Source: Gilliamella sp. wkB171 (lineage in GTDB: Bacteria; Pseudomonadota; Gammaproteobacteria; Enterobacterales; Orbaceae). Taken from it: a stretch of DNA of 43,200 nucleotides. Below, piece by piece: positions 1 through 43,200 of the stretch. The notes beneath the pieces were generated by a model, which ran no database searches, was not told the DNA's origin, and worked only from the letters and a program-made list of their open reading frames with translations. The stretch is taken from positions 1 to 43,200 of the forward strand of contig NZ_LYST01000019.1 in the NCBI RefSeq assembly GCF_001693755.1. The letters run 5' to 3'. Every line of letters starts with the position of its first letter. Position 1 is the stretch's first letter. Made by a program: the position numbers and the translations under genes.

Positions 1-66
1 TTTAATCTTTCGTCTCGCAAGTGCCCACACAGATTGTCTGTTTCTTCTTTTTAAAGAGCTGACAGC
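1..66 (-). promoter_or_regulatory. rRNA operon leader with boxA antiterminator
   Basis: Read on the minus strand, this is the leader just upstream of a 16S rRNA gene. AGCTCTTTAA (complement of 51-60) matches the boxA antitermination element. It is followed by CAGACAATCTGTGTGGGCAC (complement of 21-40), which is almost the same as the enterobacterial rrn leader. The 16S gene itself should start a little beyond position 1, to the left of the window. No mature rRNA is visible here. An apparent open frame at 87-347 on the other strand is therefore not a gene. Confidence 0.9.
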
Positions 67-120
67 TTTAAATTTAACTAAACATTTTGTTGTTTCAGTT
101 TGCTGTCTCAAGGGCTGCGT

Positions 121-149
121 ATACTACGCTACACCTTTTTATTCGTCAA
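121..149 (-). promoter_or_regulatory. rrn P2 promoter
   Basis: On the minus strand TTGACG (144-149) and TAGTAT (121-126) are separated by 17 bp, about 110 bp downstream of P1 and upstream of boxA. This reproduces the usual P1/P2/boxA order of an rRNA operon. Assignment as P2 rests on the position and the near-consensus -35. Confidence 0.75.
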
Positions 150-230
150 GATCTTTTTTCAATATTTTTGATCTTGCTCTCTAACACCTTCTTCGTTTGT
201 TTTTCACTAACGCCGTGTCAGTGGATGCGC

Positions 231-259
231 ATTATAGGCACTTTAAATTTTCCTGCAAG
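231..259 (-). promoter_or_regulatory. rrn P1 promoter
   Basis: The minus strand reads CTTGCA (254-259), a 17-bp spacer, then TATAAT (231-236), followed by a GC-rich discriminator GCGCATCC. The TATAATGCGC arrangement is the same as at E. coli rrn P1 promoters and is typical of stringently controlled stable-RNA promoters. The bases upstream (about 260-300) carry A/T tracts suitable for an UP element. Confidence 0.85.
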
Positions 260-394
260 TGTTTATTGCTATTTTTTTTCTGTTTGTGTTTTATTTGCTC
301 AATTTAATTGTTGTATAGACAATTATCGTAAAATAAATAATCATTAATAAGTTTATTCAAAAATAATTTATTACTTTAATATTAGCTTATTAAC

Positions 395-423
395 TTGAAC
401 AGGAATTAATATCCTCGTATTAT
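395..423 (+). promoter_or_regulatory. sigma-70 promoter of the secreted-protein gene
   Basis: TTGAAC (395-400) and TATTAT (418-423) are separated by 17 bp. Transcription would begin near 430, giving a leader of about 35 nt before the ATG at 465. It points away from the rrn promoters. Confidence 0.6.
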
Positions 424-464
424 CTGATAATAATAGAAATCTTAATAAGATATTGGGTTAAACA

Positions 465-887
465 ATGAAGAAGTTTGTATTATTAACTACTGGTCTACTT
501 TTTACGTGCAATAGTTATGCTGATGAAATGGTATTTGATTGTCCTGAAGTGGTTTATATTGATTCAGTTGTATTAGAGCATAATCGTCCTTTACCTTTTA
601 ATATCGATGTGAATGCTTTTACTAAACCAAAAGCACATCTAACTAGCATTAATCTTTATAATAATGATAAACCCATTCCCTCTGAAAACAAGGGCAATAG
701 AAATTATCATTGGAAAGATTTAAATTCTTATAATCAGGGATTCAATGATTGGATTTACTTCGTTTGCCAGTATGAAAATAGTATTCAATTAACTAAAAAA
801 GCTATTTATGTTTCTGATTGCAAAGCGCTTACTGTACCGTCAAATAATAACAAATATCTAATAAGCGCTGAATTTCAATGCGAATAA
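465..887 (+). CDS. small secreted protein of unknown function
   Basis: A 140-residue protein starting with a clear Sec signal peptide: MKKF, a hydrophobic stretch, then a likely cleavage after SYA at residues 17-19. The mature part of about 120 residues keeps four cysteines (C26, C101, C118, C139), which could form two disulfides in the periplasm, and has no other membrane segment. The layout resembles the STY0301-type small periplasmic proteins of enterobacteria, but I only see the general pattern (CP near the mature start, a C-terminal disulfide pair), so this is a weak suggestion. No good Shine-Dalgarno is visible before the ATG. It stands alone, between the rrn promoters and a convergent acyltransferase gene that ends 8 bp away. 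Confidence 0.75.
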   Translation: MKKFVLLTTGLLFTCNSYADEMVFDCPEVVYIDSVVLEHNRPLPFNIDVNAFTKPKAHLTSINLYNNDKPIPSENKGNRNYHWKDLNSYNQGFNDWIYFVCQYENSIQLTKKAIYVSDCKALTVPSNNNKYLISAEFQCE

Positions 888-894
888 TTGAAGA

Positions 895-1965
895 TTAGCG
901 ACTTCCCCCAATAAAAAATTTAGCTTTATCTTTAAAGATAAGTTTTATTGCATTAGCTATAACAATACTAATAGATAATGTTAATACTAAAAAGCTAATT
1001 GCTCCTAATGATGCGAGTTGACCATTATCAGTCTTAATGACATCTCCTATAGGTGAATTAATCACTTGCTGCTCTAGTTCTAGTACGATAATTTCATGAA
1101 TAAAATAAATTGGAAAGCTGATATTAGCCATGTAAGAGAAAAATTTATAAACTCGACCATCGTTGTTTTTATGATTTAGTGGATCTAATAAATAGAGCGC
1201 TAATATGAACAAAATAATTTTTTGCAATGTATCAAAATAAAGATTTTCAATGCCCAACTGGCTAATATATCGATAAGCAAAGGGCACAAAAAAGCATAAA
1301 CAGAAAAAGGATATAAACAAAAATAGGTTATCTTTCACTGCCTTCATAATAGTTTGATAATTTTGCTTAATCATCATACCAATTAGATAAACCGGACCAT
1401 AATGCAATAAATTTAAAATAGGCTGAGTAAAATCAGGTTTGGTAAAAATCACGATCCAAAACATAGACATTAAACCAGCAACAATTAAATTTTTATGTGA
1501 CCACATATACAATAAAGGAGCCATTAAATAAATAATAATAATCATTGGCATAAACCATAACGGTAATAACTGTGTTCCAGTCAACATCATTTTGGTTATT
1601 GTGCTTAATATGCTAGGCTCTGTTGATGAAATCCACGGTAAATCAGATAAATATTGATAATGAAAAAACAGAAAACAAAAAATAGAGACTGAAATATATG
1701 GGCATACTACTGTTTTAAATTTCGATAAATAGTAAGTTTTAGTATTAAATTTATAAGTCAAATGTTGAAATAAAAATCCGGCAATAAGCACAAAAAATGT
1801 TGTGAAATTAAAGGCAAATAAATTTAAAAATGAAAATAAGTAACTGTTTGCAATTAAATTACTATTTTTAAACACACCTAAACAATGGCTAAAAACAATC
1901 ATGATAATAGCAACACCACGTAAAACGTGGATTGAGTGAATTTTTTGTGATTTTGCAGATCCCAT
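895..1965 (-). CDS. acyltransferase 3 family membrane protein
   Basis: A 356-residue polytopic membrane protein with about ten hydrophobic segments. The N-terminal HVLRGVAIIMIVFSHC is the signature of acyltransferase family 3 (the OafA, NodX and WecH type), where the conserved His in the first helix is needed for catalysis. Members move acyl groups, often acetyl, onto surface polysaccharide or other extracytoplasmic sugars. There is no SGNH domain at the C terminus, so it is the short single-domain form. No polysaccharide genes lie next to it, so the substrate cannot be inferred. The gene is very AT-rich, like its surroundings. Confidence 0.85.
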   Translation of the reverse strand: MGSAKSQKIHSIHVLRGVAIIMIVFSHCLGVFKNSNLIANSYLFSFLNLFAFNFTTFFVLIAGFLFQHLTYKFNTKTYYLSKFKTVVCPYISVSIFCFLFFHYQYLSDLPWISSTEPSILSTITKMMLTGTQLLPLWFMPMIIIIYLMAPLLYMWSHKNLIVAGLMSMFWIVIFTKPDFTQPILNLLHYGPVYLIGMMIKQNYQTIMKAVKDNLFLFISFFCLCFFVPFAYRYISQLGIENLYFDTLQKIILFILALYLLDPLNHKNNDGRVYKFFSYMANISFPIYFIHEIIVLELEQQVINSPIGDVIKTDNGQLASLGAISFLVLTLSISIVIANAIKLIFKDKAKFFIGGSR

Positions 1966-2115
1966 CTTAAATATCGAAATTCTACGTTTAGGAAATTGTT
2001 ATACATTAGCACATATTCACTTAACTATAACTAAATTTGAAAAAAATAATAATCAAAATAAAACTTGACAGTATTTGATTCAAATTTTTTAATTTAGTTG
2101 AATATGGTTCCAGTA

Positions 2116-2367
2116 TTATTTCATCAATTTTTTAGCTGCATAAGAACAGATAGGAATAATTTCACGTTGTTCTTGTTGCAATTTGGTCACAACCAGATTT
2201 AATAATTTATCTGCAATCCCCTTGCCACGATATTCAGGATCAATATAAGTATGATTAATTGTTGCTTTATTTTGACCAACCCTAGTAAACGTCATTTCTG
2301 CTATTTGCTTATTGTTAGCATCACAAACATAAAAACGCTCATGATCTTCTAAATAATTTAATGCCAT
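2116..2367 (-). CDS. short GNAT-type N-acetyltransferase (YjdJ-like)
   Basis: An 83-residue protein close in layout to E. coli YjdJ (about 90 residues), the small Acetyltransf_CG branch of GNAT enzymes. Visible features are the strand-forming start FYVCDANNKQIAEMTF, the acetyl-CoA pyrophosphate loop RGKGIA near residues 46-51, and IIPICSYA near the end, matching the IIPLCPFA of YjdJ. It lacks the N-terminal half of normal GNAT proteins, as expected for this subgroup, and is therefore not a truncation. The acceptor substrate is unknown. A CCCCC tract just upstream of the start, read as GGGGG on the coding strand, supplies the ribosome binding site (TGGGGGATAA before the ATG). Confidence 0.85.
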   Translation of the reverse strand: MALNYLEDHERFYVCDANNKQIAEMTFTRVGQNKATINHTYIDPEYRGKGIADKLLNLVVTKLQQEQREIIPICSYAAKKLMK

Positions 2368-2556
2368 TATTTATCCCCCAGTTCAATAATTAATTACGTA
2401 TAATTGATAATAATTAAATGAAACTTTATTGAAGCATATATCAATGCTAATGACTAAAGTGGTGCATAAACCAGTTAATTTGCATTTTTGTAAAGACTAT
2501 TATTTTAATAATAACGAACTAACTTCATTTCATAAGTTGATGACTAAGAGCTTCAA

Positions 2557-2606
2557 TGAAAAAAGTGAATACTTATTTGGTTAAATTATTACCAATAAGC
2601 ATTCAC
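2557..2606 (-). terminator. intrinsic terminator after pfkA
   Basis: An imperfect 16-bp stem pairs GTGAAT.CTTATT.GGT (from 2565) with its complement ending in ATTCAC (2601-2606) around an AT-rich loop. On the minus strand the stem is followed at once by TTTTTT (complement of 2559-2564). It lies about 55 bp downstream of the pfkA stop. Confidence 0.8.
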
Positions 2607-2659
2607 CTAAAATGTTTTATTTTCATAATACCATTAATCGTACGGGATCAAACTCACCG

Positions 2660-3622
2660 CTAGAAAAGACGTTTTGCTGTATTATAAAGATCCATATCAA
2701 ATGGTCGTTTCATATTGTTAATTGCATCAATAATATCATGATGAACTAACTTACCATTTTGCACACCGACGCTTCTACCTGCATGTCCTTCCAGAAGTAA
2801 TTGAACGGCATATGCGCCCATACGTGAGCCAAGTATACGATCATAAGGAACAGGACTTCCACCGCGTTGTACATGTCCTAATACAGTAGCACGAGTTTCA
2901 TGATCTACCGCATCTTCAATGTCTTTAGCTAGCTGATTAACATCACACATATGCTCAGTGACAGTGACAATTGCATGTCTCTTACCTTTAGCAAAGCCTA
3001 ATTTGATTTCTTCAATCAAATCTTCTTTAGTATAAGAAACCTCAGGAATGATCATAAACTCACACCCACCAGCTACGGCTGCATTTAAGGTTAGATCACC
3101 ACAATCGCGTCCCATAATTTCAATAACAGAAATTCGATGATGTGATGAACAAGTATCACGCAGTCTATCAATAGCTTCAACCGCTGTACTTAATGCAGTG
3201 AAATAACCAATAGTATAATCAGTACCACGAATATCGTTATCGATAGTACCAGGTAAACCAATACATGGAAAACCTTCTTCGGTTAGTCGCATAGCTCCCA
3301 TATAAGAGCCATCACCACCAATAACCACTAATGCATCAATACCGTGTTTTTTTAAATTCGCGATACCTTTTTGTCTTACTTCTTTATCTTTAAACTCAGG
3401 AAATCTAGCTGAGCCTAAGAAAGTACCACCACGAGTGATAATATCGGAAACACTATAACGATCAAGTTGAGATATGCGATCCTCACACAGCCCTAAATAA
3501 CCATCATAAACACCATAAACATCTAAACCTTCTGTTAATGCAGTTCTAACTACTCCTCGAATAGCAGCATTCATTCCCGGAGCATCACCACCACTCGTTA
3601 AAATACCTATTTTTTTTATCAT
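2660..3622 (-). CDS. pfkA: ATP-dependent 6-phosphofructokinase
   Basis: Phosphorylates fructose 6-phosphate to fructose 1,6-bisphosphate in glycolysis. It has 320 residues, the same length as E. coli PfkA. Visible motifs are the ATP-binding GGDAPGMN (residues 11-18), GGDGSYMGA near 102, the catalytic PGTIDNDI near 125 and the MGRDCG substrate loop. The ATG at 3622 is chosen because GGAG sits 8-9 bases upstream. A TTG 15 bases earlier overlaps that Shine-Dalgarno and cannot be the start. It lies downstream of fieF, the same pairing as in enterobacteria, but has its own promoter in the 92-bp gap and its own terminator. Confidence 0.97.
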
Positions 3623-3654
3623 ACAAAATAACTCCAACTAATTAAATTTTAACT

Positions 3655-3683
3655 ATTATAGAGTTTAAACAGATATCTAACAA
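3655..3683 (-). promoter_or_regulatory. pfkA promoter
   Basis: On the minus strand TTGTTA (3678-3683) and a perfect TATAAT (3655-3660) are 17 bp apart, with the -10 about 33 bp upstream of the pfkA ATG. Confidence 0.7.
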
Positions 3684-3714
3684 TAGATGATAAAAGCTAT
3701 TTTGCTGAAATTGT

Positions 3715-4611
3715 CTACTGCATCATTTCGATAGGAACAACAGAAATAGGATCTTGATGGATAATGACCGTTGCCGGTGAGAACTCTTCTGAAAGACGTT
3801 TTTCAACACTATCGGCAATAGCATGAGCTTGGATTAAAGGCATATCATCATCAAGCTCAAGATGTAATTGAATAAATTTTAATGGTCCAGCTTGTCTGGT
3901 TTTAAGATCGTGAAAACCACGTACATCGGGATAGGTAGCAATAATTTCAGCAATTTTGGCATTATCACTATCCGGTAAAGCGCGATCGAGTAAATCTTGA
4001 ATAGCATTATAAGCTATTTGATAAGCGTTATAGCAAATATACAAAGCAATAAAGAAAGCAAAGAAAGCATCAGCATAAGTCACGCCATACCAACTTAAAG
4101 CTAAAGCACATATGACAGCAATATTCATTAACATATCCGAAGAATAATGCAACATATCAGCTTCAATTGCTTTACTTCTTGTCAATTTTATGACGTACTT
4201 TTGATATAAGACTAAAAATGCAGTTATGACAGTTGATATAATTGAGATAATAATACCGAGTAAAGGAACCTGAATTTCACTAGGTGAAATAACTGATTTT
4301 ACACTCGACAACAATACAATTGTTGCCGATCCTATAATAAAAGTACTTTGTGCTAAAGCAGCTAGTGATTCAGCTTTACCATGTCCAAAAGTATGATCAT
4401 CATCTGCCGGCTTTAACGCATAACGAACCAAAAAAAAATTCAATCCTGAAGCAAGCAAATCAATACTTGAATCTAATAAAGATGCCAACAAACTTATTGA
4501 TCCTGTAAGCCAACAAGTCAGCAGTTTTATTATGATCAAAACAATAGAAATTAAAACCGCACTAAGTGTCGCGCGTTTTACTAACTTTTCATACAAATGT
4601 GAATTTGACAT
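3715..4611 (-). CDS. fieF: cation-efflux pump FieF (CDF family, Zn/Fe)
   Basis: Proton-driven export of divalent metals (Zn2+, Fe2+, Cd2+) across the inner membrane. The 298-residue protein matches E. coli FieF/YiiP (300). Metal-site residues are visible: LDSSIDLL (Asp47, Asp51) in TM2 and DMLHYSSDMLMN (His and Asp) in TM5, with the TFGHGKAESLAAL loop between. The C-terminal cytoplasmic domain ends with VIIHQDP, where the histidine contributes to the dimer metal site. The ATG at 4611 gives the family-normal start MSNSHLYEKL. A longer in-frame reading would run into yajL. It starts 7 bp after the yajL stop, so the two are probably co-transcribed. Confidence 0.95.
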   Translation of the reverse strand: MSNSHLYEKLVKRATLSAVLISIVLIIIKLLTCWLTGSISLLASLLDSSIDLLASGLNFFLVRYALKPADDDHTFGHGKAESLAALAQSTFIIGSATIVLLSSVKSVISPSEIQVPLLGIIISIISTVITAFLVLYQKYVIKLTRSKAIEADMLHYSSDMLMNIAVICALALSWYGVTYADAFFAFFIALYICYNAYQIAYNAIQDLLDRALPDSDNAKIAEIIATYPDVRGFHDLKTRQAGPLKFIQLHLELDDDMPLIQAHAIADSVEKRLSEEFSPATVIIHQDPISVVPIEMMQ

Positions 4612-4618
4612 TTGATAC

Positions 4619-5194
4619 CTATTGATAGCATTCAATACCTGATGGTAGAACAAGTTGCTGTGCAACTTCAGCGGCTTTTTTTCGACCGAGTAAAACATCA
4701 ATAATTTTTAGTGCAAAATCAATTGATGTTGCAGGACCTTGACTGGTAATCACGTTATTTTTTTGATCAAAATAAACTCTTTCATCTTTCCAAAGTTGAA
4801 AGGCATCTTTCGTTGTTGGATACCCAGTCATATAAGCGTTAGGAAATAAATGATGATGCTGTAAAACCATTGCTGGTGAAGCACAGATCGCAGCAACGAT
4901 ATTTCCTGCTTGATGGGTTTGCTGTAGTTTTTCGATAAGAGCAGGACAATCACGAAAATTTTCTGCGCCTTTTAATCCACCTGGTAAAATAACAACATCA
5001 AAATTAAGTTCTTTAACTTCAAGCCAAGTTTTTTGAGCTAAAATAGTCACCCCTCTTGAGCAATGCACCTCTCTATCCTGCGAAATACTTGCTGTGGTAA
5101 CATTAATACCCGCTCGTGTTAAAAGGTCAATTGTTGTTACAGCTTCTGTTTCTTCACAACCATTTGATAAACAGACCAAAGCTTGTTTTGTCAC
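4619..5194 (-). CDS. yajL: DJ-1/PfpI family protein YajL
   Basis: A DJ-1-like cytoplasmic protein of 191 residues (E. coli YajL 196), linked to oxidative and carbonyl stress protection. The family nucleophile is C104 in AAICASPA, with the acidic partner in CEETEA (E14/E15), VILPGGLKGAENFRD near 68-82 and the closing TSQGPATSIDFALKIID. Whether the family acts as a protein deglycase or chaperone is debated, so I give only the family. In E. coli yajL is near thiI/panE, not fieF, so this pairing is local to this lineage. Confidence 0.93.
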   Translation of the reverse strand: MTKQALVCLSNGCEETEAVTTIDLLTRAGINVTTASISQDREVHCSRGVTILAQKTWLEVKELNFDVVILPGGLKGAENFRDCPALIEKLQQTHQAGNIVAAICASPAMVLQHHHLFPNAYMTGYPTTKDAFQLWKDERVYFDQKNNVITSQGPATSIDFALKIIDVLLGRKKAAEVAQQLVLPSGIECYQ

Positions 5195-5249
5195 GATTAA
5201 ACTCCTTCACTAACTTACGTTGTATTAACAACTATTTTTAATTCAAAAA

Positions 5250-6512
<1,263 letters not shown>

Positions 6513-6673
6513 TTATTAGAATTAAATTGCCCAATATTATAAAAGTTATTTACTCATAGATAAATCAATTTATTGAAACCTTTTTTAAAACATCACCACT
6601 TGAATTTAATCAATCAAAATTAAAATTGCTTTTAAGCTTTTATATTATTGTATAAATTAGTATTAATCAGCAA

Positions 6674-6702
6674 TTGACTCAAACAAATTAGCACTTTATA
6701 GT
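6674..6702 (+). promoter_or_regulatory. promoter of yjiX-yjiA
   Basis: TTGACT (6674-6679), 17-bp spacer, TATAGT (6697-6702), about 90 bp upstream of yjiX. The remaining 6504-6794 region is AT-rich and shows no other gene. Confidence 0.65.
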
Positions 6703-6794
6703 GAATCAACGATAATTAGTGATTTATGCGTCGCAGATTATAATTAAGAAATAAGATCTACTTATCAATATCTTTAGCTAATAAGAGATAAAAT

Positions 6795-6992
6795 ATGTTT
6801 GATTCAATCGCCAAAGCAGGAAAATATCTAGGCCAAGCAGCTAAACTTATGGTCGGTATTCCAGATTATGATACTTATGTTCAACATATGAAACTTACCC
6901 ACCCAGAACAAACGCCTATGACTTATGAAGAGTTTTTTAAAGAGCGGCAAGATGCACGTTACGGTGGTAAAGGCGGATTCAAATGTTGCTAG
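6795..6992 (+). CDS. yjiX: YbdD/YjiX family small protein
   Basis: A 65-residue protein of the YbdD/YjiX family, recognisable from [30 protein letters not shown] and the ending [12 protein letters not shown]. In E. coli these proteins are encoded directly after the pyruvate/peptide carriers BtsT (yjiY) or CstA, and are thought to assist them. Here no such carrier is adjacent, but yjiA follows as in E. coli. Its molecular role is unknown. AAGAGAT upstream is a weak ribosome binding site. Confidence 0.9.
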
Positions 6993-7009
6993 TTGCTAAA
7001 TAGTAAAGA

Positions 7010-8059
7010 ATGGAAGAAATGACAATACAAACCAGCTCCCCCACAATACCTGTCACTTTATTAACTGGATTTTTAGGTTCAGGTAAAACTACATTAATTA
7101 ATCATTTGTTAGCAGAGAATCCTAACGAAAAAATAATTATTATCGAAAATGAGTTTGGCCCGATAAACGTTGATAGCCATCTGCTAAATGTAACAACCGA
7201 CATTAAAATTGTTGAAATGACTAATGGATGTATCTGTTGTACCGTACAAGGAGAGCTAACCAATGCCTTATACCAATTACACGCTCAGCGCATAGCAGGA
7301 GAGTTACTATTTGATCGGTTAATAATTGAAACGACCGGACTTGCCGATCCTGCACCAATTATTCAACTATTTTTTATTGATGATTTGATTCGTCAAAGCT
7401 TTCAACTTGATGCAATTATTACTTTAGTCGATGCTCAACATATTTTACAGCATCTTGATGCGCATCGCGTCACGCTTTCACAAATTGGGTTTGCAGATCG
7501 CATTATTGTGACTAAAACTGACTGCGTTAGTAATTCAGAAAAACTAAAAGTGATTAATCGAATTAACAACATCAACCATAAAGCTACAATCATTGAGGCC
7601 GTAAATGGACAAATACCTAAATCACAGTGGATTGATATACATGCTTTTGATCTAACTGATGATCTAAATATTAATAGAGGCTTTTTTGTAATTAATCCCG
7701 CCAAAAAATTTATGGCCGATTTCACTGTTCTGCCTCGACAAAAGCAAACTCAATCATGGGATGATGATATTTGCTCTTATCTTTTTGAAGCAGGTGAACT
7801 TGATATCAAAAAAATTGGCTCTTTTATGGAAAATTTAGTCGAGCAATACGGCAATGACATGCTACGATACAAAGGTGTGCTTGCTATCAAAAATAATCCA
7901 CAACGCTTAATTGTTCAAGGTGTCCACAAAGTCGTTGGCTTTGATTATGGTTCACCCTGGCAAGATTCGGCAGAAAAACTATCACGTTTAGTCATAATTA
8001 GCCGAACTTTACCCTTTGAAGAATTAAACCAAGCTTTTTTGACAACCGTTGCCAGTTAA
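7010..8059 (+). CDS. yjiA: CobW/COG0523-family GTPase YjiA
   Basis: A metal-binding G3E GTPase of 349 residues. The P-loop GFLGSGKTT lies at about 20-28. The metal site GCICC, near 75, is the CxCC signature of COG0523 proteins, which handle zinc or other metals. ETTGLADP is the Walker B region and TKTD the guanine-specificity motif. The C-terminal CobW_C domain covers roughly 230-345. It lies 17 bp after yjiX, probably in one operon. Two in-frame ATGs (7010 and 7019) are possible. Neither has an ideally spaced Shine-Dalgarno, so the start is uncertain by three codons. Confidence 0.93.
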   Translation: MEEMTIQTSSPTIPVTLLTGFLGSGKTTLINHLLAENPNEKIIIIENEFGPINVDSHLLNVTTDIKIVEMTNGCICCTVQGELTNALYQLHAQRIAGELLFDRLIIETTGLADPAPIIQLFFIDDLIRQSFQLDAIITLVDAQHILQHLDAHRVTLSQIGFADRIIVTKTDCVSNSEKLKVINRINNINHKATIIEAVNGQIPKSQWIDIHAFDLTDDLNINRGFFVINPAKKFMADFTVLPRQKQTQSWDDDICSYLFEAGELDIKKIGSFMENLVEQYGNDMLRYKGVLAIKNNPQRLIVQGVHKVVGFDYGSPWQDSAEKLSRLVIISRTLPFEELNQAFLTTVAS

Positions 8060-8078
8060 ATATAGCCAATTTTAACTT

Positions 8079-8108
8079 AGCTATATGGGATTATATATCC
8101 ATATAGCT
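8079..8108. terminator. hairpin after yjiA, possible terminator
   Basis: A perfect 10-bp stem AGCTATATGG/CCATATAGCT (8079-8088 with 8099-8108) sits 20 bp after the yjiA stop. No T-run follows on either strand, so it is a strong RNA hairpin but not a canonical intrinsic terminator. Confidence 0.4.
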
Positions 8109-8230
8109 TAATGAATACTATGTCAACGATACCTAACTTACCCTATTCTCGTCCTTGATTAGCCACATTTCACTTTAAATGTGATAATATAACATTAGTC
8201 AAAAATTGATAGGGCAAATAACATAATTTT

Positions 8231-9289
8231 ATGGATTACGATATTGCAATTATTGGTCTAGGGCCTGCCGGTAGTACGTTGGCACGATTACTTAGTCCTT
8301 CATTTAAAATTATTGCACTAGACAAAAAAAAACAAACAGGTCATGATGGCTTTCATAAACCATGTGGTGGATTACTGGCAAATGATGCGCAAAAATCTTT
8401 TGTCAGACAAAAATTAAACATACCTGCTGACATTTTAACCGATCCACAAATATTTAGCGTTAAAACCATCGATTTGCAAACTCAACTAGTTCGTAATTAT
8501 CAACGCAGTTATATCAGCCTTGATCGACATAAGTTTGATCTATGGCTAAAGTCACTCATTCCCGAAACCGTTACTGTTTTACATAATACGTTATGCAAAG
8601 AAGTAAGAAGAATCATTGATGGATACCAAGTCACTTATGTCGATGAAAATAATAGAGAACAAAAATTCACTGCTCAATATGTCGTAGGTGCTGATGGGGC
8701 TAATTCCATTGTAAGGCGAATGCGTTACCCTAAACATTCCATCAGACAATATGTCGCTATTCAGCAATGGTTTGCTGAAAAACATACTACACCTTTTTAT
8801 TCGTGCATTTTTGACAACAATTTAACTAACTGTTATGCATGGAGTATGTCTAAAGATGGTTACTTTATTTTAGGTGGAGCCTTTGCAAAAAAAGAAGCAA
8901 ATCAACATTTCGAAAAGTTAAAACAAAAATTAACGCAACAAGGTTTTATTTTTAGTGATTTAGTCAAAACTGAAAAATGCCTAGTTATCTATCCAAATCG
9001 TTTACGTGATTTTTACACGGGCAATGAAAACATATTTTTAATCGGTGAAGCGGCTGGTTTTATTAGTGCAAGTTCTTTGGAAGGAATTAGCTATGCACTC
9101 GATAGCGCTGAGATTCTAAGTAAAATATTAAATAGCGGCCAAGCAAAACCCAATAAACTGTATTACCAAAAAACACTACTATTACGTTTAAAATTATACA
9201 GCAAAATCATCAAGGCTAAAATTTTAACCACACCAATGTGGCGAAAATTAATAATGAAAAGTAAAATCCAACACATTGAAACCAATTAA
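8231..9289 (+). CDS. FAD-dependent oxidoreductase, geranylgeranyl-reductase-like
   Basis: A 352-residue flavoprotein of the p-hydroxybenzoate-hydroxylase fold. The dinucleotide fold DIAIIGLGPAGSTLARLL covers residues 4-21. HKPCGGLLANDAQ near 43-55 carries the Cys-Gly-Gly typical of geranylgeranyl-reductase-like enzymes, VVGADGANSIVRR is the second FAD motif, and IGEAAGFISASSLEGISYAL is the third. Relatives reduce isoprenoid double bonds or act as uncharacterised dehydrogenases, and the substrate here is unknown. No isoprenoid genes are near. It is followed 67 bp later by can, so co-transcription is possible. A short inverted repeat CACATTT/AAATGTG (8164-8183) lies in its upstream region. Confidence 0.8.
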   Translation: MDYDIAIIGLGPAGSTLARLLSPSFKIIALDKKKQTGHDGFHKPCGGLLANDAQKSFVRQKLNIPADILTDPQIFSVKTIDLQTQLVRNYQRSYISLDRHKFDLWLKSLIPETVTVLHNTLCKEVRRIIDGYQVTYVDENNREQKFTAQYVVGADGANSIVRRMRYPKHSIRQYVAIQQWFAEKHTTPFYSCIFDNNLTNCYAWSMSKDGYFILGGAFAKKEANQHFEKLKQKLTQQGFIFSDLVKTEKCLVIYPNRLRDFYTGNENIFLIGEAAGFISASSLEGISYALDSAEILSKILNSGQAKPNKLYYQKTLLLRLKLYSKIIKAKILTTPMWRKLIMKSKIQHIETN

Positions 9290-9356
9290 ATAATATAAAG
9301 TTTATTTTCAAAAATAACACAATCTTATAATAATGAGATATTAAAGGAATAGATGA

Positions 9357-10016
9357 ATGGTAAATGTAAACGATTTAATTCGTTTTAATCACGAGTGGTC
9401 AGAAAAAATTGAGCAAGAAGATCCCGAATTTTTTAAACAACTAGCAATTGCCCAAAATCCTAAATTTTTATGGATCGGCTGTTCTGATAGCCGAGTTCCG
9501 GCCGAAAAACTGATTAAATTGCAACCTGGTGAATTATTTGTCCATCGAAATGTAGGTAATTTAGTCATTCATACCGATCTCAATTGTTTATCTGTCGTCC
9601 AATATGCCGTTGATGTACTTAAAATTGAAGATATTATTGTCTGTGGCCATTTAGGATGTGGTGGAATACGCTCAGCTGTTGAAAACCCGGATTTAGGTTT
9701 AATTAACAATTGGCTATTACATATTCGAGATTTATGGTTTCGATATAGCTCACTTATTGGTGAATTTCCAGCGCATATTCGATTAGATATCTTATGCGAA
9801 CTCAACGTCATTGAGCAAGTTTATAATTTAGGTCACTCAACCATTATTCAATCGGCATGGCAGCGCGGTCAAAAAGTTAATTTGCACGGATGGGTTTATG
9901 GTATTGATAATGGCAAAATTACTGACTTACACATCACCTCGTCTAGCAGTGAAAATCTAGAAATTAATTATCGTGAAGCGATTTCTTATCTTTTAAACTT
10001 ACACAAATCGCAATAA
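9357..10016 (+). CDS. can: beta-class carbonic anhydrase
   Basis: Interconverts CO2 and bicarbonate, supplying bicarbonate for biosynthesis when CO2 is low. The 219-residue sequence aligns without visible gaps to E. coli Can. Zinc ligands C42, D44 ([10 protein letters not shown]), H98 and C101 (CGHLGCGG) are all present. The ATG at 9357 follows AAAGGA at a spacing of about 8 bases. The gene ends only 12 bp from the convergent nrdG stop, and no terminator is visible between them. Confidence 0.97.
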
Positions 10017-10028
10017 TGGCCAATAATT

Positions 10029-10496
10029 TTATTGTTTAAATCGATGTATGATTTGATTGCTGCTTCCTCGCCATAACAGCCGAGGATCAGCAAGTTCTTG
10101 AATAAATTTACCATCAATTAATACATCAATATAAGGCACTACTGCTTGTTGCTCGGCGGTTAATTCATCAAGTTTATACCCCGTCCATAGCCAAATATCT
10201 TTGTTAATACATTCTGATTTAACCCGTTGAACTAATTTTAATATAGCTGGAACATTTTGTGGATGCAAAGGATCACCACCAGAAAGCGATAATCCTTGGC
10301 GTTTAATCTCTGTGTCTTGCAGATCTTTGATAATTTGATCTTCAAGCGATTGTGTAAAAGGTACGCCTGAATTGATTCCCCATGTACTTTTGTTATAACA
10401 CCCAGGACACTGATGTACGCAACCTGCGACAAACAGCACGCAACGCGTACCTTCACCATTTACAACATCTACAGGATAATAACGATGATAATTCAT
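10029..10496 (-). CDS. nrdG: anaerobic ribonucleotide reductase activase
   Basis: A radical-SAM enzyme that generates the glycyl radical on NrdD. It has 155 residues (E. coli 154). The CX3CX2C cluster motif is C26-C30-C33 in GCVHQCPGC, followed by the SAM-binding SLSGGDPL near 95. It begins 16 bp after the nrdD stop and is its operon partner, as in E. coli. Confidence 0.97.
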   Translation of the reverse strand: MNYHRYYPVDVVNGEGTRCVLFVAGCVHQCPGCYNKSTWGINSGVPFTQSLEDQIIKDLQDTEIKRQGLSLSGGDPLHPQNVPAILKLVQRVKSECINKDIWLWTGYKLDELTAEQQAVVPYIDVLIDGKFIQELADPRLLWRGSSNQIIHRFKQ

Positions 10497-10512
10497 AACT
10501 ATTTAATTAACA

Positions 10513-12648
10513 TTATCCAATTTGACCATTGTTCAAATGTTTAACTCGTCGTTTTACTTCCTCTTGTTTACCGGCATTAAATGGACGGGCATCAGGACTA
10601 CCTAAATAGCCACAAACTCGGCGAGTAACAGAGACTTTTGACGAATCATGATTACCACAACTAGGACAAACAAAACCTTTACTTGTACACGAAAATTCAC
10701 CGGTATAACCACACTCATAGCACTCATCAATCGGGGTGTTAGTACCATAATAAGGAACTCGACTATAACTATAATCCCAGACATCCTCTAATGCTTTAAC
10801 ATTATTAATCATGTTAGGATATTCACCATAACAAATGAATCCACCATTAGCTACTTCAGGATAAGGTTTTTCAAATTCTATTTTTTCGTATGGATTAACT
10901 TTCTTCTCTACATCTAAATGAAAACTATTTGTATAATAACCTTTGTCAGTTACCCCTGGAATAACACCAAATTCAGCTGTATCAAGTCGACAAAAACGAT
11001 CACACAGGTTTTCGCTTGGCGTACTATACAAACTAAATCCATAACCCGTTTCAGCTTTCCACTGTTCCACAGCTTGTCGTAAACGTTGAACAATAGCTAC
11101 GCCTTTTTCGCGTAATGTATCATTATCAAATGGATGCGTTTTATTTCCATAAAGTGCATTTAATGTTTCGTGAATACCAATATAGCCTAAAGAAATCGAA
11201 GCTCGACCATTTTTGAATATTTCACAAACACTATCATCTTCTTTTAATCTCACACCACAAGCCCCTTCCATATATAAAATAGGCGCGACGCGAGCTTTTA
11301 CCCCTTCAAGACGAGCAATACGTGTCATTAAGGCTTCTTTACATAACTCTAAACGCTTATCTAAAATCTGCCAGAAACGAGATTCATCACCTTGGGCTTC
11401 AATGGCAATACGCGGCAGATTCAAACTAATCACGCCAAGATTATTACGGCCATCGTGAATTTGCTGACCATCTTCTTCGTAAACACCTAAAAAGCTTCGA
11501 CATCCCATTGGAGTTTTAAATGATCCGGTGACTTCAACCACTTTATCGTAATTCAAGATATCAGGATACATACGCTTACTTGCGCACTCTAACGCTAGCG
11601 CTTTAATATCGTAATTAATATCACCTTGTTTGTGATTAATACCATCTTTAATGGCAAACACCAATTTTGGGAAAACGGCTGTTTTATGATTTTTACCTAA
11701 ACCCTTAATGCGAACTTTTAGAATAGATTCTTGAATTAAACGTGATTCCCAACTTGTTCCTAAACCAAAACCAAAGGTAACAAAAGGAGTTTGACCATTA
11801 GCAGTATGTAAAGTATTAACTTCATACTCTAAAGATTGAAATGCATCATAACACTCTTTTTGAGTACGGTTTTCTGCATACGCCTCTGGATTGGGTATAT
11901 CCCACTCTTGAGCGATTTGTTTATGTTTTTGATAACTGATGGTAACAAATTTTGCTAGCACTTCATCGATACGATTAATAGTTGTACCACCATAAATATG
12001 GCTCGCAACCTGTGCAATTATTTGTGCCGTGACCGCTGTCGCTGTTGCAATCGACTTTGGTGGCTCAATTTCAGCATTACCCATTTTAAAGCCATTGGTC
12101 AACATACCATCTAAATCAATTAACATACAGTTAAACATAGGAAAAAATGGTGCGTAATCTAAATCATGATAATGAATTTCGCCACAATCATGAGCGCGTG
12201 ATATTTCTTTTGGTAATAAATATTGTTTAGCATAATGCCTTGCTACAATACCGGCTAATAAATCGCGTTGTGTTGGAATAACTTTACTATCTTTATTAGC
12301 ATTCTCATTCAAAATTGCAACATTACTCTGTTCAATTAAGCCACGAATATCTTGAGTCAAACGACTACGTTGGTCTCGCGCTCGGTCACGATCATGTCGA
12401 TATTCAATATAAGTCCTTGCCAGTTTTTTATAAGGCCCTGACATTAACTGATTTTCAACTGCATTTTGAATTTCGTTAATATCAACACTTTCACGTTCTG
12501 TCATTTGATTAGTCACAACGCGAGCAACAGCAGCACAATAATCAGGATCATTCACATTAGCAGCAACAGCTGCTTTGACTATGGCATCTTTAATCCGAGC
12601 TTCATTAAATGCGGTTTGACAACCATCACGTTTGATGACTACGGGCAT
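10513..12648 (-). CDS. nrdD: anaerobic ribonucleoside-triphosphate reductase (class III)
   Basis: Makes dNTPs from NTPs under anoxia using a glycyl radical. The 711 residues match E. coli NrdD (712). The N-terminal ATP-cone (about 3-95) binds the allosteric effector. The C terminus has the zinc-binding CYECGYTG...CPSCGN cysteines and the radical site RRVCGYLGSP with Gly680. Its presence shows growth without oxygen, as expected for a gut organism. The ribosome binding site is GAGGAG, about 7 bases before the ATG. Two NrdR-type boxes lie in the promoter region. Confidence 0.97.
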   Translation of the reverse strand: MPVVIKRDGCQTAFNEARIKDAIVKAAVAANVNDPDYCAAVARVVTNQMTERESVDINEIQNAVENQLMSGPYKKLARTYIEYRHDRDRARDQRSRLTQDIRGLIEQSNVAILNENANKDSKVIPTQRDLLAGIVARHYAKQYLLPKEISRAHDCGEIHYHDLDYAPFFPMFNCMLIDLDGMLTNGFKMGNAEIEPPKSIATATAVTAQIIAQVASHIYGGTTINRIDEVLAKFVTISYQKHKQIAQEWDIPNPEAYAENRTQKECYDAFQSLEYEVNTLHTANGQTPFVTFGFGLGTSWESRLIQESILKVRIKGLGKNHKTAVFPKLVFAIKDGINHKQGDINYDIKALALECASKRMYPDILNYDKVVEVTGSFKTPMGCRSFLGVYEEDGQQIHDGRNNLGVISLNLPRIAIEAQGDESRFWQILDKRLELCKEALMTRIARLEGVKARVAPILYMEGACGVRLKEDDSVCEIFKNGRASISLGYIGIHETLNALYGNKTHPFDNDTLREKGVAIVQRLRQAVEQWKAETGYGFSLYSTPSENLCDRFCRLDTAEFGVIPGVTDKGYYTNSFHLDVEKKVNPYEKIEFEKPYPEVANGGFICYGEYPNMINNVKALEDVWDYSYSRVPYYGTNTPIDECYECGYTGEFSCTSKGFVCPSCGNHDSSKVSVTRRVCGYLGSPDARPFNAGKQEEVKRRVKHLNNGQIG

Positions 12649-13028
12649 ATATACTCCTCAATATTCATGGTTTATTAGCGGTTAATATGGGTCATATATC
12701 AATGTTAATACTCATTATAATTATTGGGATTTCTTAAATCTTTATTAGAATATTAGACTTAATTTGATATACACCGGGATTTTCACATCGCTTGACGGAC
12801 ACTATATATAGTAAATATATTATGATTATACACCATATATTGTGTTTTTCTACAATTTAAAAAAAATAAAATCACTTGACAATGCTAAGATTAATGCACG
12901 CAACAATTTTTATTTTTTAAAATAGAAAGGAGATTAATAAAGCAGAGTAGATTGAAAGAATTTTTTATTAGAGTGCAAGGTATACTTACACTCTAACTAA
13001 AAAATAGATGTAACAGTATTACGACCAA
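12649..13028. other. 380-bp intergenic region between gnd and nrdD
   Basis: Besides the nrdDG control region it holds an 8-bp inverted repeat TTAGAGTG/CACTCTAA (12968-12996) just downstream of gnd, flanked by T6 and A6 runs that could extend the stem. It may terminate gnd transcription, but it has no T-run on the minus strand. No gene is seen. Confidence 0.5.
12799..12844 (-). promoter_or_regulatory. tandem NrdR boxes over the nrdDG promoter
   Basis: Two 15-bp sites, ACACTATATATAGTA (12799-12813) and ACACCATATATTGTG (12830-12844), each fit the NrdR box ACACWATATWTWGTG with one mismatch. They are 31 bp apart, about three helical turns, as is typical for NrdR. A TATAAT on the minus strand (12825-12830) falls between them, with TTGTAG (12850-12855) as a possible -35. 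Binding would occlude the promoter. NrdR is the ATP/dATP-sensing repressor of ribonucleotide reductase genes. Confidence 0.8.
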
Positions 13029-14444
13029 TTACGATTCAATATTTAACCAATCAGTGTGAAATACACCTTCTTTGTCTATACGTTTATAAGTATGTGCACC
13101 AAAGTAATCTCGTTGTGCTTGAATTAAATTCGCTGGTAATACAGGCGAACGATAACTATCGTAATAAGCAATAGCAGCAGAGAGCGTTGGCACAGCAATA
13201 CCTTGTTGAACAGCTAAACAAACCACATCACGTAATGCTTGCTGATAAGCTTGAGCTGTTTGTGAAAAATAAGGTGTTAATAGCAAATTATCAATATCAT
13301 TATTGTCTGCATAAGCATCAGTAATTTTTTGTAAAAATTGTGCACGAATAATACATCCTGCTCTAAATATTTTAGCAATTTCACCAAAATTTAACTGCCA
13401 ATTATAATGAGTTGATGCAGCTTTGAGTTGTGCAAAGCCTTGAGCATAAGAGATAATTTTACTCATATAAAGCGCTTTACGTACTTTTTCTATTAATTCT
13501 TTTTTATCACCAGTATAAGTAACTTGTTGTGGTCCTTTTAAAATTTTTGCCGCAGCAACTCGCTGATCTTTAATAGCCGAAATGTAACGGGCAAATACTG
13601 ATTCAGTAATTAATGATAAAGGTTCACCTAAATCTAATGCACTTTGGCTGGTCCATTTACCGGTTCCTTTATTACCTGCTGCATCTAAAATCACATCAAT
13701 CAGATATTGACCTTGTTCATCCTTATATTTAAAAATATCAGCCGTAATTTCAATTAAATAACTATTTAACTCGCCCTTATTCCAGTCAGTAAAGACACTT
13801 GATAATTGCTCATTATCTAATCCGACCACATGTTTCAATACTGAATAGCTTTCAGCAATTAGCTGCATATCACCATACTCAATACCATTATGAGCCATTT
13901 TCACATAATGACCTGCGCCATCAGGTCCAATATAAGTGACACATGGTTCACCGTTAGCTTTGGCAGCGATTTTCTCTAATATTGGTGCAACTAAATCATA
14001 TGCTTCTTTTTGACCGCCAGGCATAATAGATGGTCCTTTAAGCGCCCCTTCCTCACCACCAGAAACACCAGTACCAATAAAATTAAACCCTTCATCTGAA
14101 AGCATTTTATTGCGGCGGATGGTATCTTCAAAATAAGCATTACCACCATCAATAATAATGTCGCCTTTATCTAATAAAGGTCGTAGTTCATCAATTACGG
14201 CATCCGTTCCTTTACCAGCTTGTACCATTATCAAAATACGACGCGGTTTTTCTAATGATGCAACAAAATCTTCAATCGTAAAGTGGGGAACCAATTGTTT
14301 ATCGGGATGTTCGGCCATCACTTGCTCGGTTTTATCTTTAGAACGATTATAAATCGCGACAGTATATCCACGGCTTTCAATATTGAGGGCAAGATTTCGC
14401 CCCATTACTGCCATTCCAATAACACCGATTTGTTGTTTAGACAT
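13029..14444 (-). CDS. gnd: 6-phosphogluconate dehydrogenase (decarboxylating)
   Basis: Oxidative pentose phosphate pathway: 6-phosphogluconate plus NADP+ to ribulose 5-phosphate, CO2 and NADPH. The 471 residues are normal (E. coli 468). Visible are the NADP fold [17 protein letters not shown], the substrate site [11 protein letters not shown], the catalytic [17 protein letters not shown] near 184-200 and KGTGKWTS near 260. The strong AAAGGAG ribosome binding site ends 6 bases before the ATG. The gene stands alone here, not beside polysaccharide genes as in E. coli. Confidence 0.97.
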
Positions 14445-14542
14445 GATTTGGCTCCTTTATATAATCTTACATGACCTTGATAATAAGGCCTTTACAACTT
14501 AACACTTAAACGGGTTTTATAAAACTTTTTCATATTTTGCCA

Positions 14543-14577
14543 TAAAAAAAGCCGTATCAGTATATAATACGGCTATT
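14543..14577 (-). terminator. intrinsic terminator after rho
   Basis: The 8-bp stem AGCCGTAT/ATACGGCT (14550-14557 with 14567-14574) is followed on the minus strand by a run of seven T. It lies about 35 bp after the rho stop and upstream of gnd. Confidence 0.85.
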
Positions 14578-14608
14578 TTATTTTTGACAAGCTAATTAAC
14601 TTTCAAAA

Positions 14609-15871
14609 TCATGAGCGTTTCATCATTTCAAAAAACTCATCATTGGTTTTGGTCATCGCTAATTTATCAATTAAGAATTCCATCGCATCAATCTCACCCA
14701 TTGGGTTTAAGATCTTACGTAGAATCCACATTTTTTGTAGCTCGTCAGGTGAAGTCATTAAATCTTCTTTACGTGTACCTGAGCGGTTAAAATCAATAGC
14801 AGGGAAAACACGACGCTCAGCAATTTTACGAGATAAGTGTACTTCCATATTACCGGTACCTTTAAACTCCTCGTAAATAACTTCGTCCATTTTCGAACCG
14901 GTATCAATTAATGCGGTTGCAATAATGGTTAAACTACCACCCTCTTCTACATTACGCGCTGCACCAAAAAATCGTTTAGGGCGATGTAAAGCATTGGCAT
15001 CCACACCACCTGTTAATACTTTACCCGATGAAGGAATAACCGTATTGTAAGCACGTGCCAAACGAGTAATTGAGTCTAATAGAATAATCACATCTTTTTT
15101 ATGTTCAACTAAACGTTTTGCTCGTTCAATTACCATTTCCGCAACTTGAACATGTCTTGCTGCTGGTTCATCAAAAGTTGAAGCAACCACTTCACCTTTA
15201 ACTAAACGTTGCATCTCGGTAACTTCTTCAGGACGCTCATCAATCATCAAGACAACTAACTCACATTCAGGATGATTTACCGCTAAACTTTGTGCGATAT
15301 TTTGCAGAAGCATAGTTTTACCTGCTTTCGGTGGAGCAACAATCAAACCACGTTGACCTTTACCGATAGGTGATGCTAAATCAAGTACTCTTGCTGTGAT
15401 ATCTTCTGTTGAACCATTACCTCGTTCCATACGTAATCGAGAATTTGGGTGAAGCGGAGTTAAGTTTTCAAAGAGGATTTTATTGCGGGCATCTTCAGGT
15501 TTATCATGATTAACTTCATTAACTTTTAATAAAGCAAAATAACGTTCACCTTCTTTAGGTGGTCTTATTTTACCGGCAATGGTATCGCCCGTTCGCAAGT
15601 TAAATCGTCTAATTTGACTAGGTGATACATAAATATCATCAGGACCCGCTAAATACGAACTATCAGCAGAACGTAAAAAGCCAAATCCATCTTGCAAAAT
15701 TTCAAGCACACCGTCACCAAATATATCTTCACCACTTTTGGCATGCTGTTTTAAAATAGCAAAAATAATGTCTTGTTTTCTAAGACGAGCAAGATTTTCA
15801 AGACCCATTGTTTTTTCGCCAAGCGTTACAAGCTCGGAAACAGAAGTGTTTTTTAATTCAGTTAAATTCAT
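14609..15871 (-). CDS. rho: transcription termination factor Rho
   Basis: Hexameric RNA-dependent ATPase that ends transcription. It has 420 residues (E. coli 419). The N-terminal cold-shock-like RNA-binding domain is seen as [20 protein letters not shown]. The Walker A is APPKAGKTM near 177-185, and the Walker B and Q/R-loop regions [12 protein letters not shown] and [13 protein letters not shown] follow. The C-terminal part ends [10 protein letters not shown] as in E. coli. The gene order rhlB, trxA, rho is that of enterobacteria. A 365-bp leader precedes it, which fits autoregulation. Confidence 0.97.
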
Positions 15872-16236
15872 AATTTTAAAAATTCTTGAGGATAAAATTG
15901 ATATGTTTGCAATTACTGCTATTTTTGTATATTTCTTTCATTTATTAATAAAAAAATCTCTTTCTTACAATATACAAACGCAATTAACTACTAAGTTTTC
16001 AATGATAATTATGCGTTTAAATATAGACTGTTCACCCACTTAATCAATAAAAACAATGGATTGCAGAAAGGAGCTTTCGTAAGAAGTTAGCAATTTACAC
16101 TAAAAAAGGTAGTCTGTCTATATTTAATTATGTTATTGAAAATAACAACACACTTGATTTGAGCAATAATAAGAGTAATTTTTATTACTCTTATTACTAT
16201 TTTTTATTGATTTTGTGAGGACTGCAATCACAACTA
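15872..16236 (-). promoter_or_regulatory. rho leader/promoter region (365 bp)
   Basis: On the minus strand TTGATT (16042-16047) and TATATT (16020-16025), 16 bp apart, form a plausible rho promoter about 150 bp before the start codon. A 13-bp hairpin with a 4-base loop (16167-16196) lies between trxA and this promoter. A second, 7-bp hairpin CACAACT/AGTTGTG (16229-16247) spans the trxA stop codon. Neither has a T-run on the minus strand. No larger gene is present. Confidence 0.5.
15876..15941 (-). CDS. possible 21-residue rho leader peptide
   Basis: A 21-codon frame (start MKEIYKNSS, end ILKNF) ends 4 bp before the rho ATG. In E. coli a 33-residue leader peptide, RhoL, occupies this place, but the sequence is not recognisably similar and there is no Shine-Dalgarno. 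This is a positional suggestion only. Confidence 0.2.
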
Positions 16237-16563
16237 TTACAGTTGTGCTTCAATAAAACTTTTCAATTGAGCTTTAGATAATGCACCAACTTGTGTTGAA
16301 ACAACTTCACCATTTTTGAAAATAAGTAATGTAGGAATACCGCGAATACCAAATTTAGGCGCGATATTTGGATTTTCTTCAACATTTAATTTAGCAATAA
16401 CGATACGATCACTATATTCTTGCGCTATTTCTTCTAAAATAGGCGCAACCATTTTACACGGACCACACCATTCAGCCCAAAAATCAACTAGCACGGGTTT
16501 AGATGCTTCGTTAATGGTTTTCTCAAAACTTGCTTCAGTTAACGCAACAATATTATGACTCAT
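16237..16563 (-). CDS. trxA: thioredoxin 1
   Basis: General cytoplasmic disulfide reductase of 108 residues, with active site W-C33-G-P-C36 ([12 protein letters not shown]) and the cis-proline region RGIPTLL near 74-80. The ribosome binding site TTGGAGAT is well placed before the ATG. It is divergent from rhlB, with TATAAT on the minus strand at 16639-16644. Confidence 0.97.
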
Positions 16564-16682
16564 TTTATTATCTCCAATAATAATATAATTTTTATGGTTT
16601 TAAATGTTAAAATATTTTCAAAGCACGCGCTAGTAATTATTATAATAGGAGATAATTATTAGTGATGTCAGTGTGACTAATA

Positions 16683-16691
16683 TGCTATAAT
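16683..16691 (+). promoter_or_regulatory. extended -10 promoter of rhlB
   Basis: TGCTATAAT (16683-16691) is an extended -10 element 33 bp before the rhlB ATG. The -35 region (TGATGT around 16663) is poor, as is common with extended -10 promoters. Confidence 0.5.
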
Positions 16692-16724
16692 TAACAAACT
16701 TTGATAATTAACTTTGAAACCATA

Positions 16725-17954
16725 ATGATTCAATCCTATCTCACCAAAACGACTTTTAGTCAATTTCCTTTACATCCATTAGTACTAAAAGCACTTGAGC
16801 AAAATGGCTTTACTTATTGTACGCCAATTCAAGAAAAGACTTTACCGTTAACCACAAAAGGAATTGATATTGCTGGGCAGGGACAAACAGGGACAGGAAA
16901 AACCATCGCGTTTTTAGCCTCAACGTTTAATTATTTATTGAATCATCAACCATTACCCGATCACCAAACCAACCAACCTCGAGCAATCATTATCGCGCCA
17001 ACTCGCGAACTAGTTGTGCAAATCTATCATGATGCTCAAGTATTATCAGAACAGACAGGCCTAAAACTAGGTTTAGCATTTGGTGGTGATGGTTATGATA
17101 AACAATTAAAAATGTTATCAGCTGGCGTCGATATCCTCATCGCAACCACTGGTCGTTTAATCGATTATGCGAAACAAAATTATATAAATCTTGAGTCAAT
17201 ACAAGTTGTTGTTTTAGATGAAGCTGACCGTATGTTTGACTTAGGATTTATTCGGGATGTTCGTTGGATTTTTAGACACATGACACCCCCACAAAAACGA
17301 TTAACCATGCTATTTTCTGCAACACTCACTCATAATGTCCGTGAATTAGCATTTGAACATATGAATAATCCACAATATGTTGAAGTAGAGCCAGAACAAA
17401 AAATTGGCCATCGCATTAAAGAAGAGCTATTTTTCCCATCGAATGAAGATAAATTAGCGCTGTTACAAACCCTAATTGAAGAAGAGTGGCCTGATCGTTG
17501 TATTGTTTTTGCCAATACCAAAGTTGCATGTGAAAAAATATGGCGCCATTTAGTTGCAGATGGTCATCGGGTTGGATTATTAACTGGTGATATTGCACAA
17601 AAGAAACGTTTATCGATTCTTGAACAATTTACCCAAGGCGATTTAGATATTTTAGTGGCAACAGATGTGGCTGCGCGAGGTTTACATATTCCTCATGTAA
17701 CACATGTCTTTAATTACGACTTACCCGACGACTGTGATGATTACAGACATAGAATCGGGCGTACTGGTCGTGCTGGTGCTGAAGGTTATTCGATTTCACT
17801 TGCTTGTGAACGTTACTCACAAAATTTACCTGCTATCGAAAAAGCGATTGATCATGCTATTCCTGTTAGTCAATATGATCCAACTGCACTATTAACTAAT
17901 TTACCTACACCAAAACCATTTAAACGAACTTCACGTCGTAGAACGTCTTCATAA
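16725..17954 (+). CDS. rhlB: ATP-dependent RNA helicase RhlB
   Basis: DEAD-box helicase that unwinds RNA for the RNase E degradosome. It has 409 residues from the ATG at 16725 (an in-frame TTG at 16701 is unlikely). Motifs in order: Q motif CTPIQ, Walker [21 protein letters not shown] in [34 protein letters not shown] and [10 protein letters not shown]. The C-terminal basic tail is shorter than in E. coli (421 residues) but still ends in an Arg/Ser-rich stretch, which binds RNA in the family. Confidence 0.96.
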
Positions 17955-17964
17955 CTATATTTAC

Positions 17965-18010
17965 AAAAAACAGTTATCCTAACATGAATTAATTTCAGGA
18001 TAACTGTTAT
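17965..18010 (-). terminator. terminator between rhlB and tfoX
   Basis: A perfect 12-bp stem AACAGTTATCCT/AGGATAACTGTT (17969-17980 with 17997-18008) is followed on the minus strand by TTTTTTG. It terminates tfoX and can also act as a weaker stop for rhlB. Confidence 0.8.
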
Positions 18011-18056
18011 TCCAATGGTTGACTTATAGTCATAATAATAGATAAAAGTTTACAAC

Positions 18057-18671
18057 TTAATTATCAGATATATTGTCTAAAAAATCTTGATATGCAACTT
18101 CAATATCAGTTTTTGTCGATTTAGATAATACTTCAACATGACAATAATTTAATGCGCTATACAAAACAAATAGGACATTATCCGAAATAGTCGATTTTAT
18201 ACTCTTAATTCGGTAAAAAGCCTCCAGATAACCAACTTTATTAAATATTTCTATATTGGTTATACCTACGCTAAATAATAGTTTTTCCAAAGATAAGTTG
18301 ATATTAGGTAAGGTCTTAATTTGCTGCTTTTTTAATTGGATTTTCTCACTATGTTCTAAAATAGCATATTCAATGACCATTTTGACCATAGTGTGAAGCT
18401 TGTTGGAATGTTTTAACAATTCATCACTCACTTTATAATAATCAAGCGATTTTTTAGACATTGCGGTTGGTAGTGTTAATGTGGGCATACCCAAATCAAT
18501 AAAAACTGAACGATAATGATCATGCCCCCTTAAATATAGCTCACCTTTACCAATCCATCCAAACATGACTCCTTTGCTATTGATACTAAATCCACCAAAA
18601 AATGTTTTGATTGAAATATCCTCAAAGCAAGAAAAATCTTCTAGTATTTTATTTGCAAATGTTGAACTCAT
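18057..18671 (-). CDS. tfoX: TfoX/Sxy family competence regulator
   Basis: A 204-residue protein with the two-domain layout of Sxy/TfoX (E. coli 209). The N-terminal domain (FFGGFSINSKGVMFGWI, GELYLRG, YYKVSDELL) is followed by a C-terminal helix-hairpin-type domain (LPNINLSLEKLLFSVGI). In Haemophilus, Vibrio and E. coli this protein works with CRP at CRP-S promoters to switch on DNA-uptake genes. Its presence suggests at least a retained competence programme. It stands alone in the minus orientation. Confidence 0.85.
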   Translation of the reverse strand: MSSTFANKILEDFSCFEDISIKTFFGGFSINSKGVMFGWIGKGELYLRGHDHYRSVFIDLGMPTLTLPTAMSKKSLDYYKVSDELLKHSNKLHTMVKMVIEYAILEHSEKIQLKKQQIKTLPNINLSLEKLLFSVGITNIEIFNKVGYLEAFYRIKSIKSTISDNVLFVLYSALNYCHVEVLSKSTKTDIEVAYQDFLDNISDN

Positions 18672-19011
18672 AATTTATTTCCATTTAAAATTAATTGACT
18701 GAATAACATAAACAACTTACTGCTCAAATAAAATTATAGTAATTTTTCTAATACTCAAACTATTTTTCAAATAAATTCATCATTTTGGGATCAGTCTTCC
18801 ATAAATAAAGATAAATAAGATTATTGCTTGATAAAATATATAATTATATTGTTAGATTTATTGAATACTGCTAATAAAGGTTAAGTATTCATCAATCTTA
18901 ATAATTCTTTAAAAAAGAAAAGAGGTATTAACATTGTTATTATTCTTTAAAAATTATACAATCAAGGCAACTTAACTTAATGATTTTTATTTTTTGTCAA
19001 TTCCAACCAAC
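18672..19011. other. 340-bp AT-rich intergenic region
   Basis: Divergent upstream region between tfoX and the secreted-protein gene. It holds an inverted repeat GAATACT/AGTATTC (18863-18890) and many A/T tracts. I see no gene and no promoter better than background AT-richness. Confidence 0.4.
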
Positions 19012-19635
19012 ATGATCAAAAGCGTTATTACAGTAATACTTATATTTTGTTCTTTTGTCGCATCAGCCGATAAATTACCATTAATAGATTCGTTATCTCT
19101 CTGTAATACAAATTTTTTTAAAGCTATATATGATAATAAAGATGAGTTACTAAAAGTAACAAATGTCAATGTAATCGATAGTGATCAAGCCTTTATTCCC
19201 GTTGAAAATCGCACTGACACAAATAAAAATTATGTTTATTTTAAAACCCCTATCCACTATAAAAATCTGACAATTAAAGGTTATTATGATAGTGCGATGG
19301 ATTTAGGCAAAATAGGTAAATATTATTTTTGGGGTTTTATTATTGATAACGATATAAACCAAATAAAAGAGACATTAAATTTCATCAATTGGAAAAATAT
19401 GGAAGATGACTTACTTTACATCGCCAATCCAATGATTCGCAACATTAATGATGATGTTCATGTATGGAAAGAAAACACCGGTACTGTAGTTGGTGTAAAA
19501 ACAATTCCAGCACCGGATACAACAGAAAAATTACTCTTAATTGAAAAAGGCACTAATATGAATCTGCTTATTTGTTCTATGCAGGGCATTGTGACTAATG
19601 AATTACTCAAACAAGAGCGACCTGACATTAAATAA
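19012..19635 (+). CDS. secreted protein of unknown function
   Basis: A 207-residue protein with an N-terminal signal peptide (MIKSVITVILIFCSFVASA, cleavage expected near residue 19) and no other hydrophobic segment, so it is probably periplasmic. The mature part has only two cysteines, near SLSLCNTNFF and LLICSMQG, which could pair. I do not recognise a family. The ATG at 19012 is chosen because it begins the signal peptide. An in-frame TTG at 18994 is less likely, and neither has a clear Shine-Dalgarno. It ends 6 bp from the convergent glnB stop. Confidence 0.7.
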   Translation: MIKSVITVILIFCSFVASADKLPLIDSLSLCNTNFFKAIYDNKDELLKVTNVNVIDSDQAFIPVENRTDTNKNYVYFKTPIHYKNLTIKGYYDSAMDLGKIGKYYFWGFIIDNDINQIKETLNFINWKNMEDDLLYIANPMIRNINDDVHVWKENTGTVVGVKTIPAPDTTEKLLLIEKGTNMNLLICSMQGIVTNELLKQERPDIK

Positions 19636-19641
19636 TCTCAA

Positions 19642-21611
<1,970 letters not shown>

Positions 21612-21731
21612 ATTAAATTTAATATTACTAAACAAAATTGGCAATAAGTTTAAATGATTCTAAGTTGCACTGCTACTTTTTTATCGCTAACATGCAACAA
21701 TAAATTAGCTTTGACTTGTCCGGGTATTATT

Positions 21732-22811
21732 ATGCAAAAAATTTTAAATGTGGCGCTAGCAAAACGTAGTTATCCTATTACTATCGGCGAAAATCTTCTA
21801 ACTCAATTTAAACATTTCAAACTCCAACCTGGTCAACGTGTATTAATCGCAACCAATGACACCATCGCCCCACTATATTTACAAACTTTAACTGATATGC
21901 TTGAAGGCAACGGTATAAAAACTGATTCTGTGATTGTGCCTGATGGTGAACAATATAAAACCATGGAAACATGGAATAAAATTCTTACCGCTTTGCTTGC
22001 CAATAATCATACCCGCAATTCCATACTAATTGCATTAGGTGGTGGCGTCATTGGTGATGTCGCTGGATTTGCTGCTTCAGCGTATCAACGAGGAATTAAG
22101 TTTATACAGGTGCCAACAACATTACTTTCGCAGGTAGATTCGTCTGTTGGTGGGAAAACCGCCATTAATCACCCTCTTGGTAAAAATATGATTGGTGCAT
22201 TTTATCAACCTCAATCAGTGGTTATCGATCTCAATTGTTTAAAAACGCTACCGCAGCGTGAATTATCAGCAGGTCTGGCTGAAGTCATTAAATATGGCAT
22301 TATTATGGATGCTGATTTTTTTAATTGGTTAGAATTGCACATTGACCAGTTACTTAAATTAGATGTCGAAGCACTCAGTTATTGCATTTATCGCTGCTGC
22401 GAACTTAAAGCACAGGTAGTTGCGGCCGATGAAACCGAACAAGATATGCGCGCGATTTTAAATCTTGGTCATACTTATGGTCATGCCATCGAGGCAGAAT
22501 TAGGTTATGGTAATTGGTTACATGGTGAAGCTGTCAGTGTCGGTATGTTAATGGCTGCTCAAACAGCTAAACTGTTGGGTAAATTTACCACCGCTGATAT
22601 TGATCGTATTAAAACACTGCTTATTAGAGCAAAACTTCCAGTTACTCGACCATCTCAAATGACGAGTGATGCTTATATTCCACACATGTTACGCGATAAA
22701 AAAGTTTTATCAGGCAAACTCAGACTTGTTATTCCGACACAAATTGGACAAGTTGAAGTGCTTGATGGCATTGATAAAAACATCGTTCTTGAATCGATAG
22801 AGCGAACTTAA
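21732..22811 (+). CDS. aroB: 3-dehydroquinate synthase
   Basis: Second step of the shikimate pathway: DAHP to 3-dehydroquinate, using NAD+ and a divalent metal. It has 359 residues (E. coli 362). Visible are the NAD-binding [34 protein letters not shown], the metal ligands in the [11 protein letters not shown] histidines and the [10 protein letters not shown] motif. The ATG at 21732 gives the normal N terminus [10 protein letters not shown] longer frame from 21654 is not conserved. It does not lie with aroK as in E. coli. Confidence 0.96.
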
Positions 22812-22861
22812 TAATGTATGTAATACTGTATTGTTAGATTGATAATTAAATGAATCAAAAT

Positions 22862-22886
22862 AAGGAGCGCAGAAATCTGGCTCCTT
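22862..22886 (-). terminator. possible terminator of the flavoreductase operon
   Basis: The 7-bp stem AAGGAGC/GCTCCTT (22862-22868 with 22880-22886) is followed on the minus strand by ATTTTGATT. It lies 23 bp after the transporter stop. The T-run is short, so efficiency is uncertain. Confidence 0.45.
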
Positions 22887-22908
22887 CAGCTTAAATGCGA
22901 ACTTATTA

Positions 22909-24135
22909 TTAATTGTTCGATTGTCTTTGTTTAGTAAATTTATAAATCATGTTTAACGCTAAGCCAACAAAAGCTACAGCGATTGCAATATAAAATGCAT
23001 AGGTATAACTGCCATTATTATTGACAAGGATATCCGCAGTTAACTTTGGTGCAAAAAATGCCGCTGAAGAATACCCCACAAAAATAATACCATAGTTAAC
23101 ACCTTGGTGAATCGGTCCATAATTTTCCATGACCATTGGCGGGAACACGCCCATCACACCACCAAAGCATAAACCAAGCGCGATAATTCCTATTGCAAAT
23201 CCGGCTTGTGTTGGAATAAATAAAAATGCCATAAAAGCCAAAATAATTACCGAAAAGATAATATCCAATGTTCGATTACGACCAAGTTTATCCGATACCG
23301 TTCCCCAAACAACTCGCCCAGCACAATTACTTAATGAATATAAACTCACATAAAATGCTGCTGCCACAGAAGATAGCCCAAACATGTTTTGCCCAATACT
23401 TGATGCATTTGAAGCTATCATCAACCCAGAAAATGCACCAGTACCTAACATAAAAAATATGAGGTAAAAATATGGCGTTTGTAGCATTTGTTGCCAATTT
23501 TTGTTAACAACAGGCGCATTTTGTTGGCTGTGTGCTTGAGTCCAACCTTGTGGTTGATAATTAGCAGGTGCTACCTTAATAAAGAAACTAGCAACAATAA
23601 CCACAGCTATATAGGTGCAACCTAGAATTTGGAAAGCATATAACACATCAAAGCGTTCAATCAAATGGTTACCGATTGGTGCTGATATAATTGCAGCGCC
23701 CCCCATACCTGCTGTAATAATACCTGAAGCAAGACCTTTTTTATCAGGAAATAATTTAATGGTATTACTTAAACAGCCCGAATAAGCAAGCCCTTGACCA
23801 AAGCCACTTAATAAGCCATAGGTCACATAAAGCATTAGCGGACTTGTCACATACCCCGTCAGAAAAAAGCCTAGTCCAAACAGCAAACCACCTAAAACAC
23901 TAGACCATTTAGCTAATCCTCTATCCGTTAAAAAGCCACCTAAAATCATAGGAATGGGGCCGACAGCTGAATTGATAGCAAACGCTGTCATCACCTCTGA
24001 CATACTCCAATTTTTAGCGGCACTTAAAGGACCTGCAAAAACACTAAAAGCATAAATCGCACCAGTACAAAGCAATATTGATGTTGATGCTATGAGCACA
24101 AGCCATCGATTGAGATTTCTAGTTTGTTGTTCCAT
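22909..24135 (-). CDS. OFA-type major facilitator transporter
   Basis: A 408-residue carrier with 12 hydrophobic segments, of the oxalate/formate antiporter (OFA) branch that includes OxlT and E. coli YhjX. The first helix pair ([27 protein letters not shown]) and [21 protein letters not shown] are typical. The family carries small carboxylates. Its ATG lies inside the end of the flavoreductase gene (17-bp overlap), so it is translated from the same mRNA. The likely job is uptake of the reductase's acid substrate or exchange with its reduced product. Substrate identity is inference. Confidence 0.85.
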
Positions 24136-26575
24136 GCCCAGACTCCGTTCTTGACTTGATATCTTTCAAAGCAGTTTTCCCTGCAATTCGTCCAAAGGTA
24201 AAAATATCGGTTAGTGAATTACCACCCAATCTATTACCCGCATGGATACCACCTGCTACTTCTCCTGCTGCATATAAGCCAGAAATTTTTTGTCCTGATT
24301 TATCCAAAACATGGGTTTGTGTATCGATTTTTAGTCCACCCATTGTATGATGCACCGCTGGTTTTCTTGGTGTTGCATAAAATGGAGCAACTTCTACTTT
24401 CAAATCAAAAACATCTTTACCAAATTCAGGATCATACCCAGCATCAGCATACGCATTATAGTTGGCAATAGTTTGTTTAAAAATATCAGCATCCATTCCC
24501 AATTTTTCGGCTAATTCTTCTAAAGTGTCTGCACAAAATAGTGTGCCAGCCGCAATTTGCTTATCAATTTTTTCTTGTGATGTGTTGTAAGCTGTCTTTT
24601 TGATTTCTTCATCAGCTATTAAATAAAATAATCCACCATTATCAATAGCAGCTTGTGTAAGTTTATCTCGGCTGCCATATTCATTAACAAATCGTTTTCC
24701 TTGCTTGTTAACCATGATGAAATTTTGTGGTGGAACTTGTAACCCACTAAATAATGCCCCAGTCTCTGGATCAGAAACAGGCATCATTTGTGAAAAGCCC
24801 ATACCAACCAGATCTGCACCAACACTTTGCCCTAACAAAATACCATCACCAGTAATTGCTGGAGAATTAGAGGTTTTAATATTGTCGTCAATTTCAGTCC
24901 AATAAGTGTTGTATTCTTTGAGCATTTTGGTATTAGCACCAAAACCACCCGATGCCAAAATGACAGCATCTGCTTTAACGGTAACTTTTTTACCATTTAA
25001 ACCTTGTCCAATTACCCCAGACACATGCCCTTCTTCAACAATTAACGATTTAACAGCCGTATCGGTTATAATAATTCCACCCTTATCTTCTACATATTTT
25101 TGCAATGCAGAAACATAAGCATAACCTTCACTTTTTAACGGTTTATGACCTCGACGCCATAAAGCCCCTACTGGCATAGTGACATCATGTTTATCAAATT
25201 CAACACCAATATTTTCAAGCCATTTAACCGATTCTAGCGCCTCATCAGTTAAGATTTTAACCAGATCATATTGTCCATAAATCACATTTCCTAATTGGTC
25301 AGTACGCTTACCGCCAAGATAGGTTTGAATACGATGAAGTAGTGCCGAATCAAATAGGTAACCGGTTTTACCTTTATTTTCTGATAAATAATCATTAATT
25401 TGCTGTTTTAAGCTTCTAAAATCTTGCAAATATTCAGGATCAATCACCGACTCATCAATTGCTACTATTTCAGATAAAGTATGGCTTTCGCCCGCGATAG
25501 CATCGAAAGTATTTTGCCATTTAGGATTGGCGGCATTCATTGGCCCACCTGTACGGACAGTATTACCACCAACTGCTGGAAATTTTTCAACAACAACAAC
25601 GCGCTTGCCTTCTTGTAAAATACTTGCCGCGGCTGATAATCCTGCACCACCAGCACCAACCACAACGACATCTGTTACATATTGCGCATCGCTATTATCA
25701 AGCGCGCTTGGTGCTTTTGGTCTTTTTCTTAATACATCAGGATTAGCACCTGCCATTTTAATGGCTTTTGCCACACCATCAATAACACCATTACTTGTAA
25801 CCGATGCACCAGATATCAAATCGACATTCAGTGTCTGACCTTCAAGGATTTGAGATGGAATACGTTTAAACACAACGTCAGCAATACCTTCTGACTCGCC
25901 TTCGGTATCAATATCAATCGATTCAATGCGGTCAGTTGATAAAGTAACAACCATAGGTAAATCGCCATTATGACCCGGTGCTGTTACACAATATTTACCA
26001 GGTTCATACGAGATTTCTTCCGGTACATTAAGTAAATTGACAACTTGAGTAAATCGCAAAAAACGTAAAAAACAGCTTTCTAAAAAATCGACTGTTCTTT
26101 CTGATTTAAGATTACCTTGCTCATCAAAAGCTTGATGGGCTCGACCCAGTAAAAATTCAGAGCCCGGCATAACTGTTGCATTAACCCCTGGCGCATCAAG
26201 GATTTGACGCAAATGTAATTGTGCTCGAGAGGAGCCTTGTACATCATAAGATGCACCAACAATCATCACTGGTTTACCATCAAACGGATGCAAATTAAAT
26301 GATAACCATTCAATGATACTTTTTAAGGCCGATGGAATTGAGTGATTATGCTCTGGCGTGGCAAGAATAACACCATCTGCTTGAATAATTTTATTATTAA
26401 AATTCTGAATGATAGGACTATTAGATTGGTCATCTGACTCATTAAACATTGGAACGTCAGTCAACTCTAATATTTCAATTTCGGCTTTATGACTAAAATG
26501 TTTTTGCATAAATTGCAATAACATACGGTTATAAGATTCTTGAGCATTTGTTCCTACTATACCAATAAATTTCAT
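24119..26575 (-). CDS. three-domain flavoreductase (fumarate-reductase-like, covalent FMN)
   Basis: An 818-residue soluble protein without signal peptide. Residues 1-185 are an NAD(P)H-dependent FMN_red domain ([33 protein letters not shown]). Residues about 190-275 are an FMN_bind domain whose SGASVTS motif makes Thr260 the expected site of covalent FMN attachment. Residues 300-805 are a fumarate-reductase/flavocytochrome c FAD domain ([15 protein letters not shown]). The proton-donor Arg636 (SRDKLT), HHTMGG (742-747) and Arg782 (GNRLGG) match Shewanella Fcc3, but the fumarate-binding His is Met598 (QMMP) and the TEAVRG loop is absent. A monocarboxylic 2-enoate such as acrylate or cinnamate is more likely than fumarate. 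The same domain order is known from Vibrio NADH:acrylate and cinnamate reductases. The start overlaps the previous stop (ATGA). Confidence 0.88.
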
Positions 26576-27198
26576 AACGATGCTCCTTCTTCTGCGGCCT
26601 GTTTCCAACTAAATTTCTTATTTTGATCTGTATTAATTTTGGCTGTTTTGAGTAATTGATTAGTAATGGATACAAATAATAAAAATTCATCAAAGCATTC
26701 ATCTAACTCTTTAACTTTATCAGCATAAACAAGATTACCTTGATCATCAAAAGCCTGTAACGACTGCCCTAATAAAAACTCCGAGCTTGGCATAATTCGT
26801 GCTTTTAATTCTGGCGCATCCAAAATTTGGCGTAAATGAGCCTGAGCCCTTGATGAACCCAACATACCATGTGAAGCACCGACAATCATTACACATTTAT
26901 TAATCAGAGGGCGGGTAGTATAAGACAACCACTCAATAACACTTTTCAAAGCAGCGGTAATGGAATGATCATATTCGGGAGTAGCAATAATCACACCATC
27001 TGCGGCTAGTATTTTATCCGATAGCTCTTTTACTGCTGCTGGCGGAGTTTTATCCTTAGGTTCATTAAATGCTGGTAATGATTTAATTTCACAGACCTCA
27101 ATTTCTGCTTTCTCGGCAAAATGCGTTCGCATAAAATGCAGTAATTTTCTATTAGTAGAACGATCAGAATTCGTTCCGACTATAGCAACAAATTTCAC
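26572..27198 (-). CDS. NAD(P)H-dependent FMN reductase-like subunit
   Basis: A 208-residue FMN_red-family flavoprotein (flavodoxin-like fold) with FMN-binding [13 protein letters not shown] (8-20) and [19 protein letters not shown]. It is a clear paralogue of the N-terminal domain of the next gene: [15 protein letters not shown] is identical except one position, and the start MKF..IVGTN matches. It uses a GTG start with GTGAGGT upstream, and its stop overlaps the next ATG by 4 bp, so the two proteins are translationally coupled and probably form a heterodimer. In the Vibrio cinnamate reductase a small subunit of this kind is reported to accompany the large one. Confidence 0.88.
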
Positions 27199-27393
27199 TT
27201 TAAAACCTCACTTAGTACCTTGCGGCACAATTTTGTTAATATTTAATTTTCGTAATACAAATTCTTTAGCTAATCACACAAAATGGTAGAATAAGTTCTT
27301 GTTATATTAATTATGTTATTTGTTGTGCAATATGATTTGTTATCTAGTGTAAAATAGAAAAAAATATTTGTGAAATAGCTGATTAATTATGGA

Positions 27394-27415
27394 GTTATAA
27401 CTAATTTGTTATAAC
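27394..27415 (+). promoter_or_regulatory. paired GTTATAAC palindromes, possible operator
   Basis: Two identical 8-bp palindromes GTTATAAC (27394-27401 and 27408-27415) are spaced 14 bp apart, ending 25 bp before the LysR ATG. The position, just upstream of the regulator gene in the divergent region, suits an autoregulatory site. Function is inferred from symmetry and place. Confidence 0.4.
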
Positions 27416-27440
27416 CTTAAAAAGGATGAGAACAAGCGGA

Positions 27441-28367
27441 ATGGCTAAAATTAATTCACTAATAATGCTGCAATATATTGATGTTTTAGTTAAGCATGGT
27501 AATTATACCAAAGCAGCACAAAACCTTTATATCTCGCAATCTTACCTAACTCAAACCATAAAAAAAATTGAAAATGAACTAGGCATTGAAATCATCAATC
27601 GACAAACCGTCCCATTACAGTTAACCGAAGCAGGAAAAATTTATTATGAATACCTCACATCGTTAGTCAACAAACAGGAACAGTTTAGAAAAAAAATCCA
27701 AAAATATACTGATACTAACTACACCGCAATTCAAATCGGTGTATTACCAAGCTTAGGAACCTACTTATTACCCCTAGTTTTACCTGCTTTTATGCAAAAA
27801 TATCCCAATATTAAAATCGAATTACATGAATATATGCCCAAAAATAGTGAAGAAAAAACCATTAACCAAACTCTCGATTTTTTTATTGGGCAAAATCCTG
27901 AAACAATATCCCCTAACTTAATTAGTCATAAATGTGGTAAACATCATTATTATGCACTTATACCAGAAAGCTCTAAACTCTATCGAAAAAAAACAAATAA
28001 TATTGAATGTAATCATTCTTTTATAAAAAAACTATTGCAAGAAAAGCTTATTCTAACGTCTCACGGCTCAGGTATTCGACAACAAATTGAATACCTCATT
28101 ACAAAATATAAGATTAAACCGAATATCGTAATTGAAAGCAGTAATATTTTTACCCTTGTCGAATTAGCGAAAAAAGGAATGGGAGTGACGTTTATTCCTG
28201 AAAGCGTCAGTATCTGCGGAAAAACGGGTGATTTAGCATATAATTTGATCCCCTTACCTTTAGAATTCATCTCGTTAAGTTATTTCATTGCATATTCAGC
28301 CAATAAAATGCTTAGCGTTGCTGAAAAAGAATTCATCAACCTTTTCGTCTCTTCTTTTAATAAATAA
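27441..28367 (+). CDS. LysR-family transcriptional regulator
   Basis: About 308 residues. The N-terminal winged helix-turn-helix (YIDVLVKHGNYTKAAQNLYISQSYLTQTIKKIENELG) is followed by a substrate-binding domain (IQIGVLPSLGTYLLPLVLPAFMQKYPNIKIEL). It is divergent from the flavoreductase/transporter operon, the usual LysR arrangement, so it probably controls that operon in response to the enoate or a related acid. The ATG at 27441 is preferred. An ATG at 27426 directly abuts the AAAGG and leaves no Shine-Dalgarno spacing. Confidence 0.9.
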   Translation: MAKINSLIMLQYIDVLVKHGNYTKAAQNLYISQSYLTQTIKKIENELGIEIINRQTVPLQLTEAGKIYYEYLTSLVNKQEQFRKKIQKYTDTNYTAIQIGVLPSLGTYLLPLVLPAFMQKYPNIKIELHEYMPKNSEEKTINQTLDFFIGQNPETISPNLISHKCGKHHYYALIPESSKLYRKKTNNIECNHSFIKKLLQEKLILTSHGSGIRQQIEYLITKYKIKPNIVIESSNIFTLVELAKKGMGVTFIPESVSICGKTGDLAYNLIPLPLEFISLSYFIAYSANKMLSVAEKEFINLFVSSFNK

Positions 28368-28418
28368 TGCAAAGATGAAAACAAAACGAGTGTTCACGCG
28401 GTAACATCATATAAATAT

Positions 28419-29339
28419 CTAGATCAATAAACCATTAGAACCAGCATATTCATGATTTTTGGTGATAACTATCCCTTCGATATGGTCAATTTTATTTATT
28501 TGCTTAATCACCTGTTCAGCAGAATAACCATATAATTGTGTAGTCCATATTTCGCCATCTATGGCATGCTCAGTCACAATAGTAATACTTTCAATATCGG
28601 TTTCAACAGGATAACCTGTTTGACTATCAAAAATATGATGATAGGTTTTACCATTATAGTTAAATGTTCTTTCATAAATACCAGAAGTCACCACTGATTG
28701 ATTTTGAATCTTCAAAACAGTAATAACATTACCTCTGCTCAAAAAGGGATTTTGGATGCCTACTCGCCAATACCCATCATCATGAAAAGGACAATTCCCA
28801 AATGTTAATACATTTCCACCTAAATCAATATACGCTGCGTGAGCATTTTGTTGTTTAAAAAATTCAATAACTTTATCAGCAAAATAACCTTTGGCTAACG
28901 CACCTAAATCGATTGCCATTCCAGAATGCTTTAACAACACGGATAAATTATCTTCATCTAAAAGAATATCATTAGGGTTAATGAGTGTTAAAAGCTGATT
29001 GATTTCTGAAACAGAAGGATATCTAGCATCACTAAAACCAACCCGCCACGCTTGAATAAGTGGTCCTATTGCAATATTTAAAAAACTATTTTTTATTAAA
29101 CTCTGAGTTTTACCTATTTTTATTAATCTAAAAAGATCAGATTGCAGTTTTACGGGTTTAATACCCGCATTAAGATTAACTTGCATTAATTGAGAATCTA
29201 AGCGATTAGCACTAAAGCGCTGTTCGTAGTCGATTAACATCTTTTGAGCTTGATTCAATAAGTGTTCAACCTCATCATGTTCTAGCCATATTTGAATCTT
29301 TGTGCCCATCAAATTAAGCAAGCGCTTACCTTGGTTCAT
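28419..29339 (-). CDS. apbE: FAD:protein FMN transferase, cytoplasmic ApbE type
   Basis: Attaches FMN from FAD to a threonine of target proteins. It has 306 residues. Typical are MGTKIQIWL at the start, RFSANRLDSQLMQVN, AIDLGALAKGYFAD (FAD/Mg site), YIDLGGNVLTFG, SVVTSGIYERTF and HHIFDSQTGYPVETD. There is no signal peptide or lipobox, unlike periplasmic E. coli ApbE, so it acts in the cytoplasm. The obvious client is the FMN_bind domain of the nearby soluble flavoreductase. It lies just beyond the LysR gene, convergent with it, in its own unit. Confidence 0.92.
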   Translation of the reverse strand: MNQGKRLLNLMGTKIQIWLEHDEVEHLLNQAQKMLIDYEQRFSANRLDSQLMQVNLNAGIKPVKLQSDLFRLIKIGKTQSLIKNSFLNIAIGPLIQAWRVGFSDARYPSVSEINQLLTLINPNDILLDEDNLSVLLKHSGMAIDLGALAKGYFADKVIEFFKQQNAHAAYIDLGGNVLTFGNCPFHDDGYWRVGIQNPFLSRGNVITVLKIQNQSVVTSGIYERTFNYNGKTYHHIFDSQTGYPVETDIESITIVTEHAIDGEIWTTQLYGYSAEQVIKQINKIDHIEGIVITKNHEYAGSNGLLI

Positions 29340-29447
29340 TTTGCTTTATTCCTAAAATTGATATCTTAATACCTTACAATGATAAAATAGGAAAATCTAG
29401 CCATCACCAAAGACTCGTTAATAATAAATCATTTCAAACATGCGAAA

Positions 29448-29623
29448 TGTAAAAATTTCATTACAGCAAAGTGTAAAGTAGCTTTTCTGGTATAGAAAAA
29501 ATCAAAAAAACCTCGATTACACCAACATTAAATTATTATCTTTGTAAAATTCACAAAATATCATTTACTATGATGTAATTTTGTGTTTACATATTAACCG
29601 TTAATTGTAATATTTTTTTTACA
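29448..29623 (+). promoter_or_regulatory. three TyrR boxes upstream of aroF
   Basis: Three 18-bp sites match the TyrR box TGTAAA-N6-TTTACA at 11 of 12 positions each: 29448-29465 (TGTAAA..ATTACA), 29574-29591 (TGTAAT..TTTACA) and 29606-29623 (TGTAAT..TTTACA). The last two are 32 bp apart. Three boxes also control E. coli aroF, which TyrR represses with tyrosine. The rest of the 318-bp gap (29340-29657) holds no gene. Confidence 0.75.
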
Positions 29624-29657
29624 AAAGAGTTTAAATGATTTTAACTAGGAAAATACA

Positions 29658-30743
29658 ATGTTAAAAGACACACTGAATAATGTTCGAATTCGAGATGAAC
29701 ACATGCTAATTACACCTGATGAAATAAAAAAACTTTATCCATTATCAAGTGAGTTAGAAAAGCAAATTAGTTTATCTAGACAAACTGTCGTTGATATTTT
29801 AGAACGCCGCGATCACCGGCTACTTGTTGTTTGTGGCCCTTGCTCAATTCATGATACCGATGCTGCAATTGAGTATGCTCATCGATTAAAAAAACTTTCA
29901 GATGAAGTAAAAGATAATCTATTTATTGTGATGCGTGTTTATTTTGAAAAACCAAGAACCACCGTTGGTTGGAAAGGCATGATTAACGATCCACATATGG
30001 ATAGTTCATTTGATATTGAATATGGTCTAAAAAAAGCACGAAAATTATTACTGGATATCGCACAAATTGGCTTGCCAATGGCAACAGAAGCATTAGATCC
30101 TAACACGCCACAGTATATCGGTGATTTAATTAGTTGGTCTGCTATCGGCGCTAGAACCACTGAATCACAAACACATCGAGAAATGGCTTCTGGATTATCG
30201 ATGCCAGTTGGTTTTAAAAATGGAACAGATGGCAGTTTAGATGTTGCAATCAATGCGATGAAATCAGCGTCTATGGCACATCGTTTTGTTGGTATCAATC
30301 AACAAGGGCAAGTTACTGTCCTACAGACAATGGGCAATCCACACGGACATGTTATTTTACGTGGTGGAAAAACACCAAACTATGATGCTCAAAACGTATC
30401 ATTATGTGAAATTCAAATGAAAAAAGCTGGTTTAGTACCAAATTTAATGATTGATTGTAGCCATGCTAATTCCAATAAAGATTATCGTAATCAACCAATT
30501 GTAGCTAATTCAATTATTGAGCAAATTGAGCACGGTAACAATTCAATTATTGGGGTTATGATTGAAAGTAACTTATTTGAAGGTAATCAATCGTCAGAAC
30601 AACCAAAAGAAAACTTTAAATATGGTGTATCGGTTACTGATGCTTGTATTAATTGGGACAGCACTGATGAGTTATTACGAAAAATGAATAGCTTGTTAGC
30701 TGAGCCTTTATTAAAAAGACAACAACAATCAATAACCGCTTAA
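29658..30743 (+). CDS. aroF: DAHP synthase, tyrosine-sensitive isozyme
   Basis: First step of aromatic amino acid synthesis: phosphoenolpyruvate plus erythrose 4-phosphate to DAHP. It has 361 residues. The N terminus LNNVRI, with Asn8, and SAIGARTTESQTHREMASGLSMPVGFKNGTDGS match AroF more closely than AroG or AroH. GPCSIHD holds a catalytic Cys (metal ligand), and IDCSHANSNKDY is the AroF-type version of the C-terminal motif. TyrR boxes upstream agree with the AroF assignment. Confidence 0.93.
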   Translation: MLKDTLNNVRIRDEHMLITPDEIKKLYPLSSELEKQISLSRQTVVDILERRDHRLLVVCGPCSIHDTDAAIEYAHRLKKLSDEVKDNLFIVMRVYFEKPRTTVGWKGMINDPHMDSSFDIEYGLKKARKLLLDIAQIGLPMATEALDPNTPQYIGDLISWSAIGARTTESQTHREMASGLSMPVGFKNGTDGSLDVAINAMKSASMAHRFVGINQQGQVTVLQTMGNPHGHVILRGGKTPNYDAQNVSLCEIQMKKAGLVPNLMIDCSHANSNKDYRNQPIVANSIIEQIEHGNNSIIGVMIESNLFEGNQSSEQPKENFKYGVSVTDACINWDSTDELLRKMNSLLAEPLLKRQQQSITA

Positions 30744-30758
30744 TTGGTTGAAAATACA

Positions 30759-30793
30759 TTATCGCCGACTTTTATCGGCGATAAATTTTTTAT
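30759..30793 (+). terminator. intrinsic terminator after aroF
   Basis: A perfect 10-bp stem TTATCGCCGA/TCGGCGATAA (30759-30768 with 30775-30784) is followed by ATTTTTTATTTT. It lies between the convergent aroF and purL genes. Confidence 0.9.
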
Positions 30794-30794
30794 T

Positions 30795-33700
30795 TTAACC
30801 TAATTGCCGACGAGCGTTACGGAATATCCGCATCCATGGGCTATCTTCCCCCCAATTATTAGGGTGCCATGAATTACTTACCGTTCTAAATACCCGCTCT
30901 GGATGCGGCATCATAATTGTTGCGCGTCCATCTTTAGATGTCACAGCAGTAATACCATTAGGTGAACCATTTGGATTAGCCGGATATTGCTGCGTAACTT
31001 GACCAAAATGGTCAATATAACGCACAGCAACAAGTTTCGCTGCCTCTAGAGCAGTTAGATGATTTTCGTCATTAACTTCAACCTGTCCTTCCCCATGTGA
31101 AACTGCAATTGGCATATGACAACCCGCCATATCAGTAAAGAATAAAGAAGGGCTTTGCTGAATCTGCACTAAACTAAAGCGTGCTTCAAAGCGTTCTGAT
31201 AAATTACGCACAAAACGTGGCCATAATTCAGCACCTGGAATCAAATCTTTTAAATTAGACATCATTTGACAACCATTACAGACACCAAGTGATAGCGTAT
31301 CATTACGATTAAAAAACTGTTCAAACTCATGACGAACGCGCTCATTAAAAAGCACTGATTTAGCCCAGCCTTCACCGGCCCCTAACACATCACCATATGA
31401 GAAGCCACCACAAGCAACGACGGCTTTAAATTGATCTAAACGGGTGTCACCAGCAAGTAAATCGGTCATATGCACATCGATAGCAGCAAAACCAGCCCGA
31501 TCAAACGCGGCAGCCATCTCGACATGTGAATTTACACCTTGTTCACGTAAAATAGCGACTTTAGGTTTTATACCTTTGGCTATAAATGGGGCTGCTATAT
31601 CTTGCTGTGGATCGAATGTTAATAACACATTTAAGCCCGGATCGTTTTCATTTTGTTTTGCCAGATGTTCTTGATCGGCACATAGCGGATTATCACGTAA
31701 GCGTTGCATCTGCCAAGTGGTTTCTGCCCACCATGTTCTTAACGTTAAACGTGACTCACTAAAAACGACTGCTGATTGATTTCGAATAATAAACTGCTGC
31801 CCAACTTTAGCACTACCAAGCACTTGCACGCAGTGAGATAAATTAAATTGCTTAAAGCACTCCATTACCTGATCTAAGTGACTATTTGCAATTTGAATAA
31901 CAGCACCTAATTCCTCATTAAACAGCGCGGCAATCACATCATGACCTAACATCGAAATATCAACATCTATGCCACAATGTCCAGCAAAAGCCATCTCAGC
32001 CAAGGTAACCACTAAGCCGCCATCTGAACGATCATGATAGGCAAGCAATAAATTTTGATTCACTAGCATTTGCATAGCTTGATAAAAACCAGCCAACGCT
32101 TTAGCATCATGAACATCTGCCGTTTTTTGACCTAAATGGCGATAGACTTGAGCAAGGGCTGTCGCACCAAGGGCCTGATGACCTTTTGATAAATCGATAA
32201 ACAATAGCGTATTATCTTGATCTACACAAAGTTGAGGTGTAACAGTTTTGCGAACATCTTCAACCCGAGCAAATGCCGAAATCACCAATGATAACGGTGA
32301 AGTTACCGATCTTTGTTGACCATCTTGTTGCCAAGTGGTTTTCATTGACATGGAATCTTTTCCTACAGGAATAGCAAGTCCTAAAGCCGGGCATAACTCT
32401 TCACCAATAGCTTTCACAGCTTGATAAAGTCCTGCATCTTCGCCTGGGTGACCGGCAGCGGCCATCCAGTTAGCCGAAAGTTTAATTCGTTTGATATCGC
32501 CAATATTCGTTGCTGCAATATTAGTAATCGCTTCACCAACAGCTAACCTTGCTGAGGCTGCAAAGTTGAGTAATGCAACAGGCGCACGTTCACCAATTGA
32601 CATTGCTTCACCATAATAACTATCTAAACTCGCTGTGGTAACAGCACAATCAGCCACCGGCACTTGCCATGGACCGACCATTTGATCACGCGCTACCATA
32701 CCGGTGACAGTTCGATCGCCGATAGTGATTAAAAATGTTTTTTCAGCAACTGTTGGTAAATGTAACACACGTTTTACCGCATCATATAAATTAATGTCAG
32801 AGGTTGAAAAATTATCACCATGAGCTTGATAGGTTTTTACATCGCGTAACATTTTCGGTGTTTTACCTAAAAGAACATCTAAAGGTAGATCAATGGGATT
32901 ATTGTTAAAGTGATTATCATGCAAAACCAACGCTTTATTTAGCGTTGCACTACCAATTACAGCATAAGGTGCACGTTCTCGCTGACACAATTTATCAAAG
33001 AGCACCAAACTTTCAGGGCGAATAGCTAGCACATAACGTTCTTGTGATTCATTACACCAAATTTCTAACGGTGACATGCCTGGCTCATCGTTTAAGATAT
33101 TTCTCAATTCAAATTGACCACCACAACCACCATCATTAACAAGCTCCGGCATGGCATTAGATAACCCACCCGCCCCAACATCATGAATAAATAAAATAGG
33201 GTTGTCATCGCCTAGTTGCCAACAGCGATCTATCACTTCCTGACAACGACGCTCCATTTCAGGGTTATCACGTTGTACTGAAGCAAAATCTAGATCAGCA
33301 TCAGATTGACCGGATGTCATTGAGGATGCAGCTCCGCCACCTAATCCGATATTCATGGCAGGTCCACCTAAAACAATCAATTTAGAACCTACCGGGAATT
33401 CACCTTTTTGAATATGTTCGCGGCGAATATTTCCTATTCCTCCCGCAAGCATAATAGGTTTATGGTAACCTCTAACTTCTTCACCATTGTAACTATTTAC
33501 CTTTTCTTCATAAGTACGAAAATAGCCCAATAAAGCAGGACGACCAAATTCATTATTAAAAGCCGCCCCCCCTAAAGGCCCGTCGATCATAATATCAAGC
33601 GCACTCACGATACGATCAGGCTTACCAAAATCATATTCCCAAGGTTGAACAAAATCTGGTATACGTAAATTTGATACTGAAAAACCAACTAATCCTGCTT

Positions 33701-34697
33701 TTGGTTTGGCACCGCGCCCTGTTGCACCCTCATCTCGAATTTCACCACCACTACCGGTTGCCGCTCCAGGCCAAGGTGATATCGCTGTTGGGTGATTATG
33801 CGTTTCAACTTTCATTAAAATATCTGCATATTCTTGAGAATAGCTATAGGTTTTATTTTCGTTATCAGCAAAAAAACGTCCAACCATAGAGCCATCCATC
33901 ACCGCTGCATTATCTTTATAAGCCGAGGAGACATAATCAGGTGTGCTTTCAAACGTATTTTTGATCATTTTAAATAGCGATTTAGGCTGTTTTTTGCCAT
34001 CTATAACCCAATCAGCATTAAAAATTTTATGTCGACAATGTTCAGAATTCGCTTGTGCAAACATATAAAGTTCAATATCGGTTGGATTACGATTTAACTT
34101 TTTAAAATTTTCGATTAAATATTCAATTTCATCCGATGCTAATGCTAAACCTAATTTAAGATTGGCTTGCTCTAAAGCTTGTCGCCCCTGCCCTAGCAAA
34201 TCAATGGTAACAACAGGCGCGGGTTGTTCAGTTTTAAATAGTTGATCAGCTTGATCAAAACTCGTTAATACCGACTCCATCATCCGATCATGTATTAATG
34301 CTGCAAACTCATTTTTTTCGATTTCGGTTAACGCCGAACTCACTTGCACATAATAGGCAATACCTCGCTCAATGCGATGGATGTGCGATAGACCACAATT
34401 ATGTGCAATATCAGTTGCTTTTGATGACCATGGCGAAATGGTACCGGCTCGAGGCGTAACTAAAAAGAGTAATTTACTGTCTTTATTTTGAATATCGATT
34501 TGGGCATTTTTAGAACCATATTGCAACAAACTTTCGAGCGTAGATTGTTGATCCGCTGTCAAATCACCAAATAAGTCAATAAAGTGAATATATTGTGCTT
34601 CTAAGTTAATAACAGGAATCGATGTTTCACGGCAAGTTGATAAGATTTTACTAATACGAAATGCAGATAGAGCAGAACAACCAGCTAAGATTTTCAT
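30795..34697 (-). CDS. purL: phosphoribosylformylglycinamidine synthase
   Basis: Purine synthesis: FGAR plus glutamine plus ATP to FGAM. It is the single-chain proteobacterial form of 1300 residues (E. coli 1295). Visible are the linker/FGAM domain ([47 protein letters not shown]) and the C-terminal class I glutaminase with nucleophile Cys in [10 protein letters not shown] and the HGEGQVEV and MMPHPER motifs. No PurR-type palindrome is obvious upstream. A different perfect inverted repeat GTTGGTT-A-AACCAAC (34799-34813) lies about 100 bp upstream of the start. Confidence 0.97.
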
Positions 34698-34983
34698 GTA
34701 AGTTACTCTTTTTAAGCCAAAAATAAGTAAAAATAGAGCAATATTATAAAAGAAAGTAACCCAAGTGGCTATCTTAAATAGTGTATAAAATTTTTTTTGT
34801 TGGTTAAACCAACTAGCCTTTCATCATAAAAAACACGAAATAAAATGCAATTATTCAACTATTTCAAACTAAAAACAATTTTACTAAATGGCAATATCTG
34901 TTATGCTCTTGATGAAAAAAACTACAACCAATAATTTATAAAATGTTAGTACGTTGATTAACTTGAAATAAAAGGATATTACT

Positions 34984-37659
34984 ATGCCTAAGGCGCTCAG
35001 CAACCTAATTAGCACATTAGGTGAAAAAGCTGGCATTAACAACATGTTATCAGATGTTAGCCATAATCGTTACACATTAACAATAGAAGCCTTAGGCTCA
35101 GCAATATCGGTATTAGATGTAAGCAGTGATGAAACCCTTAACCAGCCCTGGCATTATCGCATTTCCTTTACAAGTTCAGATAAACACCTCACACTTGACT
35201 CGGTTTTAAATCAAAAAGCCGCATTTATTTTTCACCCGGCGAATAATTTCGATATTGTCTCAAAGGTAACGCAAACGCTTAATACCTTAAGTGCTTTTGC
35301 TCCGCTTGAATCGTCGTTGACCGACCTGTTATCGTCAGGCGATTCACGCATTGTATACGGGGTGATTACTGAGTTTAGTCAGTTATCGGTCAATAAAGAG
35401 CAAGCGCATTATCAGGTGGTATTGTCCTCGGTGCTGGCAAAGCTGGCACTCAGTCATAACAGTGCTATTTTTCAGAATTTGAGTGTGGTGGGCGTTGTTG
35501 AAGAGGTGCTGCGTGGGCATGGTTTTACCGGCATTGACTACCGTTTAGAATTAAAAGACCGTTATCCGGTCCGGGAGCTTATCACCCAATGGCAGGAGAG
35601 TGACCTGACCTTTATTCAACGAATTTTAGCCGATGTGGGGATATGGTTTCGTTTTGAAACGCATGCTGAGCACAATTGTGATGTTATGGTCTTAAGTGAT
35701 TACGAACAAGGTTATCAGCAGGCAAAGGATATCGACTACAAACTACCGAGTGGCACTTTAGATGCAGGCGTTGACAGTGTGTGGGATATGGGTTTACACA
35801 GTCAGATGGTTGAAGCGTCAGTTCAGGTGCAGGATTATAATTACCGGGATGCAGGCAGCAATTTACAAACGGAAGTGAACAGTCAGCCGACAAACGGGAC
35901 GACGTATGGCACGAATTACCGTTATGAAGAGCACTATAAAGGATTGAATGATAATGGCACTGATAACACCGGTCGTGATAGCGATACAGCCAACCGTTTT
36001 GCGGCAGGAGAGCAAAATGGTAACCGCGAAGGTAACCAGGATAACAGCATTGAAAGTGGGACATGGTATGCGCGTATTCGTCATGAACAGGCAATCAGTA
36101 GTCAGGTAATCATCAGCGGTAAAAGTAACCGCTGTCAGCTGGTGCCGGGTCAACGTATTCGCATAACAGGTAACCCGTTAGCCGATACGCAAGAGGGGTT
36201 TATCATTATAAGTGTGGCTGGGCACGGTAACCGCACGGATGCTTATGAAGTGGCATTTACCGCCATCCCGTATCAGGTATTAAAACCCTACCGCCCTAAA
36301 CCGATAGCATGGCCACAAATCAGCGGCACCTTACCGGCACGGGTGACCAGTCCGGATAATGACACCTATGGTTATATTGACACTCAGGGACGGTATCGGG
36401 TTAAGTTTAACTTTGACCTGAAAAGCTGGAACAGCGGTGAAGAGAGCTTATGGGTCAGACTGGCAAAACCGTATGCCGGTAGCCGTTATGGTTTTCACTT
36501 TCCGCTTATTGACGGTACGGAGGTGGCGATAGCCTTTACTAACGGTAACCCTGACCGCCCTTATATTGCTTATGCGATGCATGACAGTGCCCACCCTGAC
36601 CATGTTGCAACGGCCAACAAACATCGCAATGTGATTCGCACGGCGACCAACAATAAACTGCGGATGGATGATAAACGCGGTCAGGAGCACATCAAGTTAG
36701 CCACTGAATACGGAAAAACCCAGCTTAATATTGGTCACTTAGTTAACCAGAATAAAGAGCAGCGAGGTGAAGGGTTTGAACTACGCACTGATGAATGGGG
36801 CGCCTTAGCGGCGGCAAAAGGGTTATATCTGACCACCCAAACCGAGCCAAAAGCGCAGGGCAAACAGCTGGATATGCAAGGCGCGATTACTCAGTTAGAA
36901 AACGCCTTATCGATAGCTAAATCCCTGCAAAATGCGGCTAAACAATCGGAAGCACACAGTGCTGATACGGACAGTCAAAATCAGCTCAAGGCAAACTTAA
37001 CTGAACTGGCGCAAAGTGGCATTTTAGCTTATGCACAGGAGGGCATTGCGTTAACCAGTCCTGAAAACATCCAGCTATCCACGAGTAGCAGTATTTCCTT
37101 AACCAGTGAAAACCAGACTGATATTACCGCCTTAAAAACCATCACCTTGTCTGGTGGTGAATCAATGGGGTTATTTGCTCACAAATCGGGGATGAAAGTC
37201 TTTGCTAACCAGGGTGATATAAACCTGCAAGCGCAAAATGCCAACCTGAATATGGCCGCCAAGCAGGATATTAAAATTGACAGTGTTGATGGTGAGCTGA
37301 CAATCACAGCCAGTCAAAAAATCACCTTAATTTGTGGAGGCTCTTATATCAAAATCAGTGAAGAGGGGATTGAACTCGGTACAGCTGGTAATGTGTATAT
37401 AAAAAGCAATGCCTTGCAAAAAATGGGAGCAAAAACAATAGCACCTAATCCATTAGCACTACCGTATATTATTGGTGATTATGCAGTTAAATTTATCTGT
37501 AAAGATGAAACCGGAAAAATTTATGCCAATGAACGTTACATTGCTACGCTACCTGATGGTAGAAAGATACAAGGGCAAACCGATAAAAATGGGTATACAC
37601 AACCATTCCACTCTACCAATGAAAATGAAACAATTACACTGGAATTAATTAGTAGGTAA
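34984..37659 (+). CDS. vgrG: T6SS spike protein VgrG with C-terminal extension
   Basis: The trimeric tip of the type VI secretion needle, 891 residues. The gp27/gp5-like core runs to about residue 600 (VRELITQWQESDLTFIQRIL, then ARVTSPDNDTYGYIDTQGRYRVKF and SLWVRLAKPYAG). A DUF2345 beta-helix-like region follows (about 600-810, IKLATEYGKTQLNIG, ITLSGGESMGLFA). The last 65 residues (about 827-891) form an extra beta-rich domain (KFICKDETGKIYANERY...LPDGRKIQGQTDKNGYT) resembling the transthyretin-like tails that load effectors. The core is GC-richer than its surroundings. The ribosome binding site is AAAGGA, 7 bases before the ATG. Confidence 0.93.
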   Translation: MPKALSNLISTLGEKAGINNMLSDVSHNRYTLTIEALGSAISVLDVSSDETLNQPWHYRISFTSSDKHLTLDSVLNQKAAFIFHPANNFDIVSKVTQTLNTLSAFAPLESSLTDLLSSGDSRIVYGVITEFSQLSVNKEQAHYQVVLSSVLAKLALSHNSAIFQNLSVVGVVEEVLRGHGFTGIDYRLELKDRYPVRELITQWQESDLTFIQRILADVGIWFRFETHAEHNCDVMVLSDYEQGYQQAKDIDYKLPSGTLDAGVDSVWDMGLHSQMVEASVQVQDYNYRDAGSNLQTEVNSQPTNGTTYGTNYRYEEHYKGLNDNGTDNTGRDSDTANRFAAGEQNGNREGNQDNSIESGTWYARIRHEQAISSQVIISGKSNRCQLVPGQRIRITGNPLADTQEGFIIISVAGHGNRTDAYEVAFTAIPYQVLKPYRPKPIAWPQISGTLPARVTSPDNDTYGYIDTQGRYRVKFNFDLKSWNSGEESLWVRLAKPYAGSRYGFHFPLIDGTEVAIAFTNGNPDRPYIAYAMHDSAHPDHVATANKHRNVIRTATNNKLRMDDKRGQEHIKLATEYGKTQLNIGHLVNQNKEQRGEGFELRTDEWGALAAAKGLYLTTQTEPKAQGKQLDMQGAITQLENALSIAKSLQNAAKQSEAHSADTDSQNQLKANLTELAQSGILAYAQEGIALTSPENIQLSTSSSISLTSENQTDITALKTITLSGGESMGLFAHKSGMKVFANQGDINLQAQNANLNMAAKQDIKIDSVDGELTITASQKITLICGGSYIKISEEGIELGTAGNVYIKSNALQKMGAKTIAPNPLALPYIIGDYAVKFICKDETGKIYANERYIATLPDGRKIQGQTDKNGYTQPFHSTNENETITLELISR

Positions 37660-37669
37660 GTTAATCAAT

Positions 37670-38668
37670 ATGCCAAATGAAAACACGCAAAAATGTAAAA
37701 TTTTTACAGCTCAAACAAGTAAACTTGAAAATGGCGAGGTTGCCACTGAGGAAGTGATATTAAAAAACGTACCAACACCTCTTTTTATATTATTTTCTTT
37801 TAGTGGTGATGGAAAAACGGCCTTTTTTAAAGCGGCAAAATTTAAAGAACAACAATTAAAACTTAAATACCCCGATGCAGAAGTTAGAATCATAGAAGGT
37901 TTTGAGTATCCATTACAATTCAAAGCGGAATGGACAAAACTATATAATGAATTAACTAACTCAGAAACGGCTTGTAAATATGCTTTGTGGCAAGTTCATT
38001 ATTTTGGTCATGGCAATGAAAGTTTCCTGGCTTTTACTGGTAGAGGTAAAATACATTTTGACTTTTATGATAAAATGGAACGTCTACCATGGCATCCAAA
38101 TGAAGGCATTTTTGTTTTACACTCCTGTCGAGGTGCCGCTTATGAAGATACGCTAGATGAAGAAGAAATAGAAAATCAAATTTGCTTAGCTAATACCATT
38201 TCAAAGCAACAAAAAACACGCTGTTTAGGGCAAGTTACTTTTGGAAGCTTTACAACTAATTCACAACAGTTTGCAGAAAATTGGGAATTGAATACAAATG
38301 GCATTTATATGCCAAATATACCAAAATCTTATCTAACTAATGAAGATATTCAAAAAATATATGGTTATCGTCCTAATCGATATTACAATGCAGTAGCTCT
38401 TTATATGGCTGATTCTGTTTTGTGGGGATATGCTTTACTGACAGGCGATACAAAAGATAGGATATTAAGTTTAAAAGAGAATTATGAAAAAAATAAAAAA
38501 ATTAAAGCATCTACTACATTACCTAAGTTATATCCTATTTACCAAGAAATTAAAAAATTATCCGAAAAAAATCAAATTCTACCTTGCCGAGTATTTAATA
38601 AAGGTCAGTTAGAAGCGCGCATTGTTGAGGTGGATGTGTTTAATCAAAATGATTTGGAATATATTTAA
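37670..38668 (+). CDS. putative T6SS effector, caspase/CHAT-like cysteine protease
   Basis: A 332-residue protein encoded 10 bp after vgrG, the usual place for a VgrG-loaded effector. I do not recognise a named family. A caspase-hemoglobinase fold is suggested by VHYFGHGN (His110/His114) after a hydrophobic strand and GIFVLHSCRGAAYED (Cys153) after another. The His114-Cys153 spacing of 39 and the strand-GHG / strand-SCRGA arrangement are those of clan CD peptidases (caspase, CHAT, gingipain). It has no signal peptide, as expected for a T6SS cargo. The C-terminal third is helical and may bind VgrG or a partner. Its stop overlaps the next start (TAATG), suggesting an effector-immunity pair. Protease activity is inference. 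Confidence 0.6.
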   Translation: MPNENTQKCKIFTAQTSKLENGEVATEEVILKNVPTPLFILFSFSGDGKTAFFKAAKFKEQQLKLKYPDAEVRIIEGFEYPLQFKAEWTKLYNELTNSETACKYALWQVHYFGHGNESFLAFTGRGKIHFDFYDKMERLPWHPNEGIFVLHSCRGAAYEDTLDEEEIENQICLANTISKQQKTRCLGQVTFGSFTTNSQQFAENWELNTNGIYMPNIPKSYLTNEDIQKIYGYRPNRYYNAVALYMADSVLWGYALLTGDTKDRILSLKENYEKNKKIKASTTLPKLYPIYQEIKKLSEKNQILPCRVFNKGQLEARIVEVDVFNQNDLEYI

Positions 38669-39831
38669 TGAGTTTTACTGCCAAAAAAAACAAATCAATA
38701 CGGAAAAAATTAATCATTTTTGTCATTATTTTGGGTCTTATTATCAGTATTGGCTTTATATATTTAAATACTGATAATTTAAAAAAACGAAACTATGAAC
38801 TTAATCAACCGGAAAATTTAATTATGGACTTTACCATTTACCCGTCAACTATTCCCGAAAATGAATTATTACGTATAGACGAAGCTAAAAAGCTGTATGA
38901 ATCAGCCTTTGACGATAGCATATTTTATGGTGTGGTTAATCCTGACCAATTGATAAAATTTCTTAAACATGCCTGGCAATGGGATAAAAATGCTATGCCA
39001 TATTATTACTCTCTCCTCAGTTGGCAAAAACTCTTTAATAAAGGTTACAAAGAAGATGGGATGATCTCATTTACAGAATTTATGCGCAAATATCGGGATC
39101 AGTTAGTGGATAGTGCTGGTAAACCGTTAGTCGAACCTGAGGTGTTTAAAAGTGAGCAAATACAGTGGTATTTATGGGATAAGTTTGCCGATTTAAAATA
39201 TCCCTATTTTGCATATAAAAATGGTTACATAATAGGTACTTGTGGGTATGATGAACAAGGTATGGCGCGCCCCTGTCCTGATGAGCAATTAGAAAAAAGT
39301 ATTGAGTATTTTAATTATGCCATTGAGGGTGGCTATCATTGCTACGAATATTTAATAGCCCGTATGTTATTTCAACATGGGCGTCAATATAAAGATCAGA
39401 AATATGAGCAACTGACTAAACTAACCGAATACCGCAAGGCATTAAAATCAGATGATTTAAAACTGGCCATAGATTATGCGCAGTTAATGGCCGAGCATAG
39501 CTCAATTATTGGCATATTGCGCATGACTGAAGCCTATTTCTATGGATTAGGTCGAGAGCAAGATCTGGTTAAAGCTTATGCCTGGTCGCTGTTAAGTGAT
39601 TATGCAAAACAAAAAATCACTGAGATAGACAATAATTTAGCGTGGGATGCTCATCAACTACCACCTGTTTGGGAATATAATAAAGAAATCCAACAACGTT
39701 TAGAACAAATGCTTACTCCAACCGGAAAACAAGCGGCATTAGATTATTTGGAAATACTGAAAACCAAAGTTATAACTTGGAATTATAATCTGTGGCGCAA
39801 TCAAATAGATGATTTTCATCCTAAACCGTAA
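38668..39831 (+). CDS. membrane-anchored putative immunity protein, copy 1
   Basis: A 387-residue protein with a basic N terminus (KKNKSIRKK), one membrane helix at about 14-34 and the rest predicted periplasmic. A Sel1-like repeat is visible at IIGILRMTEAYFYGLGREQD..KAYAWSLLSDYAK. Its start overlaps the effector stop (TAATG), the usual sign of an immunity gene translated with its toxin. A periplasmic domain would neutralise a toxin arriving in the periplasm from sister cells. Immunity function is inferred from position and topology. Confidence 0.65.
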   Translation: MSFTAKKNKSIRKKLIIFVIILGLIISIGFIYLNTDNLKKRNYELNQPENLIMDFTIYPSTIPENELLRIDEAKKLYESAFDDSIFYGVVNPDQLIKFLKHAWQWDKNAMPYYYSLLSWQKLFNKGYKEDGMISFTEFMRKYRDQLVDSAGKPLVEPEVFKSEQIQWYLWDKFADLKYPYFAYKNGYIIGTCGYDEQGMARPCPDEQLEKSIEYFNYAIEGGYHCYEYLIARMLFQHGRQYKDQKYEQLTKLTEYRKALKSDDLKLAIDYAQLMAEHSSIIGILRMTEAYFYGLGREQDLVKAYAWSLLSDYAKQKITEIDNNLAWDAHQLPPVWEYNKEIQQRLEQMLTPTGKQAALDYLEILKTKVITWNYNLWRNQIDDFHPKP

Positions 39832-39897
39832 TTTATTTAACTATATTGTAGTGAGTAAAATTTAAGGTTGAATAATAGTGATTAATCTGGATAGCGT

Positions 39898-41049
39898 GTG
39901 AAGAATAGCAAATTGAAACGTTCAAAGTTCAAAATAGTCATGCTAGTGATGATTATGGTTATTAGCCTTTATCAATTATATTTTAATCAATCATCCGATA
40001 GTCAAGTCAATGTTGGTTTTGTTGAATCCGAAAATTTAATTATGGACTTTACCATTTACCCTTCAACTATTCCCGAAAATGAATTATTACGTATAGACGA
40101 AGCTAAAAAGCTGTATGACTCAGCCTTTGACGATGGCGTATTTTATGGTGTGGTTAATCCTGAACAATTGATAAAATTTCTTAAACATGCCTGGCAATGG
40201 GATAAAAATGCCATGCCATATTATTACTCTCTCCTTAGTTGGCAGGAACTCTTTAATGATGGTTACAAAGATGATGGGATGATCTCATTTACAGAATTTA
40301 TGCGCAAATATCGGGATCAGTTAGTGGATAGTGCTGGTAAACCGTTGGTTGAACCTGACGTATTTAAAAGTGAGCAAATACAGTGGTATTTATGGGATAA
40401 GTTTGCCGATTTAAAATATCCGTATTTTGCATATAAAAAGGGGTGGGGAATGGGTTTTTGTTGGTATGATGAACAAGGTATGGCGCGCCCCTGTCCTGAT
40501 GAGCAATTAGAAAAAAGTATTGTGTATTTAAATTATGCCCTTGAAGGTGGCTATCATTGCTACGAAGATTTGATAGCTCGAATGTTATTTCAACAAGGTG
40601 ACCATTATCAGGATGAAAAGTATAAACAAATAATTAAATTAACCGAATACCGCAGATCATTAAAATCAGATGATTTAAAACTAGCCATAGATTATGCCCA
40701 GCTAATGGCCGAGCATAGCTCAATTATTGGCATATTGCGCATGACTGAAGCCTATTTCTATGGATTAGGTCGAGAGCAAGATCCGATTAAAGCTTATGCC
40801 TGGTCGCTGTTAAGTGATTATGCAAAACAAAAAATTATCGAGATAGGCAACAATTTAGCGTGGGATGCAGAGCAATTACCACCGGTTTGGGAATATAACA
40901 AGCAAATCCAACAACGTTTGGAACAAATGCTTACCCCAACCGGAAAACAGGCGGCATTAGATTATTTGGAAATACTGAAAACCAAAGTGATCACTTGGAA
41001 TTATAATCTGTGGCGCAAACAAATAGATGATTTTCATCCTAAACCTTAG
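39898..41049 (+). CDS. membrane-anchored putative immunity protein, copy 2
   Basis: A 383-residue paralogue of the preceding gene. From ENLIMDFTIYP (residue 45) to the shared ending IDDFHPKP it is nearly identical, with no net insertion or deletion (constant offset of 1218 bp). The first 44 residues, including the membrane helix (about 12-30), are unrelated in sequence. Differences cluster around KKGWGMGFCWYDEQ (copy 1 KNGYIIGTCGYDEQ). The start is GTG with a weak GGAT upstream. Duplicated immunity genes commonly protect against related but different effectors of competitors, which is the likely role here. Confidence 0.65.
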   Translation: MKNSKLKRSKFKIVMLVMIMVISLYQLYFNQSSDSQVNVGFVESENLIMDFTIYPSTIPENELLRIDEAKKLYDSAFDDGVFYGVVNPEQLIKFLKHAWQWDKNAMPYYYSLLSWQELFNDGYKDDGMISFTEFMRKYRDQLVDSAGKPLVEPDVFKSEQIQWYLWDKFADLKYPYFAYKKGWGMGFCWYDEQGMARPCPDEQLEKSIVYLNYALEGGYHCYEDLIARMLFQQGDHYQDEKYKQIIKLTEYRRSLKSDDLKLAIDYAQLMAEHSSIIGILRMTEAYFYGLGREQDPIKAYAWSLLSDYAKQKIIEIGNNLAWDAEQLPPVWEYNKQIQQRLEQMLTPTGKQAALDYLEILKTKVITWNYNLWRKQIDDFHPKP

Positions 41050-41098
41050 TTTGATTAAATATATTACCATACATTAAACTAAAAGGTGTTTGGATTGA

Positions 41099-41239
41099 AA
41101 AAATACTGGTCAAATAGTGAAAATCAGCTGGCCGGCAAAAAGTGAAAAAGAGTACGCCAAAACACGTTTACTGCAAGTGCACCAACCGCACCTTAACCAA
41201 CAGGGTGATTGGCAACGGCTCATTCACCCCGATCACTAA
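41099..41239 (+). pseudogene. possible remnant of an effector gene 3' end
   Basis: An open frame without a start codon (from NTGQIVKISWP to GDWQRLIHPDH, stop at 41237-41239) directly precedes the first DUF2931 gene, in the place where an effector's C terminus would be. Its last ten residues (DWQRLIHPDH) recur before each later copy of the tandem unit. In another frame TTG at 41095, with AAAAGGTG upstream, opens a 15-codon peptide. I read the segment as debris of a lost effector gene, with no recognised family. Confidence 0.3.
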
Positions 41240-41258
41240 CATAGAAGGACTGCTGCTT

Positions 41259-41990
41259 ATGTTGAAACGCATTATTACCGTCATCAGTTTAGTAATACTT
41301 ATTACCGGTTGCCATACTTCACGTATCACTAACCGAGTTGACCCCAATTTACCTAAAAAACCTTACGCTGAATGGCGTATTGGTGGTCGTTATCCACTCT
41401 ACTTTCAATCAACAGTTTTTTCAACCATGGTAAAAACCCAATCCAATAAATATAAAATTATTAATATCGCTGCTGGGGGTAATTACAGTCGGGATCCGGG
41501 TAAATGGAATACACGTTTTGGTATCAATGACCTGCCTGTGTATTCTGATTTACCGGAAGAATTTTATATTTGCTGGTCCTCTTTTGCCGATCAAACCTTT
41601 TATCGTACTAAATTAGTGGTGCCATTGTGGGCACGGCAAGAAATGGTAACGCCACATCATTACTATTCTGAAGCCTACGATCAAAATGAGATTGGTTATA
41701 ATGACACGGTTATTATTGGTTTTGCCCCGGGTGGCAGTGTGACCGGTTGGCTCATAGGCGTTGCTCACCCTGATGCACAGTCAATAGAGTTTGGTAAAGG
41801 GGTCACCGAACGGATACCGCAAGGATCTGATGTGTGTCCCAATCCTTACCCTAACGGAAAAATAACTGAAATTACTCCCGAAGCTAAAGCGTGGTTAAAA
41901 AAACACGGCATGCCTAAAGCATGGCAAGAAAAGTACAATAACGTCACCATGGGACAATACCTGAAACTAAAAAATCCACCCAATTTTTAG
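41259..41990 (+). CDS. DUF2931 family lipoprotein, copy 1
   Basis: A 243-residue lipoprotein with signal peptide MLKRIITVISLVILITGC, lipobox LITGC and Cys18 as the lipidated residue. His at +2 predicts outer-membrane sorting. EWRIGGRYPLYF, DLPVYSDLPEEFYICWSS, PLWARQEMVTPH and IIGFAPGGSVTGWLIG are the DUF2931 pattern. The family is uncharacterised but occurs beside T6SS effector genes, so an immunity role in the periplasm is likely. The ATG at 41259 is chosen because it starts the signal peptide and follows AGAAGGA at 9 bases. An in-frame GTG at 41142 is not credible. Confidence 0.85.
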   Translation: MLKRIITVISLVILITGCHTSRITNRVDPNLPKKPYAEWRIGGRYPLYFQSTVFSTMVKTQSNKYKIINIAAGGNYSRDPGKWNTRFGINDLPVYSDLPEEFYICWSSFADQTFYRTKLVVPLWARQEMVTPHHYYSEAYDQNEIGYNDTVIIGFAPGGSVTGWLIGVAHPDAQSIEFGKGVTERIPQGSDVCPNPYPNGKITEITPEAKAWLKKHGMPKAWQEKYNNVTMGQYLKLKNPPNF

Positions 41991-41993
41991 GCT

Positions 41994-42047
41994 ATGAGCA
42001 ACGAGTCAGGGAAAACAATGGCTGATTTGCTGATCAATTGGGCATAA
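41994..42047 (+). other. 17-codon frame in the repeat spacer
   Basis: Immediately after the DUF2931 stop, ATG at 41994 opens MSNESGKTMADLLINWA and then stops. It recurs at 42854-42907. It may be the truncated start of the next gene in the ancestral locus, cut when the array formed. No evidence that it is expressed. Confidence 0.25.
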
Positions 42048-42118
42048 ACTCGTTGCCAACTAAAGCGATTGGCAACGGCTCATTCACCCCGATCACTAAC
42101 ATAGAAGGACTGCTGCTT

Positions 42119-42850
42119 ATGTTGAAACGCATTATTACCGTCATCAGTTTAGTAATACTTATTACCGGTTGCCATACCTCACGTAACACTAACCGAGTTG
42201 ACCCCAATTTACCCAAAAAACCTTACGCTGAATGGCGTATTGGTGGTCGTTATCCACTCTACTTTCAATCAACAGTTTTTTCAACCATGGTAAAAACCCA
42301 ATCCAATAAATATAAAATTATTAATATCGCTGCTGGGGGTAATTACAGTCGGGATCCGGGTAAATGGAATACACGTTTTGGTATCAATGACCTGCCTGTG
42401 TATTCTGATTTACCGGAAGAATTTTATATTTGCTGGTCCTCTTTTGCCGATCAAACCTTTTATCGTACTAAATTAGTGGTGCCATTGTGGGCACGGCAAG
42501 AAATGGTAACGCCACATCATTACTATTCTGAAGCCTACGATCAAAATGAGATTGGTTATAATGACACGGTTATTATTGGTTTTGCCCCGGGTGGCAGTGT
42601 GACCGGTTGGCTCATAGGCGTTGCTCACCCTGATGCACAGTCAATAGAGTTTGGTAAAGGGGTCACCGAACGGATACCGCAAGGATCTGATGTGTGTCCC
42701 AATCCTTACCCTAACGGAAAAATAACTGAAATTACTCCCGAAGCTAAAGCGTGGTTAAAAAAACACGGCATGCCTAAAGCATGGCAAGAAAAGTACAATA
42801 ACGTCACCATGGGACAATACCTGAAACTAAAAAATCCACCCAATTTTTAG
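42119..42850 (+). CDS. DUF2931 family lipoprotein, copy 2
   Basis: Same 243-residue lipoprotein as copy 1 with one visible amino acid change just after the lipobox (SRITNRV in copy 1, SRNTNRV here). Same ribosome binding site and same downstream spacer. The near identity at DNA level points to a recent duplication or to ongoing unequal recombination. Confidence 0.85.
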   Translation: MLKRIITVISLVILITGCHTSRNTNRVDPNLPKKPYAEWRIGGRYPLYFQSTVFSTMVKTQSNKYKIINIAAGGNYSRDPGKWNTRFGINDLPVYSDLPEEFYICWSSFADQTFYRTKLVVPLWARQEMVTPHHYYSEAYDQNEIGYNDTVIIGFAPGGSVTGWLIGVAHPDAQSIEFGKGVTERIPQGSDVCPNPYPNGKITEITPEAKAWLKKHGMPKAWQEKYNNVTMGQYLKLKNPPNF

Positions 42851-42978
42851 GCTATGAGCAACGAGTCAGGGAAAACAATGGCTGATTTGCTGATCAATTG
42901 GGCATAAACTCGTTGCCAACTAAAGCGATTGGCAACGGCTCATTCACCCCGATCACTAACATAGAAGGACTGCTGCTT

Positions 42979-43200
42979 ATGTTGAAACGCATTATTACCG
43001 TCATCAGTTTAGTAATACTTATTACCGGTTGCCATACCTCACGTAACACTAACCGAGTTGACCCCAATTTACCCAAAAAACCTTACGCTGAATGGCGTAT
43101 TGGTGGTCGTTATCCACTCTACTTTCAATCAACAGTTTTTTCAACCATGGTAAAAACCCAATCCAATAAATATAAAATTATTAATATCGCTGCTGGGGGT
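42979..43200 (+). CDS. DUF2931 family lipoprotein, copy 3 (cut by window end)
   Basis: The first 74 codons of a third copy, matching copy 2 through SRNTNRV and on to NIAAGG. The gene continues beyond the right edge, so the number of copies and the end of the array cannot be seen. Confidence 0.85.
   Translation, partial: MLKRIITVISLVILITGCHTSRNTNRVDPNLPKKPYAEWRIGGRYPLYFQSTVFSTMVKTQSNKYKIINIAAGG

Follow-up and report, generated by a model that had tools for sequence, protein, structure and literature searches.

A five-gene cassette in Gilliamella probably encodes a cytoplasmic hydroxycinnamate reductase and appears to derive from Lactobacillales

Introduction

What does a pair of flavoreductase genes do in the bee-gut symbiont Gilliamella (Orbaceae) when it is packed together with a LysR regulator, a carrier and a flavin transferase, and how did this set come to lie where it does? 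The five genes, all intact, occupy positions 22909-29339 of the window, the 43,200-nucleotide stretch of DNA that was analysed. Fumarate, acrylate, cinnamates and other enoates are all candidate substrates for a reductase of this kind, and we weigh them here against the gene order, the residues of the substrate pocket and the relatives of the cassette.

Results

Organization of the cassette

The gene for the small FMN_red subunit (HcrA/CrdA-like; 26572..27198, minus strand; 208 aa from a GTG start; Pfam FMN_red, 1.4e-36) overlaps the gene for the large subunit by 4 bp (ATGA). The latter (HcrB/CrdB-like; 24119..26575, minus strand) is assigned by its Pfam domains and its identity to hcrB-type genes; its 818 aa are counted from an ATG, and the open reading frame listing begins at a TTG further upstream, which gives 829 aa. 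A further overlap of 17 bp leads into an MFS carrier of the SfMCT (monocarboxylate) type (22909..24135, minus strand; 408 aa; NCBIfam NF049980). Across a gap of 227 bp from the small-subunit gene lies a divergent LysR-type regulator (HcrR-like; 27426..28367, plus strand; Pfam HTH_1 and LysR_substrate), followed by an ApbE FAD:protein FMN transferase (28419..29339, minus strand; 306 aa; Pfam, 4.3e-71; best PDB match 7esa, 1.7e-61). The ApbE domain spans residues 11-289 and leaves no room for a visible signal peptide, which suggests a cytoplasmic enzyme. The preliminary description had drawn a LysR gene facing an overlapping operon of a small FMN_red protein, a three-domain reductase and a carrier, with a cytoplasmic ApbE next door, and coordinates and Pfam assignments bear this out. 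Outside the cassette, two further Pfam-assigned genes flank the insertion site: aroB (3-dehydroquinate synthase; 21654..22811, plus strand) and a DAHP-synthase gene, here called aroF (29658..30743, plus strand).

The same five genes recur in the same order and orientation in all five Enterococcus loci (L009, L011, L012, L066, L069) and in two of five Companilactobacillus loci (L067, L071), with large subunits 74-84% identical to that of Gilliamella; in L012 the MFS gene is split over two frames. On this conservation we reject a chance neighbourhood. ApbE keeps its place in 5/5 Enterococcus loci and so is part of the unit, which refines the earlier description of it as lying next door. We know of no characterised member among these cassettes. 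The gene content supports the view that the set is a self-contained kit, predicted to cover sensing, import, reduction and cofactor attachment.

Domains and flavinylation of the large subunit

Pfam divides the large protein into FMN_red (residues 1-148), FMN_bind (201-273) and FAD_binding_2 (302-788); the 208-residue protein matches FMN_red. The flavinylation motif that had been noted in the large subunit, Dxx[S/T]GA[S/T], is present within FMN_bind as D252-L-I-S-G-A-S258 (25802..25822, minus strand), and D252, S255, G256, A257 and S258 are invariant in an alignment of 19 proteins, the Gilliamella protein included. S258 is the expected FMN attachment site of such a motif. The genome holds two ApbE genes and two FMN_bind proteins, and each of the latter has one ApbE gene in its vicinity.

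The substrate pocket and the fumarate alternative

The large protein passes the flavocytochrome c cut-off TIGR01813 (345.6 against 285.45 bits), a result that does not discriminate substrates. In addition, urocanate reductase (6t85) is the best fold match of its predicted structure, and flavocytochrome c3 is among the others; these matches to a model only confirm the urocanate/fumarate reductase fold. The model has a mean pLDDT of 75.9, with pocket segments 592-616, 740-745 and 773-785 below 50, and is therefore too weak for modelling of the pocket. Alignments with PDB entries and with the family are more informative for the pocket segment (residues 593-640; 24656..24799, minus strand). H365, T377, E378 and R381 of Fcc3 are replaced by M598, S610, G611 and P615, whereas R402, H504 and R544 are kept as R636, H742 and R782. 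The residues with which fumarate reductase binds the second carboxylate are thus lost and the catalytic residues kept. M598 and G611 are common to the Lactiplantibacillus group (5 rows) and the Vibrio FMN_red-type group (12 rows from 11 genomes).

A second NADH:fumarate reductase would fit the TIGR01813 score and the flavocytochrome c3 fold, but not the replaced pocket residues. Moreover, the genome already encodes, on contig C8, a separate soluble OYE-type Frd with its own adjoining ApbE. This Klebsiella-type Frd is likewise an ApbE-linked FMN_bind plus FAD_binding_2 reductase; it differs from the cassette enzyme in its OYE-like input domain and in keeping the dicarboxylate-binding H and E. 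The type is reported in 95 of 95 Gilliamella genomes of one study (PMC11325843). On these grounds we reject fumarate reductase, which we regard as highly improbable.

Acrylate and cinnamate reductases of Vibrio

No match to PF00724 (Oxidored_FMN) was found by Pfam in the large protein; a second Gilliamella homologue has this domain. The point bears on ARD, the NADH:acrylate reductase of Vibrio harveyi, which is said to be a single chain with an OYE-like input domain. Both share the FMN_bind plus FAD_binding_2 catalytic half, which is 55-57% identical between the cassette protein and Vibrio proteins about 1000 aa long whose plan fits that of ARD, and ApbE adjoins ARD-plan genes in three loci (L115, L117, L141). 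They differ in the input domain and in the letters of the pocket: Gilliamella has GGP[MI]N, FSGLQV and RRGHKP together with the Vibrio FMN_red-type and Lactiplantibacillus groups, whereas at those three places the OYE-type group from Vibrio (four rows, of which three are distinct) reads GGWVN, LTGLIV and RRAHKP. An ARD-type enzyme for acrylate detoxification is therefore very unlikely, and we reject it because the domain plan does not match.

The match to CrdAB is closer. In Vibrio ruber this NADH:(hydroxy)cinnamate reductase is reportedly a heterodimer of FMN_red proteins, the larger of which also carries FMN_bind and FAD_binding_2, and both the gene pair and the domain plan agree with it; for Gilliamella the heterodimer is predicted from the genes. 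The likeness to Vibrio reductases proposed earlier thus stands for the cinnamate type (Crd/Hcr) and falls for the acrylate type (ARD), as there is no OYE-like domain. Vibrio proteins of the FMN_red type, present in 11 of 227 genomes, are 67-68% identical to the large subunit; V. ruber was not identified among them. In the two Vibrio loci examined (L056, L140), ApbE lies behind LysR in the same orientation, unlike in Gilliamella, and no MFS gene resembling the Gilliamella carrier was found nearby.

Relationship to hcr loci of lactic acid bacteria

The large subunit is 70-71% identical to the hcrB-type genes of three loci (L136, L138, L139; the last two from Lactiplantibacillus), the small subunit 66-69% to their small gene and the regulator 46-48% to their LysR. 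L138 and L139 read LysR (315 aa), small gene (204), large gene (812, counted from the methionine that matches the Gilliamella start) and a gene of unassigned family (186 aa). Lengths of 315/204/812/186 aa and the same order are given for hcrR/A/B/C of L. plantarum WCFS1 (PMC11126511); the hcrRABC naming of the Lactiplantibacillus loci refers to this order and these protein lengths. The position of LysR relative to hcrB departs from the wording of one review. HcrRABC and the cassette share the small FMN_red gene directly before that for a three-domain large subunit, a linked LysR and identical pocket letters at the sites named. The cassette differs in adding ApbE and MFS, in lacking an hcrC-type gene behind the one for the large subunit, and in its gammaproteobacterial host. 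By these comparisons, the gene pair at 24119-27198 is of the HcrAB type, with hydroxycinnamate reduction as its predicted activity. Genes like hcrB do not always confer a reducing phenotype (PMC10295242). The original proposal, an NAD(P)H-driven enoate reductase module probably acting on plant phenolic acids, agrees well with the identity to hcrRABC-type loci, the conserved cassette and the pocket residues.

Alternatively, the enzyme may belong to the same class and act mainly on another aryl- or alkyl-acrylate, such as urocanate, sorbate or a plant enoate, with cinnamates as a side activity. The FAD_binding_2 fold is also that of the urocanate reductase best matched by the model, and the carrier fits a lactate/monocarboxylate family. 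In addition, three input arrangements are found joined to this catalytic half across the family, whose substrates may thus be broader than cinnamates. We consider this reading unlikely in view of the identity to hcrB-type loci with the same pocket letters at the sites named, and of a linked regulator and small-large gene order that are those of hcr.

Operator and promoter

Between the divergent genes lies a predicted LysR operator, the palindrome TTATAAC-AAATTA-GTTATAA (27395..27414), assigned by conservation. A core of this LTTR type, with at most one mismatch, is found in 51 of 57 LysR-linked loci, compared with 3 of 285 shuffles, and in none of 23 loci without an adjacent LysR; it is conserved from Clostridium to Vibrio. 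The six LysR-linked loci that lack it include four of Companilactobacillus and one of Enterococcus. In the Gilliamella genome, 27395-27414 is the only site with 0-1 mismatches to the consensus. A near-match with two mismatches lies on contig C55, inside a reading frame for a pyridine-nucleotide oxidoreductase.

A putative promoter block of the reductase operon, TTCACA-N17-TACACT (27344..27376, minus strand; scan match 27374-27346), is proposed on conservation alone, since promoter and terminator scans of the region gave no excess over shuffles. TTCACA-N17-TANACT occurs in 17 of the 57 LysR-linked loci, all of them Gilliamella, Enterococcus or Companilactobacillus, and by eye in two Lactiplantibacillus loci. 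Among the seven five-gene cassettes of Enterococcus and Companilactobacillus, all have this block and five have the operator core with at most one mismatch. No FNR-like site (TTGAY-N4-RTCAA) was present in the 18 intergenic regions examined.

The carrier

The MFS protein, first described as an OFA carboxylate carrier, does belong to the OFA superfamily; a true oxalate:formate antiporter it is not, as only the SfMCT cut-off is passed. It scores 421.4 bits against a cut-off of 320 for NF049980 (SfMCT, L-lactate transporter), and 232.7 against 374.85 for TIGR00890 and 162.6 against 335 for TIGR04259. Its best PDB match is likewise SfMCT (6g9x, 2.3e-50, versus 1e-30 for OxlT, 8hpj). We propose that it is a hydroxycinnamate importer. 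It is broken in two of 13 carrier genomes and may therefore be dispensable.

This result touches a published puzzle. One survey states that oxlT is present in 32 of 95 Gilliamella genomes, all from A. mellifera, without genes of oxalate metabolism (PMC11325843). No gene in 35 Gilliamella species genomes passes the OFA cut-off; the best scores, 228-234 bits, belong to the cassette MFS of 11 genomes, and the next best is 108 bits. Since the carrier is of the SfMCT type, the published Gilliamella 'oxlT' could be the cassette gene, which offers an answer to the puzzle.

Origin of the cassette

The Gilliamella reductase is 84, 75 and 68% identical to those of E. termitis, C. jidongensis and Vibrio HA2012, while the neighbouring aroB is 38, 37 and 56% identical to its counterparts in the same order. 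The cassette adjoins aroB in all 13 carrier species genomes. Of the 22 non-carriers, 20 have aroB next to aroF with no cassette between them, one is rearranged and one breaks off at a contig end. Because of this inversion of identities and these cassette-free sites, we reject native vertical inheritance. In a tree of 31 rows chosen by us, which is the one relied on, the Gilliamella reductase groups with three enterococci (support 98/93); an Enterococcus clade without Gilliamella inside is not rejected by the AU test (p 0.077). A quick 107-row tree gave long-branch warnings and lacks 9 of the 80 fetched loci, namely eight partial matches and L065, whose large gene is in several pieces. The cassette was very probably acquired as one unit from a Lactobacillales donor on the Enterococcus side, rather than being native to Gilliamella. 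On a tree of the AroB and AroF proteins its presence needs five changes among 30 of the 35 genomes (G010, G016, G023, G030 and G031 do not have both genes in the stretches available), so that one gain with several losses and spread through the shared flanks both fit. In 913 plasmid records with a match, no single stretch reached 80% coverage of the query, and no full three-domain copy on a plasmid was thus found.

Discussion

Enzymes of the HcrAB type have been described before in lactic acid bacteria; new to us is the transfer of one into Gilliamella as a single, self-regulated unit. Our data make it likely that the locus encodes a cytoplasmic NADH:(hydroxy)cinnamate reductase of the HcrAB/CrdAB type, which comes with a dedicated regulator and operator, an importer and a flavin transferase, and was received as one cassette from the Enterococcus side of the Lactobacillales. 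The sequences establish the gene anatomy, the family, the lost dicarboxylate-binding residues, the transfer of the cassette and the conservation of the operator; we infer which substrate is used, that NADH is preferred, which way the carrier works, that LysR activates the genes and that the enzyme acts as an electron sink. In this scheme, the MFS carrier would import cinnamates (p-coumarate, ferulate, caffeate) with H+, and LysR bound to TTATAAC-N6-GTTATAA would sense them and activate the promoter. The paired FMN_red domains would accept hydride from NADH, and electrons would run via the FMN attached by ApbE to S258 to the FAD. FADH2 and R636 would then reduce the double bond of the side chain. 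The resulting phenylpropionate would leave the cell, and NAD+ would be regenerated.

The same reaction could serve instead to remove toxic phenolic acids, which we hold to be quite possible. Protection is the benefit that the V. ruber authors reportedly favoured, and a dedicated LysR is linked to the genes. Cinnamates are antimicrobial (PMC10295242). On the other side, cytochrome bd is described as the only quinol-linked terminal enzyme of Gilliamella, with soluble Frd and fermentation besides (PMC11325843), so that a further NADH sink would be of value. The two benefits are compatible.

Among the matches listed from the CC-licensed PMC literature, no title or abstract start mentions cinnamate reduction by Gilliamella. 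In one white-clover study, p-coumaric acid was the most concentrated of the phenolic acids in pollen and was low in adult bees (PMC11421904). Another report states that p-coumarate raises detoxification-gene expression in bees, and that dietary p-coumarate left Gilliamella abundance unchanged in Apis cerana (PMC13115751). A wider and rather doubtful scenario would be that one cross-phylum transfer gave Gilliamella a portable unit using pollen hydroxycinnamates as external electron acceptors, that strains with the cassette could alter the chemical defence of the host by removing p-coumarate, and that the 'oxlT' described only in A. mellifera strains belongs to this unit as its carrier and does not transport oxalate.

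With the insertion site, the carriers and the non-carriers named, a clean comparison between them is possible, and the analysis supplies a specific operator sequence. For a model gut symbiont, labels as general as 'flavocytochrome c' and 'OFA transporter' give way to one testable function, the reduction of phenolic acids.

Cassette anatomy and relatives

All five reading frames proposed in the preliminary description are intact in the window (contig C19 of a 2.67-Mb genome). The genes for the small FMN_red protein, the large reductase and the MFS carrier overlap head-to-tail on the minus strand by 4 and 17 bp. LysR is divergent from the small gene, with 227 bp between them; on its far side follows ApbE, again on the minus strand. 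By Pfam, the large protein contains FMN_red (residues 1-148), FMN_bind (201-273) and FAD_binding_2 (302-788), and the scan found no OYE domain, the alternative input domain, in it. The small protein matches FMN_red and, more weakly, a flavodoxin fold. The flavinylation motif, whose last residue is S258, does not vary among 19 aligned proteins except at its two x positions. The ApbE domain covers residues 11-289 of 306, which would leave no room for a signal peptide; its best solved match is 7esa (1.7e-61; next 5.8e-37). The observation of a self-contained module for enoate reduction is confirmed, and its reading was largely right.

The system is of the already known HcrAB/CrdAB kind. A published account gives the hcr genes of Lactiplantibacillus plantarum WCFS1, in order, as hcrR, hcrA, hcrB and hcrC, of 315, 204, 812 and 186 aa (PMC11126511). 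Lactiplantibacillus loci L138 and L139 hold, in order, LysR (315 aa), a small (204 aa) and a large (812 aa) subunit, both measured from an internal methionine in frames that run longer, and a 186-aa gene without assigned function. The window proteins are 70-71% (large), 66-69% (small) and 46-48% (LysR) identical to their counterparts in L136, L138 and L139, and a full-length large-subunit match of 70-73% identity occurs in 14 of 21 Lactiplantibacillus genomes. The hcrC-type gene after the large subunit (L136:8390-8998, L138:8469-9029; 186-202 aa) matched no Pfam family. Among 227 Vibrio genomes (E <= 1e-150), 11 carry a full-length FMN_red-type match (67-68% identity), the plan of V. ruber CrdAB. 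Open frames of 913-1053 aa, in which the match starts after residue 170 (55-57% identity), occur in 24, three of them also among the 11; their plan is that of the acrylate reductase ARD. In one further Vibrio genome, G253, the large gene of FMN_red type is split between neighbouring open frames of 407 and 445 aa (C1:428657-430925), through either gene breakage or faulty assembly.

Several relatives combine these domains differently. OYE-type proteins of 1003-1011 aa in two Gilliamella genomes (L104:4999-8034, genome G010, the one scanned with Pfam; L105:4949-7960, genome G004, followed by ApbE) have the catalytic half in common with the window reductase (57-58% identity) but differ in the NADH-input domain. 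A Lactobacillus amylolyticus plasmid (L118:6016-7902) encodes a 628-aa FMN_bind + FAD_binding_2 protein without an input domain, located on a long branch inside the three-domain clade of a quick tree, which suggests that FMN_red was lost. In Tetragenococcus halophilus (L078:6585-7859, the only locus of this layout scanned with Pfam; partial matches of similar layout in L076, L077, L079 and L082), an FMN_red pair resembles HcrA and the HcrB N-terminus, with PAS_10 replacing the reductase part of the second protein, possibly a redox or ligand sensor built from the same input pair. Lactiplantibacillus daowaiensis has the domain orders FMN_red-FAD-FMN_bind (L120:11467-13830) and FMN_bind-FAD-FMN_red (L121:4504-6801).

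Substrate pocket and carrier

In alignment with PDB chains of Shewanella flavocytochrome c3, R402, H504 and R544 are retained in the window as R636, H742 and R782, whereas H365 is replaced by M598, T377/E378 by S610/G611 and R381 by P615. Given the roles of these residues, several of which are named in PDB titles, the protein keeps the proton donor and the site for a first carboxylate but has lost that for a second, as would be expected for a mono-carboxylate enoate. M598 and G611 are common to the Lactiplantibacillus rows (n=5) and the Vibrio FMN_red-type rows (n=12, 11 genomes). Vibrio OYE-type rows (four, three distinct) differ from the FMN_red-type at three places (GGWVN/GGP[MI]N, LTGLIV/FSGLQV, RRAHKP/RRGHKP). 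In each case the window agrees with the FMN_red type; an S. epidermidis OYE-type protein has mixed letters there. The same genome also encodes a 923-aa protein of the soluble NADH:fumarate reductase (Frd) type on contig C8 (L002, L090), with ApbE close by. It keeps the H and E of the fumarate pocket; length and visual inspection give its domains as OYE + FMN_bind + FAD_binding_2, and a search also found the FMN_bind part.

The MFS protein, previously described as an OFA carrier, holds up as a carboxylate-type carrier but does not pass the OFA cut-off. It passes only the SfMCT cut-off, like four scanned relatives from Lactiplantibacillus, Enterococcus, Companilactobacillus and Streptococcus, and its closest solved structure is the L-lactate transporter SfMCT (2.3e-50; OxlT, 1e-30). 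Across 35 Gilliamella species genomes the OFA cut-off is reached by no gene; the 11 highest-scoring genes (228-234 bits; next 108 bits) are the cassette's own carriers. A 2024 survey reports oxlT in 32 of 95 Gilliamella genomes, every one isolated from A. mellifera, and no oxalate-metabolism gene (PMC11325843). This oxlT is likely the cassette carrier. The carrier gene is broken, in pieces or a fragment, in G013 (L165) and G029 (L106), where matches to the rest of the cassette are long; the MFS may therefore not be essential, or a different carrier may take its place.

Transfer of the cassette, apparently with its regulatory DNA

The same five genes occur in the same order and orientation in 14 of 80 similarity-fetched loci: Gilliamella (7/8), Enterococcus (5/5, one with MFS in two frames) and Companilactobacillus (2/5). 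Reductase identity is 84% to E. termitis, 75% to C. jidongensis and 68% to Vibrio HA2012; for aroB, the same genomes give 38%, 37% and 56%. A 31-row mixture-model tree groups eight Gilliamella rows with three enterococci (98/93) within a Lactobacillales set; Gilliamella may lie inside or beside Enterococcus, as an AU test does not reject an Enterococcus clade that excludes it (p 0.077). The reductase is present at >=89% identity in 13 of 35 Gilliamella species genomes, and the cassette adjoins aroB in all 13, with the second flank also visible in the window and nine further carriers. Of the 22 genomes without the cassette, 20 have aroB next to aroF, with roughly 0.26-1.4 kb between the two; of the other two genomes, one has other genes after aroB and one a contig end. 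Carrier G033 has a second, cassette-free aroB-aroF copy (C17 and C1; L172, L175) and a contamination value of 5, and is probably a mixed bin of two strains. On an aroB+aroF tree of 30 Gilliamella genomes, cassette presence requires five changes.

Between LysR and the small gene lies the palindrome TTATAAC-AAATTA-GTTATAA (27395-27414); nowhere else in the genome is there a match with 0-1 mismatches. Of 57 loci with LysR adjoining the small gene, 46 contain an exact copy of the palindrome's core, ATAACAAAT-N3-TTAT, and 51 a copy with at most one mismatch; these counts overstate independence, since 14 of the loci were among the sequences that gave the pattern and many of the 57 are closely related. 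The six loci without it belong to Companilactobacillus (four), Enterococcus (one) and another firmicute (one). Of 285 shuffled regions, 3 contain the core, and it is absent from all 23 loci in which LysR is not adjacent; comparing the LysR-linked loci with these 23 tests it better. In addition, TTCACA-N17-TANACT is found in 17 of the 57 LysR-linked loci (Gilliamella 8/8, Enterococcus 5/5, Companilactobacillus 4/5), and in none of the 23 without adjacent LysR; visual inspection also shows it in the Lactiplantibacillus loci L136 and L138. With core and block both shared, the regulatory DNA appears to have moved together with the genes.

Proposed working and host context

By analogy with HcrAB and flavocytochrome c3, from which all steps beyond the anatomy are drawn, MFS would import the substrate and LysR would sense it. 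The FMN_red pair would take hydride from NADH to FMN, and electrons would pass via the covalent FMN to FAD. The side-chain double bond would then be reduced, with R636 as the acid, and phenylpropionate released. The host context fits this proposal. In one study, p-coumaric acid is the phenolic acid of highest concentration in white-clover pollen and is low in adult bees (PMC11421904). Gilliamella is described as relying on a single quinol-linked terminal enzyme, cytochrome bd, besides soluble Frd and fermentation (PMC11325843). Against this fit, a feeding study describes unchanged Gilliamella abundance in A. cerana given p-coumarate (PMC13115751). In the literature searched, the conserved predicted operator, the likely re-reading of Gilliamella oxlT as the cassette carrier and the transfer across phyla by which a bee symbiont received a complete, self-regulated cassette at a fixed site are new.
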